DNA from: Bacteroidota bacterium
GTDB taxonomy: Bacteria; Bacteroidota; Bacteroidia; B-17B0; Aurantibacillaceae
DNA length: 59,611 nt
NCBI GenBank assembly: GCA_029237825.1
Contig: JAQZBQ010000003.1
Coordinates: forward strand, 230,001-289,611
Reading direction: 5' to 3'
A model generated the notes under the pieces. The model saw only the letters and a program-made list of their open reading frames with translations. It had not been told where the DNA came from and made no database searches. Of this stretch, positions 1 through 59,611 are shown piece after piece (the stretch's first letter is position 1; the number at the start of each line of letters is the position of its first letter). The position numbers and the translations under genes are program-made.

Positions 1-288
1 AGCGCGGGAATTGCGATGCTTACCTCTTTGGTTTCTGCATTAACCAAACGTAAAGTAAAAAAGAACCTGGCTATGACCGGAGAGATTACCTTACGTGGCA
101 AGGTTTTACCGGTTGGAGGCATTAAAGAAAAAATACTTGCCGCAAAGCGGGCTGGCATCAAAGAAATTATTTTGTGCGCTGACAATAAAAAAGATGTGGA
201 TGATATTAAAGCGGATTACCTGAAAGGTTTAACGTTTAAATACATCACGCAAATGAACGAAGTATTGCAGTTTGCTTTGCTGAAATAA
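1..288 (+). CDS. lon: Lon protease, C-terminal fragment (window edge)
   Basis: The frame is open from base 1, so this is the 3' end of a gene cut by the window. The 95 visible residues are the end of the Lon proteolytic domain: the first codon is the Ser of the family's GPSAG active-site motif, and the partner Lys of the Ser-Lys dyad is residue 44 in GGIKEK, the same 43-residue spacing as in E. coli Lon (Ser679-Lys722). MTGEITLRG between them is also characteristic. Lon is a cytoplasmic ATP-dependent protease that degrades misfolded and regulatory proteins. A bidirectional terminator follows at 333-366. Confidence 0.95.
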
Positions 289-332
289 AATTACAATTAC
301 AAAGGACCTTGTTCCCTACAAGAAATCTCAAT

Positions 333-366
333 AAAAAAAAGCTGCATAAAAATGCAGCTTTTTTTT
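333..366. terminator. Bidirectional intrinsic terminator between lon and the DHS-like gene
   Basis: An A8 tract, a perfect GCTGCAT/ATGCAGC stem with a four-base loop, then a T8 tract. It can act on both strands and serves the two convergent genes. Confidence 0.9.
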
Positions 367-379
367 GATTTAAAACTGT

Positions 380-1366
380 TTACCAACCAAGTACCCAAGA
401 AAAAATGAGCGGGGCCACTATTGTAGCATCACTTTCTACGATGAATTTTGGTGTTTGAATATCCAATTTCCCCCATGTAATTTTTTCGTTTGGTACGGCA
501 CCGGAATATGATCCATACGACGTTGTTGAGTCAGAAATCTGGCAAAAATAACTCCAGAATGGAACATCATGCATTTCCATATCCTGGTATAACATCGGCA
601 CAACACAAATAGGAAAATCACCGGCAATACCACCACCAATCTGGAAGAACCCTACTCCTTTTCCATCACTGTTTTTTGGATACCAATCAGCGAGCCAAGC
701 CATGTATTCAATTCCGCTTTTCATGGTACTTGCTTTAATTTCGCCTTTAACAACATAAGAAGCAAATATATTTCCCATGGTACTATCTTCCCAGCCCGGT
801 ACTACTATTGGTAAATTACGTTCTGCAGCCGCCAGCATCCAGCTGTCTTTTGGATCAATTTCATAATACTGTTTCAGTTCCCCACTATTCAGAATTTTGT
901 ACATATACTCATGCGGGAAATAGCGTTCTCCTGCTTTGTCCGCATCTTTCCAGATTTTATAAATATGCTTTTGTAAACGCCTGAAAGCTTCTTCTTCCGG
1001 TATGCACGTATCTGTGACACGGTTGTAATGATTTTCTAGCAAATCCCATTCTTCCTGAGGAGAAAGATCACGGTAATTCGGAACACGCTTGTAATGACTA
1101 TGAGCAACAAGGTTCATAATATCTTCTTCCAGGTTTGCCCCGGTACATGAAATAATATCTACTTTTCCCTGACGGATCATTTCTGCAAGGGATTTGCCAA
1201 GCTCGGCTGTACTCATCGCACCAGCCAGTGTTATCATCATCTTGCCACCTTCCAATAAATGCGCTTCATATCCTTTAGCTGCATCCACTAAAGCGGCTGC
1301 ATTGAAATGTTTATAATGTGATTCTATAAATTTAGAGATCGGTCCTTTGTTTGCTGCTGTTGACAT
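380..1366 (-). CDS. Deoxyhypusine synthase-like protein
   Basis: 328 residues, full length for the bacterial deoxyhypusine synthase-like family, an NAD-dependent Rossmann-type enzyme that transfers the aminobutyl group of spermidine or a related amine. Visible markers are GGGIAGDFP and the KITWGKLD motif whose Lys300 matches the imine-forming lysine of the family (human Lys329, context SWGK). The His-rich segment of eukaryotic enzymes after GGG is replaced by GDFPICVV. Bacteria lack eIF5A, so the substrate is probably a small polyamine or agmatine derivative; that is inference. Monocistronic, convergent with lon. Confidence 0.85.
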   Translation of the reverse strand: MSTAANKGPISKFIESHYKHFNAAALVDAAKGYEAHLLEGGKMMITLAGAMSTAELGKSLAEMIRQGKVDIISCTGANLEEDIMNLVAHSHYKRVPNYRDLSPQEEWDLLENHYNRVTDTCIPEEEAFRRLQKHIYKIWKDADKAGERYFPHEYMYKILNSGELKQYYEIDPKDSWMLAAAERNLPIVVPGWEDSTMGNIFASYVVKGEIKASTMKSGIEYMAWLADWYPKNSDGKGVGFFQIGGGIAGDFPICVVPMLYQDMEMHDVPFWSYFCQISDSTTSYGSYSGAVPNEKITWGKLDIQTPKFIVESDATIVAPLIFSWVLGW

Positions 1367-1463
1367 GTGTGTAATTTTGATGTGGGCAAATTTAATATTT
1401 AAAACCTAATAAAGTAATACATTAAGGGAAGTATTTAACTCCACTGTAAAGGATATAAAAGCA

Positions 1464-1493
1464 AAAAACTCCGCCCATTCAGGCAGAGTTTTT
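1464..1493. terminator. Intrinsic terminator
   Basis: AAAAACTCCGCC pairs with GGCAGAGTTTTT (one mismatch) around a six-base loop, just downstream of the leftward lipoprotein gene. Confidence 0.8.
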
Positions 1494-1510
1494 ATAACCA
1501 AATATCTCTT

Positions 1511-2338
1511 TTATTTTTTTATCGTAAATTCATAATAATCACCGTCTTTACCCGGCCCATCCACAATATCTGTAATACGCATTACTACATACTTGTTGGT
1601 TGATACACTTCCCAGCTTAGTAATAATGATATCATTTAACTGTAGATTGTATAAAATGGAATACTTTACTCCCGAAGAATAAGCACTAATTGTGGATGAA
1701 TCTGTAGCGTTCGCATAATCAAAACTATTAAACACAACAAATTTACCTCCAGCCGGTGATTTCCAGTTTAAAGATAACGTGGAACTGGTTGCCGACATAT
1801 CCTGGATATCCCTCGAAGCAGTATCTGCAGTCAATGAATTTTCAGCATTTTTAGTTTCAAGGTTATACGCATCCTGGTTAGTTAACGAAAGGTTTGAATA
1901 CATCCTGTGACCTGAAGACTCAGTTAAAGGAATCGGCACAACAGCTGCAACCGCATTAACAAAAACGCGTTTAGCGACCTGACCAAACATACCATTTGAA
2001 TCTTCTGCTCTAAATTCTAAAACAATGGATTTTCCCGCAAGTACCGCAGGAAGTCGGTAGTAATAATTAAACGAAGTTCCTTTAGAAGAAATTGCTGTAT
2101 CCAAAAGCACCACGGCTGGTTCGTTATCTGCCTGTCCTTTAATTGTAAATTTGGATAGTGACACTGAAGTAGAAACATCTATGCGGAAAGTAACTAAATC
2201 TCCAACGTTTCCGTAAATATAAAGCGGTGTTGGGGCCACCGAAACAATAGGTGCAGTTTCTTTGTCCTTCTTACAACTTACGATGAGGGATGCAAAAATG
2301 GTAGAAATACCAAGGATCAACAGCTTAATGCGTTTCAT
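1511..2338 (-). CDS. Predicted lipoprotein, function unknown
   Basis: 275 residues from the ATG at 2338, which begins MKRIKLLILG. A longer reading frame adds 14 unlikely residues before the signal peptide, so the internal start is preferred. The N-terminus is a type II signal peptide ending IVSC, followed by KKDKE as in many Bacteroidota surface lipoproteins. The rest is Ser/Thr-rich and beta-strand-like; about 70-140 looks Ig-like (VTFRIDVSTSVSLSKFTIKG). It ends GKDGDYYEFTIKK. No enzymatic motif is seen. A strong terminator for the upstream gene lies 33 bases before its start, so it should have its own promoter or depend on readthrough. Confidence 0.75.
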   Translation of the reverse strand: MKRIKLLILGISTIFASLIVSCKKDKETAPIVSVAPTPLYIYGNVGDLVTFRIDVSTSVSLSKFTIKGQADNEPAVVLLDTAISSKGTSFNYYYRLPAVLAGKSIVLEFRAEDSNGMFGQVAKRVFVNAVAAVVPIPLTESSGHRMYSNLSLTNQDAYNLETKNAENSLTADTASRDIQDMSATSSTLSLNWKSPAGGKFVVFNSFDYANATDSSTISAYSSGVKYSILYNLQLNDIIITKLGSVSTNKYVVMRITDIVDGPGKDGDYYEFTIKK

Positions 2339-2371
2339 TTTATCAATAAAATTTTTTATAAAGTTAAAAAA

Positions 2372-2401
2372 AAGACCCACATCTAATTTGACGTGGGTCT
2401 T
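2372..2401 (-). terminator. Intrinsic terminator
   Basis: AAGACCCAC/GTGGGTCTT, nine perfect base pairs with a 12-base loop, followed on the minus strand by T8. It closes the 2424-2831 gene and lies only 33 bases from the start of the next leftward gene. Confidence 0.85.
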
Positions 2402-2423
2402 ATTTTATCAACAAGAAATAAGC

Positions 2424-2831
2424 TTATTTAGTTTTGATCTTGAAAGCTTTTGCTCTTACGTTAAGAGTTACTTTTCTTCCTAAGAAAGCTTGGTTTGTAG
2501 TACTTTCAGATGAAAGTGGTAAAACGAAATCAGCATCTGGTTTTTGATTTAATGCATCATATAACGCGTTGTTATATGCTCTGTCAAAGGCCTGAGTGTT
2601 GATTAAGCTTCCTGCAGTACTTGCAGTATGATATCTTCTTCCACCGTAAGGTATACCTAAGATATAATACTGAGTAGCTGTACCATTCACTTCACCTACA
2701 TACTCCAAATCTGAACTTTGAAAGTTCACACGAGCTTCCAGCTGTGCGCCGGATATTGTTTTGTTGCGCATAGTACATGAACTAGCGAACAACAATATCG
2801 AAAAAGCGCCTAATATTAATGTTTTTTTCAT
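2424..2831 (-). CDS. Small predicted lipoprotein
   Basis: 135 residues. A lipoprotein signal peptide ends FASSC at about residue 19. The mature part contains YYILGIPYGGRRYHTASTAGS and a conserved-looking helix, AFDRAYNNALYDALNQKPDADFVLPL, ending in a basic strand. This resembles the small exported DUF6567-like proteins of Bacteroidota, which is a recollection and not a verified match. It probably sits in the outer membrane. It lies directly downstream of the outer-membrane protein gene at 2869, in the same direction with a 37-base gap, so the two are probably co-transcribed. Confidence 0.75.
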   Translation of the reverse strand: MKKTLILGAFSILLFASSCTMRNKTISGAQLEARVNFQSSDLEYVGEVNGTATQYYILGIPYGGRRYHTASTAGSLINTQAFDRAYNNALYDALNQKPDADFVLPLSSESTTNQAFLGRKVTLNVRAKAFKIKTK

Positions 2832-2868
2832 ATGTATTCTTTTTAATTTATTATTACTTGGTTATTAT

Positions 2869-3732
2869 TTATTTTCTAGCAAAATAAATATGAAGAACAA
2901 CTCTTACATCTTGGTTAGAATCTGCATTGAATTCTCTTTTTTTCAATTTAGAGTATTTTGCATTTGAGTTAGAAGAAGTACTGTTGTCAGTTTTGTATTC
3001 CTGAGTATAAGAAAGAGTACCTGCAGTAACATCTTCTTTAACTTTTGTTACACCACCGAAAGTCCATTTAGCATTCCATCCATATTCTAAACCTAAAGAC
3101 ACTGGTAAGTGACCTAAGAATACATTGAAACCAGAAACTAAACCTAAACCTACTTTAGTAGTATTTGTTTTAGAAGTAACAAAGTTTTTATCTCCGTTTT
3201 TGTATGTGAAGTTGTTAGTAGTTCTATCGCTACCAAACCCTAAATATAAATCAGCACCAACGTAAGCATCAAAAATGTTGCTTGCTAAGAAATGTTTTTC
3301 AACACCTGGTACAAATTCCCACATTCTTTCTACAGTTTTGTTTTTTACGTCAGATAAATTTGCGTAGCTACCTGCAGCTGCAGTTCCAGAAGTTACTGCA
3401 TGTGGATTGTATTGAGCTGATGAATCTAAACCAGTTCCTTTTAATGTAGAGTTATTGTTTTTTAAACGAAGACCTGCACGGATAACTAAGTCATCAGTCT
3501 TATAATATTTATACGTTAAAATGTTACCAGACTGTAAAGCATTACCAGAAAATAATTTTGCAGTCATACCTGAATCAGACGCGATTGAAGTACCTAGAAC
3601 GAATGCCATGTCACCTGCTTTTGGTCTAGCACCATACTTAATAACGTTTTCATCATTTTCTCTTGTTGAAAGCTGCGCAAAAGCAGAGGTTACACCAAAT
3701 GCTAAAGCTACTAGAGCGATTGATTTTTTCAT
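2869..3732 (-). CDS. Predicted outer-membrane beta-barrel protein
   Basis: 287 residues with a Sec signal peptide (MKKSIALVALAFGVTSAFA, cleavage before Gln). The mature part alternates aromatic and small residues in strand-like stretches (KVGLGLVSGFNVFLG, LPVSLGLEYGWNAKWTF) and ends with an amphipathic strand, VRVVLHIYFARK, typical of an outer-membrane barrel. No family was recognised. The 5' leader on the minus strand (about 3733-3780) is an A/C-rich run of AAAC-type repeats, a pattern often seen before strongly expressed Bacteroidota genes. The small lipoprotein downstream may share its transcript. Confidence 0.75.
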   Translation of the reverse strand: MKKSIALVALAFGVTSAFAQLSTRENDENVIKYGARPKAGDMAFVLGTSIASDSGMTAKLFSGNALQSGNILTYKYYKTDDLVIRAGLRLKNNNSTLKGTGLDSSAQYNPHAVTSGTAAAGSYANLSDVKNKTVERMWEFVPGVEKHFLASNIFDAYVGADLYLGFGSDRTTNNFTYKNGDKNFVTSKTNTTKVGLGLVSGFNVFLGHLPVSLGLEYGWNAKWTFGGVTKVKEDVTAGTLSYTQEYKTDNSTSSNSNAKYSKLKKREFNADSNQDVRVVLHIYFARK

Positions 3733-3869
3733 AATTGTTTTGTTTTTTTTGTTTGTTTATTGTTTGTTTGTTTTGATTTACAAATTTGAGTAAATTATCA
3801 GGTGGCGAAATTACAATTATTTTGTGGTTATAAACAAGTAATTGTTAACACGTTATCGGTTAATATTTT

Positions 3870-4547
3870 TTATTCTTTATTCTGCAGCATAGGAACAAAT
3901 TTAAATTTTCCGAACGCCTGCTTGACAAACTCTGTGCCAGACTTCTTAATTATGACATTCATCACTTGTTCTTCACCCTCTCCTAAAGGGATTACGAGTA
4001 TACCACCAATTACCAGTTGAGATAGTAAATCCTGAGGAATATAAGGGGCTGCAGCCGTTACTATTATCTTATCAAAAGGAGCAAATTGAGGCAATCCTTT
4101 ATAGCCATCACCATAAATAAGTTTTGCCCCTTTATACCCAATTAAGGGTAGGAAAATTTTTGTTTTATCAAATAATTCACGTTGCCTTTCAATAGAAAAT
4201 ACCTTCGCTCCCATTTCTAACAAAACAGCAGTTTGGTAACCACAACCTGTACCAATTTCAAGCACCTTATCGCCTTTTGTTATGTTTAATTTTTCGGTTT
4301 GAAATGCAACGGTAAAAGGATGAGAGATTGTTTGCCCAGCGCCAATCTTTAATGCTTTATCAGAATAAGCATGATCAAGTAATGCTGGTCTTTCAGTAGA
4401 CTGATCAAAAAATAAATGCCGTGGAATCTTTAAAATCGTATTTAGTACAGCCTGGCTCGTTATGCCCTTTTCCTTCAACTGCTCAACTAGTCTTTTTCTC
4501 TTACCCTGATACAGGTATTCATCTTCTCTGCTAATATGTATTTGCAT
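3870..4547 (-). CDS. pcm: Protein-L-isoaspartate O-methyltransferase
   Basis: 225 residues, normal for the family. It methylates isoaspartyl residues formed in ageing proteins, using S-adenosylmethionine, in the cytoplasm. Diagnostic segments: IPRHLFFDQ near residue 45, IGAGQTISHPFTVAFQTE (substrate-side loop), the SAM-binding motif VLEIGTGCGYQTAVL, and FDKIIVTAAAPYIPQDLLSQL. It is divergent from the oxidoreductase gene at 4654, with 106 bases between the starts. Confidence 0.93.
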   Translation of the reverse strand: MQIHISREDEYLYQGKRKRLVEQLKEKGITSQAVLNTILKIPRHLFFDQSTERPALLDHAYSDKALKIGAGQTISHPFTVAFQTEKLNITKGDKVLEIGTGCGYQTAVLLEMGAKVFSIERQRELFDKTKIFLPLIGYKGAKLIYGDGYKGLPQFAPFDKIIVTAAAPYIPQDLLSQLVIGGILVIPLGEGEEQVMNVIIKKSGTEFVKQAFGKFKFVPMLQNKE

Positions 4548-4653
4548 GCAGCAAAATTACGTTTAATAAACATTTGTGTTTTAATATTTAATATTCATTT
4601 CTAACAATTGTCTTTTAATAGAAAATACCTTTATCCAAAAACTATATCTGTTT

Positions 4654-5628
4654 ATGGAAATTGGAATTGCAGGGCTCGGGCACTTAGGCAAAATTCATCT
4701 TAAACTTGCAGGCGAAATAAGCCAGCTTGAATTAAAAGCCGTTTATGATGTAAACAGTGAGGTACTTAAAAGCCTCCCGTTTCAAAACGATGTAAAAATC
4801 TGTGACAATTACGATGATTTGCTAAATACCTGTGAAGCTGTCTTAATCATTACGCCTACACCTACGCACTTTGATCTTGCCTCAAGGGCGATTAAAAAAG
4901 GGAAGCATGTTTTTATTGAAAAACCAGCAACGGATAATGCGGAAGACACAAAAAAACTCATTCACCTGGCAAAAGAGGCCGGTGTAATTGTTCAGGTAGG
5001 CCATGTTGAAAGATTTAACCCTGCATTTACAGCAGCAAGAAACTACATTCAAAATCCGTTTCACATAGAAATTCAACGTCTGGCAACCTATAACTCCAGG
5101 GGAACTGATGTGTCCGTTGTTTTAGACTTAATGATTCATGACATCGACCTCGTATTAACCACCGTTAAAAGTAAAATCAGGAAGGTTCTTGCTTCGGGTG
5201 CACCGGTCGTAAGCAAAACTTCCGACTTCGCACACGCTAGGATTGAATTTGAAAACGGCTGTATTGCTAATATAACGACCAACCGTATTGCTACCCAAAA
5301 TGTGCGTCACATGGAGGTATATCAAAAAAGCAACTTTATAAACATCGATTTACTGAACAAAATTACGACAGTTCATACTGTTCAACCACTGGAAGGAAAC
5401 ACTCCGAAAGGCATTTTAGTGGACACACCCCAGGGGCAACCAAAATACGAAATCATTCAAAATCAGCCCATTATCATCCCGGTAAATGCGATCAAAACTG
5501 AATTGGAACATTTTTATGAAAGTGTGATAAATCATGCTCCGGTTGCAGTACCATTAACTGATGCCGAAAATGCATTACTGGTAATTAAAAGCATTGAAGC
5601 CCAAATTAATCAGGGAACGGATAAATAA
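4654..5628 (+). CDS. Gfo/Idh/MocA-family oxidoreductase
   Basis: 324 residues. The N-terminal Rossmann domain starts with GIAGLGHLGKIH, and the family's EKP motif follows at residues 89-91 (HVFIEKPATDN). The C-terminal half is the substrate-binding beta-sheet domain (DVSVVLDLMIHDIDLVL). Members are NAD(P)-dependent dehydrogenases of sugars and related molecules. The gene heads a rightward stretch of envelope and polysaccharide genes, so a sugar precursor role is plausible but not shown. The substrate cannot be read from sequence. Confidence 0.88.
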   Translation: MEIGIAGLGHLGKIHLKLAGEISQLELKAVYDVNSEVLKSLPFQNDVKICDNYDDLLNTCEAVLIITPTPTHFDLASRAIKKGKHVFIEKPATDNAEDTKKLIHLAKEAGVIVQVGHVERFNPAFTAARNYIQNPFHIEIQRLATYNSRGTDVSVVLDLMIHDIDLVLTTVKSKIRKVLASGAPVVSKTSDFAHARIEFENGCIANITTNRIATQNVRHMEVYQKSNFINIDLLNKITTVHTVQPLEGNTPKGILVDTPQGQPKYEIIQNQPIIIPVNAIKTELEHFYESVINHAPVAVPLTDAENALLVIKSIEAQINQGTDK

Positions 5629-5700
5629 ATGCGTAATTTTTGAGCTTATTTTTCTTTCCAATACAATAAGTACGGTTATCTTTACGTTTTTGTTTCTAAT

Positions 5701-6546
5701 ATGGTGAGAGTTTTACAGTTCCTGTTTTTCCTTGGTAGTTTGTCTTTTTTGGTGTCGTGTAAAAAGGATAAACTCAAAGCTCCTCAATCATCGTTTCTGG
5801 TAATTAACCCCAAACTTAAAACATCATCAGGCCAGGGGTCTAATAGTCACCTTATTACTGACATCTGGTATTACGTGAATGGTAATTTTAAAGGTGTTTT
5901 TCCCGTTGGGAATGTGATGCCGGTTGTAGCAACCGGGAATACAGAAATAACCCTATTTGCGGGAATAAAAAATAACGGCATTTCAGCGACACGCTTACCT
6001 TATGCGCTCTATAATTCCATTACAATTAATCAAAACATCGAAGCAGGGAAAACCTATACTTTAAATCCGGAATTTGAATATAACTCCGGTGCTTTCTTTT
6101 ATTATGCAGACGACTTTGAATCGACGGGAAGTTTTTTTGAATCAGCCGGATCATGCGACTATTTAAATACCAGTTCTTTTGATGTAACTAAGTCATTTGG
6201 TGGAGTTGGTAACTCAATTTTTATGGCCATGACAGATGCTGAACCAACTTCGATCATGAAGCAAAGCACGCCCTATTTCTTGCCCGGTTCAGGTGCAACA
6301 GTTTACCTGGAACTCAATTACAAATGTAATCAGGCATTTAATGTTGGAGTATTGGGAAGTGGTTCGGTTGAACGAACCGCAATAACAGTGAACCCTTCAG
6401 ACGAATGGAATAAAATTTATGTTCAATTAACCAACGTGATTAGTACTCAACCCGTTTATCCGGACTATCAAGTCATTATCAGCGCAACCAAGTCCGTTCC
6501 TTCACCGGAAATTTACATCGACAACGTTAAATTAATTTTCCAGTAA
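5701..6546 (+). CDS. Predicted lipoprotein, function unknown
   Basis: 281 residues. Signal peptide with lipobox FLVSC followed by KKDKL. The mature protein is beta-rich; residues from about 135 (YYADDFESTGSFFE) to the end resemble a carbohydrate-binding or jelly-roll fold (VYLELNYKCNQAFNVGVL, EIYIDNVKLIFQ), but no family was identified. Its TAA stop is followed immediately by the GTG start of the sugar transferase gene, so the two are probably translationally coupled. That suggests a surface polysaccharide role, by context only. Confidence 0.72.
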   Translation: MVRVLQFLFFLGSLSFLVSCKKDKLKAPQSSFLVINPKLKTSSGQGSNSHLITDIWYYVNGNFKGVFPVGNVMPVVATGNTEITLFAGIKNNGISATRLPYALYNSITINQNIEAGKTYTLNPEFEYNSGAFFYYADDFESTGSFFESAGSCDYLNTSSFDVTKSFGGVGNSIFMAMTDAEPTSIMKQSTPYFLPGSGATVYLELNYKCNQAFNVGVLGSGSVERTAITVNPSDEWNKIYVQLTNVISTQPVYPDYQVIISATKSVPSPEIYIDNVKLIFQ

Positions 6547-7968
6547 GTGAATAACCGCCTACAGACATTTAAGTATGTGTTTGCTGATTATTTTTCAGCA
6601 ACCCTTGCCTGGAGTTTGTTTTACCTTTACCGGAAATTTTATATCGAACCCGATAAATTTGGTATACTTCCTGAGAAAATATTTGACCGGCAATTTATTT
6701 TAGGAATTATTATCTTACCGTTAGGATGGTTGCTGGCCTATTACATGACTGGATTCTATAAAAACATTTATCGTAAATCCCGTATTAATGAATTGATGCA
6801 AACTCTGGCCACATCCATCATTGGCGTAACCTTTATTTTCTTTTTCATTCTTTTGGATGATTTTGTATCAAGTTACAAGGCCTATTATAAAGTTTACGCC
6901 GTCCTTTTTGCCCTTCATTTTTTAATAACTGCCATATTTCGTTTTATTCTCTCCACAAATACTAATTATAAAATCAGTAAGGGTGAGATTGGATTTAATA
7001 CCATTATCATTGGCAGTAACCAGCGCGCATTAAAACTATACGAAGAAATAACCTCTAGCTATAAGTCGTCGGGCAACCGATTCATCGGGTTTATTCATCT
7101 CGACGAAAAAAACGGCTTTTCAGAGCAACTTCAACAAAAATTAAAACACCTTGGTGAATATAAAGACCTTAAGGACATTGTTCAGTCGCACCAGATTGAA
7201 GAAATTATCATTGCCATTGAATCATGGGAACATGAATACCTTGAAAAAATAATCAATGAGCTGAATGATTTTGACGCCATCATTAAAATTATTCCGGACA
7301 TGTACGATATCCTTTCAGGGCAGGTAAAAATGAATTCCATTTCCGACACCGCCCTGATTGTGATAAACAAACAGGTGATGCCCAATTGGCAACAGTCGGT
7401 TAAGCGTTTTATCGACGTGAGTATTTCCGTTTTTGTTTTGATTGCGTTTAGCTGGCTTTACCTTATTTTAATACTCGTTGTAAAATTTGGATCGAAAGGG
7501 CCCGTATTTTTCACACAGGAACGGATTGGGAAAGGTGGCAAACCGTTTAATATCATTAAATTCAGAACAATGTATACCGACGCTGAAAAGAGCGGTCCAC
7601 TTTTATCGAAAACGAACGATCCGCGGATAACTAAGATTGGCAGGTTTTTACGAAAAGTGCGGCTCGATGAGATCCCTCAGTTTTATAACGTAGTAAAAGG
7701 CGATATGAGCCTGGTTGGCCCACGCCCCGAGCGGAAGTTTTTCATTGACCAGATTGTAGTGCATGCGCCGCATTACGTGCATTTGCATCGTGTTCGACCA
7801 GGGATTACCGGATACGGACAGGTAAAATACGGCTATGCTGAAAATATTGAACAGATGGTATCGCGTGTTAAATTTGACCTTTTATACATTGAGAATATGA
7901 GCCTGCTCATTGATTTTAAAATACTTATCCATACAATCCTGATTGTGGTTCAGGGACGCGGAAAATAA
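6547..7968 (+). CDS. Undecaprenyl-phosphate sugar phosphotransferase (WcaJ/PglC superfamily)
   Basis: 473 residues from a GTG start that abuts the previous stop. The N-terminal part has about four membrane segments, then a cytosolic Rossmann-like CoA-binding-type domain (FNTIIIGSNQRALKLYEEI), another membrane helix near 290, and the C-terminal bacterial sugar transferase domain with FFTQERIGKGGKPFNIIKFRTM and RLDEIPQFYNVVKGDMSLVGPRPE. It transfers a sugar-1-phosphate from a nucleotide sugar to undecaprenyl phosphate, starting the assembly of an exopolysaccharide or O-antigen repeat. It precedes rfbB, which makes the dTDP-sugar precursor. The sugar is unknown. Confidence 0.9.
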   Translation: MNNRLQTFKYVFADYFSATLAWSLFYLYRKFYIEPDKFGILPEKIFDRQFILGIIILPLGWLLAYYMTGFYKNIYRKSRINELMQTLATSIIGVTFIFFFILLDDFVSSYKAYYKVYAVLFALHFLITAIFRFILSTNTNYKISKGEIGFNTIIIGSNQRALKLYEEITSSYKSSGNRFIGFIHLDEKNGFSEQLQQKLKHLGEYKDLKDIVQSHQIEEIIIAIESWEHEYLEKIINELNDFDAIIKIIPDMYDILSGQVKMNSISDTALIVINKQVMPNWQQSVKRFIDVSISVFVLIAFSWLYLILILVVKFGSKGPVFFTQERIGKGGKPFNIIKFRTMYTDAEKSGPLLSKTNDPRITKIGRFLRKVRLDEIPQFYNVVKGDMSLVGPRPERKFFIDQIVVHAPHYVHLHRVRPGITGYGQVKYGYAENIEQMVSRVKFDLLYIENMSLLIDFKILIHTILIVVQGRGK

Positions 7969-8003
7969 CGCAATCCTGCCCTTAATTCTGTTCATGCATT
8001 GAT

Positions 8004-8011
8004 TAACTTTG
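8004..8011 (+). promoter_or_regulatory. Candidate -7 promoter element of rfbB
   Basis: TAACTTTG matches the Bacteroidota -7 consensus TAnnTTTG and lies 30 bases before the rfbB start. No clear TTTG at -33 was found, so it is tentative. Confidence 0.4.
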
Positions 8012-8041
8012 TATATTTAACGCAGAAAAAAATAAATTCTC

Positions 8042-9100
8042 ATGAAAATTTTAATTACCGGCGGAGCCGGTTTTATTGGTTCACACGTTGTAAGGCTTTT
8101 CGTTAACAAATATCCGAATTATCAAATTGTTAACCTCGATAAATTAACTTATGCCGGCAATCTCGCTAATTTAAAAGACATTGAAGATAAGCCAAATTAT
8201 ACGTTCGTTAAAGGAGATATTGTTGACGCTTCATTTATAAATTCTTTATTCAAAAATCACCGGTTTAACGCTGTTCTTCATTTAGCAGCAGAAAGCCATG
8301 TAGACAGAAGCATTACAAATCCGCTTGAATTTGTGTATACCAACGTTATTGGAACAGTAAATTTACTTAACGCGGCAAAGGAATTATTTAAAGAAGATTC
8401 TTCCCAGTTCGTAAAATTTTACCATGTGTCTACTGATGAAGTGTATGGTTCTTTAGGAGAAACAGGACTTTTTACAGAAACTACTGCTTATGATCCGCAT
8501 AGCCCTTATTCCGCTTCAAAAGCAAGTTCTGATCATTTCGTACGTGCTTACTACGATACGTATAAACTACCATGTGTAATTTCGAATTGTTCAAACAATT
8601 ATGGACCTTATCATTTTCCTGAAAAACTAATTCCATTATGTATCAACAATATTAAGAATAGCAAACCATTGCCAATTTATGGTAAAGGAGAAAACGTACG
8701 CGATTGGCTGTTTGTAGAAGATCATGCCCGAGCCATAGATGTTATTTTTCATAAAGCAGAATTAGGAACAACATATAATATTGGTGGCCATAATGAATGG
8801 ACTAATATTGATGTGATTCGATTACTCTGTGATATGATGGATGAAAAACTTGGAAGGGAAAAAGGAACCAATCAAAAACTCATTACGTTTGTTACTGATC
8901 GTGCCGGCCATGACCTGCGTTACGCGATAGATTCAACCAAGCTGCAAAATGAACTTGGTTGGAAACCATCGCTCCAGTTTGAAGAAGGGTTATCAAAAAC
9001 GGTGGATTGGTACCTCAAAAACGATGAATGGTTAAATAACGTCACTTCAGGCGCCTATGCTCATTACTATGAAAAGCAGTATTCCGATAGTAACAAATAA
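8042..9100 (+). CDS. rfbB: dTDP-glucose 4,6-dehydratase
   Basis: 352 residues, the usual length. An extended short-chain dehydrogenase: NAD-binding GGAGFIGSH at residues 7-15, AAESHVDRS, the STDEVYG catalytic segment, and YSASK with the active-site Tyr and Lys. It converts dTDP-glucose to dTDP-4-keto-6-deoxyglucose, the branch point to rhamnose and other deoxysugars of surface polysaccharides. No other rml/rfb gene is present in the window. It follows the sugar transferase with a 73-base gap containing a likely promoter. Confidence 0.95.
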   Translation: MKILITGGAGFIGSHVVRLFVNKYPNYQIVNLDKLTYAGNLANLKDIEDKPNYTFVKGDIVDASFINSLFKNHRFNAVLHLAAESHVDRSITNPLEFVYTNVIGTVNLLNAAKELFKEDSSQFVKFYHVSTDEVYGSLGETGLFTETTAYDPHSPYSASKASSDHFVRAYYDTYKLPCVISNCSNNYGPYHFPEKLIPLCINNIKNSKPLPIYGKGENVRDWLFVEDHARAIDVIFHKAELGTTYNIGGHNEWTNIDVIRLLCDMMDEKLGREKGTNQKLITFVTDRAGHDLRYAIDSTKLQNELGWKPSLQFEEGLSKTVDWYLKNDEWLNNVTSGAYAHYYEKQYSDSNK

Positions 9101-9158
9101 AAATCGCATTTTAAATTAAGTAAACGTGATTCACTTTTCATAAATACTAATTTACAAA

Positions 9159-10586
9159 ATGGTTTTCTGTAGCATAACATTCCTGATCTATTTTCTGCCA
9201 ATTTTTCTTTTGGCCTATCATCTGGTTCCGGATAAATTTAAAAATGCATGCATCCTTATCTTCAGCATAATATTTTATGCATGGGGCGGACCAAAATTTA
9301 TTTTCGTCATTCTTGCAACGACCCTCGTAGATTTTTTACTAGTTGCCAGAATGGCGGAATCAAAAACGCAAAAAACCAAAAAGCTTCTACTCATTATTTC
9401 ATTGGTACTCAATCTCGGGTTATTATTTTATTTTAAATATTGCAATTTCTTTATTGAAAATATTAATGCTGTATTAGGGCTAGCCGGGATAAATGAAATT
9501 AGCTGGCTTAAAATTATTTTGCCTATTGGTATCTCATTCTACACGTTTGAAAGTGTTACCTATGTGGTTGACGTTTATCGCGGAGTACATAAACCTTTAA
9601 AAAACTTCTGGCATTATCAAACCTATATTTTATTATTTCCGAAATTAATAGCTGGTCCGATTGTTCGATACCATGATATTGCCGATCAAATCACAAATCG
9701 TGAAAAAAATTACACGGCAGACGTTAAATTAAGCGGTTTCTATACCTTTTGTATTGGTCTTGCTAAAAAAGTAATCATCGCAAATACTATCGGTTCACAG
9801 GCAGACGATGTATTTAAGCTTGATGCTCAACACTTGGATTCTGCCGCAGCCTGGACCGGCGCAATTGCTTACACATTCCAAATCTATTTTGATTTTAGCG
9901 GATACAGCGACATGGCAATTGGTTTGTGTAAAATAATGGGATTCCGAATTCCTGAAAATTTTAATAACCCGTATTTATCAACAAGTATTACTGAGTTCTG
10001 GCGTAGATGGCATATTACGCTCGGCACCTGGATGAAAAATTACCTTTACATTCCACTCGGTGGTAATAAGGTAAATTCGAATGCAAAGTTATACCGGAAT
10101 TTACTGGTGGTTTTTCTTTTTTCTGGCTTATGGCATGGTGCGGCCTGGACATTTGTATTCTGGGGTGCATACCATGGTTTTTTTCTGATTATTGAACGCT
10201 TATTTTTACTTAAAGTCTACGAAAAAATCGGAAAATTTATCTCCACACTGCTCACTTTTTTAGTGGTTGTTATTGGATGGGTATATTTTCGCGCAGAAAC
10301 CATGGCGCAGGCTAATCATATAGTGACTTCGATGTTTAGCTTTAATTTTGCGGATGGAAAATTCGCCCTGCATAATGATTTCTATTTCTCTCTAACTCTT
10401 GCCGCGTTTTTTGCTTTTTTTGCCTGTACAACCTTCACACAAAAACTGCAGGCAAAAGTATATGGTGAAAACCATACCGTGCAATCGAATTCAATTCTTT
10501 TATGTATATCGATAATATTATTCTACATATCGCTAAGCTACATTGCCGCGTTAGACTTTAACCCATTCATCTATTTCAGGTTCTAA
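9159..10586 (+). CDS. MBOAT-family O-acyltransferase (AlgI-like)
   Basis: 475 residues with about ten membrane segments. Family markers: LPIGISFYTFESVTYVVDVYRG, FPKLIAGPIVRY, YFDFSGYSDMAIGLCKIMGF, FWRRWHITLGTWMKNYLYIPLGG, and SGLWHGAAWTFVFWGAYHG, whose His is the MBOAT catalytic residue. It moves an acyl group, usually acetyl, across the inner membrane for modification of extracellular polysaccharide. The next gene, two bases downstream, is an AlgJ/AlgX-like partner, the standard pairing for polysaccharide O-acetylation. The acceptor polymer is unknown. Confidence 0.93.
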   Translation: MVFCSITFLIYFLPIFLLAYHLVPDKFKNACILIFSIIFYAWGGPKFIFVILATTLVDFLLVARMAESKTQKTKKLLLIISLVLNLGLLFYFKYCNFFIENINAVLGLAGINEISWLKIILPIGISFYTFESVTYVVDVYRGVHKPLKNFWHYQTYILLFPKLIAGPIVRYHDIADQITNREKNYTADVKLSGFYTFCIGLAKKVIIANTIGSQADDVFKLDAQHLDSAAAWTGAIAYTFQIYFDFSGYSDMAIGLCKIMGFRIPENFNNPYLSTSITEFWRRWHITLGTWMKNYLYIPLGGNKVNSNAKLYRNLLVVFLFSGLWHGAAWTFVFWGAYHGFFLIIERLFLLKVYEKIGKFISTLLTFLVVVIGWVYFRAETMAQANHIVTSMFSFNFADGKFALHNDFYFSLTLAAFFAFFACTTFTQKLQAKVYGENHTVQSNSILLCISIILFYISLSYIAALDFNPFIYFRF

Positions 10587-10588
10587 AA

Positions 10589-11908
10589 ATGAAAAAAAAG
10601 AAATACAACATATTTGTTTGGATAGCTTTTATTTCGATAGCCTTTCCGATGCTTGCTGGGTTTTTAAAAACCGACAATAAACCTGACTTAACCGGAATTG
10701 TCATTAACAATGTAAATCCGGATTCTTTATTGAAAAAAGATAAAAGCATGTGGTTTAGCGGAGAATACCAAGCATTGAAAGACGATTATAATAACGATCA
10801 CTGGGCTTTTAAAGAGAAATTTGTCAGGATGAATAATCAGTTTTATTTTGAAGCGTTTAACCAGATTCGGGTTAATTCATTTGTTCTGGGTACCGATAAT
10901 TATGTTTATAGCGAGAGTTATATATTTTCCGCGTTCGGCGATGATTTTATTGGTGAAGAAAGGGTTTTAACCAAATTACAAAAAGCGAAAGTAATACAGG
11001 ATTCACTTAAAAGAAAAGGAATTGATTTGTTGCTTGTATTTGCACCCGGAAAAGGCGAACACTGCATTGAACATATTGATAATAAATACAAACACAATCC
11101 TTCCCGCACAAATTATCAGGCATTTTTAGAACATTCTCAAAAGTTAGGGATCAATGTACTCGATTTGAAAGGTTATTTTCAGAAATTAAAACCTACAAGC
11201 CCTTACCCGCTTTTTCCCAAATTCGGTCATCATTGGAGTTATTATGGCGAATGCATTGCGGTAGATACCATTATTGGTTTTATAGAGAAACTTCATCATT
11301 GTGATATGCCCGACATAGCATGGAACAAAATCGAGGTAGTTGATAGTGCACGAAGCAGGGACGCCGATGTTCTCAAAAGCATGAATCTCTATAAAAATCC
11401 GAAACAGAATATGAAACTGGCATATCCTGATATTTTATTTGAACAAGACTCTACTAAAAACAAAACAAGGGTATTAACAATTTCTGATAGTTATTGGTAC
11501 GGACCGGTTTATATGGGTGTTGGACAAAATTGTTTTTCCGGAGGCCAATTCTGGTATTATTATAATAAGATCATTCCAAATCCAAGTCCGACAGAAAAAA
11601 TTGAGGTTTGGCAACTGGATTTAAAAGAAAGCATAGAAAGTAATGATGTGATAATGATTTTGTATTCTGACGGGAATTTACCAAATTTCTCCAATGCCTT
11701 CATCGATGATGCCTACGAGCTTTATACAAATCCAAAATCGTATGCGGCTCGTGTGGAAAGAAACAGAAACATCAGGCAATTTGAAAAACAGATTCGTGAG
11801 AAGCCCATTTTACTAAAAAAATCAACACGGAAATCCGAGGAACTACAAATACCTCTAGACTCAGCGATTAAACTCGACGCAATGAAGCTTGCCGGAATCT
11901 CGATTTGA
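10589..11908 (+). CDS. AlgJ/AlgX-like polysaccharide acetyltransferase partner
   Basis: 439 residues. One N-terminal membrane anchor or signal segment (about 10-30), then a periplasmic SGNH-like domain: LLLVFAPGKGEHCIEH, the FGHHWSYYGE segment matching the catalytic-region His/Trp block of AlgX/AlgJ proteins, and VLTISDSYW with the probable nucleophile Ser. It would take the acetyl group delivered by the adjacent MBOAT protein and place it on the exported polysaccharide. The gene starts two bases after the MBOAT stop. The assignment rests on motif and context. Confidence 0.8.
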   Translation: MKKKKYNIFVWIAFISIAFPMLAGFLKTDNKPDLTGIVINNVNPDSLLKKDKSMWFSGEYQALKDDYNNDHWAFKEKFVRMNNQFYFEAFNQIRVNSFVLGTDNYVYSESYIFSAFGDDFIGEERVLTKLQKAKVIQDSLKRKGIDLLLVFAPGKGEHCIEHIDNKYKHNPSRTNYQAFLEHSQKLGINVLDLKGYFQKLKPTSPYPLFPKFGHHWSYYGECIAVDTIIGFIEKLHHCDMPDIAWNKIEVVDSARSRDADVLKSMNLYKNPKQNMKLAYPDILFEQDSTKNKTRVLTISDSYWYGPVYMGVGQNCFSGGQFWYYYNKIIPNPSPTEKIEVWQLDLKESIESNDVIMILYSDGNLPNFSNAFIDDAYELYTNPKSYAARVERNRNIRQFEKQIREKPILLKKSTRKSEELQIPLDSAIKLDAMKLAGISI

Positions 11909-12018
11909 AATAATTAAAAAGTATTTCCAAATCATAGAGGATTAAAATCCGCTTTTGTGGTTATAATTTACAGCCACAGGATAACCGTCAGATAATTGAA
12001 AATTATTTTCCAAACGTA
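11909..12018. other. Intergenic, no gene seen
   Basis: Between the AlgJ-like stop and the tRNA terminator. It contains only a weak inverted repeat (GGTTAT about 11957 and ATAACC about 11981). Together with the terminator, tRNA and island edge it makes up the gene-free stretch 11909-12225. Confidence 0.5.
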
Positions 12019-12046
12019 AAAAAGCGAACCCTAAGGTTCGCTTTTT
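12019..12046. terminator. Bidirectional terminator at the left tRNA-Met
   Basis: AAAAAGCGAACC pairs perfectly with GGTTCGCTTTTT around the loop CTAA. On the minus strand it directly follows the tRNA; on the plus strand it follows the polysaccharide operon. Confidence 0.88.
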
Positions 12047-12048
12047 AT

Positions 12049-12123
12049 GTGCTCCCACCTGGAATCGAACCAGGCACCTACTGATTATGAGTCAGTTGCT
12101 CTAACCGAATGAGCTATAGGAGC
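12049..12123. repeat. Left 75-bp attachment-type direct repeat
   Basis: Identical to 22738-22812. Identity ends at 12048/22737 on the left and 12124/22813 on the right, so the repeat is the tRNA gene plus one base. Confidence 0.9.
12050..12123 (-). tRNA. tRNA-Met (CAT), left copy
   Basis: 74 bases on the minus strand, GCTCCTATAGCTC at the 5' end and GGGAGCA at the 3' end. The 7-bp acceptor stem pairs with one G-U, the anticodon loop is CTCATAA (anticodon CAT), and the T arm is CCTGG-TTCGATT-CCAGG. CCA is not encoded. Elongator Met is likely; a lysidine-type Ile2 tRNA also has CAT and cannot be excluded. Its 5' flank is island DNA and shows no good promoter, so this copy may be silent. Confidence 0.92.
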
Positions 12124-12163
12124 GATAAGGACCTCAGCTGTAAAGTTAACATTTTGTTCTGCG

Positions 12164-12171
12164 ATTTGCAC
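12164..12171 (+). promoter_or_regulatory. Candidate recombinase arm site, left end
   Basis: ATTTGCAC, 41 bases inside the left repeat. The same octamer occurs near the right end at 22646-22653. A role in integrase or accessory-factor binding is inference. Confidence 0.25.
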
Positions 12172-12225
12172 TTTTTTTGCCTGTGAAAGCTTGGTTTATA
12201 CTTTTGTGTTTTACTCAAAGGTCTC

Positions 12226-12717
12226 TCAACGAGGTAGGAAAAGTACTTTGTTTCTACCTATACCGTAGCCTGCAAGAGTCTCCCTAATGCGATTTAAAGC
12301 CAGGTTACTGTTTACGACTTCGATCGGAATCACTAGGATGTGGTCTACTATCTGCAGGTTTCCAACTGAACCATTACCATTGCTCGCTAGCTCATTCTCT
12401 AAAGCTACTTGAAGAGGGATTGTAAAGGTTGCAAACTGCTCTGCTGTAGGAGGTATGGATATCTTGCCATCAACCCTGATGTTTACTCTGAAGAAACTTG
12501 TTTCAGGATGGTAAGAAAACGCCCCTCTGATCCTGCTGGTAAACGAGTGATAAAAGTCTATGGCCTGCTCATAACTTGCAAAGCTTTTAACCCTTGAACC
12601 AAGACTTGCCCCAACCCAACCCCAGGTTATTGTTACTGAGTTTTTGTCTAAGATAGATGCTTGCCAAAAAGCAGTCCCTCTCTCTTGTTTTCTGTAAAGT
12701 GTTGTGTGTGTTTTCAT
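12226..12717 (-). CDS. WGR-domain protein
   Basis: 163 residues. Residues 1-75 fit the WGR domain: an opening strand LYRKQERGTAFWQASI, the signature at 32-36 (here WGWVG, so the Arg of Trp-Gly-Arg is Trp34), then KSFASYEQAIDFYHSF, the usual helix with Phe/Ala/Phe. WGR domains occur in PARP1/2/3, where they contact DNA at strand breaks, and in stand-alone bacterial proteins of unclear role. Residues 85-163 form a second part (SFFRVNIRVDGKISIPPTAEQF...) that I do not recognise. It is divergent from the RES gene, 63 bases between starts. The pairing hints at a joint function, unproven. Confidence 0.8.
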   Translation of the reverse strand: MKTHTTLYRKQERGTAFWQASILDKNSVTITWGWVGASLGSRVKSFASYEQAIDFYHSFTSRIRGAFSYHPETSFFRVNIRVDGKISIPPTAEQFATFTIPLQVALENELASNGNGSVGNLQIVDHILVIPIEVVNSNLALNRIRETLAGYGIGRNKVLFLPR

Positions 12718-12733
12718 AAGTTTTTACAAGTGG

Positions 12734-12761
12734 AAGGGGTTAGAACTATATGCGACCCCTT
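12734..12761. promoter_or_regulatory. Inverted repeat between the WGR and RES genes
   Basis: AAGGGGT and ACCCCTT, a perfect 7-bp inverted repeat with 14 bases between arms, centred in the 63-base divergent intergenic region. A candidate operator controlling both genes. Confidence 0.4.
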
Positions 12762-12780
12762 TACATCTTAACTTTATCCT

Positions 12781-14007
12781 ATGAATACGCTTAAAGATAA
12801 CACTAAGTATGTCTTCTTTTCAAAAGAAGAGATCGATTCGCAGTTCAACCAACTTCTTGTAGAAAGTGAGGGGGTTGAGTCTTATACAGAACTAGAAGAA
12901 CTTATGCGCAAGTGCTTCTATAATAAGGTTTTCTTTGCACAGAAGTTCGGCAGTAGCATGGGAACAATTAAGGTCTATCGTGTTACCACTTGTTACGACG
13001 GCTTTGATCCATTGAAAGTCTCCTCTTTCTCTTATCCTCCTAACCCTAAAAGAGGTAGGGCAAATCTTGCAGGACATCCAGTCTTTTACTGCTCTTTTAA
13101 CCCGACAATTTCATTACATGAGATGAAAGATAGTTTGAGTCCTGACAACGAATACTTTGTGTCAGTGTGGGAAATGAGTTTTTCAAACGAAACACTTGCC
13201 CATCCTATTCTCTACAACTCGATCACTGGTTGCTCTGACTTTCACATGGCAGGTTTGGCTCAACACCAGATGGATCGCTTCCTTTCTGATGTTGCCCTGG
13301 GTCCTGTTACCGATCAAGAAAAGGCTAGTCTCCGGCATCTGCTAACCAAACTTGGAGACTTGTTTACTTTGCCATCAGAGAATCATTATAACTTAACATC
13401 AGCGTACGCTCACAGTTTACTGTATGAAGCCAAGAAGAAAGGTTACGACTTCAGAATACTCATGTATCCATCCGTTACCTCAGGTCACAAAGGCGCAAAC
13501 CTTGCAATACACCCTGACTTTGTTAATAGTAACATGATGGTTTTTAAAGGCGTGACTAAGATAAAAGTTAAAGATGCGTCAGAGGAAGGTATGAGTGTTA
13601 CTTTTTCCGATATAGGTAGGGCAACAGGAACAGGTGAAGTCGAATGGTTTCATCCTGCTATTTCCTCTGTTGAGATAGCATACCATGACTTCGAGTTACA
13701 CACTGATGATGGGTTAGTAACTCGAGGATTTGATGCTTTGAACATGAAAGTTTGTGGCAGTGAACAAACTGTAGCTATGCTATTCGAAGAAGTTTTTGAG
13801 AAGGAGAAGACTAAGCTTCCACGGCAAGAAGCCAATATCGATGAGTTCTCGTTTGAACTAATGCAATATCAAAATGAAGCCACCACTACTCAGGAGTTTA
13901 TACCAGGAGTAAAAGTTGAGACGAATGAAGGTGTCAGAGATATTGCGAAACTTGTCGCTTACATTAGATATACCGAGACCTATCAAAAGAGTAGCTGCTA
14001 CTTATGA
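12781..14007 (+). CDS. RES-domain protein (predicted NAD-consuming toxin fold)
   Basis: 408 residues, much longer than stand-alone RES toxins (about 150-230). The RES core starts near residue 64: YRV with Arg67, SSFSYPP, GRANLAGHPVFY with Arg93 and Tyr103, and ISLHEM with Glu114. These match the Arg-Arg-Tyr-Glu set of RES proteins, an ADP-ribosyltransferase-like fold; known members (MbcT, ParT) degrade NAD+ or ADP-ribosylate a target. Residues 1-60 and about 260-408 are extra and unrecognised. A typical RES toxin is preceded by an XRE/COG5642 antitoxin; here the neighbour is instead a divergent WGR gene. Its 3' end overlaps the convergent lipoprotein gene by 10 bases. Confidence 0.8.
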   Translation: MNTLKDNTKYVFFSKEEIDSQFNQLLVESEGVESYTELEELMRKCFYNKVFFAQKFGSSMGTIKVYRVTTCYDGFDPLKVSSFSYPPNPKRGRANLAGHPVFYCSFNPTISLHEMKDSLSPDNEYFVSVWEMSFSNETLAHPILYNSITGCSDFHMAGLAQHQMDRFLSDVALGPVTDQEKASLRHLLTKLGDLFTLPSENHYNLTSAYAHSLLYEAKKKGYDFRILMYPSVTSGHKGANLAIHPDFVNSNMMVFKGVTKIKVKDASEEGMSVTFSDIGRATGTGEVEWFHPAISSVEIAYHDFELHTDDGLVTRGFDALNMKVCGSEQTVAMLFEEVFEKEKTKLPRQEANIDEFSFELMQYQNEATTTQEFIPGVKVETNEGVRDIAKLVAYIRYTETYQKSSCYL

Positions 14008-14459
14008 AAGCTGTACTTAACAGCTGCCCCTGTCGTTAGAGAACCTGAGTAGTAGCAGAGAAAGTTTGCTGTCAATGAATCTATGCTATAGGTTGTGCTT
14101 TGTATGTATAACTTTCCTGATGTTGTCACCTCCCAATTGGTTGTTACATCGCTACCTGATGTTCCGTTTATGCACTCTTTGTACTGACTTAATGGTCCAG
14201 GTGTAGAGTTGAACTTGATGTGGTAAACGGCCGCATCGTTAAACGTGTATGTACCTCCAGGTCCAGGTATCAGCACACCATTGTTATATAACTCTTGCTT
14301 GTCATAAATCCAGTTACCTAGTAACGAAGTTTCTGTTGGACTTAAGGTCGTAGTGCTTGATGGTGCTGCTGGTGTTGATGGCTTACTGCTTTTCTTGCAT
14401 CCTAAAGATGCTACTAACATAATCATCCCCCAGAAGGATGCGATAGTTGATGCTTTCAT
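13998..14459 (-). CDS. Lipocalin-like predicted lipoprotein
   Basis: 153 residues. Lipoprotein signal peptide with lipobox ASLGC at about 17-21, a Ser/Pro/Thr linker, then LLGNWIYDKQELYNNG, the opening of the lipocalin-like domain common in Bacteroidota lipoproteins, and SQYKECINGTSG with a probable disulfide Cys. No enzyme activity is expected. It overlaps the RES gene end by 10 bases in convergent orientation, and its start faces the XRE gene across a 104-base region holding a perfect palindrome. It is a surface protein carried as island cargo. Confidence 0.72.
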   Translation of the reverse strand: MKASTIASFWGMIMLVASLGCKKSSKPSTPAAPSSTTTLSPTETSLLGNWIYDKQELYNNGVLIPGPGGTYTFNDAAVYHIKFNSTPGPLSQYKECINGTSGSDVTTNWEVTTSGKLYIQSTTYSIDSLTANFLCYYSGSLTTGAAVKYSFHK

Positions 14460-14516
14460 AATGGTTGGTTTAAGTGATTAGTAAGGACCCTCTAGTTATA
14501 CAAATATAGTAATATT

Positions 14517-14530
14517 CGTCATATATGACG
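14517..14530. promoter_or_regulatory. Perfect 14-bp palindrome, candidate operator of the XRE regulator
   Basis: CGTCATATATGACG reads the same on both strands. It lies between the divergent lipoprotein and XRE genes and overlaps a promoter-like TAATATTCG. Autoregulation by the XRE protein is the simplest reading. Confidence 0.5.
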
Positions 14531-14563
14531 AGATTGTTTTGTTGGTTACACTGACCTTTGAGT

Positions 14564-14791
14564 ATGCCCAAAGAGAAGGATATACTCGTACAGGTTGCTG
14601 ACATTATTAGCAAAAAAGCTAAAGCAAAGTATAAGTCCAATGTGGAGTTCGCTGATGTTTGTGGTATTCATGAGAGCAGCATCAGAAGGATACTTCAGGG
14701 TAAACAGAATATATCCATTAACGTATTGAAGCGTATCTGCGATGCTCTTGATACCAAACTTTCCGACTTACTAAAGGACTCAGGCAACTAA
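14564..14791 (+). CDS. Small XRE-family HTH regulator
   Basis: 75 residues from the ATG at 14564; a TTG two codons earlier (14558) is less likely. Residues 20-70 form a Cro/CI helix-turn-helix: VEFADVCGIHESSIRRILQGKQNISINVLKRICDAL, with the typical recognition helix and the following scaffold helix. The length is that of a bare DNA-binding domain without a sensor domain. It probably regulates its own promoter and the lipoprotein opposite through the palindrome at 14517. It could also serve as an antitoxin, but it is separated from the RES gene by the lipoprotein gene and lies on no common transcript with it. Confidence 0.82.
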   Translation: MPKEKDILVQVADIISKKAKAKYKSNVEFADVCGIHESSIRRILQGKQNISINVLKRICDALDTKLSDLLKDSGN

Positions 14792-14963
14792 CGAGGGGGG
14801 TTAATAGCTCTCGTTTTGTGCTTTTGCTCGCCGTTCTTGCGAGCGGAGGGTATTGTGGGAGCAAAGAAGCATGAAGCATGAATGCGGTTGCGACCTCTGT
14901 TGTATGTGTGGTATCATTACTATCTAATCTTCCTCTATCCGTACCACACATTAACTAACACAA

Positions 14964-15327
14964 AGGTATTTTCTTATCGTACCATGATAACGAGAAAATA
15001 CCTGCAGCAATACCCGACTACGCAGGCGAGCTGAAAAGTTGGTAACCGGTGGACTTCATGTTGCTGAAAGGAATGGAGTGAGGCTTACCCTGGGAAGTGA
15101 CGTAGGAATGTACCGGGCAAACGTAACGCAATGAGTGAAGCTACATGAAGGACAAGATAGGTTACCGCGACGAAAGCTCGTGAAACAAGCAAGAATCGGG
15201 ACAAACCCAAAGCCTGACGTAGGAAGGCAATATAGCTTTGCTTTGCATGCTCAGCTTAAACAAAGCATATGCTATATTGGTTTGGTACCGGTTATTGCGT
15301 TTCGCAAGCTAAGACGCACCTTATAAC
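14964..15327 (+). ncRNA. Candidate large structured RNA, class unknown
   Basis: Stems include AGGTATTTTC/GAAAATACCT with TTATC/GATAA inside it (14964-15003), GCCT/AGGC (15212-15228), AATATAGC/GCTATATT enclosing TGCTTTG/CAAAGCA (15229-15278), TTGCG/CGCAA (15296-15306) and GGTTAT/ATAACC. Purine-rich joining segments such as GACGAAAGCTCGTG and GGGACAAACCC recall domain I of group II introns, but no reverse transcriptase, no domain V and no intron 5' GTGCG was found. It could be an intron remnant or another large island-borne RNA. Strand is a guess from the purine-rich loops. Confidence 0.3.
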
Positions 15328-15332
15328 CTGAT

Positions 15333-15371
15333 AAAAAAAAAGAGTGCACCTACCTATAGTAAGTACACTCT
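15333..15371 (-). terminator. Intrinsic terminator for leftward transcription from the helicase gene
   Basis: On the minus strand AGAGTG...CACTCT with additional inner pairing is followed by T8 (A8 at 15333-15340 on the plus strand). It lies about 310 bases beyond the helicase stop and separates it from the candidate RNA region. Confidence 0.65.
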
Positions 15372-15682
15372 CCGGGTTCTTGAACACATCCTATAGGTTT
15401 AAACAACATATGATGTTTACCTTAAATGCACTCGCGTAGTAACCTGAGGGGGTTAGTTCCTAATACACAGAAATACTTTTAAAAAAAGTACCCGGGAGTA
15501 CCCCCTTTTTTGGATCCGGTACGGGGGGATAAAAAAGAGACTCATGCCATGCGCGATCACGCAACTTGTTCGCTTACCAAAAAAACATAGTTGATTGGAT
15601 AGCTATATACTGTCATAAAAACAGATACTGATATGCTTGATAACTTACCGAGGTTATGATAAGGCACATGTCGAAGCACCGC

Positions 15683-17395
15683 TTACTTTCTCTTCATCAC
15701 CCTAGTGTTTTTGCCAACTGCTTTTTCGAGTCTCCTCGTTGTAATAGTGTTTTTCGAAGGTTTGGATTTGACAGGTGCTTTTCTCCTTAATGGCACTCGT
15801 GCAAGCAATTTTGTCAAGTCTCCGTAGTGTTTTAAGCCAGGTTGAATATCTGTGATAAACTCACTGATAGATGTTGGAGTTATTGCATGTTCCTTCTCTG
15901 TAAACCCAGGATCGTTGTAACTATGCTTGATATGTCGGCAGGACTCGTACAACTTACTCAGTTCTTCTTTCCAATCTTTCAGTAAGTTTTGCATTCTTTG
16001 TGTAGGTAACAACAAGTCTATGTGTTTACCCTCTCTCAGAGAACTTCTAAAAATCCACTGTACTAGTATCGACAAGGCATAGGTATCGCCAACAGGAGCT
16101 TTGATGCCAGTACTCTTTATGTAGTTAAGAAGTAAAGGGTTCGGATAGACGTTGTATATGAAAGCCAGGTGGTTTGTATGGTTGTATAAGTTCGTTGCTC
16201 GCTTGTTAAAAGGCACAAACAAATCAGGGTTGGTTATACCATTAGTAACCAGCCTCGTCTTTGACTTTTTTAATGTCGTCCACAACCTGTCATTAACTTC
16301 AGACCGTTTACCAGTGAATGTTAAACCCTTCTTGTAGTATGTGTTCAACTTAGTTTGTAAAGGGTTGGATTCTTTAATATGGTACCTCTCATTAAACTTA
16401 TCGAACCAACCCGAAGAAAAAATATGAGGACTCCGTAGATCTTTCGGGATGTCCTTATGGTTGTCTAAGAGTAGTGGGTCTATATGGATCAGCTTATGAT
16501 ATGGTTTGAGTTTGGTGTCATCCAAAGCTTCTTCCTCAGTCAGGTTTCTTACTAGATACGGTATCTCATGAATATCAAGATAAGCATTGAGGAAGCTGTT
16601 TTTGAACAGGTAGGTAAGCACATGAACAGACTTGAACACACTAAATATTTCGGGGTTTTGTTTCCACAAAAGAACTTTCTGTGTAGTTCCTTTGTCAATG
16701 TTGTTGTATAGAATCACACGGTTGTTATCAATGTCCTCTCTCAGGTCTTTGTACCTTGTCAGCTCAGGACCGATCCATGTTATGGTTGTTTTATCTTTAG
16801 CCAGGCCTAGAACCTTAAGAGTAAACAAGTTCTCTAACTCTAGAGATGTTAACCTTTGTTTTTGTTTGCTTTGTTTGAACGTGATAGTATATCTATCCGC
16901 AACCAGTTCAAACACAGCAGGCTCTTCATCAATAACAAGATGGTAACCCTTCTGTTTTAAAAGCTCCAAACAATCCAGATCTAAACGCTCAAACAGTTTA
17001 TGAGTCATCACGATATTTTTGTTACCTCTGATGAGCCTTTTGAGATGTAACAGCTTGTTCTTTTCGGGATGCATAAACTTAACTATAGTATCTTGGGTAT
17101 ACTTAACTTTCCCTCGAAGATCCTTCAACGGTGGTTTACTTTTTGGCTTTGCCGGATCCGGTATGGTACCTGCTACCCTATGGAGCTCATCAAGGTATTG
17201 TCCAACATACATAATCCTGTTGGAAGGTTTTTCGCTTACCAGTTTTTTTATCTGCTCAAAGACACCCTGAGTTTTTCCTATACCGCAAACTCCATCATAT
17301 ATAACGAGGCCGGTGAAAGCCGTTGAGTGGCCACTTTGAAAGTATTCCCGTATGAAGTGCTCTACAAGGTGGCGATGTTCTGGTAAATATGTCAT
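15683..17395 (-). CDS. P-loop helicase-like ATPase (SF2-type)
   Basis: 570 residues from ATG at 17395; a TTG three codons upstream is less likely. Walker A GVCGIGKT at 35-42, a segment resembling motif Ia/Ib (NIVMTHKLFERL, about 127-138), Walker B/DExx box DEEP at 156-159, and near residue 455 QWIFRSSLREGKHIDLLLPTQRM, which resembles the motif VI region of phage and plasmid SF2 helicases. The C-terminal 35 residues are strongly basic. Likely an island replication or DNA-processing ATPase, or a defence helicase; sequence alone does not decide. It is divergent from umuD with a 269-base intergenic region. Confidence 0.7.
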   Translation of the reverse strand: MTYLPEHRHLVEHFIREYFQSGHSTAFTGLVIYDGVCGIGKTQGVFEQIKKLVSEKPSNRIMYVGQYLDELHRVAGTIPDPAKPKSKPPLKDLRGKVKYTQDTIVKFMHPEKNKLLHLKRLIRGNKNIVMTHKLFERLDLDCLELLKQKGYHLVIDEEPAVFELVADRYTITFKQSKQKQRLTSLELENLFTLKVLGLAKDKTTITWIGPELTRYKDLREDIDNNRVILYNNIDKGTTQKVLLWKQNPEIFSVFKSVHVLTYLFKNSFLNAYLDIHEIPYLVRNLTEEEALDDTKLKPYHKLIHIDPLLLDNHKDIPKDLRSPHIFSSGWFDKFNERYHIKESNPLQTKLNTYYKKGLTFTGKRSEVNDRLWTTLKKSKTRLVTNGITNPDLFVPFNKRATNLYNHTNHLAFIYNVYPNPLLLNYIKSTGIKAPVGDTYALSILVQWIFRSSLREGKHIDLLLPTQRMQNLLKDWKEELSKLYESCRHIKHSYNDPGFTEKEHAITPTSISEFITDIQPGLKHYGDLTKLLARVPLRRKAPVKSKPSKNTITTRRLEKAVGKNTRVMKRK

Positions 17396-17512
17396 AAGAA
17401 CCAAAGTAGTGATTATTTCTGAACGGGTATACCTGTTTTTGGTTCAAACATACTTTCTAATATACTGTCTTACAGTTAGATATGCCTGCGTCCCTTATAT
17501 ATATAAAGACCT

Positions 17513-17543
17513 TGGAAGTAGGAAAGTGATGGTTTCTTCCTAC
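17513..17543. promoter_or_regulatory. Island-specific motif pair, upstream of umuD
   Basis: GGAAGTAG and GTTTCTTCCTA occur close together and form a partial inverted repeat (GTAGGAA/TTCCTAC). The same two words recur, abutted in the opposite order, at 20161-20178 before another island gene. The region 17396-17664 holds no gene. Confidence 0.4.
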
Positions 17544-17600
17544 CACGTATTTAAACCTATGGTTCTGAGCCTTTTAAGAACTAGGTGTTTGGTTGCTACA

Positions 17601-17626
17601 AATCATAGCATTGGTTTGCTATGATT
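17601..17626. promoter_or_regulatory. Perfect 10-bp inverted repeat, candidate operator of umuD
   Basis: AATCATAGCA, six bases, TGCTATGATT. It ends 38 bases before the umuD ATG. A repressor site (LexA-like or element-encoded) is the likely role. Confidence 0.5.
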
Positions 17627-17664
17627 CGGTCATATCTTTACCAGGAACCATAGAAGACAGAAAC

Positions 17665-18132
17665 ATGACACAAGTAATCAAAACAATAGATAGTAAGGAC
17701 TTTGAGATCTTCAAGTTAACAGACGTGGACTCAGAGCTCACCGCAAGGTTTATCACCAGTCCCATTTCAGCAGGCTTCCCGAGTCCTGCTGCCGATTACC
17801 AGGAAGAGCCAATAGACCTAAAGAAACTGCTTTTCAGGAACCCGATCAACACTTATGTTCTTAGAGCAAAAGGAAACAGTATGCAGGACATATACATCAA
17901 TCCCAATGACCTGATTATCGTTGATACAAGCATTGAACCTCTTAACAATGATATCTGTGTATGTGTTGTGGATGGGGACTATACACTCAAAAGAGTAAGC
18001 AAGTCAGGAGACAAACTGTACCTGATGCCATACAATAAGGATTTGAAGCCCATAGAAGTTACAGTTGACAACAGGTTCAGCATTTGGGGTGTTTTAACCT
18101 TTTCTATCCACAAGCATAATAGACGTATCTGA
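17665..18132 (+). CDS. umuD: UmuD-like S24 autopeptidase
   Basis: 155 residues from ATG at 17665. An in-frame TTG 24 codons upstream would run through the operator and is rejected. The self-cleavage site is [11 protein letters not shown] (Ala36-Gly37), like [10 protein letters not shown] of E. coli UmuD. The catalytic dyad is Ser72 (KGNSMQD) and Lys109 (DYTLKRV), 37 apart as in UmuD Ser60/Lys97. After RecA-stimulated cleavage UmuD' joins UmuC to form translesion polymerase V. It overlaps umuC by one base (TGATG). Confidence 0.93.
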
Positions 18133-19406
18133 TGTATGCCCTTGCAGATTGCAACAACTTTTATGCATCATGCGAGCGAGTTTTCCAACCACATTTAGAA
18201 AAGGTACCGATAGTTGTTTTAAGTAACAACGATGGGTGTGTTGTTGCTCGTTCACATGAGGTAAAAGATCTCGGTGTAAAGATGGGGGTTCCTATCTTCA
18301 TGATAAAAGACTTGGTAAAACAGCATGGTATTAAAGTGTTCAGTTCAAACTATGTGTTGTATGGTGACATAAGTAGCCGTGTTATGTCGACCATATCTTC
18401 CTACGTCCAGAACTACGAAGTGTACAGTATTGATGAAGTCTTTCTTGACTTTACTGGTTTCGACACCAACTTTAACCTCGTTGACTACTGTAAGGAAATA
18501 CGGTATGTTGTCAGGCGTAATACACGAATCCCAATCAGCATAGGTATAGCACCTACAAAAACATTAGCAAAGGCTGCAAATAAACTCGTTAAGAAACGGT
18601 TCAAAGATACGGGCGTATGTTACCTCAAGGATCAGGACGATGTTAAAGAGATGCTTCGGGACTTTGATGTAGGAGATTTATGGGGTGTTGGAAGACAGTA
18701 TGAAGCACTGCTAAAGAAACATGGTTTCGAAACAGCTCTTAAGTTGATGAACGCACCCGATGAATGGATCAGGAAAAACCTTAGTGTCGTAGGTCTTCGC
18801 TTGGTAAATGAGTTACGAGGTGTACCATGTATAGACCTCGACGAAGTCCCCGCTAAAAAGAAAGGCATATGTGTATCACGATCTTTTGGAAACATGATCA
18901 GTGATTTAAGCATCCTTGAAGAGAGTTTATCTACTCACGCTAATAGAGCAAGTGAAAAGCTTCGGGAGCAAGGTTCAAACTGTGGTTCTATAAGTGTGTT
19001 TCTTCATACTAATAGGTTCAGAAGTGATCTGCCACAGTACTTCCCTTCTAAAGAGATTGAACTCCCACTTGCCACTAACGATGCAAGCAACATTATATCA
19101 GCAGCACAGAAAGCTTTGGAGCTGATATATAAGCCAGGCTATAACTATAAAAAGTGCGGTATCTTTCTCAACGATATAACTCCGGCAGATGATCTTCAAC
19201 TAAACCTGTTTGTTCAAGACGATACGGACAAGAAGAACAAGCTCAACAAATCAGTAGACTCTCTTAACAAAAAATATGGCAAGGATTCGTTAAAATATGC
19301 TATCCAAGGCACCAAAAAAGAGTGGAAGTTACGACAAGAAAACTTATCTTTAAGTTACACAACGAGGCTCAGCGATGTGCCCTGTGTCGACCTAAACAAA
19401 TCATGA
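18132..19406 (+). CDS. umuC: UmuC-like Y-family DNA polymerase
   Basis: 424 residues, full length. Y-family core: [17 protein letters not shown] with the metal-binding Asp at residue 5, [10 protein letters not shown], and [10 protein letters not shown] with the catalytic Asp-Glu. The little-finger region follows, and QLNLF near residue 360 fits a sliding-clamp-binding peptide. It copies past DNA lesions with low fidelity, activated by UmuD'. Translational coupling to umuD and a one-base gap to the SRAP gene define a three-gene operon. A mobile-element copy could raise mutation rate or protect the element after damage. Confidence 0.95.
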
Positions 19407-19407
19407 C

Positions 19408-20136
19408 ATGTGCTATACAGTAGACAACAAGAACAGTAAAAAAGTTTTAAGTGATAAACTCAAGCGACCTTTCAAGTCGGATCAGGAGGCATTGGAAGCG
19501 ACCTTTTTGTCAGGCTTTGCCCATCCTAAGATGTGCATGGTAAAACAAGAACAACCTGATGTGATTGACATAGCACGATGGGGGCTGGTACCGGGATTTA
19601 TCTCTGATGCAGCGAAAGCAAAAGAGTACTTCATAAACACCTTGAATGCAAAAGCAGATACCATCTTCGAAAAGGTAAGCTTTAAGAACTCGATCATGCC
19701 AAGACGGTGTATTATTCCTATATCGGGGTTCTACGAATGGAGGGACATAAACAAGGTGAAATATCCCTACTACATCAAGGCAAAGGATCAGGAGATAACT
19801 TGTGTAGGTGGCATCTACGATTATTGGGTAGAGAAAGCAACTGGCGAAGTACATACAACTTTCAGTATGATTACAACTGAGGCAAACCCTCTGATGTCTA
19901 AAATACACAACCTTAAGTTGAGACAACCTTTGTTGTTAAGTCAACCGGATGCTGAACAATGGATCGACAACAGTTTGAAAAAAGAGGATGTTATAGAACT
20001 GATGAAGCCATTAGGTGAAGAGTTCATGTCTGCACACACTGTTAAAAAGATAAGCCCGAAGACTGCGGATGTTTTTTCCGAAGAGATAAAAAGCGAGTTT
20101 GATTATCCCGAGTTAGCATTGTATGATAGTATGTGA
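19408..20136 (+). CDS. SRAP-family protein (HMCES/YedK-like abasic-site sensor)
   Basis: 242 residues. It begins Met-Cys, so after Met removal Cys2 is the N-terminal nucleophile that forms a thiazolidine crosslink to abasic sites in single-stranded DNA. Other active-site residues align by eye: Asn80 (INTLNAKAD), Glu110 (SGFYEWR) and His167 (MSKIHN). YedK/HMCES shield abasic sites at forks from error-prone processing. Placement one base after umuC suggests joint damage-induced expression of lesion bypass and abasic-site protection. Confidence 0.93.
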   Translation: MCYTVDNKNSKKVLSDKLKRPFKSDQEALEATFLSGFAHPKMCMVKQEQPDVIDIARWGLVPGFISDAAKAKEYFINTLNAKADTIFEKVSFKNSIMPRRCIIPISGFYEWRDINKVKYPYYIKAKDQEITCVGGIYDYWVEKATGEVHTTFSMITTEANPLMSKIHNLKLRQPLLLSQPDAEQWIDNSLKKEDVIELMKPLGEEFMSAHTVKKISPKTADVFSEEIKSEFDYPELALYDSM

Positions 20137-20160
20137 CGACCTTACAACTTTGATATATGA

Positions 20161-20178
20161 GTTTCTTCCTAGGAAGTA
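20161..20178. promoter_or_regulatory. Second copy of the island motif, with a 12-bp palindrome
   Basis: GTTTCTTCCTAGGAAGTAG contains the perfect palindrome CTTCCTAGGAAG (20165-20176) and the two words seen at 17513-17543. It is in the 162-base gap between the SRAP and membrane-protein genes. Confidence 0.4.
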
Positions 20179-20298
20179 GCACCAGGGTCTTAGGAATGTA
20201 ATCTTGTAGGTGAGTTTTTGCGTTAACAGAGTGTTAATAATTCAGGTTGCTATTTTAGACTATATAAGTACCTTAGATTAGTAATTAAACCCTGATAT

Positions 20299-21354
20299 AT
20301 GGCTGGACAAGACCGCCTTGAGTTGCATTATTTTTTCGACGACGACACTCATACGATAGACGCGTTCGTTCGTAATAAGTGTGAGGCAGAAGTACTCGCA
20401 ATCGCTAAAGAAGTAATCTCCACTTATACCGAAGAAGAGATAATCATACAAAATGAGATACCGGAAGAGGGAGGGTTTACAGAGGTACTCACTTTTTTCA
20501 CTGTTAATAAGGATGCGATTATCGCAGCTGGAGGTCTCCTTTCTTTAATAGTCTCGACTATTACACTAGTGCTTTCCCGCCGTCCTCCTATCCATCCCTC
20601 ACAACTAAAATACATCCAAGCTCAAGATGGGCTTATACCAGACCAAGCTAAGTTAGTAGAAGCACAAACGAAGGTTGCAGAGTCTCAGGCTGAAATAAAT
20701 GAACTCAGTAAGACGAAGTTAAAGCTCGAGATAGGCAAACTTAATGCTGAGCAAATCGAAAAGCTTGCTGAACAATACGCTAAGGAGATGAACAGTAAGA
20801 TAACAGTTATTCAGCGAAAGTCAAACTTTTATAAGCAACTACAGTCGTCCGACAAGATAACGAAGGTTAAGGCTACTTCCTACAATGGTCAAAACACAGT
20901 CACAGATCCTAAACCAATAGATCGTGTAGATTTCCCGCTCTATATTCTCAACACAAATAAGCTACATAAGGAGAAGGACGAGGATGCTATCTTAGAAATT
21001 ACCTCTCCTGTAATCACGCAGAAAAAATCGATGAAGTGGCGAGGGATCTATAAAGACCAGCCTATTTCGTTTAAGATGAAAGACAAAGTATTTAAGCAGT
21101 CTGTCGCTAATGGTCAGGTAAACCTCCATGAGAACTATTTGGTTAAGTGTCTTTTGCATTTTGTACCTGAGTTGAAGGAAGATGGTACCGTTGAGAATAA
21201 GGATTATAGCGTATCTCTCGTAAAGGGTGAAGTAACCGAAAAGGAGGTTATAGAGACTATGCAAGGGAGAATGCATCGTTTGAAGCGAGAAAGGCTTGAA
21301 GCAACAGGAGGTGAATCTAGCCAAGCAACACTATTCGGCGAAGACGAGTTATAA
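20299..21354 (+). CDS. Membrane-anchored coiled-coil protein, unknown function
   Basis: 351 residues, not recognised. Layout: an acidic N-terminal region of about 65 residues (DRLELHYFFDDDTHTIDAFV), one membrane segment at 72-92 (DAIIAAGGLLSLIVSTITLVL), a charged coiled coil about 110-180 (Lys/Glu/Ala/Gln-rich heptads), and a C-terminal globular domain about 210-325 with MKWRGIYKDQPISFKMKD and VKCLLHFVPELKEDG. It has its own upstream region carrying the island motif. An N-domain/one-TM/coiled-coil/C-domain plan would suit a membrane effector or a partition or anchoring protein, but there is no direct evidence for either. Confidence 0.75.
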   Translation: MAGQDRLELHYFFDDDTHTIDAFVRNKCEAEVLAIAKEVISTYTEEEIIIQNEIPEEGGFTEVLTFFTVNKDAIIAAGGLLSLIVSTITLVLSRRPPIHPSQLKYIQAQDGLIPDQAKLVEAQTKVAESQAEINELSKTKLKLEIGKLNAEQIEKLAEQYAKEMNSKITVIQRKSNFYKQLQSSDKITKVKATSYNGQNTVTDPKPIDRVDFPLYILNTNKLHKEKDEDAILEITSPVITQKKSMKWRGIYKDQPISFKMKDKVFKQSVANGQVNLHENYLVKCLLHFVPELKEDGTVENKDYSVSLVKGEVTEKEVIETMQGRMHRLKRERLEATGGESSQATLFGEDEL

Positions 21355-21360
21355 CACCTA

Positions 21361-22599
21361 CTATGAAGTAGGTGTTATCTCTGGCATAGTAACTGTTAGA
21401 TGAACATAATGGTTCATGTCATCGATCAGCTCTTTATCATAGGCTTCAAGGTAAAGACCAGTCACAGCGGATCCGTACTTGTGTCCAAGTGCTTCTGCTA
21501 TCATGTCTTTGCTATAACCAAGTCGTTTTGCGATATTGGCATAACTGTATCTAAAGACATAGCTAGTAAACCTCTCTTTACAACCGATCATCATACCCAT
21601 CTTCTTTAGGTGTGCGTTGAAGTTCTTGTTTTTCTGCTTTATAGTTTTGGGTAACTTTCGCTTGTTATCAAGTTCCTCCTGAGTAAGCTTTCCAAGAATG
21701 GTACTGCATCCTCTCTGTCTAAAGTAGGCAAAGATCTCGATTACATCCTGTAACATTTTGATAGAGTAGAGAGTTTTTGTTTTACTTCGAGAGTAGAACA
21801 CAGGTCCATTCATAACGCTTGACTCGGTAAGTAATACCATGTCTTTAAAGTTTATACCCTGAAGCATGAACATCAGTTTACCCATTAACCAGCTGTCGTA
21901 AAGTATCGAACCTTCAGGTATGTTCAACCTAAAGTAGCTTGACATTTCTTCTCGTGGGATTGGCCTAGGTGATGTTGCCTTTCTCTTTATCTTAAAGTCT
22001 TTAAACGGGTAGTGTTCATGCGTCGTTATCTTGGACTTGATAGCCTTGTTAAAAACAGCTCTAAAACTTCGCATATGCATACCGATACTGTTCGTCTTTA
22101 AACCAGCATCTGAAAATCCTGCTTCTAAAGTTCTTAGGAAAGTGTAGTTGACTCTCTCGAAAGGGATACGAAGGTCTGAGATTTTGGATATAGCAATCAA
22201 CGATAGCTCATAAACAAGGGCTCCTCCTCCTCTATCGTTTTTGTGTAGGAGTTCTATTTCATCTAACCAAAATGATTGGATAGTAGTCGGTGACTGAGAC
22301 ACTGAACACAGATAGTTTTTTATTCGTTGTGTGTCGTTGTCTTTTGGGTAAAGCTTTTGGTACTCGAGGATCTTGGTCAAGTAGAAGACTTCGAGTTCTT
22401 TCAGCCTGGGACTAATAACTTCAAAGAGTGGATGTGTTTCCTTTAAACAACCTGCTCTGTCGTTCCAATCTGAAGGACTGGAAGAAAAGTTGGTTGAAAC
22501 AGTTCTGGTGGTGCCGTTCGAAGCTAACCGGAAGACAAGAGGATATGTTTTGTCCCTCTTGCATCTTCTTCTGTCTAAAACGAGGTGTATTGTGATCAT
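21361..22599 (-). CDS. Tyrosine recombinase (island integrase)
   Basis: 412 residues. Plan of the Bacteroidota integrases: N-terminal arm-binding domain (IHLVLDRRRCKRDKTYPLVFRL), SAM-like core-binding domain (about 100-210), and catalytic domain. Catalytic features: YSRSKTKTLY with the Lys, YVFRYSYANIAKRLG with box II Arg, ALGHKYGSAVTGLYLEAYD with the His and nucleophile Tyr. In box I the usual Arg is replaced by the LQGINFKDM form, common in this subfamily. It lies 139 bases inside the right tRNA repeat and reads away from it, and its stop is six bases from the membrane-protein stop, convergent. It is intact, so the island may still excise. Confidence 0.93.
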   Translation of the reverse strand: MITIHLVLDRRRCKRDKTYPLVFRLASNGTTRTVSTNFSSSPSDWNDRAGCLKETHPLFEVISPRLKELEVFYLTKILEYQKLYPKDNDTQRIKNYLCSVSQSPTTIQSFWLDEIELLHKNDRGGGALVYELSLIAISKISDLRIPFERVNYTFLRTLEAGFSDAGLKTNSIGMHMRSFRAVFNKAIKSKITTHEHYPFKDFKIKRKATSPRPIPREEMSSYFRLNIPEGSILYDSWLMGKLMFMLQGINFKDMVLLTESSVMNGPVFYSRSKTKTLYSIKMLQDVIEIFAYFRQRGCSTILGKLTQEELDNKRKLPKTIKQKNKNFNAHLKKMGMMIGCKERFTSYVFRYSYANIAKRLGYSKDMIAEALGHKYGSAVTGLYLEAYDKELIDDMNHYVHLTVTMPEITPTS

Positions 22600-22619
22600 A
22601 GCTACGTGGTTTTGTAGCT
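22600..22619. promoter_or_regulatory. Inverted repeat at the integrase start
   Basis: AGCTAC, eight bases, GTAGCT, immediately upstream of the integrase ATG. It could be an operator or an mRNA hairpin at the ribosome-binding region limiting integrase translation. Confidence 0.3.
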
Positions 22620-22635
22620 TTCACAAGTAAAAAAG

Positions 22636-22653
22636 TTTGCATGTTATTTGCAC
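22636..22653. promoter_or_regulatory. Two TTTGCA direct repeats near the right end
   Basis: TTTGCA at 22636-22641 and 22647-22652, 11 bases apart (one helical turn). The second is within ATTTGCAC, also present near the left end at 12164. Candidate integrase arm or accessory-factor sites. Confidence 0.3.
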
Positions 22654-22710
22654 GGATGAGGGGGGATTTCTCTACCTCCATGTTACGATCTAAAAAGTCA
22701 AGGCATGAAA

Positions 22711-22732
22711 AAACCCAGTAAATACTGGGTTT
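22711..22732 (-). terminator. Terminator after the right tRNA-Met
   Basis: AAACCCAGTA pairs with TACTGGGTTT; on the minus strand the stem is followed by T6. It directly follows the tRNA 3' end and insulates the integrase from tRNA transcription. Confidence 0.85.
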
Positions 22733-22737
22733 CACCG

Positions 22738-22812
22738 GTGCTCCCACCTGGAATCGAACCAGGCACCTACTGATTATGAGTCAGTTGCTCTAACCGAATG
22801 AGCTATAGGAGC
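22738..22812. repeat. Right 75-bp attachment-type direct repeat
   Basis: Identical to 12049-12123; marks the other island boundary. Confidence 0.9.
22739..22812 (-). tRNA. tRNA-Met (CAT), right copy
   Basis: Same 74-base sequence as the left copy. This copy keeps a chromosomal 5' flank with a good minus-strand promoter at 22884-22914 and has a terminator at 22711-22732, so it is probably the expressed copy after integration. Confidence 0.92.
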
Positions 22813-22883
22813 AATCTTTATTCTTATTTACCGCCCGTACCATGAAACGACAAGAGCGTTTATTACAAAGAAAGATAAGGCTG

Positions 22884-22914
22884 CAAAAATATATATTTGC
22901 GGTAACTAAACAAA
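22884..22914 (-). promoter_or_regulatory. Bacteroidota-type promoter for the right tRNA-Met
   Basis: On the minus strand TTTG (22911-22914), 19 bases, then TATTTTTG (22884-22891), a full match to TTTG-N19-TAnnTTTG. It would start transcription near 22877, about 65 bases before the tRNA. On the plus strand TATATTTG (22892-22899) in the same place could serve the HAD gene, so the two promoters overlap. Confidence 0.6.
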
Positions 22915-22918
22915 ATAT

Positions 22919-23545
22919 ATGCGTGAAATTAAAAATATAATCTTCGACTTAGGCGGCGTTATTATTAACCTGGATTATTCCCGCACCATCGACGCGTTTA
23001 ACCGATTGTCGGGCAAGCCTTTTGAAACCTTATTTACGCAATTACAACAAAATCCGTTATTTGATCAGTTTGATAAAGGCACTATCAGCGAAGCGGATTT
23101 TTTTGGTAACTTAAAAACAGCAATGGATACTGAAGCGTCGCAAGACGAAATGCACAGGGCATGGAATGCGATGTTGCTCGATTTCCCCCAGGAGCGGCTG
23201 GACATGCTGCAGCGTTTAAAGCATAAATACCGCATCTTTTTGTTGAGTAACACTAACGAAACGCACGTAAAGGAACTCGAAGCACAATTACACCGTCAAC
23301 ACGGCCACGAAAACCTTGAACCTTTTTTCGAAAAGGTATATTATTCCTGCCGGATAGGAATGCGTAAACCCGACCTGAAAATATTTAAATTTGTTTTAAA
23401 GGAAAATGGCCTTTTAAAAAGTGAAACCATCTTTATTGATGACTCTCCGCAACATGTACAAGGTGCAATGAACGCGGGCATTCATTCGTACTACCTCGCT
23501 GGGCATAAAACCATCAATGAACTTGTTTCGGAGCTTGGCTTATGA
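22919..23545 (+). CDS. HAD-superfamily hydrolase, subfamily IA
   Basis: 208 residues. Motif I near the N-terminus is DLGGVIINLD: the first acidic position is present as Asp and the second is replaced by Gly-Val, as in epoxide-hydrolase/YihX-like members. Motif II is FLLSNTNETH, motif III Lys is in GMRKPDLKIF, and motif IV is FIDDSPQHV. Such enzymes dephosphorylate small sugar or nucleotide phosphates; the substrate cannot be told. It is the first chromosomal gene right of the island. Confidence 0.9.
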   Translation: MREIKNIIFDLGGVIINLDYSRTIDAFNRLSGKPFETLFTQLQQNPLFDQFDKGTISEADFFGNLKTAMDTEASQDEMHRAWNAMLLDFPQERLDMLQRLKHKYRIFLLSNTNETHVKELEAQLHRQHGHENLEPFFEKVYYSCRIGMRKPDLKIFKFVLKENGLLKSETIFIDDSPQHVQGAMNAGIHSYYLAGHKTINELVSELGL

Positions 23546-23574
23546 CCGAAACAAAGACAGTGTATGCAGCGAAT

Positions 23575-24324
23575 CTATTTTTTACGGTTATAGATTTTGC
23601 TTTTTACCAGTCCTAGTTTGTTAAAGAAATGCGTGAATGATACACCCAACACACCTAACCCATATTTTGCACTCCGCCTGAAATTAATGGAACTGGCTTC
23701 AGGGAAGTATTTGGTAGGGCAAGTAATTTCAGCAATTTGAAAACCCGCGTAAAAAATCTGGGAAATCATTTGATTATCAAACACAAAATCATCTGAGTTT
23801 TCATGGTAACTGATGGTTTCCAGAATTTCGCGATTAAATGCCCTGTAACCAGTATGATATTCGCTTAATTTCTGATTAATTAAAATGTTTTGCGTTAAAG
23901 TAAGACAGCGGTTAAAAATATACTTATACATTGGCATCCCACCCTTAAGTGCTCCTTTTCCTAAAATCCGGGAGCCAAATACAGATGGATACAAATCATT
24001 GGCAATGATGTAACTCATACTGTGAATGAGTTTAGGGGTATACTGGTAATCGGGGTGAAGCATGATCACAATGTCGGCACCAATTTTTAAAGCCGTGTCG
24101 TAACAGGTTTTTTGATTTCCGCCATACCCTTTATTTTGTTCGTGGCGAATCACGTGTTTAATACCTAATTGACGACCAAGTTCCGCAGTGTTGTCTTTAC
24201 TGTGATCATCAACCAGCACCACATCGTCAACAATATCGAAAGGGATTTCGTCGTATGTGCGTTTTAAAGTTAATGCCGCGTTGTAGGCAGGCAGCACTAC
24301 CACTATTTTTTTCCCATTAATCAT
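23575..24324 (-). CDS. Family 2 glycosyltransferase
   Basis: 249 residues. GT-A fold: VVVLPAYNAALTLKRTYDEI, LVDDHSKDNTAELG (nucleotide-sugar site), NKGYGGNQKTCYDTAL, and ADIVIMLHPDYQYTPKL in place of the usual DxD. This is the form of dolichyl-phosphate mannose synthase-like and undecaprenyl-phosphate glycosyltransferases. The C-terminal EITCPTKYFPEASSINFRRS segment is common in that group. No membrane segments are evident, so it is cytosolic or peripheral. It is convergent with the HAD gene. Confidence 0.88.
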   Translation of the reverse strand: MINGKKIVVVLPAYNAALTLKRTYDEIPFDIVDDVVLVDDHSKDNTAELGRQLGIKHVIRHEQNKGYGGNQKTCYDTALKIGADIVIMLHPDYQYTPKLIHSMSYIIANDLYPSVFGSRILGKGALKGGMPMYKYIFNRCLTLTQNILINQKLSEYHTGYRAFNREILETISYHENSDDFVFDNQMISQIFYAGFQIAEITCPTKYFPEASSINFRRSAKYGLGVLGVSFTHFFNKLGLVKSKIYNRKK

Positions 24325-24399
24325 ATGTCACAAAAATAACAAAGTTTACATAAAATGTACGGTGCCCCTTAAAAAATATATTTAAATTAGACCACCAAA

Positions 24400-25845
24400 T
24401 TGAAGCCAAAAGTATTACATAGCTATTTACTGAAAGCGTACCTCCCTCCTTTTTTCATGACACTTTTTATTGGAGTGTTTGTGTTTTTTTTAATTCATGT
24501 TTTTACCTATATGGATGACATAATTGGTAAGGGTATGGGGGCATGGATCCTGGTTCAGTTTTTCTTTTATTCATTTCTTACGTTTATTCCTGTTGCTATG
24601 CCTTTGGCGGTTTTGCTCAGTTCCATCATGACCTTTGGGAACCTGGCAGAGAATTACGAACTCGCTGCAATGAAGTCATCGGGTTTGTCGCTTTTCAGGA
24701 TCATGCGGCCTGTGTTTGTGTTCATCCTGTTTTTAGCCGGTTTTACTTTTGTGTTCAATAATTTCGTACTTCCGAGAATCACTTTAAAATCGGCGCGGAT
24801 GCTGTGGGATATTCGCCAGGCAAAACCCACCTTAAGCATTAAAGAAGGGGTTTATTACGGCCAGCTCGAAGGTTATAGCATCAAAGTTGGAAAGAAAAGT
24901 AAAAACGGGCAAACCCTTTATAATTTAAATATTTATGATCATTCTGAGGGTAAAGGAAATAACATCCAATTGTACGCCGATAGCGGGACCATGAAGACCT
25001 CTGCCGATACCAATTACCTTCAGATTAAGCTCAATAACGGCACCCGTTATGAAGATATTATGGAGGAAGAGGAACACCGCCGGACCAGACCTTTAATGCA
25101 GTTGATGTACGACGAGCTGAATGTAAACGTGGACATGAGCAGTTTTAAGATGCGCCAAACCGAAGAAGCCTTGTTCAAAGAACACCATGAAATGATGAAC
25201 GTTTGGCAAATTGCGAAAGAACTCGATACGATAAATCTTGCCATTGATAAAAAATATACCAACCTACACAATCAATTTACGAATTACTTTCTTCCGCGTA
25301 CTCTAAAAAGCTCCTCATCTGGTAAGGCCCACATTCCTTTAAAACAGTTTTATAGGGGGCTAAGTAAAGAAGAGTTTAAAAACTGTATTGAAAATGCGCA
25401 AAACCTCGTAAGAAGCTCAAGTGGGTACATTGAATCAATTGATGGCGAAATATTCAGTAAAACCATTACTAAGCTAGATTTTTCTATTGGCTGGCATAAA
25501 AAAATCAATATTTCATTTGCTTGTGTCGTATTGTTTTTTGTTGGTGCATCGCTGGGAGCTATCATTCGTAAAGGAGGCATGGGTTTGCCGGTGGTTGTGG
25601 CCGTAATGTTTTTTCTGCTATACTATGTAGTATCCATTATTTTTGAAGACCTGGTGATTCAGGAAGTTTACACAGTAGCTTTTGGTACCTGGTTCCCGCT
25701 GATGTTGTTTCTTCCGCTGGGCATATTTTTAACCTTCAAAGCGGCGAAAGATTCGGCCTTATTTGATATGTCATCTTATGTAGATCCTATCAAAAAATTA
25801 TTCAACCGCAAAAAAAGTCATGCGAATCCTTCAGCTCTGCAATAA
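24400..25845 (+). CDS. LptF/LptG-family lipopolysaccharide export permease
   Basis: 481 residues from a TTG start; no ATG is better placed, and MKPKVLHSYLLKAYLPPFFMTL is the usual N-terminus. Three membrane helices (about 13-35, 50-75, 100-120), a large periplasmic beta-jellyroll (IKEGVYYGQLEGYSIKVGKKS...), then three more helices at the end. The periplasmic domain has an insertion of about 100 residues rich in Lys and Asn compared with E. coli LptF/G, common in Bacteroidota. Its partner subunits LptB/C are not in the window. The last 26 bases overlap the GT4 gene. Confidence 0.88.
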   Translation: MKPKVLHSYLLKAYLPPFFMTLFIGVFVFFLIHVFTYMDDIIGKGMGAWILVQFFFYSFLTFIPVAMPLAVLLSSIMTFGNLAENYELAAMKSSGLSLFRIMRPVFVFILFLAGFTFVFNNFVLPRITLKSARMLWDIRQAKPTLSIKEGVYYGQLEGYSIKVGKKSKNGQTLYNLNIYDHSEGKGNNIQLYADSGTMKTSADTNYLQIKLNNGTRYEDIMEEEEHRRTRPLMQLMYDELNVNVDMSSFKMRQTEEALFKEHHEMMNVWQIAKELDTINLAIDKKYTNLHNQFTNYFLPRTLKSSSSGKAHIPLKQFYRGLSKEEFKNCIENAQNLVRSSSGYIESIDGEIFSKTITKLDFSIGWHKKINISFACVVLFFVGASLGAIIRKGGMGLPVVVAVMFFLLYYVVSIIFEDLVIQEVYTVAFGTWFPLMLFLPLGIFLTFKAAKDSALFDMSSYVDPIKKLFNRKKSHANPSALQ

Positions 25846-27019
25846 AGCTCCCTACCCTGCCAATGATGGCAGTTCCATTGCAATTTGTACACTAGCCGAA
25901 GGTTTAGCGGATAATGGTGCGGAACTGCATTTATTGTGCATTAATACAAAAAAACATTTTAAGCCTGATGATAGTATACCAAAAGATTTCGTTGGAAAAA
26001 CACATTACGAATCTGTTTTTCAAAATACCGACATTAGTTTTTCAGGTGCCTTTAAAAACCTTTTTTCTTCTGAATCGTATTTTGTAAGTCGCTTTTTTTT
26101 TAAAGCTTTTGAAGAAGTTCTTATCCGAAAACTTCAATTACAATCTTTTGATATTGTTCAGTTGGAGGGAGTGTTTATGGCATCATACATTCCGGTGATA
26201 AAAAAATATTCCCAGGCAAAAATTATTTTACGAAGCCATAATGTTGAACATCAGATTTGGGAACGCCACCTTAGTAACGAAAAAACAGGATTAAAAACGC
26301 GGTACCTTAAAGTACAAAACAGTCGACTTAAAGCTTTTGAATTAAAAGCCTTCAGAGACGTGGATGCTATTGTGACAATCACCAGTGAAGATGAGAAAAA
26401 CATTTCTACACTTTTTCCTGGAAAAAAAATTCATACCTGCTTAACCGGCATTAATTTAAACAGCTATCAGCAAGTTTTAAAACCTTTATATCCCAACACA
26501 CTATTTCATTTTGCTTCAATGGATTGGATGCCAAATGTGGAAGCGGTTGAATGGTTCATGGAACATGTTTGGAATAATGTGCTCAGGGTAAAACCGGATG
26601 TGCAGTTAGTTCTTGCAGGCCGCGGTATGCCTGAACACATTAAAAAAATGGCTTCAAGGAATGTCAAGGTTATCGATGATGTAAAAGATTCTGCGGAGTT
26701 TTACCGCACATATGACATCATGCTTGTTCCACTGTGGTCTGGTAGCGGACTACGAATAAAGCTTGTGGAGGGCCTGGCGTATGGAAAAGCTATTGTTACT
26801 ACCAGTATTGGCGCGGAAGGTATTCCTTATACGTTAAATGAAAATTTTATGGTTGCGGATTCTCCTGAAAAATTTGCACAAGCCGTTATATCACTTTTGA
26901 ATAACCCGGCGAATAAACAAAACTTTCAAAAAAAATCAAGGGAACTGGCAGAAAAATGTTTTAATTACAAGGCCATTGCAAAACACCTACTTAAATTTTA
27001 CGAAGGGCTGCTCCAATAA
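25820..27019 (+). CDS. Family 4 (GT-B) glycosyltransferase
   Basis: 399 residues; the start lies 26 bases inside the permease gene, giving MRILQLCNKAPYPANDGSSIA. The N-terminal acceptor domain has ILRSHNVEHQIWERH; the C-terminal nucleotide-sugar domain has FHFASMDWMPNVEAVEWF, LVLAGRGMPEHIKKMASRNVKVIDDV and the GSGLRIKLVEGLAYGKAIVTTSIGAEGI (EX7E-type) motif. It transfers a sugar in LPS or capsule-like polymer synthesis. Overlap with an LptF/G gene supports an envelope function. Sugar and acceptor are unknown. Confidence 0.9.
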   Translation: MRILQLCNKAPYPANDGSSIAICTLAEGLADNGAELHLLCINTKKHFKPDDSIPKDFVGKTHYESVFQNTDISFSGAFKNLFSSESYFVSRFFFKAFEEVLIRKLQLQSFDIVQLEGVFMASYIPVIKKYSQAKIILRSHNVEHQIWERHLSNEKTGLKTRYLKVQNSRLKAFELKAFRDVDAIVTITSEDEKNISTLFPGKKIHTCLTGINLNSYQQVLKPLYPNTLFHFASMDWMPNVEAVEWFMEHVWNNVLRVKPDVQLVLAGRGMPEHIKKMASRNVKVIDDVKDSAEFYRTYDIMLVPLWSGSGLRIKLVEGLAYGKAIVTTSIGAEGIPYTLNENFMVADSPEKFAQAVISLLNNPANKQNFQKKSRELAEKCFNYKAIAKHLLKFYEGLLQ

Positions 27020-27049
27020 AAAAATCCTCACGATTGCGCGAGGATTTTT
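27020..27049. terminator. Bidirectional intrinsic terminator
   Basis: AAAAATCCTC/GAGGATTTTT, ten perfect pairs with a ten-base loop, between the convergent GT4 and lipoprotein genes. Confidence 0.88.
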
Positions 27050-27070
27050 GTTTTAATGAATGCAAAAAAA

Positions 27071-27427
27071 TTATTTCAAGGTTACTGATTTTTCCACTGC
27101 TTTACCTTCTTCCAGTTTAATAATACCAACCCCAACGGAAGTCCCTGAAACCGCTTTGATATCCAGTATAGCCGGTAATTTGAACGTGTATGTGCTTGTT
27201 CCGCTTGCGTCTGAAACGCCTTCCGCTTTTAAGTCTGCTTCAACGGTTGATCCAGAAGCTGTTTTTACATTGGCATACAGCTTCACAGTTGCTCCTCCTA
27301 CCACATTTCCCAACTCATCTACTGTTTTCACAGTTAATTTGCAATCCGTTTTCTTTTGACAGGAACTGTTAAAAGTTAAAACAAGCATACCTAAGGCTAA
27401 AGTTGCAATAAATAATTGTAGTTTCAT
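27071..27427 (-). CDS. Small predicted lipoprotein with Ig-like domain
   Basis: 118 residues. Signal peptide with lipobox NSSC at about 20-23, then a single beta-sandwich unit: CKLTVKTVDELGNVVGGATVKLYA, a gap, GTSTYTFKLPAILDIKAVSG, ending GKAVEKSVTLK. This is the carboxypeptidase-regulatory/CNA-B type fold that often binds or decorates surface structures. No enzymatic residue is seen. Monocistronic. Confidence 0.75.
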   Translation of the reverse strand: MKLQLFIATLALGMLVLTFNSSCQKKTDCKLTVKTVDELGNVVGGATVKLYANVKTASGSTVEADLKAEGVSDASGTSTYTFKLPAILDIKAVSGTSVGVGIIKLEEGKAVEKSVTLK

Positions 27428-27479
27428 TTTATAATTAATGAGATTGGATTAATATTTGTACCCCAAATATAATAAAAAA

Positions 27480-28319
27480 ATGAATAAAATGTATTGGAAG
27501 TCTATAATAATGAGTTTACTCATGGTTCTAATGATTGAACGCGGTCATTCTCAAAGTTATGCTCCTGAAACCATCTTAATTACTACTACTCTGGGCAATA
27601 TCAAAGTAAAACTGTTCAATGAAACGCCCAAACACAGAGACAATTTCCTTAAACTTGTGAAAGAACATTTTTATGACAGTCTATTGTTTCACCGGGTAAT
27701 ACAGGATTTTATGATCCAGGGTGGCGATCCTGACAGCAAATACGCGGAACCCTCAAAGCTCTTGGGTGATGGTGATTTGAATTATACGATTCCTGCTGAA
27801 TTTGTACCTACCTTATTTCATAAAAAAGGAATGCTGTGCGCCGCGCGTAACGGTGATGATATTAATCCTGAAAAAGCCTCGTCGGCCTGCCAGTTTTATA
27901 TTGTTCAGGGAAAAGTTCGTACAGATGAAGATCTTCTTGCCTTTGAAAAACGCATTAACAAACCCATTATCACAAGATTAAAGGAAGAAACGCTCAATAA
28001 ATCTGAAAACAAAATCCTGAAAGAAAAAATTGACGCGTTTAAAAAGGACCAAAATAATGATAGTTTAATGGTGTACTTCAAAAAAGTAAATACCCTTATA
28101 GAGGAAGAATATGCGAAAACCCCGCATTTTACTTTTTCAGCAGAACACCGGCAAGTTTATAAAACCCTAGGCGGCACTCCCCATTTAGACACCCAATACA
28201 CCGTTTTTGGTGAAGTAATTGACGGATTGGACGTAGTTGATAAAATAGCAGCGGTAGGCAAAAACAAAGACGACCGGCCACTCATCGACATCCGTATATG
28301 GGTTAAAATTGTGGAGTAA
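27480..28319 (+). CDS. Secreted cyclophilin-type peptidyl-prolyl isomerase
   Basis: 279 residues from ATG at 27480 (an in-frame TTG-type start eight codons upstream is unlikely). A Sec signal peptide ends near GHS-QSY. The cyclophilin fold follows: TTLGNIKVKLFNETPKHRDNFLKL, FYDSLLFHRVIQDFMIQGGDPDSKY with the catalytic Arg, ACQFYIVQGK, and YTVFGEVIDGLDVVDKIAAVG. About 75 residues are inserted between the QFYIV and HTVFG-equivalent segments (helical, Lys/Glu-rich), a feature common in Bacteroidota periplasmic cyclophilins. It catalyses prolyl cis-trans isomerisation during envelope protein folding. Confidence 0.92.
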   Translation: MNKMYWKSIIMSLLMVLMIERGHSQSYAPETILITTTLGNIKVKLFNETPKHRDNFLKLVKEHFYDSLLFHRVIQDFMIQGGDPDSKYAEPSKLLGDGDLNYTIPAEFVPTLFHKKGMLCAARNGDDINPEKASSACQFYIVQGKVRTDEDLLAFEKRINKPIITRLKEETLNKSENKILKEKIDAFKKDQNNDSLMVYFKKVNTLIEEEYAKTPHFTFSAEHRQVYKTLGGTPHLDTQYTVFGEVIDGLDVVDKIAAVGKNKDDRPLIDIRIWVKIVE

Positions 28320-28359
28320 GCTTGTAATTAATTTTTAATCGAATAAAAAGGTTGAAGTT

Positions 28360-29607
28360 CTACTGTTTCACTCCATTCAGAAATACACTCTCGATTAAAT
28401 TACTTCCGAAACTATAAGGGATAAAACCGTAAGAACTGATTGGTTTAGTGATGAAAAAATTCGCCCTTTTTCCAACTGTTATACTACCAACCTCAGCTGA
28501 TAATTGCATTGCATAAGCGGAATTCAGCGTACAGGCATTAATCACTTCTTCAGGAGTAAGTTTATATTGCACGCAACCTAAACTCATCATAAAATTCATG
28601 TTTCCGCTTGGCGAACTTCCAGGATTATAATCACTGGCGAACGCTATCGGCAAACCGGCATCAATCATTTTGCGGGCTGGTGGTAAAGGCAAACTTAAAA
28701 AGAATGCTGCGCCAGGCAATATGGTAGGCATTGTATCTGAATTTTTTAATAAAGTAACATCGTCATCATTGCAAAACTCCAAATGATCCACACTAATGGC
28801 GCCACATTCCACACCCGCTTTAATCCCACCAAAATGGCTGAGCTGTTCGGCATGAACTTTTGGAATTAAACCATGAACTTTACCAGCTTCTAGAATTTCT
28901 TTGGTTTCATCGTACGTAAAGTAATTTTGTTCACAGAACACATCAATGTAATCCGCCAATTTTTCGCTGGCAATTCTGGGTAACATCTCATTAATAATTA
29001 AATCGATGTATCCCCGCTTATTGTTTTTAAATGCCGCCGGAAGCGCATGTGCACCTAAGAACGTTGCCTTTACCGGTATCAAATTTAACTCTTTAATACG
29101 TTTTATCACTCGGAGCATTTTCAATTCACTCTCAACACTTAACCCGTAGCCGCTTTTTATTTCTATGCTCCCAGTACCTTGCCCAATTACCTCATAAAGC
29201 CTTACAATAGATTGCTCAAACAATTCATCTTCACTACTTTCTGACAGTTTCATTGCCGAATTTAATATTCCTCCGCCGCGCGCAAAAATAGCTTCATAAC
29301 TCAAGCCATTGATGCGGTCAACAAACTCGCCTTCCCTGTTTCCGGCATACACAATGTGTGTATGACTATCGGCGTAACAAGGCAACAGGAGTTTACCTTC
29401 TGCGTCGATGATCTGCAATCCCTTCCAGTCTTCAATCCCGGGAAAATCTTCCATCTTTCCAAAATCTGCAATCAAACCGTTATCAACCGCTAACCAGGCA
29501 TTTTCAAGGCATGGTAATTCCTTCATTTCTGACCCACTCACTTTCAAAACTGAAGGTTCACGAACCTGTACAAGGGATTTTATATTTTTAATTAAGAGTC
29601 TTGACAT
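28360..29607 (-). CDS. hutI: Imidazolonepropionase
   Basis: 415 residues, standard length. Amidohydrolase fold: metal-binding ADSHTHIVYAGNREGEF, SGYGLSVESELKMLRVI, AHALPAAFKN, HAEQLSHFGG, DHLEFCNDDD, and ASDYNPGSSPSGNMNFMMSLG. It opens imidazolone propionate to N-formimino-L-glutamate in histidine degradation. No other hut gene is nearby, so the pathway genes are dispersed in this genome. Its start region faces aroC, with 126 bases between the two ATGs. Confidence 0.95.
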   Translation of the reverse strand: MSRLLIKNIKSLVQVREPSVLKVSGSEMKELPCLENAWLAVDNGLIADFGKMEDFPGIEDWKGLQIIDAEGKLLLPCYADSHTHIVYAGNREGEFVDRINGLSYEAIFARGGGILNSAMKLSESSEDELFEQSIVRLYEVIGQGTGSIEIKSGYGLSVESELKMLRVIKRIKELNLIPVKATFLGAHALPAAFKNNKRGYIDLIINEMLPRIASEKLADYIDVFCEQNYFTYDETKEILEAGKVHGLIPKVHAEQLSHFGGIKAGVECGAISVDHLEFCNDDDVTLLKNSDTMPTILPGAAFFLSLPLPPARKMIDAGLPIAFASDYNPGSSPSGNMNFMMSLGCVQYKLTPEEVINACTLNSAYAMQLSAEVGSITVGKRANFFITKPISSYGFIPYSFGSNLIESVFLNGVKQ

Positions 29608-29733
29608 ATCAGTTTATTCTTGGAACTTACCAAGTTATTTATTTTAGCCAAATCTAATACATCTTTTTGGAAACATTTAACACACGTGCGCGATAAAGCC
29701 ATTCTCGGATAATTTTTACTATTTTTGAGACTT

Positions 29734-30834
29734 ATGGCTGGCAATACATTTGGCTCATTATTTCGGTTAACTACATTTGGCGAAAGCCACGGTATTGCCA
29801 TCGGCGGTATATTGGATGGGTGTCCTGCCGGATTACAAATCGATATGGAATTCATCCAGAATGAACTCAATCGACGTAAACCCGGCCAATCTCATATTAC
29901 TACACAGAGAAAAGAAGAAGATAAGGTTCGTTTTCTATCCGGTATATTTGAAGGGAAGTCAACCGGCCAGCCAATAGCTTTTTCAATTGAAAACACCGAT
30001 CAAAGAGACAAAGATTATACTCATTTAAAAGACTCGTTTCGTCCTTCCCATGCCGACTATACCTATCAGGTAAAATATGGCATCCGGGATTACAGGGGCG
30101 GAGGCCGTTCGTCGGCAAGAGAAACAGCCTGCCGTGTTGTTGCAGGAGCCATCGCCAAATTATTTCTTTCTCATCATAAAATTTCTATAAAGGCTTATGT
30201 GAGCCAGGTGGGGCCAGTTAAATTGGAAAAACATTATAGGGATTTAGACCTTACAAAAACAGAGGAATCAATCGTTCGGTGTCCTGATGCAACCATCGCC
30301 TATAAAATGGTGAGTTTAATTGAAGATATCCGCAAGGATGGTGATACCATCGGTGGAATTATTAGTTGCGTTGTGATTGGCACTCCTGTGGGTTTAGGTG
30401 AACCGGTTTTTGATAAATTACATGCAGAACTTGGAAAAGCTATGCTTAGTATTAATGCGGTAAAAGGATTTGAATATGGAGAAGGGTTTAACTGTATAAA
30501 CTTTAAGGGTTCAGAAATGAATGATGCATTTATACATGATGTTAGAACTGAGGCTAACCCTCGTGCGATCAGAACCTCAACTAATCATAGTGGTGGAATT
30601 CAAGGAGGAATAAGCAATGGTGAAGACATCTATTTCAATGTAGCTTTTAAACCCGTAGCAACCCTGATGCAGGACCAGCAAAGTGTAGATGGCTCGGGAC
30701 AAGAAACCACAATAAAAGGAAAAGGTCGCCATGATCCATGCGTATTACCCCGCGCTGTACCAATCGTAGAAAGTATGGCGGCATTAGTACTTGCCGACTT
30801 TATTTTAAGAAACAAATGTTCCAAATTAATATAA
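29734..30834 (+). CDS. aroC: Chorismate synthase
   Basis: 366 residues from ATG at 29734 ([20 protein letters not shown]); a TTG three codons earlier is not needed. Family signatures are all present: [57 protein letters not shown] with flavin-site residues, and [24 protein letters not shown]. It converts EPSP to chorismate using reduced FMN, the last common step to aromatic amino acids. Confidence 0.97.
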
Positions 30835-30870
30835 CTTACCGCATTTCCATTCAAAATCTTCAAACACATT

Positions 30871-32229
30871 ATGTTCAGTAAAAAAAACAGACTTATAGCC
30901 ATCATTATTTTCTCCATGGTGTTCGGCATTCTATTAGGATTTTCCATTAATAAATCCCTTACCAGTAATAACCCGAAAATAGAACAGGCATATATTAAAA
31001 AAATTACCCAAGGCAATCCTGAAATTGAGAAACAGGTTTCAGAAGAAATGGCAAAGATTGAAATAGATAATCTAAAAGAAGCAAAGAAAACTGTAGCTGG
31101 ACATTATTCCATATTAAGTGATATTTTCTTAAGGATGATAAAGATGATCATCGCTCCCTTGGTATTGGCAGTTTTAGTGATGGGTGTGGCAAAGGTGGGA
31201 GATTTTAGTTCCGTGGGACGAATTGGTGGGAAAACAATTGTGTATTTTACTTTTGCAACACTGCTTGCACTTAGTTTAGGATTAATCATCGTCAATATAT
31301 TTGAGCCAGGAAAAGTAATGGCTCTTGAACTCCCTCCCGCATCCACAGAAGCTATTGTGAAATCCGGCGGCCAGAATGCGAAAAATTTCATAGCGCATGT
31401 TGTACCCGACAGCATCATCAGGGTAATGGCTGAAAACGAGATTTTACCGATTGTCGTCTTTGCTTTATTTTTTGGAATAGCAGCTTCCAGCATCGGAGAT
31501 CAGGGAAAACCTATGATAAAGGCAATGGATAGCCTATCCCATATCATGTTTAAGGTAACAAACTTTGTAATGAACTTTGCACCAATTGGTGTTTTTGGGG
31601 CAATTACAGCTGTGGTCATTCAGCAAGGGCTGGATGTTTTAAGCGGTTACGCCTACCTTATCGGTTGCTTTTTTGGTGGCCTTTTGTTTTTCATATTTGG
31701 AGTTTTGTTATTTATTTGTCTGGTTCTCCGCATTAAATTTTTCTCTCTTTTATCCTATGTTAAGGAACCGATATTACTTGCTTTCAGCACAGCAAGTTCA
31801 GAAAGCGCCATGCCTAAAACTATTGAACAGCTGGAGAAATTTGGCATCAGTAACCGGATCGTTTCTTTTGTATTGCCTTTGGGTTATTCATTTAACCTCG
31901 ACGGATCAATTATGTATATGACGTTTGCAACAGTGTTTATTGCTCAGGCTTATGGAATTAATATGAGTACCGGCGACCAGGTACAGATGATGCTGATACT
32001 TCTAATCACGAGCAAAGGAATGGCAGGTGTTCCGAGAGCCTCGCTGGTAGTAATTGCTGGTATGCTCAGCATGTTCAACATTCCGGGTGAAGGATTGCTT
32101 TTATTGTTGGCTGTTGATCAGATACTGGATATGGGAAGGTCGGCTACAAATGTTATTGGAAATGCTGTGGCAAGTGCGGTGGTAGCAAAATGGGAAGGAG
32201 AAAAACTTACTCCCCGGTCTCAGATTTAA
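30871..32229 (+). CDS. Dicarboxylate/amino acid:cation symporter (DAACS family)
   Basis: 452 residues. About eight membrane helices plus two re-entrant hairpins: the Ser-rich hairpin is AFSTASSESAMPKTIEQLEKFG, and the TM7/TM8 region has SFVLPLGYSFNLDGSIMYM and DQILDMGRSATNVIGNAVAS with the Asp/Arg/Asn residues that bind substrate and cation. It takes up glutamate/aspartate or C4-dicarboxylates with Na+ or H+. A polar segment of about 50 residues after the first helix (KIEQAYIKKITQGNPEIEKQ) is longer than in GltP. Next gene 10 bases downstream, so a probable operon. Confidence 0.93.
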   Translation: MFSKKNRLIAIIIFSMVFGILLGFSINKSLTSNNPKIEQAYIKKITQGNPEIEKQVSEEMAKIEIDNLKEAKKTVAGHYSILSDIFLRMIKMIIAPLVLAVLVMGVAKVGDFSSVGRIGGKTIVYFTFATLLALSLGLIIVNIFEPGKVMALELPPASTEAIVKSGGQNAKNFIAHVVPDSIIRVMAENEILPIVVFALFFGIAASSIGDQGKPMIKAMDSLSHIMFKVTNFVMNFAPIGVFGAITAVVIQQGLDVLSGYAYLIGCFFGGLLFFIFGVLLFICLVLRIKFFSLLSYVKEPILLAFSTASSESAMPKTIEQLEKFGISNRIVSFVLPLGYSFNLDGSIMYMTFATVFIAQAYGINMSTGDQVQMMLILLITSKGMAGVPRASLVVIAGMLSMFNIPGEGLLLLLAVDQILDMGRSATNVIGNAVASAVVAKWEGEKLTPRSQI

Positions 32230-32239
32230 TTTTTTTGAA

Positions 32240-32863
32240 ATGCTTTTTTATTGGTTAAACCTCATCGGGATTTTCTTCTTTACCATTTCCGGCTCCCTGG
32301 CGGCTCGCGATAAGAAACATTACCATGATTATTTCGGAGTCTTTTTTACGGGCTTTTTAACGGCAATAGGCGGCGGAACATTACGAGATATGATGCTGGG
32401 TGCATTTCCGATTTCCTGGCTCAGCGACCGTAACATTTTATTATCGATCTTATTTGCCTTTGCATTTACTCTGCTTTTTAAAACCTATATTGTCAAGCTG
32501 CGAAGAACACTTTTTCTATTCGATACGGTTGGCGTTGGCATTTACACCATCATTGGTGTTCAAAAGAGCCTCGAACATGGCGTAAATCCGTTTGCAGCTG
32601 TTATACTAGGTTTGATAACTGCAGTTTTTGGTGGTGTTATCAGAGACACTCTTATTAATGAAATTCCGCTTATCTTTGCCAGAGAAATTTATGCTACTGC
32701 ATGCATTGCCGGCGCCGTCTTATTTACCACACTTCTTTATGCTCAGGTAGATACAAACGTGGCTGCAACCATAAGTATGAGTACAATCATAACAATAAGA
32801 ATTCTGGCAGTAAAATATAAACTGGCCCTGCCAAAATTTGATACAGGAACCAGTGATAATTGA
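32240..32863 (+). CDS. TRIC-like / YadS-family (UPF0126) membrane protein
   Basis: 207 residues with six to seven membrane helices in two repeats, each carrying the family glycine motif: FLTAIGGGTLRDMMLGAFP and LITAVFGGVIRDTLINEIPL. Bacterial members resemble trimeric intracellular cation channels; the physiological substrate is unclear. Its stop overlaps the upstream region of rimM by a few bases, so the two are likely co-transcribed. Confidence 0.88.
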   Translation: MLFYWLNLIGIFFFTISGSLAARDKKHYHDYFGVFFTGFLTAIGGGTLRDMMLGAFPISWLSDRNILLSILFAFAFTLLFKTYIVKLRRTLFLFDTVGVGIYTIIGVQKSLEHGVNPFAAVILGLITAVFGGVIRDTLINEIPLIFAREIYATACIAGAVLFTTLLYAQVDTNVAATISMSTIITIRILAVKYKLALPKFDTGTSDN

Positions 32864-32865
32864 AA

Positions 32866-33378
32866 ATGAAGACTGAGGAAATTGGATACATTAGTAAAAC
32901 CCATGGGCTGAAAGGACATGTTATTTTACGATTAAATGATTTAATTAATATTGACGAAGAAAACATCAAGTCTGTATTTCTGGAGCTTAATGGATCTCAG
33001 GTTCCTTATTTTATTGAAGAATGCCGGCCAAATAACACTGGATACATCCTTAAACTGGAAACAATTGACTCTGTGGACACCTCTAAAAAGCTCATAGGCA
33101 AAAAAGCATTTGCGATGAGCGAATTTCTATTGGAAAACACTGAATCCCTCAGTGAGTTTATCGGTTATACAATACTGGATTCAAAACTTGGCGACATAGG
33201 CATCATAACGGATGTGGATGAAAAAACAAATAATCCCGTGGTAAAAGTAATCCACTACACAGGCGTTGAAATCATCCTTCCTTTTAATGAAGATTTCATT
33301 ATTGAAATTGATGATGATGAAAAAACGATCCAGTTTGAATCACCGGACGGATTAGTAGAAATGTATTTGAACTCCTAG
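32866..33378 (+). CDS. rimM: 16S rRNA-processing protein RimM
   Basis: 170 residues from ATG at 32866 (MKTEEIGYISKTHGLKGHV); a TTG two codons earlier overlaps the previous stop. N-terminal RimM barrel (GYISKTHGLKGHVILR), then the PRC-barrel with EFIGYTILDSKLGDIGIITDV, NPVVKVIHYTGVEIILPF and DGLVEMY near the end. It binds S19 and helps 30S maturation. It is not next to rpsP or trmD as in many bacteria. Confidence 0.93.
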   Translation: MKTEEIGYISKTHGLKGHVILRLNDLINIDEENIKSVFLELNGSQVPYFIEECRPNNTGYILKLETIDSVDTSKKLIGKKAFAMSEFLLENTESLSEFIGYTILDSKLGDIGIITDVDEKTNNPVVKVIHYTGVEIILPFNEDFIIEIDDDEKTIQFESPDGLVEMYLNS

Positions 33379-33530
33379 TCTCCAAATTTTCCATTTCGTT
33401 TATCGCTTGGTGACTTAAGTCCAATGCGAGGAAATCTTTATAACTATTTAAAATTTAAATTGTTAAATCCTCGATTTAGCAGAGTCGAATGATTTAATTA
33501 TCTAATTTTACTATAACAATCTATTTTTTT

Positions 33531-36500
33531 ATGAGAAAATTTTTATTTAAGTCATTTTTTGTAGCGGGCCTCTTTTTTTCAACGAATAGCATAAAGGCGC
33601 AATGTTCGCTTGACCAGGTAGGGGCTGTAAACTATGTTTCTACATCGCAACTCTCCGATATAGCGGTTGCTCCCAATAAAGTGCTTTATTCCATAGCATT
33701 TAACACCTCAACCGGAAAATATCAGGTTTATTCGGGAATGACAGCCTCAAGTTGGACTCTCACAGCAACGTTAAGCGGTTCAACAACCGTTAAACCCTCT
33801 ATCCATATTAATAAAGCAGGAAAAGTCAGTATTTTTTTGCGAGACGATAATAACGGTGGTGTAGGGAAAGTATATGTCTTAAATGCAGGTGTTCTAAACC
33901 AACAGGGTGCAAATGTAACAACAGGCGCAGTTTCCAACCTTAGCATGATTTCAGATGCGTCCGGCGACGAATATGTTGCCTATACTGACATACAGGGTGG
34001 CAATAAAGCTGTCGTAAAAAAATGGAACAGCGGTTCGTCAGTCTGGACAGCTATTGGAGGCCCAGTTTCTGCCGGCACGGCCGCGTATAATTCTTTGATT
34101 TTGACCGGTACTGACATGCCTGTTTTAGCGTTCCAGGATGGCACACAGGGGAATAAGACTTCTGTTATGAAATTTAATGGTAGCGTTTGGGTATCAGTGG
34201 GTATTATCGGAGGAAGCGCAACGAATTCAAAATTGCGGCTGGCAAGTAATGGAGATTTTTACCTTGGTTTTACCGAAACAGGTGGAAATACTATTGTTCA
34301 AAAATATGATGGGGCCAGTTGGACGCCAGTGGGCGGTGCGATTACTGGACTCAGTTCAGCTAATTCATTTGACCTGGAACTGGATCCTGTAAATGTACCA
34401 TTCATCACCGGCATTCTAAGTACACCACCTTACCCTGTTGCGTATAAATTCACCGGTGTTCCAACCTGGAGCAATGTGATAGGAAGCGGCTATTTAAACA
34501 GTGCAACATCAACTAATCCAAATCTTGAAATTGATTATACTGGCACACCTTACTTTTTTTATGTTGATCAACCTGCTAATTATGCGTTAAATGTGAAGAC
34601 ACTCGGTAGTACCTTATTTCTATCATCACACCCTGTTACAACAACGGCCTGTAACGGCCAGGTAGGATCTTTCAACGTGGGAGTGGGTGGTGGTTCACCA
34701 TTAGGATATCAATGGCAGGTTTCTTCCTCAGGAAGCTTTACCAACGCCGGAGCACCTTATTCAAATCCTACAACGAGTTCGCTATCATTTGTGGCATCTG
34801 GCGGTATCAATCAAAATAAAGTACGTTGTGTTTTAAATGCAGGATGTAAAAATATCGTATCAAATACGGCAACCCTTACTGTCGTTTCACCATCACTTTC
34901 ACTCGTTGCGACTAATCCAATATGTGCGGGTTCATGTAATGGTTCAATTACATCTACTACATCCGGCGGTAGTGCTCCATACATTTATAACTGGTCAAAC
35001 GGTTCTACAACACAAAACATCGCGGGTTTATGCGCCGGTGTTTATTCATTAACAACAACCGACGCTACAGGTTGCACAGCAACTGCCAATACTAGTGTTA
35101 TTGATCCGCCAGCTATCAACAGTTTATTCTCCGGAAACCAAACTATATGCAGCGGTACCCCAACATCATTAACAATTACTGCTTCAAACGGAGTTCCAGC
35201 CTACACTTACTCATGGTCGCCCGCTGCAGGCTTGAGTTCAACAACCGGACAGGTTGTATCAGCCAACCCTTCTTCAACGCAAACCTATAATGTTCAAATT
35301 ATAGACGCTAATGGATGCGTTGCTACTAATACGGTCATGATTACTGTAAATCCTTTACCTTCCGTTTCTGGTGGACCGGACAATACCATTTGTTTTGGTG
35401 GTATGACAACGCTAATGGGTACTGGTGCCAATACCTATACATGGGTTCCGGGCAATCTTGTCGGGCAAGTTCAAAATGTGTCTCCCGTGGCTACAACAGT
35501 TTATACAGTTGTAGGGACAAATACCTTAACCGGATGTACAAATTCCGACAATGTCATGGTTTTTGTCAATTCTATGCCTGTGGCAAATGCAGGACCAAGC
35601 CGTACTCTAACATGCGCGAACACATTCACCACCTTAGCAGGCTCTGGAGGAGGAACATATAGCTGGGCAGGCCCAGGTATAACAGCAGGAGGTTCTACAG
35701 CCACGCCAACTGTTAACTTACCAGGAACTTACAGTTTAACCGTGGTTGTTGGCGGATGTTCATCAAATGTATCTACTGTTACTGTTTCTCAAAATACGGT
35801 TGCGCCCTCTCCAACGGCATCCAACACAGGTCCCATTACATGCGGCTCACCCAATATTTCATTGAATGGCATGCCCGGAAGCGGTGTCAGTTATCTATGG
35901 TCAGGCCCCGGAATAACGGGTAGTACCAACACTCAGAACACGACAGCGAATGTTGCAGGTTCCTATACATTGCAAGTGACCAATTTAAGTAACGGATGTT
36001 CAAACTATGCGACCACCATTGTATCCCAAAATACAACGCCGCCCTCAGCTACCGCATCAAACTCCGGAACACTTACCTGTTCACTTGTAACGGTAGGATT
36101 AACAGCTACTGGAGGCGGAACTTATAACTGGGCAGGACCATCAATTGTATCAGGTGCCACAACGGCGAATCCTGTTGTAAATGCTTCAGGGTGTTATACG
36201 GTGGTAGTTACCTCAGCTGTGAATGGATGTACAGCATCAGCAACATCCTGTGTATCTCAAAACACAACCGCTCCAACAACTTCCACAAATGTTAGCGGTA
36301 CTTTAAACTGTACTTTGACATCGGTAAATGCCAGTGCCAGCACATCAGTTTCACCGGTTTCCTATAACTGGACTGGATCAGGTATTACATCGGCTACCAA
36401 CATCAGTACGATCACTGTAAATGCAGGTGGCGTGAAAAATTACACGGTTACCAACACATCGAATGGATGTATAACAACCGGTTCTTTAAATGTAGTCCAA

Positions 36501-38864
36501 AATTTATTAACGCCTTCACCCACTGCAAGTTCAACTGGCACAATTACCTGTATTACAAATACAATTCAGCTTGCGGGAACGCCAGCGTCCGGTGTCACTT
36601 ATACATGGACTGCCCCTGGCGGAAGTTCCATTGTAAGTGGAACAAATTCACAAAATGCTATTGGTAACGGGGCTGGAACTTATACGCTTTCGGTAACCAT
36701 GATTTCCAGTGGATGCGCCAATAGTAAAACAGTTGCAGTGATTCAAAATACGGCTGCACCATCCGTATCCTCATCCATTTCAAATTCCTTAACTTGTGTC
36801 AATGTTACTGCAGACGCAAGTGTTTCCACACTCGCGACACCGGTAAGCTTTACCTGGTCAGGTTCAGGTATCCTTACTGGAAACGGAACACCAACTATTA
36901 CAACAAATTCCGCGGGTATTAAATCCTACACGGTTACAAATACAGCAAATGGATGTTTTACTGCGGGCAATGTTTCCGTTCCTCAAAATACAGTGATACC
37001 CTCCGGGCTAAGCGCTGGTACTAACCAAACGATTACTTGCGGTTCGCCGTCGGTTACGCTTTCTGGCAGCATTAGTTCACCTACAAATGCTTCTGTGAGC
37101 TGGAGCGGTGGTGTTTGCGGACCGGCAAACACATTAATAACAAATGCATGTTCGCCCGGCACTTACTCACTAACGGCAACTGACCCTGCCAACGGCTGCA
37201 CACTATCTTCAACGGTTGCAGTTTTCGCGGATGCTTCGGTGCCAACGGTAACATTATCCAGCCCGTCAGGTACTCTTACATGCGTGACAACATCGGTTAC
37301 CATTTCCGCTATATCCAATCCATCATCAGTTGCTTATAGCTGGCTGCCAACCAGTGGAATTGTTCCAGGAACTGAATCTACTTCTAACCCCGCATTTATT
37401 TCAGGCGGAACATATTCGGTAGTAATAACGAACACAGTTAACGGTTGCGCTACTACAGTTACTGCGTCGATCACGCAAAATACCTTGTCGCCCACTATAA
37501 CTATTTCGGCTTTGCCATCAGTTATATGCGCAGGTAACAGTAGTACATTAACCGCGACTGGCGCTGTCAGTTATAACTGGAATACTGGACCAACCTCAAA
37601 TTCCATTGTTGTTTCCCCATCGGTTAATACTAGTTACACTGTAACCGGTGCAGCCGCGAACGGATGTACGGGTATTGCTTCTCAGGTAATTACCGTGAAT
37701 GCTACGCCCGTTTTAACCGTTACCGGCAATACCACGATATGTAAAGGTTCAACCGCTGTTCTGACTGCAATGGGCGCCACAACTTATACATGGAATACGG
37801 GAGTCAACACAGTGAGTATAAGTACTACTCCATCTATTACCACAACCTACACGGTAATTGGAAGCAACGGAATCTGTACGTCTACCAGTTCAAAAACCGT
37901 TTTGGTTATTCCATCAAAGGACATTAATGGCGTGATTACAAGTACAACTGGGGCAACAAATGGTGATGTTACCCTCTTCAAATACATATCAACGCTATCT
38001 AAATGGGATTCGGTAACCACCGTTCCGTTTACATCCTCTTATTCATTTTCGGGAATAGACAGCGCATTATATGTTGTAAGAGCTGTACCGTCTTCTACTA
38101 ATATTCAAGTAACTTATGGCGATAGTGCAATAAGCTGGCAGGGCGCTACAGTAATTGATCATGGATGTGCGGTAAATACATCACAAAACATCAAATTACT
38201 CGCTTTTGAAACCTTTGTGCCTGGACCGGGCGTTCTTATCGGTACAATCACGGAAGGAAACGGGTTCGGCCAAAAGATTAATAGTACCCTTGCTCCGACT
38301 GCTCCGGGAAATCCAATCGGTGGAATAATTGTAAAAGGCGGGAAAAATCCAGGTGGCCAGATGCTTGTACAAACAGTAACAGACGATGCAACTGGATCCT
38401 ATACATTATCAGGGCTGCCTTTGAATACGGGTTCTGAAAGCTATTTTATTTTCGTTGATATCCCAGGCCTTGACACTAACGGAACTTATCACGTAATTGT
38501 TTCTTCAGGAAATACCCAACACACCAATCTGAATTTTTACGTAGATTCCATGTACATTCATCCTAATACCGTTACCTATATAGCCGGAGAATACGAACGG
38601 CCCGAGAACAAAATTGTTCTATATCCGAACCCAGCTCAGCATTTTACGAACATTCAATACGAATTAACAGACCGTACAGAAGTGAGCATTGATATATATG
38701 ACGTAATGGGTAAAAAAGTTGAACGCTTCCTTCCGCCTACCGAACAAGTGAAAAATAAGTACAGCCAGCGGATTACTACCCGGGGATTGGGTTCAGGCAT
38801 CTATTTTGTGCATTTAACATTTAACACAACCGAAACAGTGATCAAGTTAGTCGTAACCGAGTAA
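33531..38864 (+). CDS. Giant T9SS-secreted surface protein with SprB and tandem Ig-like repeats
   Basis: 1777 residues. Signal peptide (FFSTNSIKA-QC); about 25-370 is propeller-like with repeated 'W...G' blades; an Ig-like unit (SHPVTTTACNGQVGSF); one SprB repeat (ICAGSCNGSITSTTSGGSAPYIYNWSNGSTT); PKD/Ig units; then eight tandem units of about 78 residues (roughly 35605-37490), each with TLTC or TITC near the start, a Trp-centred YxW(S/T)G, NGC and SQNT near the end; two units with ICAGNSSTLTATGA; the module shared with the next two proteins (about 37915-38560); and a type A sorting domain (YPNPAQHF...GIYFVHLTF). It is exported and attached or released at the surface, probably an adhesin. No catalytic motif is seen. 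Confidence 0.88.
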   Translation: MRKFLFKSFFVAGLFFSTNSIKAQCSLDQVGAVNYVSTSQLSDIAVAPNKVLYSIAFNTSTGKYQVYSGMTASSWTLTATLSGSTTVKPSIHINKAGKVSIFLRDDNNGGVGKVYVLNAGVLNQQGANVTTGAVSNLSMISDASGDEYVAYTDIQGGNKAVVKKWNSGSSVWTAIGGPVSAGTAAYNSLILTGTDMPVLAFQDGTQGNKTSVMKFNGSVWVSVGIIGGSATNSKLRLASNGDFYLGFTETGGNTIVQKYDGASWTPVGGAITGLSSANSFDLELDPVNVPFITGILSTPPYPVAYKFTGVPTWSNVIGSGYLNSATSTNPNLEIDYTGTPYFFYVDQPANYALNVKTLGSTLFLSSHPVTTTACNGQVGSFNVGVGGGSPLGYQWQVSSSGSFTNAGAPYSNPTTSSLSFVASGGINQNKVRCVLNAGCKNIVSNTATLTVVSPSLSLVATNPICAGSCNGSITSTTSGGSAPYIYNWSNGSTTQNIAGLCAGVYSLTTTDATGCTATANTSVIDPPAINSLFSGNQTICSGTPTSLTITASNGVPAYTYSWSPAAGLSSTTGQVVSANPSSTQTYNVQIIDANGCVATNTVMITVNPLPSVSGGPDNTICFGGMTTLMGTGANTYTWVPGNLVGQVQNVSPVATTVYTVVGTNTLTGCTNSDNVMVFVNSMPVANAGPSRTLTCANTFTTLAGSGGGTYSWAGPGITAGGSTATPTVNLPGTYSLTVVVGGCSSNVSTVTVSQNTVAPSPTASNTGPITCGSPNISLNGMPGSGVSYLWSGPGITGSTNTQNTTANVAGSYTLQVTNLSNGCSNYATTIVSQNTTPPSATASNSGTLTCSLVTVGLTATGGGTYNWAGPSIVSGATTANPVVNASGCYTVVVTSAVNGCTASATSCVSQNTTAPTTSTNVSGTLNCTLTSVNASASTSVSPVSYNWTGSGITSATNISTITVNAGGVKNYTVTNTSNGCITTGSLNVVQNLLTPSPTASSTGTITCITNTIQLAGTPASGVTYTWTAPGGSSIVSGTNSQNAIGNGAGTYTLSVTMISSGCANSKTVAVIQNTAAPSVSSSISNSLTCVNVTADASVSTLATPVSFTWSGSGILTGNGTPTITTNSAGIKSYTVTNTANGCFTAGNVSVPQNTVIPSGLSAGTNQTITCGSPSVTLSGSISSPTNASVSWSGGVCGPANTLITNACSPGTYSLTATDPANGCTLSSTVAVFADASVPTVTLSSPSGTLTCVTTSVTISAISNPSSVAYSWLPTSGIVPGTESTSNPAFISGGTYSVVITNTVNGCATTVTASITQNTLSPTITISALPSVICAGNSSTLTATGAVSYNWNTGPTSNSIVVSPSVNTSYTVTGAAANGCTGIASQVITVNATPVLTVTGNTTICKGSTAVLTAMGATTYTWNTGVNTVSISTTPSITTTYTVIGSNGICTSTSSKTVLVIPSKDINGVITSTTGATNGDVTLFKYISTLSKWDSVTTVPFTSSYSFSGIDSALYVVRAVPSSTNIQVTYGDSAISWQGATVIDHGCAVNTSQNIKLLAFETFVPGPGVLIGTITEGNGFGQKINSTLAPTAPGNPIGGIIVKGGKNPGGQMLVQTVTDDATGSYTLSGLPLNTGSESYFIFVDIPGLDTNGTYHVIVSSGNTQHTNLNFYVDSMYIHPNTVTYIAGEYERPENKIVLYPNPAQHFTNIQYELTDRTEVSIDIYDVMGKKVERFLPPTEQVKNKYSQRITTRGLGSGIYFVHLTFNTTETVIKLVVTE
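35605..37490 (+). repeat. Eight tandem ~78-residue Ig-like coding repeats
   Basis: Within the first giant protein. Units share the order TLTC, a strand, Y-W-(S/T/A)G, a gap, G-Y-T-(V/L), NGC, and SQNT or similar. They are divergent at the nucleotide level, so recent slippage is not indicated. Confidence 0.7.
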
Positions 38865-38883
38865 TTACAAAATGTATTTAAGT

Positions 38884-38915
38884 AAAAGCCATTCTTAAAG
38901 GGATGGCTTTTTTTT
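38884..38915 (+). terminator. Intrinsic terminator after the first giant gene
   Basis: AAAAGCCAT/ATGGCTTTT stem followed by a T8 run. Confidence 0.8.
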
Positions 38916-39099
38916 GTAAATGGTTATGGCTCAACCCATGTAATTCAAAACTGCTTAACAATTAGCTTTTAATTAATTAGAAGAGTTCACTTAAATGAAA
39001 TTATCTGTAAACAACGTCCCATTTAAATCCAAAAAAATGAAATAATGTTATATTTTTGTTAGCCGAAATTGCATTTTCATTTATCATACAAAAACTAAC

Positions 39100-42000
39100 A
39101 TGGTGAAACTTTTACAACTAACAAAAACTTTACAGAATTTTAAGTCCGCATTCATCTGCTTATTCCTGCTAGGTGCGTTTACAAACAACTTAAAGGCACA
39201 ATATTGTTCCACTTCCTATGGAAATGGAACAAGTTCAGGGGATTATATTTCTCTTGTAGAATTTGTTGGTACTCCACTTAATAATCCTTCAGCCGGATCG
39301 GGTAGCCCGTACTATACATTTTTTCCGAATACAGGTTCAACAACCGCATCTTTAACCATTGGCACACAATATACCTTAAACCTCTCTGGAGGAACTTTTG
39401 GGTCCTGTTATATTGGTATCTGGGGCGACTGGGACCACGATGGAAATTTCAGCTCTTCGGAGTTCATGGGACTTTCATCAAATGTGGGAAACACCACAAC
39501 AAGTGCGTTTCCGGGCGGATTTATAATTCCGAACAATGCTCTGGCTGGTCCAACGCGTATTCGTTTCCGGTCAAGTGATACATCTCCCGGACCTTCTTCT
39601 TCGCATGCTTGCGGTTTTACAAATTCCGGATATGGAGAAACTGAAGATTATGAAATTACTGTTCTTCCTTTGCCGTCTTGTTCCGGCACTCCGTTCGCGG
39701 GAAGCGCAACCACCTCAAACACATTCGTATGTAGTGTAACTCCTTTTGTTCTGAGCCTTAGCGGAAACACACTTCAATCAGGAATGACCTACCAGTGGCA
39801 GTCATCTTTTGATGGTACAAACTGGAATAATGAAGGAGCAGCTCAAATAGGTTGGACAAAATCGATTACGAACTTTTCATCCAATACGCAATACAGATGC
39901 ATCACTACCTGTACTTCGTCACTTTTATCCGACACTTCAACCGTGGTTAACGTTTACCTTAAGCCGGCTCTTGATTGTTATTGTACACCACCAACATTCA
40001 ATTGTAACAATGAAAAATTTCTTAATTTCTCTTTAGCAAACGTAGCTGGTCAACTTGTTAATTGTGACGCGAATGGTTTTTCTGATTCCACAATGAGTAA
40101 TTACACATCCGTAAACCTTATAGCCGGGAATAGTTACACGCTTTCTACCGATATTTATTCAAGTGGGTTTTCAGGGGATGCGGCACTAGGATATTGGATT
40201 GATTTCGATCATAACCGGATTTTTGACTCTTACGAATTCACTTCATTAGGCTCAGGCCCAACAGGCACGTATACAAAAACTTTAACCGTGCCGTTTACTT
40301 CGCCGGGAGGTTCGGTAAGAATGCGATTGATGCTGGACGGTTATTATGGATATTCAGGGACAGTTCTTACAGCTTGTTCCGGCAATTCTGGTATCGGACA
40401 GGTGGTTGATTACAAGGTGAATATCACACCTGCGCCCGCTTGTTCGTTAACTCCTAACGCTGGAAATGCTATCGCCACTTCAACAAGCATTTGCGAAAAC
40501 ACACCTTTTACAATTGATTTAAATGGAAATGATCTCGTAAGCGGAATCTCCTATCAATGGCAGTCTTCCTTAAATGGTTCAACCTGGAATAATTTGGGGA
40601 GTTCTCAAATGGTTACATCGTTAGTTGTTCCAACTCAAAGCATTACTACCTACTACAGATGTATTTTAACCTGCTTAAATAGTTCTGTTTCCGCTACCTC
40701 TACACCTGTAATGGTTACTCAAAATCTTCCTACGGCTTGTTACTGCCAACCTGACGTTACCTATTGTACGTCAGTTGGAATTTACAGCGTTTCAATATCA
40801 AACTTAAATTATTCTCCTACTTGTAATTATACGGATGGTTACACCAATTATTCTGATTCAGTTGCTTCTATTAATTTAAACGCGGGGCAAACTTACACTT
40901 TACTTACCGCTGTAACTACATTTTCAGATTCACCGGATGGACATGTTTCTGCCTGGATTGATTACGACCAAAATGGAGTTTTTGACAATTACGAATTTAC
41001 ATCGGTTGCCTCTTTCACTTCAGGAGTCGTCTCAACAAGTATAACGGTGCCATTCACCTCACCTGGCGGTAATACGCGCATGAGAATTAAACTTGAAAGA
41101 AATAGTGGTTTCCATGTTGCTGACCCATGTGCATCTACCGGAAGTAGTGATGGACAAACTCTGGATTACCTGGTGAACATTACCCCTGCCCCTCCATGTT
41201 CTGCGATACCCAATGCGGGAAATGCTGTTTCTTCCTTTTCTGCAATTTGCGAAAACGTGTTTTTAAAACTTAACCTTGAAAACAATGACCAGGTAAGCAA
41301 CATGGTTTACCAATGGCAGGCTTCGACGGATAACGTTTCCTGGACTATTTTAGGCGGTTTTCAATCAGTGGTTCCATATTCCATTTCATCGCAAAGTGTT
41401 ACTACTTATTACCGCTGTGTTACAACCTGTTTAAACAGTTCTCTGTCATCCACATCAACACCGGTAACGGTAACTCAAAACCCTTATACTGCTTGTTATT
41501 GCGTTCCCGAACCAATGGATTGTTCCTCCGACAATATCCATTACGTGAATTTTTCTACACTTACAAATACCTCTACCTGTGGAACGAATGGCTATGAAGA
41601 CTTTACTTCGAGTGTGGCCTCTCCAACAGTGAATCCAGGGCAAACCTACACACTCACTACGGCGCTGGGTTATTCATACGGAGAAAATGTGAGCGCCTGG
41701 ATCGACTATAACCATAACGGCGTTTTCGATGACGAGGAATACACGTACCTTGGTTCGAACAGCGGGAATGATACCATACAAAATACAATTACAATTCCTC
41801 AAACAGCTTTATTAGGTACTGTTAGGATGAGGATCCGTAATTTTTCAGGAGGGCAGTTATTTGCTGATGACGCCTGCATTTCTCCGATGGGCGGCGGATG
41901 GAAGCAATCAGTGAATGACCTTTCTTCCTTTGGTGAAACAGAAGATTACCTTATCACAATTTTACCACCCGATTGTGGAACTGTCAATATTCCCAACCAA

Positions 42001-43692
42001 ATATCAGTTTCAGGGGCAACAGTTAATTGTGGTGTTCAATTAACAAATCTTGACCTTATTCAAAGTCTTCCATACGCTACCGGGTTTACCTATAACTGGA
42101 TGTCGTCAACCGGCGGCAACTTTACGAGCGAGGGAACTTACTCAATTTCCGCAATTAGTTTAACACCTTCCACTACCTCTTATTATTCCTGTAATATCTT
42201 GTGTAATGGAACATCTGTTCTGAAATCAGATACTATTACTGTTGTTGTTGATCTCTTAACCGCATCAGTTTCGTCAACTTCAGTAACGTGCCAGGGCGCT
42301 TGCGATGGTTCGGCCATTGCAAATATAACTGGTGGATCCGGCGCCTTTGTTTATTTCTGGACGCCATTACAGGCTTATACACCTACAGTTACTGCATTGT
42401 GTCCCGGAAATTATTCAGTAATGGTAACTGATGCCAATGGCTGCACGGCGATGGATAGTGTGACGATCACAGAGCCAGTTCCTTTTAATGTTTCCATTTC
42501 GGGAAATAGTACTTCTATTTGTGAGCAGTTAGAAGACACGCTGACTTCCACTTTGAGTGGCGGTGTTGCTCCCTTTAACTATTCATGGTTAGAATTACCT
42601 TCCTCTGTCATATCAAGCTCTGCAAATTACGAGTACACAACCTCAGTTGGAACATATTCCTATAATTTATCGGTAACGGATGCCAACGCCTGCGTAGCAA
42701 ACAGTAATACACTAGTTATTTCAGTGAACCCTTCCAGTAATTTTTCGGGGATGGTTACCACCTATCCTTCTGTTCCGGTGGCAGGAAGAGTTATACTATA
42801 TAAGTATCTTCCATTTTTTACGAAGTTCGATTCTGTTGCCGGGCAAACCATTGCTCCAGATGGAAGCTTTTTGTTTAATTCCTTTACCTCAGGGACTTAC
42901 ATCATAAAAGCCATTCCAACCGCTACGAATATGCAGGTAACGTATGGCGATTCGGCCGTAAACTGGAAAACCGCCAAACAGATTCAGCACGGTTGCGCTG
43001 TCGATGACGTTCAGAACATAAACGTAAAACCTTTAGGTACTTTTACAACTACCGGAAATGGATTATTGAGCGGCCAAATCAGAGAAGGTAATGGTTTTGG
43101 GCAACGAATGGGAACAGGTTTTAAACCATCGGCACCAGGAAATCCAATAGGTGGTATCATTGTAAAAGGTGGTAAAAATCCAGGCGGGCAAATGCTTGTG
43201 CAAACGGTAACAGATACTGCCGGTGGATACGTACTTTCAGGATTGCCTCCAAACAATGCAGGGGAGTCTTACTTTATTCTTGTTGACATTCCTGGGTTAG
43301 ACACTAACGGAACCTATGACGGATTGATAATCAACGTTAGCAACAGTCAATATACAAACCTCGACTTTATTGTTGACTCAGCAAAAATTAACCCTGTAAG
43401 TGCAGTAAGTGTAAACGACCTTGTTGCAAAAGAGAATGGGATCATTGTGTTCCCAAATCCGGCAGCTAACGTTGTGAACGTTCGATATACTTTAAAAAAT
43501 AAAGCCGCCGTAAAAATTGAATTATTCGACATCTTTGGAAGACAAATGCAGACTGTATTAAATGAGAACGAACAACCGTCAGATACACATTTCCTTAAAA
43601 TTCCTTTAAACCATTTAGCGGCAGGAATTTATTTTATGAATGTTAACATTAACGGTGCTGCAAGCACAGTTAAATTATTCGTTACACAATAA
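39100..43692 (+). CDS. Giant T9SS-secreted protein with GEVED domains
   Basis: 1530 residues. A long signal peptide ends near NLKA-QYC. Four GEVED-type domains follow, each with a Cys-containing start (YCTPPTF, CYCQPD, CYCVPE), 'W-I-D-Y/F-(N/D)H-N' calcium-like loops (IDFDHNRIFDSYEF, IDYDQNGVFDNYEF, IDYNHNGVFDDEEY), (V/T)RMR(I/L), and G(E/Q)(T/V)xDY near the end; they alternate with Ig-like units (YQWQSSLNGSTWNNLG). Then an Ig unit, one SprB repeat (TCQGACDGSAIANITGGSG), the module common to the three neighbours (about 42739-43385) and a type A sorting domain. Probably a calcium-stabilised surface adhesin. A candidate -7 promoter box, TATTTTTG, lies at 39051-39058. Confidence 0.88.
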   Translation: MVKLLQLTKTLQNFKSAFICLFLLGAFTNNLKAQYCSTSYGNGTSSGDYISLVEFVGTPLNNPSAGSGSPYYTFFPNTGSTTASLTIGTQYTLNLSGGTFGSCYIGIWGDWDHDGNFSSSEFMGLSSNVGNTTTSAFPGGFIIPNNALAGPTRIRFRSSDTSPGPSSSHACGFTNSGYGETEDYEITVLPLPSCSGTPFAGSATTSNTFVCSVTPFVLSLSGNTLQSGMTYQWQSSFDGTNWNNEGAAQIGWTKSITNFSSNTQYRCITTCTSSLLSDTSTVVNVYLKPALDCYCTPPTFNCNNEKFLNFSLANVAGQLVNCDANGFSDSTMSNYTSVNLIAGNSYTLSTDIYSSGFSGDAALGYWIDFDHNRIFDSYEFTSLGSGPTGTYTKTLTVPFTSPGGSVRMRLMLDGYYGYSGTVLTACSGNSGIGQVVDYKVNITPAPACSLTPNAGNAIATSTSICENTPFTIDLNGNDLVSGISYQWQSSLNGSTWNNLGSSQMVTSLVVPTQSITTYYRCILTCLNSSVSATSTPVMVTQNLPTACYCQPDVTYCTSVGIYSVSISNLNYSPTCNYTDGYTNYSDSVASINLNAGQTYTLLTAVTTFSDSPDGHVSAWIDYDQNGVFDNYEFTSVASFTSGVVSTSITVPFTSPGGNTRMRIKLERNSGFHVADPCASTGSSDGQTLDYLVNITPAPPCSAIPNAGNAVSSFSAICENVFLKLNLENNDQVSNMVYQWQASTDNVSWTILGGFQSVVPYSISSQSVTTYYRCVTTCLNSSLSSTSTPVTVTQNPYTACYCVPEPMDCSSDNIHYVNFSTLTNTSTCGTNGYEDFTSSVASPTVNPGQTYTLTTALGYSYGENVSAWIDYNHNGVFDDEEYTYLGSNSGNDTIQNTITIPQTALLGTVRMRIRNFSGGQLFADDACISPMGGGWKQSVNDLSSFGETEDYLITILPPDCGTVNIPNQISVSGATVNCGVQLTNLDLIQSLPYATGFTYNWMSSTGGNFTSEGTYSISAISLTPSTTSYYSCNILCNGTSVLKSDTITVVVDLLTASVSSTSVTCQGACDGSAIANITGGSGAFVYFWTPLQAYTPTVTALCPGNYSVMVTDANGCTAMDSVTITEPVPFNVSISGNSTSICEQLEDTLTSTLSGGVAPFNYSWLELPSSVISSSANYEYTTSVGTYSYNLSVTDANACVANSNTLVISVNPSSNFSGMVTTYPSVPVAGRVILYKYLPFFTKFDSVAGQTIAPDGSFLFNSFTSGTYIIKAIPTATNMQVTYGDSAVNWKTAKQIQHGCAVDDVQNINVKPLGTFTTTGNGLLSGQIREGNGFGQRMGTGFKPSAPGNPIGGIIVKGGKNPGGQMLVQTVTDTAGGYVLSGLPPNNAGESYFILVDIPGLDTNGTYDGLIINVSNSQYTNLDFIVDSAKINPVSAVSVNDLVAKENGIIVFPNPAANVVNVRYTLKNKAAVKIELFDIFGRQMQTVLNENEQPSDTHFLKIPLNHLAAGIYFMNVNINGAASTVKLFVTQ

Positions 43693-43696
43693 TTTA

Positions 43697-43735
43697 AAAA
43701 CCTCACCGCGGCTGAAAGTTCAAGTGAGGTTTTAC
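43697..43735. terminator. Intrinsic terminator after the second giant gene
   Basis: AAAACCTCAC/GTGAGGTTTT, ten perfect pairs with a 17-base loop. Confidence 0.75.
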
Positions 43736-43785
43736 TAAAACAGGGTAATACCCTATTGAATTACTGCAAACCACAAAAAACAAAA

Positions 43786-46353
43786 ATGAATAAAAACGTA
43801 TCATTATTATCAGTTCTGTTTTGTGCGCTAGGAATGGTTGCCCAATCACCTCAAATAAGCTGGGTAAAAAACATGGGAGGAATCGGTTCCAGCGCAGTGT
43901 CGAATAACATTTGTTTGGATCCGTCGGGGAACATTTACACTGTAGGTTCGTTTAGTGGAACCGTGGATTTTGACCCTGGAACCGCGACATTCAACCTGAG
44001 TTCATTAGGAAATAATGATATTTTTATTTCGAAGTTAGATGCCTCCGGGAATTTTATATGGGCAAAGTCCATCGGAGGAACTGCCGACGAGGCAGGATAT
44101 GCAATTGTTGTGGATGCGTCATCGAATGTTTATGTAACAGGTAATTTCTCAGGCACCGTTGATTTTGATCCCGGCGCCGGTCTTTCTAATCTGACATCTG
44201 CCGGTTCGTCGGATGTGTTCGTTGGGAGCTTAGACCAAAGTGGAAATTTTTTATGGGCAAAAAGAATTGGTGGGAGTACTCCGGAATATGGGAATGCCAT
44301 TGCCATTAGATCAAATGACATCATTGTATCTGGAGTATATAGTGGTACAGTAGACTTTGATCCAGGAGCCAGCATATCAAATTTAACTTCTGCCGGCGGA
44401 GATGATTCCTTTATTTTAAAACTGGATCTATCAGGAAACTTTATCTGGGCAAAAAGTCTGGGCGGACCTGGTAGCGAATGGGGAGACTCAGTTGGCTTTG
44501 ATGCAAACGGAAATATTTATTCTACAGGCAACTTTTCGGGGACAGCCGATTTTGATCCAAATGCCGGCGTAGCAAACCTGGTAACAGCCTCTTCTTCTTG
44601 CAGCTATATATCTAAATTGGACTCTGCAGGCAATTACATTTGGGCAAAATGTTTTTCCGGTCCAGGCATGAGCTTTCCAAATGGCATGGCTGTTGACCCT
44701 TCTGGGAACGTATATACAATCGGGAATTTTAGTGGAATGGTTGACTTTGACCCGGGGCCGTTACCCGATACGATTTCAGCAATTGGAAGTGGGGACATCT
44801 ATATTTCTAAACTCGATGCGTTAGGAAATTGGATCTTATCTAAAACTTTCGGCGGATTAGGTAGCCATTTCGGAAGCAACGTTTCCTTTGATGGATCCGC
44901 TAACATCTTCATAAGTGGTGCCATTTCTGCCACGATTGATTTCGATCCGGGACCGGGATCTTTCAATCTTTCAAGCGCCGGAGGTAATGATGGCTTTTTA
45001 TGCAAATTAAACTCAGCCGGAAACCTTCTTTGGGCAACAAAATACGGTTCAACCGGAGGAGATATTGTAAGTTCTACCGTAATAGATGCCACAGGTAGAT
45101 TATATGCAGGTGGAAAATTTTCCGGAACAGTCGATTTTGATCCCTCCGCTGCAACAACAAACCTTACCGCAAGCGGAAACTCAGATTTTTTTGTTTTCAA
45201 ATTAATAGAATGTTCTCCGATAACCATAATAACATCTGATACTGTTGTCTGTGCAGGAAATCCTGTTACGCTAACGGCATCCGGGGCAACAACTTATGTT
45301 TGGAGCACTTCTCAAACAACTCCAAGTATTTCAGTTTCTCCTACAATTAATACTACTTACACAGTAACAGGGTCTACTCCTGCAGGCTGCAATTCCATAA
45401 AAACAAAAAGCATTTCGGTCATTCCATCGAAAACACTTTCAGGGAATGTAACAGGTACTTCAGCCGGAAATATGATTTTATTCAAGTATAGTGCTACTTT
45501 AGGCAAATGGGATTCTGTTACAGTTACTCCATATAATGCAACCTATAATTTTGGTGCAATTGAAAGTGCGTTATATGTTATCAAAGCTATACCAACAGCA
45601 ATTAACGAACAAGCCACTTATGGTTCAAGTGCTATTAGCTGGAAAGATGCCAATGTTATTACTCATGGCTGTAACGTAAATACCACACAAAACATTACAA
45701 TCATCCCTTTGGCAAACTTTGGAGTTGGATCAGGTTCGTTTTCCGGAAAAATATACAGTGGAAATGGTTTTGAAGAACGTCCTAGCGGTGTAACGGTGCC
45801 AGGCAACCCCATAGGTGGAATCATTGTTAAGGGTGGGAGAAATCCAGGAGGGCAAATGTTTGTTCAAACAGTAACTGCGGCCGATGGAACGTATACCTTA
45901 TCGGGTATGCCAAATAACGGAACATCGGATAATTATTTCATATTAGTTGATATTGCCGGATTAGATACAAATGGAACCTACCATCGGAAAATTACTCCAG
46001 GGAATAACTCGTTTACCGGGCTTGATTTTACAATTGATTCTATCTACGTCAATCCTCAAACCTATATCAGCGTAAATGAAATGAACATCCAGGACCATTT
46101 TATAAACGTATTTCCTAATCCGACAAATGAAAAAGTAACGGTAAATTATGAACTAACTAAAGAGTCGGACGTTAAAATTGAATTATTTGATGTTTTTGGG
46201 AAGTGTGTTAGAACCATAATGCATCAAAAAGAAATAGCCCTCAACGCACATTCTTATGAATTTCAGGTTTCGGACGTTTCACCAGGATTGTATTTTATAA
46301 AAATTAATATCAATGGTTTGGAGAGTACCATCAAATTATCAGTGAATAAATAA
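43786..46353 (+). CDS. T9SS-secreted SBBP-type beta-propeller protein
   Basis: 855 residues from ATG at 43786 (MNKNVSLLSVLFCALGMVAQ), a Sec signal peptide; a TTG ten codons upstream is unlikely. Residues about 20-470 are eight or nine SBBP-like repeats: (G)N(I/V)YxxG(N/S)FSGTVDFDPG...NL(T/S)S.G..D.F(I/V).KLD.(S/A)GNF(I/L)WAK..GG. Then one Ig-like unit (CAGNPVTLTASGATTYVWSTSQTTPS), the module shared with the two upstream proteins (about 45430-46045) and a type A sorting domain ending GLYFIKININGLESTIKLSV. Likely surface binding; no catalytic residues seen. Confidence 0.88.
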   Translation: MNKNVSLLSVLFCALGMVAQSPQISWVKNMGGIGSSAVSNNICLDPSGNIYTVGSFSGTVDFDPGTATFNLSSLGNNDIFISKLDASGNFIWAKSIGGTADEAGYAIVVDASSNVYVTGNFSGTVDFDPGAGLSNLTSAGSSDVFVGSLDQSGNFLWAKRIGGSTPEYGNAIAIRSNDIIVSGVYSGTVDFDPGASISNLTSAGGDDSFILKLDLSGNFIWAKSLGGPGSEWGDSVGFDANGNIYSTGNFSGTADFDPNAGVANLVTASSSCSYISKLDSAGNYIWAKCFSGPGMSFPNGMAVDPSGNVYTIGNFSGMVDFDPGPLPDTISAIGSGDIYISKLDALGNWILSKTFGGLGSHFGSNVSFDGSANIFISGAISATIDFDPGPGSFNLSSAGGNDGFLCKLNSAGNLLWATKYGSTGGDIVSSTVIDATGRLYAGGKFSGTVDFDPSAATTNLTASGNSDFFVFKLIECSPITIITSDTVVCAGNPVTLTASGATTYVWSTSQTTPSISVSPTINTTYTVTGSTPAGCNSIKTKSISVIPSKTLSGNVTGTSAGNMILFKYSATLGKWDSVTVTPYNATYNFGAIESALYVIKAIPTAINEQATYGSSAISWKDANVITHGCNVNTTQNITIIPLANFGVGSGSFSGKIYSGNGFEERPSGVTVPGNPIGGIIVKGGRNPGGQMFVQTVTAADGTYTLSGMPNNGTSDNYFILVDIAGLDTNGTYHRKITPGNNSFTGLDFTIDSIYVNPQTYISVNEMNIQDHFINVFPNPTNEKVTVNYELTKESDVKIELFDVFGKCVRTIMHQKEIALNAHSYEFQVSDVSPGLYFIKININGLESTIKLSVNK

Positions 46354-46375
46354 ACCCACAATCTTTTTCGGTAAT

Positions 46376-46408
46376 AAGCCAACCCAAGGTACGCGGGTTG
46401 GCTTTTTT
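46376..46408 (+). terminator. Intrinsic terminator after the third giant gene
   Basis: AAGCCAACCC/GGGTTGGCTT, ten perfect pairs, then T-run. A TATATTTG -7-like box follows at 46411-46418, 14 bases before the next ATG. Confidence 0.88.
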
Positions 46409-46431
46409 GTTATATTTGGAATGCAAAAATT

Positions 46432-49400
46432 ATGTTTTGGTTCAAAAAATATAGCGTTCTACTTTTTGTTCTTATCCTTTCAAGGTTTGGATATAGTCAA
46501 ACTTATAATTTTAAGAACTACAATACAGAGCAAGGCCTTCCGCAGTCACAAGTCCTTTCAATTTTTCAGGACCATTCCGGGAATATGTGGTTTGGTACAA
46601 ATAGTGGCGGTGTAGGAAAATATGATGGAAGTAAATTCACCACAATTTCCGATAATGAAGGTTTAATTAATAATGTTGTTTATTCCATCACACAAAACCA
46701 TAAAAACGAATTGGTATTTGGGACCAGTAAAGGCATAAGCGTTTATAACGGATTTCAATTTAAGAACTACAATGAAAAGCATGGCCTAAGAAACAGCTGG
46801 GTATTCAAACTTTTAGCAGATGGCGATAAAATCTGGATTGGTACACAGGAAGGCGTATATATTTTGCAAAACGAAAAAATCAGGCGGTTTCCGTTTGACA
46901 GTATCCTTGACAAAGCCTCTGTTTTCTCGATGTTCATAGATTCACAAAAACGCATATGGTTTGCAACCATTAATGACGGTGCAATATGTTATAATCCTTC
47001 AAACAGTTCTTTTTTGCATTTTAACATGTCTAATGGGCTGCAAGGATCGTTGGTGTTTTCAATTGCCGAAACCCCAAACCAGGAAATATTAATTGGTACA
47101 GTTACAGGCTTAAACATAATCGATACAAAAAATCAGGTACGAAACGCGGACTATATTCTCCGCCAGGGTAATGTAGCTTTCAGAAGTATCCTGATTACTT
47201 CCAAATTTCAACAGTTATTAGGAACAGCCGATATCGGAATGTTGAGCTATCATAGTTCCTTGCTGCGGGCATATAATCTATCAAACGGACTCACATATAA
47301 TTCCATTTTATGCCTGTTCGAGGATCGCGAAAATAATGTCTGGATTGGAACCGACGGATCCGGCGTTTATAAATATTCCGGCGACCGATTTATCTATTAT
47401 TCCAAAATGAATGGCCTCCCAGAAAATTATGTGAACGCGGTAGCTCAGGATAAAAAAGGAAATTACTGGCTTGCTATCAGGAATGCCGGATTAGCAAAAA
47501 TAAACGGTTCAAAAATTGAAAATTATCGGTTTGACAAAAATAATTATAATGCTATTCCTGATAATGATATTACTTGTATACTTGCGGCGGATAATAGTAA
47601 GCTTTATTTTGGAACCCGGGATGGTCTCTGTGTATATGAAAATGGAGTATTTAAAACTATTAGCGAATTTGGCTTCCGTCATCAGTACATCTTATCTCTT
47701 TTTGAAGACAGTAAACATGTAATTTGGATTGGAACCAATGATGGGTTATATAAATTAGAAAATAACGTTATTAAGAAAGCAGACGCAGTGAATGCGTTGA
47801 AGCAAACGGATATTCCATTCCCTATTTTTTGTATCAGAGAAGATAAAAATGGCGCATTGTGGGTTGGAACGGAGAACGGTGTAATTAAATATCATCATGA
47901 AAATATCACGTTATTCTCTGATAAAAATAACTTTACCAACCGACGAACTTCAAATATCATTAAAGACTACAAACAAAATTTATGGTTCGGCACGGAAGAA
48001 GGGCTTTTTAATTATGACTATTCTACGTTCACTAAAATTTCTCAAAAAAACGGTTTAACGTCAAACTTCATTAATTTCACACAAACAGATGACTTACAAC
48101 GTTTGTTTATTGGAACAAACACCGGCGTTGATATCCTTGACCTGAAAGATTTTTATGCAAAAAAAATAAACATCAAACATTTTGGTAAAGAAGATGGTTT
48201 AATAAGTGTTGAGTCGAACGCAAATGCCAGCACTAAAGATAATCAGGGCAGAATTGTGATAGGTACCATCAACGGGCTGGAAATTTATGACCCCCGATTT
48301 GATAAAAAAAACTCGCAGGAACCACTGACGAAAATAAATGACATAAAATTATTTTTTGGTCAGGAAGATTTGTCAAAATATACAAGTGGATCCGATTCAA
48401 CCAAACTGCTTCCAAAAAACCTCAACCTTCCTTTTAACAAAAATCACATTACATTTCACTTTATTGGAGTGAGTTTAACCGCTCCTGAAAAAGTAATGTA
48501 CCAGTATAAGTTAGAAGGTCTGGAAAATGACGCCTGGACTCCACCAACTTCAAAAACAGAAGCAACGTTTTCTTCACTCCCTCCCGGCAAGTATAAATTT
48601 TTCGTAAAAGCAATGAACAATGACGGGTTATGGAACTCGGAACCCGTGAGTTATGAGTTTATTATTTCACCGCCGTGGTATAAAACCTGGTGGTTCTACA
48701 CCTTAGCAGCTATCACGCTCATTGCTGGTATTTGGCTCTATAACTCAATTAGAACAAAGAAATTAATTGCGGATAAACAAAAACTTGAAATTCAGGTTGC
48801 AGAAAGGACGAAAGAATTGCGTGAAGAAAAAGAAAAAGTAGAAATCATCAATAAAGAGGTGATAGAACAGAAAACCGTTATCGAGCATCATAACATTGAA
48901 ATTACCGACAGTATTAAATATGCTAAAAATATTCAGGAAGCTTTGCTTCCTAGTTTGAACGAAATCGGCAATTTATTTGCAAATAGTTTTGTGCTTTATA
49001 TGCCGAAAGATATTGTAAGCGGTGATTTTTACTGGTTTGCGCAAAACGGTGAAACCAGGTTTATTGCTGCGGTGGATTGTACGGGTCACGGTGTTCCAGG
49101 TGCTTTTATGAGTATTGTTGGTAATACGATATTGAATGAAATCGTGAACGAGAAAAAAATTACTGTTCCCGGCGATATTTTATTAGAACTTCATAAGGGC
49201 GTAAAAATTGCTTTAAATCAAAACGCAAAGGAATTTGAACGACGCGATGGGATGGATATAACATTGTGCGCATTAAATTCAAATACCAGCGAAATACAGT
49301 ATGCTGGTGCAAACAGACCTTTATGGATCTACCGAAAAAATAAAGGGTATGAACTTGAAATTATCAAAGCAACTAAATATCCGATTGGCGGGTTGGAACT

Positions 49401-49662
49401 TGAGGAAGCCCGCGTTTACCAAAACCATGTTGTTCCTGTTGAAGAAGGAGATTGCCTTTACCTATTCAGTGATGGATACGCTGATCAGTTTGGAGGTCCT
49501 AAAGGAAAAAAATTCATGCTTACCAACCTTCAAAAAACCCTTTTGGAAAACGTGACATATCCGATGGATGTTCAGAGACAAAAACTCATAGACGCCTTTA
49601 TGAACTGGAAAGAAGGCGCTGAACAAATTGATGATGTATTAGTGATAGGAATCAGAATCTAA
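46432..49662 (+). CDS. Two-component-type propeller sensor fused to a SpoIIE/PP2C phosphatase
   Basis: 1076 residues. Signal peptide (GYS-QTY), then about 20-620 two seven-bladed regulator propellers (repeated NVWIGTDGSGVYKY and DG(L)...N.V..I.QD..GN.WFGT), a Y_Y_Y domain (about 650-735: YQYKLEGLENDAW, LPPGKYKFFVKAMN), one membrane helix (WWFYTLAAITLIAGIWLY), a cytoplasmic coiled coil, and a C-terminal SpoIIE-type PP2C domain with YMPKDIVSGDFYWF, AAVDCTGHGVPGAFMS and EEGDCLYLFSDGYADQFGG carrying the metal-binding Asp residues. It senses a periplasmic ligand and dephosphorylates a cytosolic Ser/Thr target, probably an anti-sigma-factor antagonist. No partner is encoded nearby. Confidence 0.92.
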   Translation: MFWFKKYSVLLFVLILSRFGYSQTYNFKNYNTEQGLPQSQVLSIFQDHSGNMWFGTNSGGVGKYDGSKFTTISDNEGLINNVVYSITQNHKNELVFGTSKGISVYNGFQFKNYNEKHGLRNSWVFKLLADGDKIWIGTQEGVYILQNEKIRRFPFDSILDKASVFSMFIDSQKRIWFATINDGAICYNPSNSSFLHFNMSNGLQGSLVFSIAETPNQEILIGTVTGLNIIDTKNQVRNADYILRQGNVAFRSILITSKFQQLLGTADIGMLSYHSSLLRAYNLSNGLTYNSILCLFEDRENNVWIGTDGSGVYKYSGDRFIYYSKMNGLPENYVNAVAQDKKGNYWLAIRNAGLAKINGSKIENYRFDKNNYNAIPDNDITCILAADNSKLYFGTRDGLCVYENGVFKTISEFGFRHQYILSLFEDSKHVIWIGTNDGLYKLENNVIKKADAVNALKQTDIPFPIFCIREDKNGALWVGTENGVIKYHHENITLFSDKNNFTNRRTSNIIKDYKQNLWFGTEEGLFNYDYSTFTKISQKNGLTSNFINFTQTDDLQRLFIGTNTGVDILDLKDFYAKKINIKHFGKEDGLISVESNANASTKDNQGRIVIGTINGLEIYDPRFDKKNSQEPLTKINDIKLFFGQEDLSKYTSGSDSTKLLPKNLNLPFNKNHITFHFIGVSLTAPEKVMYQYKLEGLENDAWTPPTSKTEATFSSLPPGKYKFFVKAMNNDGLWNSEPVSYEFIISPPWYKTWWFYTLAAITLIAGIWLYNSIRTKKLIADKQKLEIQVAERTKELREEKEKVEIINKEVIEQKTVIEHHNIEITDSIKYAKNIQEALLPSLNEIGNLFANSFVLYMPKDIVSGDFYWFAQNGETRFIAAVDCTGHGVPGAFMSIVGNTILNEIVNEKKITVPGDILLELHKGVKIALNQNAKEFERRDGMDITLCALNSNTSEIQYAGANRPLWIYRKNKGYELEIIKATKYPIGGLELEEARVYQNHVVPVEEGDCLYLFSDGYADQFGGPKGKKFMLTNLQKTLLENVTYPMDVQRQKLIDAFMNWKEGAEQIDDVLVIGIRI

Positions 49663-49719
49663 GGGCTCTTTTAATTTTCTAAACACCGTATTTTTTATGT
49701 AAATTAGGGCTTTATTTTT

Positions 49720-50808
49720 ATGAAGAATCAGTACTGTATTATAATGGCGGGAGGAGTTGGAACACGTTTCTGGCCAATGAGTACCACAACACATCCTAAA
49801 CAATTTTTAGATATACTTGGAACAGGAAGGACACTTATTCAGCAAACCTATGACCGGTTTCTGGAACTCTGTCCGGCCACCAACATTTATGTGGTAACCA
49901 GTGATATGTATGAAGAGCTGGTAACTGAACAACTACCTGATTTACCTAAAGCAAATATTTTAACCGAGCCCGCACGAAAAAATACCGCTCCCTGTGTTGC
50001 CTATGCGTCATATAAAATTCATAAACTGAACCCGAAGGCTATCACTGTTGTTGCTCCTTCAGACCACCTTATTACAAAAGAAGATACTTTTATAAAAGCA
50101 ATTAAATCCTGTTTCGCAAAAGCGAAAAATGAAGATTGTCTCGTTACTTTGGGAATTAAACCTTCCCGGCCAGATACCGGGTATGGCTACATTCAGTTTA
50201 TTGATTCTCCGATTGACGAAAAAGATAAAAGAATGTACAAGGTTAAAACCTTCACCGAAAAACCTGATCATGAAATGGCAAAGTTTTTCATGGAAAGCGG
50301 TGATTTCCTTTGGAACTCGGGAATTTTTATCTGGAGCACAAAAAGTATTATAGCCTCTCTGGAGCAAAATGATCCGGAATTGGCCAATGTATTCAAAGAA
50401 GGCCTTGAATTTTACAATACACCGAAAGAAAAACAATTTATCAGACAGGCCTATAATATTTGCAAAAATATTTCTATTGATTATTCTTTGATGGAAAAAG
50501 CAAAAAATGTTTACGTTCGCTCGTCCATAATTGGGTGGAGTGATCTTGGAACATGGGGTTCATTGTATACCCACATTAACCATGATAAAGGTAGTAATGC
50601 ATTGGTGGGAAAAAACATTTTGCAATATGATTGCAAAAATTGCATCGTGCATGTTCCAAAGGATAAACTGGTAGTTTTACAGGGTTTAGAAGATTATATT
50701 GTAGTGGAATCAGACGGGGTATTGATGGTATGCAAAAAACAGGACGAGCAACAAATCCGTAATTTTGTGAATGATGTGAAAGTTCAAAAAGGCGATAAAT
50801 TTGTTTAA
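49720..50808 (+). CDS. manC: Mannose-1-phosphate guanylyltransferase
   Basis: 362 residues, the short form without the isomerase domain. Nucleotidyltransferase motif IIMAGGVGTRFWPMST at the N-terminus, PKQFLDILG, ILTEPARKNTAPCVAYA, VVAPSDHLI with the metal Asp, FTEKPD, LWNSGIFIWS and IGWSDLGTWGSLY. It makes GDP-mannose from mannose-1-phosphate and GTP, feeding mannose- and fucose-containing glycans. Monocistronic. Confidence 0.95.
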   Translation: MKNQYCIIMAGGVGTRFWPMSTTTHPKQFLDILGTGRTLIQQTYDRFLELCPATNIYVVTSDMYEELVTEQLPDLPKANILTEPARKNTAPCVAYASYKIHKLNPKAITVVAPSDHLITKEDTFIKAIKSCFAKAKNEDCLVTLGIKPSRPDTGYGYIQFIDSPIDEKDKRMYKVKTFTEKPDHEMAKFFMESGDFLWNSGIFIWSTKSIIASLEQNDPELANVFKEGLEFYNTPKEKQFIRQAYNICKNISIDYSLMEKAKNVYVRSSIIGWSDLGTWGSLYTHINHDKGSNALVGKNILQYDCKNCIVHVPKDKLVVLQGLEDYIVVESDGVLMVCKKQDEQQIRNFVNDVKVQKGDKFV

Positions 50809-50908
50809 AAATAGCCTTACTTGGCCTGGCGTTTTATTGACACTGAGAAAATTAGGCTAAGTAAGCCGGAGAAAAAGTGAAGTGGGAATCACATTTACAG
50901 TTTAAGAA

Positions 50909-52177
50909 ATGATCAAGACCCAAGAACAGAAGAATGTCAACAAACTTGTAATTGTAGCCGCTTTAGGTTATTTCGTTGACATCTATGACCTCCTGTTGTT
51001 TGGTGTAGAACGATTTGATAGTTTAAATGAAATTTTACCTGAACAATACCCTGGAATTTCCGATTCTGTAAAAAAAAGCCTTAACCTGATTTACGGGAAA
51101 TTACTCCTGAACTGGCAAATGGCGGGAATGCTTTTTGGCGGCATTTTCTGGGGAATTCTGGGTGACAAAAAGGGCAGGCTTTCTGTATTATTTGGGTCGA
51201 TCCTGGTGTATTCCATAGCGAATATTTTAAACGGAATGGTTCATGACACGCACACGTACATGGTATTACGCTTTATATCCGGATTTGGGTTAGCTGGTGA
51301 ATTAGGGGCAGGAATCACGCTGGTAAGTGAAAGTATGAGTAAGGAAAAACGTGGGTATGGAACCATGATTGTAGCCACTGTAGGTGTTTTTGGCGCAGTA
51401 GTAGCAGGTTTTATGGGGGAAGTCATTACTAATTGGCGGCATTCATTTTTCCTGGGCGGTGCTATGGGGCTCGCTTTATTGGTATTACGTATCGGGGTAT
51501 TCGAGTCGGGAATGTTTTCTGCGATAAAAGCTGAAAATGCGGTGAAGAAGGGTGACATCCTTCAATTATTTTCCAGTCAGAAAAGCATCGTCAAATATTT
51601 ATGTATTATTTTCGTTACGGTTCCAGTTTGGTATGTAATGGGAACCTTAGTTTTATTTTCGCCGGAACTTAGTGAAATGATGGGCCTTCCCGAAAAGTCC
51701 GTTTCCGCAGGACGGTCCATTATGTTTGCCTATGCCGGTATTACAGTGGGCGATATTGCCTCCGGACTGATTAGCCAGTTACTCCGTTCGAGAAAAAAAG
51801 CCCTTGCTTTGTTTCTATCCCTCACCACGTTAGGAACCATTTTCTATTTTTTATATGGAGGGATATCCGTTTTTGTGTTCTATTCAATCGTAACGTTTAT
51901 CGGCTTTGCTACCGGATATTGGGCAGTATTTATTAGTACAGCATCCGAACTGTTTGGAACTAATATCCGTGCAACGGCAACTACCACCGCTCCAAATTTT
52001 GTACGCGCTTCAACCATTTTAATATCATTGTTATTAAACCTTGTAATATCAGTTTTTGCTGTAGACAAATTATTGGCTACCAAAATTACCGGTGCCATTA
52101 TCATTGGAATTGGATTTATTGCCCTTTACTATTTAGAAGAAACATTTGCTAAAGATTTAAATTATGTCGAAGAATAA
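50909..52177 (+). CDS. Major facilitator superfamily transporter
   Basis: 422 residues, 12 predicted helices. The MFS loop motif lies after the second helix as GGIFWGILGDKKGRLSVLFGS, and the fourth helix has RFISGFGLAGELGAGITLVSESM, the signature of the sugar-porter/metabolite:H+ symporter branch. ELFGTNIRATATTTAPNFVRA near helix 10-11 is also typical of that branch. Substrate unknown. The last 14 bases overlap the CoA-binding protein gene. Confidence 0.9.
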   Translation: MIKTQEQKNVNKLVIVAALGYFVDIYDLLLFGVERFDSLNEILPEQYPGISDSVKKSLNLIYGKLLLNWQMAGMLFGGIFWGILGDKKGRLSVLFGSILVYSIANILNGMVHDTHTYMVLRFISGFGLAGELGAGITLVSESMSKEKRGYGTMIVATVGVFGAVVAGFMGEVITNWRHSFFLGGAMGLALLVLRIGVFESGMFSAIKAENAVKKGDILQLFSSQKSIVKYLCIIFVTVPVWYVMGTLVLFSPELSEMMGLPEKSVSAGRSIMFAYAGITVGDIASGLISQLLRSRKKALALFLSLTTLGTIFYFLYGGISVFVFYSIVTFIGFATGYWAVFISTASELFGTNIRATATTTAPNFVRASTILISLLLNLVISVFAVDKLLATKITGAIIIGIGFIALYYLEETFAKDLNYVEE

Positions 52178-52532
52178 AACAACAGTGGTCATTGGCGCCT
52201 CACCAAGTCCTGACCGTTACAGTTATAAAGCCACAATAAGCCTTCTTAATTACGGGCATAAAGTATACCCGGTTGGATTACGCAACGGAAAAATTCATGA
52301 CCTGGATATTATTACAGATAAACCTGCGCTAAAAGATGTAGATACGGTAACGCTTTATGTTGGTCCTGCCAACCAGCATGCCTGGATCGATTATATACTT
52401 TCCTTAAAACCCAAGCGCATCATATTTAATCCGGGAACCGAAAACAACGAATTTGAAAAACTAGCACAGAGTGAAGGAATTGAAACGCTTCGCGCCTGTA
52501 CGCTGGTTATGTTGGCGATTAAAGAATATTAA
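52164..52532 (+). CDS. CoA-binding domain protein (YccU-like)
   Basis: 122 residues, a single Rossmann-type CoA-binding domain: KTTVVIGASPSPDRYSYKATISLLNYGHKVYPVGL at the N-terminus, VDTVTLYVGPANQ in the middle and IIFNPGTENNEFEKLAQSEGIETLRACTLVML near the end. It overlaps the MFS gene by 14 bases, so the two are probably co-translated. The biological role of this family is not settled. Confidence 0.9.
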   Translation: MSKNKTTVVIGASPSPDRYSYKATISLLNYGHKVYPVGLRNGKIHDLDIITDKPALKDVDTVTLYVGPANQHAWIDYILSLKPKRIIFNPGTENNEFEKLAQSEGIETLRACTLVMLAIKEY

Positions 52533-52563
52533 TTCCAGAGTTCCATCGACACTTTATTAAAAT

Positions 52564-53010
52564 ATGATCACTTTCACCACAAAGTACTTCGATGAATTAA
52601 ATGCGATTGAATTATATCAGTTGCTACAACTACGCAGCGAAGTGTTTGTGGTAGAACAAACATGTGTTTACCAGGATTTAGATGGTAAAGATGTTAAATG
52701 CTACCATGTATTAGGCTATGAAAATAATGTATTGGTTGCTGGCAGCCGATTAGTTCCTCCAGAAGTTTCCTATAAGTATTTCCCGTCTATCGGGCGTGTG
52801 GCCACCCATCCCAATGCACGCCATAAAGGGCATGGAAAATCGCTCATGGAATACAGTATTGCTAAAACAAAAGAGTTATTTCAATCACAAACCATTGTAA
52901 TCAGTGCCCAATCTTACCTTGACCGGTTTTATAAAGACCTGGGCTTTATCCCCGAAGGTGAAGAATACCTGGAAGATGATATTCCGCATCGGAAAATGAA
53001 ATTGGGCTAG
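52564..53010 (+). CDS. GNAT-family acetyltransferase (ElaA-like)
   Basis: 148 residues, full ElaA length. LNAIELYQLLQLRSEVFVVEQTCVYQDLDGKD is the ElaA N-terminal signature, IGRVATHPNARHKGHGKSLMEYSIAKT is the acetyl-CoA-binding motif (Arg/Gln-x-x-Gly-x-Gly/Ala form), and AQSYLDRFYKDLGF follows. The acceptor is unknown. It starts 31 bases after the CoA-binding gene and is convergent with the DUF3089 gene (one base apart). Confidence 0.92.
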   Translation: MITFTTKYFDELNAIELYQLLQLRSEVFVVEQTCVYQDLDGKDVKCYHVLGYENNVLVAGSRLVPPEVSYKYFPSIGRVATHPNARHKGHGKSLMEYSIAKTKELFQSQTIVISAQSYLDRFYKDLGFIPEGEEYLEDDIPHRKMKLG

Positions 53011-53011
53011 C

Positions 53012-54130
53012 CTATTTAGCCGGATAAAACTCGGTCTTACGTTTTGTGATAGAACGATCCACTGTATCCCGTTGAAGAAAATATGAATCAACACGCTGTT
53101 GTACATTTTCACGTACATTCACATAAAACCAGTTATAATCCAGCGAATGGTAATTCCGTTTATTGATGCGGGGATACTCCTTTCGGGTACGTTTTGGTTT
53201 GTGGACCCATAAAAGGCCGTTAGGCGATATTTTTGCGTCCGTTAAACCTTTATCTACCTTAACGAACCTTGTTGATACGGACCCTGAATTTTTTTCACTT
53301 GCAATGGTTTCGGTTGAACGCTTCCAACTCAAAGGATTTACACAAACAGCATTAATAACAGGCTTTCCAAAAAAAGTGACCTCACCCCAGCGCGTTGTAT
53401 TCCATGTTACATAGCAATCCGTTTGGCCCGCGGAATCACACGGAACCAAATTTTCGAAATCACTTTCACTAATGACGGAACCAACGAGATAAGCCACAAT
53501 AAACCGCTTACGAAGTGACGAATCCTTTTCAATGAGCTCCTTACATAACCGGATAGCGTGATCTGAACCCTGGCTGTGAGCAGCAATTACAAATGGGCGG
53601 CCATTATTGTAATGGTTAAGGTAATATAAAAATGCATTCTTAACATCATTATAAGCTATGCTGAATACCTGATGCTGCCTTTTATAAAACGCAACATAGG
53701 TAAGGAATTCCGCCTGACGGTACCGTGGAGCGTAAACTTTGCAACTACCATTAAAAATGCTCGCCTGGCTTTTTACCGGGTAGCTTTCAATAATTGCACC
53801 TTGAGGATCATTGATATTGGAATTCCAGGCTTTTCCATAAATATACGTGGTTGGATGCACGTAAAATACATCGGCCCTTGCTGTAGCCTGCAAATCTTCA
53901 AAACCAGAGTTTTCAATTACTAAATCGGCACTGTCGCGTTTATCCGGTAAGGCGAGCCAATATTTGCTTTGAGAATAATCGGGAGGGCCGGGTGCCGGCG
54001 CTAATGGATTTGCTTTCTCAAACCTCAAAGGCGCATAACAGGAGGTTATTAACTGCATGAGCACAAAAAAATAAACCGAATATGTAATGCTGGATTTCAA
54101 GAAAGGTATGAAGGCTATTAGTATCTCCAC
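53012..54130 (-). CDS. DUF3089-family alpha/beta-hydrolase-like protein
   Basis: 372 residues. N-terminal hydrophobic segment with a possible lipobox (LITSC), then VFYVHPTTYIYGKAWN, YAPRYRQAEF, the nucleophile elbow FVIAAHSQGSDHA with Ser, and CVTWNTTRWG. These are hallmarks of DUF3089, a putative envelope lipase/esterase group of Bacteroidota and Proteobacteria. Substrate unknown. Convergent with the GNAT gene. Confidence 0.88.
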   Translation of the reverse strand: MEILIAFIPFLKSSITYSVYFFVLMQLITSCYAPLRFEKANPLAPAPGPPDYSQSKYWLALPDKRDSADLVIENSGFEDLQATARADVFYVHPTTYIYGKAWNSNINDPQGAIIESYPVKSQASIFNGSCKVYAPRYRQAEFLTYVAFYKRQHQVFSIAYNDVKNAFLYYLNHYNNGRPFVIAAHSQGSDHAIRLCKELIEKDSSLRKRFIVAYLVGSVISESDFENLVPCDSAGQTDCYVTWNTTRWGEVTFFGKPVINAVCVNPLSWKRSTETIASEKNSGSVSTRFVKVDKGLTDAKISPNGLLWVHKPKRTRKEYPRINKRNYHSLDYNWFYVNVRENVQQRVDSYFLQRDTVDRSITKRKTEFYPAK

Positions 54131-54398
54131 AAATTTAATTCTGGCAAAATCCTTTACTTCAAACTTTGGTTAAGCACTTAAAAAATGTCGGTTTCCAATG
54201 CATTTAAAGGCGTATTATTTTTGAATACAATGCATTATTCCCACGGTGCTTGGTAAGTAAATACAAAGCCCACCAGGGAAACTTAATTTAAAGTTGCAAA
54301 CCGTTCGAAAACATGAATACAAAAAGGTTTTGCAGAAAGAAAAACTTTCCACAAAACCACGCAACACTTATAAAAATTAACAAAAACCTTTCATAAAA
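54131..54398. other. Intergenic, no gene seen
   Basis: A/T-rich sequence between the divergent DUF3089 and XRE-S24 genes. Apart from the operator-like palindromes near its right end (next entry) nothing was recognised. Confidence 0.5.
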
Positions 54399-54438
54399 AT
54401 ACTATTTAATGTAGTATATTCGTGCTATAAATTATAGC
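54399..54438. promoter_or_regulatory. Two palindromes over the promoter of the XRE-S24 gene
   Basis: ATACTA-N7-TAGTAT (54399-54417) and GCTATAA-A-TTATAGC (54424-54438), both perfect, flank the promoter-like TATATTCG (54415-54422) and end 10 bases before the ATG. They are strong candidates for the repressor's own operators. Confidence 0.65.
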
Positions 54439-54448
54439 AATTTAAACT

Positions 54449-55234
54449 ATGAGCAAAGTATTCAGTAATTTAAAGTATTTACGCTTGCAAAAAGGCCTTT
54501 CCCAGGAACAACTTGCAGAGAATCTCGGCATAACCCGTTCACGCCTGGGCGCGTACGAAGAAAACCGTAATGAACCCTCAATTGATTTGTTAATTGCCAT
54601 TTCCGACTTTTTCCACGTAGCCGTGGACGCTTTGGTACGGGGAGATCTTAGCAAAACCAGTTTGGACGGATTAATGAAAGTTGGTAAAAACCGTATGCTG
54701 TTTCCAGTATTGATTGATGATGACGGACGGGACATGGTGGAGCTTGTTCCCTTAAAGGCAAGCGCGGGCTACCTGCGCGGTTATGCAGATCCGGAATATA
54801 TGGAGCGCCTTCCACGGATGAAATTACCTTTTTTACCTACCGGGAAACACAGGGCATTCCCTATTAAAGGTGATAGTATGCCGCCGATTAAAGAAGGATC
54901 TTTTGTAGTTGCAAAATACCTTGAAAAACTGGAAGATGTTAAAAACGGACATACATACATCGTTGTAACCAAAGACGATGGGTTATCCTATAAGCGCATT
55001 TTCAATTTAAATACTAAGAAAGGATTTTTGGAATGCCACTCAGATAATAAAATGTATCCGCCTTATAAGGTGAACCTAAAAGATATTGTTGAATTATGGG
55101 AATACACTTGTTGTATCAACATGAGTGACTACCGCGAAGAGGAATTGAATGTTGGAAGTATTATGAATATGTTAAGGAACCTTCAGGTGGAAATGGAAGT
55201 CATTAAAAAGCAGGGAAAAAAAGCCAACTCTTAA
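54449..55234 (+). CDS. XRE-family HTH with C-terminal S24 (LexA-like) domain
   Basis: 261 residues. HTH at 1-60 (YLRLQKGLSQEQLAENLGITRSRLGAYEENRNEPSIDLLIAI), an acidic hinge, and a LexA/UmuD-type peptidase fold: FPIKGDSMPPIKEGSFVVAKYLE (Gly-Asp-Ser-Met nucleophile context) and YIVVTKDDGLSYKRIF with the matching Lys. A C-terminal coiled segment follows. Such repressors are cleaved or modulated by RecA or other signals. Two palindromes precede it. Autoregulation is likely; targets are unknown. This is the chromosomal S24 regulator and could oversee damage-inducible genes including the island umuD operon, which is inference. Confidence 0.88.
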   Translation: MSKVFSNLKYLRLQKGLSQEQLAENLGITRSRLGAYEENRNEPSIDLLIAISDFFHVAVDALVRGDLSKTSLDGLMKVGKNRMLFPVLIDDDGRDMVELVPLKASAGYLRGYADPEYMERLPRMKLPFLPTGKHRAFPIKGDSMPPIKEGSFVVAKYLEKLEDVKNGHTYIVVTKDDGLSYKRIFNLNTKKGFLECHSDNKMYPPYKVNLKDIVELWEYTCCINMSDYREEELNVGSIMNMLRNLQVEMEVIKKQGKKANS

Positions 55235-55516
55235 TTTTTAATCTTTTTTTGATGCATGGGCCCTCTAACAACGGCCTTTCTTTTTATAAAGCGTAAAAAG
55301 CTATAAGAGCTGCTCTTGCAAAAAAACAAAATCCGTTAATTTCCAGCAGATAACTTTCCTTTCCAGGATACACAAAGGCAAGCCAAATTAACTTTTTATC
55401 CCCTCAAATTTTCTTTTTAACGATTTGGCCTGATAAGGGCAAAATACCAGCGTAATTTTGTTTTGGGCTGCATTGCATGTCCCAACATGTATAGCCATTA
55501 TTCTAACTTCAAAAAA
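55235..55516. other. Intergenic, no gene seen
   Basis: 282 bases. Contains only A/T-rich sequence and the leader of the Cys-rich protein gene. No clear terminator or promoter match was found. Confidence 0.5.
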
Positions 55517-55966
55517 ATGTCAGTCATGAAAAAACAATTTATTATTCCCGGACTCTTAGTCATGGCACTGATGTGCTTTTCATTTATCTCTTTTGTAGAT
55601 GACAGCTACTATTCAAAAGCGAATCCCACACTTTCCAAAAACTCGTTTAACGACATGAAAGCCTGCATTGACGCGTGTAGCAATTGCGCGGCTATGTGCA
55701 ATTACTGTTCAAGTATGTGCTTAAAGGAAAAAAATGTAGATGCTATGTCACGCTGCATACAGCTAAATATGGAGTGTGCGGCAGTTTGTAAAGCCGCGAG
55801 TCAGTTGATGAGCTTAGGAAGCGAAGATTACAAAGAAATGTGCCGCCTCTGTGCGCAAATCTGTAAAAAGTGCGGCGATGAATGTTCAAAGCATAAAAAC
55901 ATGGAGCATTGCCAAAAATGTGCAGAAGCCTGCTATCAGGCTGCAGAACTCTGCAAAAAAATGTAA
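55517..55966 (+). CDS. Secreted Cys-rich four-helix protein (Csp/DUF326-like)
   Basis: 149 residues from ATG at 55517 (MSVMKKQFIIPG); a frame extending 18 codons upstream begins at TTG and is unlikely. An N-terminal signal/anchor segment covers about 6-30. The mature part has 18 Cys in helical CxxxC and CxxC spacings (ACIDACSNCAAMCNYCSSMC, CAAVC, CRLCAQICKKCGDEC, CQKCAEAC), the pattern of the four-helix-bundle copper-storage proteins. It probably stores or buffers Cu(I) outside the cytoplasm. Followed by a strong terminator. Confidence 0.85.
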   Translation: MSVMKKQFIIPGLLVMALMCFSFISFVDDSYYSKANPTLSKNSFNDMKACIDACSNCAAMCNYCSSMCLKEKNVDAMSRCIQLNMECAAVCKAASQLMSLGSEDYKEMCRLCAQICKKCGDECSKHKNMEHCQKCAEACYQAAELCKKM

Positions 55967-55984
55967 TTCTAATATTAAAATGGG

Positions 55985-56008
55985 CCCGGACAAATGTCCG
56001 GGTTTTTT
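55985..56008 (+). terminator. Intrinsic terminator
   Basis: CCCGGACA/TGTCCGGG, eight perfect pairs with a two-base loop (opening to a four-base loop), then T6. Confidence 0.9.
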
Positions 56009-56144
56009 ATTTCCTCAACCTATCAAAATTAAATTGTTAGTTAAAAAACATTAATTTATGAAAACCTTGTTCGTATACCATTTACTTTTAGGGGATCAAC
56101 AGATTTTTAAATTCATGTAGGATCACATCCTAAATACTAACATT

Positions 56145-57464
56145 ATGAAAAAATTTTTCTCGTCGAAATTATTTCGTGCAATCTGGTCGCTTAGTTTAGC
56201 AGCGTTATTGTATTACATCACGCCTGCTTGCTTTAGTAAAACAACCATTGCGATTGTACTGGGGATTTTAGTATTATTAGTAAATGGTTCTGGCCTATTA
56301 AACAAACTTCCAATTTTAACTCATATCTCCCGGTTTTTAGTAGGCGGTTTGTTTATATTTTCCGGTTTTATCAAAGCCAATGACCCGTTAGGTTTCAGTT
56401 ATAAACTCGAGGAATATTTCGAAGTTTTTAAAACAGATTCGGGCTTGGCAATTTTTGAAAGCTTTGCGCACATAGCGCTACCCCTCTCTATTTTACTTTG
56501 CGTAAGTGAAATGGCTTTAGGATTTATGTTGTTGATTGGCTGGAAACGTAATCTTACCCTCGGACTACTTTTAACGCAAATCGTTTTCTTTACATTCTTA
56601 ACCTTTTATTCTGCCTGCTATAATAAAGTTACTACCTGCGGGTGCTTTGGTGATTTCCTGGTATTAAAGCCGTGGACGAGCTTCTGGAAAGATGTTGTTC
56701 TATTAGTTCTCATTACCCTACTTATCTCAGGCAAAGAGCATATCAATGAATTATTTTCCGGCTTAATCACTCTCTCTTTAACAGTGATTGCTATCATTCT
56801 GTCTTTCGCATTTCCCATCTATGCATACCGGAACTTGCCCCCACTCGACTTCAGGCCATATGCAATAGGAATGAATATTAAAGAAAATATGAAAGCAGGC
56901 GCTGATTACAAGCCTGCAGAATATGAATCGGGGTTTATTTACGAAAACTTAAAAACGGGTGAACAGAAACACTTTGATATGAAAAATTATCCGTGGCAGG
57001 ATACATTGAACTGGAAATGGGTTGCCACCGATAATATCCTGATTCACGATGCCGTTAATCCTCCAAAAATTGTAGATTTCTCAATTACCGATTTAAATGG
57101 AAATGACCTTAAAGACAGCATCCTGAATAACAAAGATTACATGTTTTTACTGATTTGTTATGACCTTACTAAAACTGAAGACAATGAAACACTTCATGCT
57201 AAAATTAATGATTTGTATAAACTTGCCAGTGCCGACAACGTAAAAGTGTTAGCCTTAACGGCAGGTGATGCAAAACAAATAGACGATTATAAACACAAAC
57301 ATCAGGCAATGTATGATTTTGCTAATGCGGATGGCATTGTATTGAAAACAATGGTACGGGCAAATCCCGGATTAATTTTAATTAAAGACGGAACCATTAT
57401 TATGAACTGGCATCATAATAACTTTCCAACTTACAGTGATGTGAAACAGAAGTTTATGAAATAG
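56145..57464 (+). CDS. BT_3928-type protein: DoxX/MauE-like membrane domain plus thioredoxin-like domain
   Basis: 439 residues. N-terminal half with about seven membrane helices, including FLVGGLFIFSGFIKANDPLGFSYKLEEYF (the DoxX-like signature of this family) and FYSACYNKVTTCGCFGDFLVLKPW with a Cys cluster in a MauE-type position. The C-terminal half (about 325-439) is a periplasmic thioredoxin-fold remnant without a CxxC (VKVLALTAGDAKQIDDY, NPGLILIKDGTIIMNW). Family function is unproven; a redox or electron-relay role is suggested by the MauE-like part. Its membrane Cys residues are intact. Confidence 0.85.
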   Translation: MKKFFSSKLFRAIWSLSLAALLYYITPACFSKTTIAIVLGILVLLVNGSGLLNKLPILTHISRFLVGGLFIFSGFIKANDPLGFSYKLEEYFEVFKTDSGLAIFESFAHIALPLSILLCVSEMALGFMLLIGWKRNLTLGLLLTQIVFFTFLTFYSACYNKVTTCGCFGDFLVLKPWTSFWKDVVLLVLITLLISGKEHINELFSGLITLSLTVIAIILSFAFPIYAYRNLPPLDFRPYAIGMNIKENMKAGADYKPAEYESGFIYENLKTGEQKHFDMKNYPWQDTLNWKWVATDNILIHDAVNPPKIVDFSITDLNGNDLKDSILNNKDYMFLLICYDLTKTEDNETLHAKINDLYKLASADNVKVLALTAGDAKQIDDYKHKHQAMYDFANADGIVLKTMVRANPGLILIKDGTIIMNWHHNNFPTYSDVKQKFMK

Positions 57465-57479
57465 TCCTTTAAAAAAATT

Positions 57480-57502
57480 AAGCCCCGGTCAGGGGCTTTT
57501 TT
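57480..57502. terminator. Intrinsic terminator
   Basis: AAGCCCC/GGGGCTT with loop GGTCA, then T-run. Serves the convergent pair BT_3928-type and HEAT-repeat genes. Confidence 0.85.
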
Positions 57503-57531
57503 ATTGTTTGCACACTGGAACTTTAATCCAT

Positions 57532-58311
57532 TTAATGCGTGTAATTTTTGTCAATATAGGCTATCGCCTGCTCCTGAGTTAAGGCAGAAAAATTACGGTA
57601 ACGGTAATGCACGTCAATAATTTCGTCAACGGCTTCTTTTGTAAGCGCTTTATTCTCCCAGGAATTCAAATCCGAAATTACGGTTTCCAAACAGCCTTTT
57701 TTGTATGCAATCTGGCCAATTACATGTACTAATGTACTCCTTACACGATTGGTTTTATCATGTTGCAGTTCTCTCAATAAAGGCAAAATATCCTGAGGAT
57801 GTGTCCTGCCACGCAGCTCTATTCCATGACAAATTTCGCGTCGTACCTCTTTATCTTCATGGTGCAGGTATTTTTCACACCATTTTAAGACGGGCACCGG
57901 ATTTTTTTCAGCCATCTTTTTTATGGAACCAATTACCGCGTTTCGTACCGAATGATGGGCATCAAACAACCCGATTTCAAAAAAATGCTTTATTACATTA
58001 AAATCTGTCTTTCCTATTTCACCGGCAGCATTGATAACGGTTTGACGAGCGTGAGCTTGTTCTTCTGATAAAAACGTATTTAAAGTAAGAATGATTACTT
58101 TACGCAAACTATCATTCTCCAGATAAATTCTTCCTAAAGATAAATAAGCTGCTTTTCGAATATACGTATCCTCATCCGAGAAATACTTTATCGTCAGACT
58201 GAGCGGAGACGAAGCCTTAATATTTTTGATCTTTATCTCAGATAAAATGGCCGCTCTGATTTTTTCAACTAACGCGGTACGCTTATCTTTTGAAAGATCG
58301 TAAAACCCCAC
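57532..58311 (-). CDS. HEAT-repeat protein
   Basis: 259 residues, all-helical. At least five HEAT-like units: DEDTYIRKAAYLSLGRIYLE, EEQAHARQTVINAAGEIG, DAHHSVRNAVIGSIKKMAE, HEDKEVRREICHGIELRG, DKTNRVRSTLVHVIGQIA, each with the Asp/His...Val-Arg...Ala pattern. The fold binds proteins or DNA; the size and layout resemble AlkD-like DNA glycosylase relatives and other DNA-alkylation-repair-type HEAT proteins, but catalytic residues were not identified. It lies five bases before the 2TM gene's stop, probably the second gene of that operon. Confidence 0.8.
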   Translation of the reverse strand: MGFYDLSKDKRTALVEKIRAAILSEIKIKNIKASSPLSLTIKYFSDEDTYIRKAAYLSLGRIYLENDSLRKVIILTLNTFLSEEQAHARQTVINAAGEIGKTDFNVIKHFFEIGLFDAHHSVRNAVIGSIKKMAEKNPVPVLKWCEKYLHHEDKEVRREICHGIELRGRTHPQDILPLLRELQHDKTNRVRSTLVHVIGQIAYKKGCLETVISDLNSWENKALTKEAVDEIIDVHYRYRNFSALTQEQAIAYIDKNYTH

Positions 58312-58316
58312 AGCAA

Positions 58317-58607
58317 CTACTGATTTTTCAATTTTTCATATTCCCTGGCAACCAAATCGTGATTGAAGAAAACATATGCACCCAGAAAATTAAAGATAAC
58401 ACCTATACCCCAGCCCAACATGGGAAAAATGGGCCATGGCACGCCCGCGTATTCATTATCCCGATCTGTAAAAAACCACAATAACCAGAAGAATCCGTTA
58501 ATAACAATGTAAGTTGCAAGATGCCTTTTAAACCCAACGCGTTTCTTAGCCAGTTTCCATAATTCGCGGTCCTTTTCTGTTTCCATGATGAAGTTTTTTC
58601 TTTTCAA
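58317..58607 (-). CDS. 2TM-domain protein
   Basis: 96 residues. Two membrane helices (YIVINGFFWLLWFF and MLGWGIGVIFNFLGAYVFF) separated by a polar loop NEYAGVPWPIFP, which is the signature of the '2TM' domain found in Bacteroidota, often fused to LytTR regulators. The N-terminal 30 residues are charged. Function unknown. Starts the leftward operon with the HEAT protein. Confidence 0.85.
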   Translation of the reverse strand: MKRKNFIMETEKDRELWKLAKKRVGFKRHLATYIVINGFFWLLWFFTDRDNEYAGVPWPIFPMLGWGIGVIFNFLGAYVFFNHDLVAREYEKLKNQ

Positions 58608-58646
58608 TTTTCAAGATAAGAAAATAAAACGAAACTATAAAAAGCC

Positions 58647-59288
58647 TTATTTACCACCGCTCATTTTTTTTAATTCTTTTTCCGCTTCCGCTTTACCCCA
58701 TTTAGGATGTAAAACCGATTCAGGTTTAAAATCTTTATGTTTTTGTAGAACAATTTCAAAGACTGGCTTTGCTTTTTTGTCACCGCCGCCAAATGCTGGT
58801 GGTGTATGAAGTATGGCCTGGGCCTTTACAAAATAGGCTCTTGGATTGTGCTCATTCAGTTTAATTGCTTCAAGGGCAAACTTGGTTGCCGCCGCCCCAT
58901 ATTTCTTCCCGCGCTGCGCTTTATTTACGTTTATACGGGCTGCTGCAATCATCGATTTTAAAACAGCAACTTCTGAATTTTCTTTACTGAGTGAGTCAGA
59001 CCGACGGGTAAAACTTTCAGCCAAATCGCAAGAATGATCCACTTCACTTTTTGGCATCTTAAAAGCTGCGACCACCTGGCACAAAGCAGCGTAATAAAAC
59101 GGTAACCAATCCTTTTTTTCTTTTAAAGCAAGGGTTTCAAAACCCCTGGCTGCATATTCAAATTCCTGATAAGATTTTGCGTTTTCAAATAACTGGATAT
59201 TCTTTCTTAACTGCTCTTTATACAAGGTATTCTGAGCCAAACCCGCAAACGTTATTATCATTAATAAGAAATACGATGCAATTTTCAT
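58647..59288 (-). CDS. Secreted protein with TPR-like helices
   Basis: 213 residues. Signal peptide (MKIASYFLLMIITFAGLA-QN). The mature part is helical: YQEFEYAARGFETLALKEKKDWLPFYYAAL, AATKFALEAIKLNEHNPRAYFVKAQAIL, with TPR-like spacing, and ends EAEKELKKMSGG. It is probably periplasmic. No catalytic motif was found. Not linked to the DEAD-box gene, which is divergent. Confidence 0.8.
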   Translation of the reverse strand: MKIASYFLLMIITFAGLAQNTLYKEQLRKNIQLFENAKSYQEFEYAARGFETLALKEKKDWLPFYYAALCQVVAAFKMPKSEVDHSCDLAESFTRRSDSLSKENSEVAVLKSMIAAARINVNKAQRGKKYGAAATKFALEAIKLNEHNPRAYFVKAQAILHTPPAFGGGDKKAKPVFEIVLQKHKDFKPESVLHPKWGKAEAEKELKKMSGGK

Positions 59289-59382
59289 TTGAAGACTTGA
59301 TTAATGTTTTAGCCAAAGTTAGACTGATTTCGGCATTTTGGTATTTCAAACTTTTTCATAAAAAATAAATAATTGTTAATAG

Positions 59383-59413
59383 CTTGTTAATTAAGATTTT
59401 TATCGTACCTTTG
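59383..59413 (+). promoter_or_regulatory. Bacteroidota-type promoter for the DEAD-box gene
   Basis: CTTG (59383-59386), 19 bases, then TACCTTTG (59406-59413), close to TTTG-N19-TAnnTTTG. Transcription would begin near 59420, leaving a leader of about 125 bases before the helicase ATG. Confidence 0.6.
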
Positions 59414-59477
59414 CCACGCAATTAGATTTAATATTTGCATCCAATACATTGTGATCGCGCCTACGTCGGGCTATAAA

Positions 59478-59549
59478 ATGTTCACAGCTACTGCGAAAAT
59501 TAAATCTTCTGAAGCAGCTAGTAATAATAATTTAAACAAAAACAAATGA
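59478..59549 (+). CDS. Possible 23-codon leader peptide overlapping the DEAD-box start
   Basis: ATG at 59478 begins MFTATAKIKSSEAASNNNLNKNK and stops at TGA (59547-59549), which overlaps the ATG of the helicase (59546-59548) as ATGA. The overlap would allow translational coupling. No clear ribosome-binding site was seen, so it may be chance. Confidence 0.35.
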   Translation: MFTATAKIKSSEAASNNNLNKNK

Positions 59550-59611
59550 CATTTCAAGAATTAGGCTTGGAGCCAATGCTCCTAAAAGCCGTGACCGAAA
59601 TGGGCTTCGAA
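59546..59611 (+). CDS. DEAD-box RNA helicase, N-terminal fragment (window edge)
   Basis: The 22 visible codons read MTFQELGLEPMLLKAVTEMG and then FE. FxxLGLxPxLLKAVxEMGF is the conserved upstream segment of the Q motif of bacterial DEAD-box RNA helicases (DeaD/CsdA/RhlE type). The rest lies outside the window. It is preceded by a long leader with a good promoter and a small overlapping open frame, the kind of 5' region often used for cold or growth control. Which DEAD-box subfamily it belongs to cannot be decided. Confidence 0.85.
   Translation, partial: MTFQELGLEPMLLKAVTEMGFE

Follow-up and report, generated by a model that had tools for sequence, protein, structure and literature searches.

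The window, as we call the whole 59,611-nt stretch of Bacteroidota DNA analyzed here, almost certainly contains an RNA gene at positions 14799–15328, judging from its comparison with relatives, and our favored reading, to which we give a probability of roughly 0.64, has this structural RNA gene carried by an island and its 3′ end serving as an insertion boundary. The RNA recurs in differing Bacteroidota neighborhoods with variable genes behind it. A sequence-only reading had singled out a hairpin-rich, gene-free interval (14792–15682). Such an interval is indeed present, flanked by an Xre-type HTH gene on one side and a convergent gene of 573 codons on the other, but its coordinates proved too wide: the discrete, conserved element is a 530-nt unit on the + strand (14799–15328), whereas the remaining 354 nt (15329–15682) are spacer, unconserved in the aligned relatives. 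The features of the locus are as follows.

14799–15328, + strand: large structured RNA, full unit, from homologues and covariation; ends from the terminal helix and homology breaks.
14799–14803, + strand: P1 5′ strand, GGTTA, pairing with 15324–15328.
15324–15328, + strand: P1 3′ strand, TAACC, pairing with 14799–14803; end of homology and cargo boundary.
14830–15031, + strand: 5′ domain, closed by 14830–14840 with 15022–15031 (helices 5 and 6), with GCAGGCGAGC on the 3′ side.
14906–14949, + strand: covarying hairpin (helix 10), GTGTGGTA/TACCACAC, with an 8-pair stem (14906–14913/14942–14949).
~14965–15002, + strand: window-specific long hairpin, seen in the sequence, in a part of the 5′ domain that is highly variable among relatives.
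15041–15166, + strand: central domain, closed by GGTAACC/GGTTACC (helices 12–17).
15167–15317, + strand: 3′ domain (helices 18–22), containing a 14-pair stem (15228–15242/15265–15279).
15331–15371, − strand: intrinsic-terminator-like hairpin, AGAGTGCAC/GTACACTCT, seen in the sequence, with its T tract on the − strand, suiting leftward transcription from the convergent gene.
14558–14791, + strand: Xre/Cro-type HTH gene, directly upstream (HTH_26, E 2e-10).
15683–17404, − strand: convergent gene, 573 aa, phrog_2467, no assigned function (PHROGs E 4.3e-51).
20299–21354, + strand: PDC-S42, a candidate defence gene of this island (PADLOC model, E 8.7e-81, strong).
21361–22599, − strand: tyrosine integrase of the host island.
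12049–22812: host island, ~10.7 kb, with a tRNA-Met gene at either end (the two 98.7% identical over 78 bp).

The island also encodes HTH, UmuD/UmuC-like, SRAP and RES-domain genes, and the 573-aa convergent protein has what we take to be a Walker-A-like motif. The long stacked stems described from the letters alone were recovered as the 14-pair and 8-pair stems, a 16-pair helix (15189–15206/15280–15298) and the window-specific hairpin, and GAAA turns were likewise present, for example CGACGAAAGCTCG at 15168.

We compared the window with the 4227 families of Rfam 15. At gathering score, only the two tRNA-Met genes were matched and the element was not; at E ≤ 10 with relaxed filters, the element gave only chance microRNA, snoRNA and riboswitch matches below gathering scores. 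Thus, the Rfam check proposed in the sequence-only reading returned no known class. Across 54 further loci bearing relatives, the same library at gathering scores identified only three distant tRNAs. The models of GOLLD, ROOL, OLE and HEARO, which are presumably part of the library searched, did not match the element, and no description of this RNA was recognized among the open-licence papers searched. In our judgement, it is uncommon to meet an undescribed class of RNA that is this large and covaries to this extent.

The fold was examined in alignments of relatives. RNAalifold applied to 17 elements gave 101 pairs, 57 of them with two-sided changes. To guard against circularity, this fold was transferred to 18 elements outside its derivation, in which 1383 of 1693 cells were paired (81.7%), compared with 35–43% for slid partners and a mean of 39% (maximum 47%) for random partners; in these held-out elements, 61 of the 101 pairs showed two-sided changes. 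With 33 sequences, 89.0% of cells were paired, two-sided compensatory changes occurred in 79 of 106 pairs, and the covariation score was 0.362, against 0.158 for shuffled and at most 0.091 for slid alignments; none of 500 shuffles equalled the real alignment on any of five measures. Helix 10 had two-sided changes at six of its seven pairs. Helices 5 and 6, which close the 5′ domain, were 99% paired and showed little covariation because they are nearly invariant, and helices 2, 4, 16, 19 and 21 were weak (0–66% paired). These alignments show RNA-type structure that is under selection, and we model it as a closed fold of three domains in which the first and last bases are predicted to pair as P1. 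The suggested check by homology and covariation yielded covarying pairs, and the interval's supposed undescribed structured RNA gained strong comparative support. Because the covariation is of RNA type, the alternative of an origin or regulatory region, also raised at that stage, is weakened.

G-U pairs exceeded A-C pairs (176 versus 55 overall; 117 versus 46 in the held-out set), which points to the + strand as the RNA. Folding energy alone cannot pick the strand, since the − strand had the stronger z score (−6.2, versus −3.1 for the + strand), each being below all 20 dinucleotide shuffles. A protein-coding gene was considered and rejected: there is no conserved reading frame, and only 225 of 1245 gap runs were divisible by 3, which is not codon-like. 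The Bacteroidota −7 box is TAnnTTTG; this motif, the only promoter type sought, was found within 60 nt upstream of none of 41 elements, below the shuffles (mean 2.0).

The 5′ and 3′ termini of the unit covary. The window has GGTTA/TAACC as P1, and relatives have GGTAAA/TTTACC, GGAAAA/TTTTCC or GGTTATA/TATAACC. The helix is complete, with its six positions paired, in 38 of 42 elements, whereas 5000 shuffled assignments gave a mean of 17.7 and a maximum of 28. This result rests on the third and fourth positions, since the search pattern imposes GG, A and CC and hence part of the pairing; the four GGTTATA cases were themselves selected via that motif. Homology between loci of at least 70% identity ended within 5 nt of P1 on the 3′ side in 97 of 163 locus pairs and started within 5 nt of it on the 5′ side in 95 of 142, the pairs in these counts not being independent. 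The breaks show a unit that, as the alignments have it, is sharply bounded at P1. In a group comprising Cecembia, Marivirga and Salibacter, homology extends 110–160 nt beyond P1, and a longer unit is therefore possible. Lengths ran from 498 to 758 nt across the 42 elements whose two ends were located.

When the interval was searched by BLASTN, 17 of the family's 87 genomes, its own included, gave matches; these lay mostly within the first 550 bases, and weak matches in two genomes (G005 and G063) fell outside the element. We built a model of the 3′ domain (R1, covering 15160–15321) and searched genomes with it under strict filters, at which weak matches are lost. R1 matched 23 of the 87 family genomes, own genome counted, and 17 of 395 genomes drawn from the class; counted among these 17 are the window's own genome, five other family members and a weak, partial match (L106 in G274, model positions 45–122) that we do not regard as the element. 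Among 395 genomes drawn from the phylum there were two, the window's own and one of the same class. A pattern derived from the alignment was also run on a genome collection, and R1 was used to check 80 of the 81 stretches it returned plus two from viral contigs. It confirmed 45 of these 82, and we take the others to be mostly chance; a stretch with the pattern at its very end (L136) stands outside the confirmed set. The confirmed records include Cecembia, Shiella, Marivirga, Cyclobacterium, Draconibacterium, Carboxylicivirga, Reichenbachiella, Salibacter and an uncultured Sunxiuqinia. The genera in the titles of the 45 belong to Bacteroidota, except for one titled Saccharibacteria (L135), which is probably mislabelled. 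Neither viral match was confirmed by R1, and a distant blastn search of plasmid and phage collections with the interval gave no match. Relatives are thus scattered patchily in Bacteroidota.

R1 found up to three copies per genome, with three matches each in G132 and G356 and a single copy in the window's own genome. One G132 locus (L095) carries a back-to-back pair of RNA elements on opposite strands (~6727–7402 on the − strand and ~14143–14837 on the + strand) and, in the space separating them, copies of the upstream genes. At another locus (L103), the RNA 3′ end is partly duplicated (70 bp, 94%) upstream of the full element, at −1798 to −1729 from R1.

Such multiplicity raises the alternative that the RNA element is itself mobile, a cassette or a ribozyme-like unit that jumps beside the cargo and has P1 as its ends. 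Both ends are sharp, as this would predict, and two G356 copies (L102 and L104) have only the element in common (−298 to +181, 92%). Many copies, however, share an upstream DUF6943 gene together with a gene of a 249-aa family, which is inherited context; the window's genome holds only one copy, and no site lacking just the RNA was seen among the pairs compared. We therefore consider a mobile RNA unit possible but unlikely.

The 249-aa family occurred upstream in 24 of 44 locus entries and DUF6943 in 21 of 44. In Draconibacterium, a DUF6266 gene lies upstream of the RNA. The window's genome has the 249-aa family on other contigs only and gave no DUF6943 match, and one genome (G003) has both families twice, without a convincing RNA match. 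A linkage to a single partner gene was sought and none held as a rule; six upstream proteins had no PHROGs match. In two G003 loci (L111 ~6830–7300 and L112 ~5640–6100), a second conserved noncoding sequence (ACGCCTGTGGCTGCGGCTATGTTTGA...) occupies the place where the RNA would be expected.

On the 3′ side, gene content changes between loci. In 45 of 56 loci, a count that includes near-duplicates, the nearest downstream ORF of 100 aa or longer was convergent with the RNA, and convergent cargo genes often end tens of bases from it. Within 5 kb, the cargo included OLD/Gabija-like ATPases and AbiEii, Fic, HipA, Vsr and UvrD families; among named records, L161 has a gene for cation efflux, L145 one for a type I restriction subunit and L157 one for a flavin-type oxidoreductase, MerA-like by eye. 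At one locus (L035), OLD and UvrD-like cargo is bracketed by a direct repeat of ~107 bp (+263 to +369 and +4455 to +4560 from R1; copies 80% identical) that is related to the ACGCCTGTGGCTGCGGCTATGTTTGA sequence. PADLOC at E ≤ 1e-10 recorded 311 families matched by 107 downstream proteins and 27 by 107 upstream proteins, a descriptive figure that is unfit as a test because the families are redundant (GajA/PtuA variants). The inputs were 107 of 196 downstream and 107 of 187 upstream deduplicated ORFs; the downstream set came from the first 148, before loci were added later, with large proteins excluded by hand, and 33 of 140 sampled upstream rows were removed by hand.

Pairs of tyrosine recombinase genes lie 0.2–1.8 kb 3′ of the RNA in six loci (L090, L091, L094, L097, L098 and L121), and those of L090, L097, L098 and L121 match Pfam Phage_integrase. 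L090 and L091 also share, at 80% identity, a noncoding stretch predicted to form long stems; it is found at about −1080 to −420 from R1 and ends in a G-rich motif resembling that behind the RNA. The distance from RNA to recombinase is 1.6 kb greater in L091 than in L090, with no repeat visible.

Two loci bear directly on the 3′ boundary. In Draconibacterium orientale, an insert of ~2.7 kb, whose single gene of 789 codons has a NOV_C domain, stands directly behind the RNA, and both D. aestuarii and a Draconibacterium MAG are without it. The insert is bounded by 21-bp repeats (TTTTCCTGTGTGGAATTGTGG) whose first bases are the P1 3′ strand. This difference could reflect a deletion instead of an insertion. 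In a Flammeovirgaceae MAG (L124), a group II intron starts with GTGCG right behind P1's ...ATATAACC; it runs on the − strand from ~3955 down to ~2939, scores 117 bits for D1–D4 and 57 bits for domain V, and has a GIIM maturase ORF apparently reduced to a piece. Read from its junction, the intron is an insertion of another kind than that of D. orientale, but at the very base where the latter begins. Its Rfam matches (3763–3900 and 2939–3015) fall outside the R1 match (3962–4125), and hence the intron model and the RNA are distinct.

That distinction also touches the idea, put forward in the sequence-only reading, that the interval is an intron remnant, which we considered for group II introns, both canonical and circularly permuted (CP). 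In favor are the large size of the RNA, its GNRA-type loops and its lack of an ORF; CP group II RNAs, too, are described as lacking ORFs (PMC8637638). Against it, no domain V or D1–D4 model matched inside the element, no group I or group II model reached E ≤ 10, and none was found at gathering score in the 54 loci; the ten island proteins scanned contained no Pfam reverse transcriptase, the L124 intron lies beside the RNA and separate from it, and the element is ~600 nt long, against ~900 for CP introns. We regard a group II remnant as extremely improbable.

A second att-like site was sought in 57 of 61 loci, the other four being without a definable end. A flanking repeat was clear in one (L170, 20 of 22 positions), where two unoccupied relatives back it; L102 and L103 had weak repeats (18 of 22; shuffled maximum 17), as did L030 (17; shuffled maximum 15). 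Four longer contigs showed no second site downstream of the element, and their sole match above shuffles (22 of 30, contig C65 of G019) lay upstream of it. The window's own cargo had no repeat beyond the 8-base TAACCTGA, which may be chance: it occurs at 15324–15331 and 15440–15447, flanking the terminator-like hairpin, and its second copy is followed by GGGGTTAGTT, also present behind the Draconibacterium RNA and possibly by chance as well.

Could the element be a DNA recombination site that acts as folded single-stranded DNA, in the manner of a giant attC, and not an RNA? Integron genes stop shortly before attC, and the cargo here is mostly convergent and often ends tens of bases away. Some group II introns target DNA hairpins, and the L124 intron sits at the RNA end; the repeat-flanked Draconibacterium insert and the lack of a TAnnTTTG motif (0 of 41) fit as well. 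Yet the element has 500–750 nt, many invariant positions and three domains, far exceeding any recombination site that we know of, and its excess of G-U over A-C favors a + strand RNA, although DNA also tolerates G-T. We judge such a site to be quite unlikely.

We therefore return to an RNA gene with an insertion boundary at its 3′ end, a reading based on the Draconibacterium comparison, the L124 intron, the sharp homology breaks, the convergent cargo and the neighboring recombinases; the boundary itself we infer by analogy with tRNA and tmRNA genes. Incoming DNA would join at the P1 end, whether as single genes, defence or toxin–antitoxin modules, elements with paired tyrosine recombinases or, once, a group II intron. 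Insertion would leave the RNA 3′ end whole, so that the RNA gene could outlive the turnover of its cargo. Candidate roles for the RNA are an RNP scaffold, an RNA-only assembly and control of the cargo; the assembly role, as suggested for GOLLD and ROOL, is a guess by analogy. In a more speculative version, to which we give little credence, the RNA would be an active part of a Bacteroidota cassette-capture system, its folded 3′ end, as RNA or single-stranded DNA, being recognized by the paired tyrosine recombinases, which would insert and swap defence and adaptation cassettes at P1; a 600-nt RNA would then form the basis of an integron-like platform.

The terminal helix, GCAGGCGAGC and model R1 offer a handle on Bacteroidota islands with turnover of genes for defence, toxin–antitoxin systems, restriction and metal transport. 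Should its 3′ end be an insertion boundary, the DNA right behind the RNA would be a place to seek unknown defence systems. Transcript and recombination are testable in the carriers Draconibacterium, Cyclobacterium, Marivirga, Cecembia and Reichenbachiella, of which D. orientale and Cyclobacterium lianum are represented by named strains.

Among known systems, GOLLD and ROOL, described in PMC12286853 as large, intricate RNAs of mobile elements, without an assigned function and often near tRNAs, appear nearest in kind, though membership cannot be claimed. Like them, the present RNA is large and belongs to a mobile element, here a tRNA-Met island; unlike them, it has Bacteroidota hosts and a cargo boundary at its 3′ end, with no Rfam match to either class, no phage match by blastn and no confirmed match in viral contigs. 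OLE RNA, which PMC12054373 gives as ~600 nt, well conserved, biochemically unassigned and mostly from Bacillota, is similar in length and conservation, whereas our element lacks an OLE match in Rfam and is patchy in Bacteroidota islands. CP group II ribozymes are also large, ORF-less bacterial RNAs, but the element is shorter and contains no intron model match. With integron attC cassettes it shares variable cargo and a gene 3′ end near a structured element; it differs in usually occurring once per locus, in its 500–750 nt and in its RNA-type covariation. Compared with the tRNA and tmRNA genes used as integration targets, the RNA is larger (~600 nt), an integrase is often absent near the cargo and a repeat is seen in one clear comparison only, but here, too, the 3′ end would be left whole by incoming DNA, and recombinase genes lie behind it in some loci.
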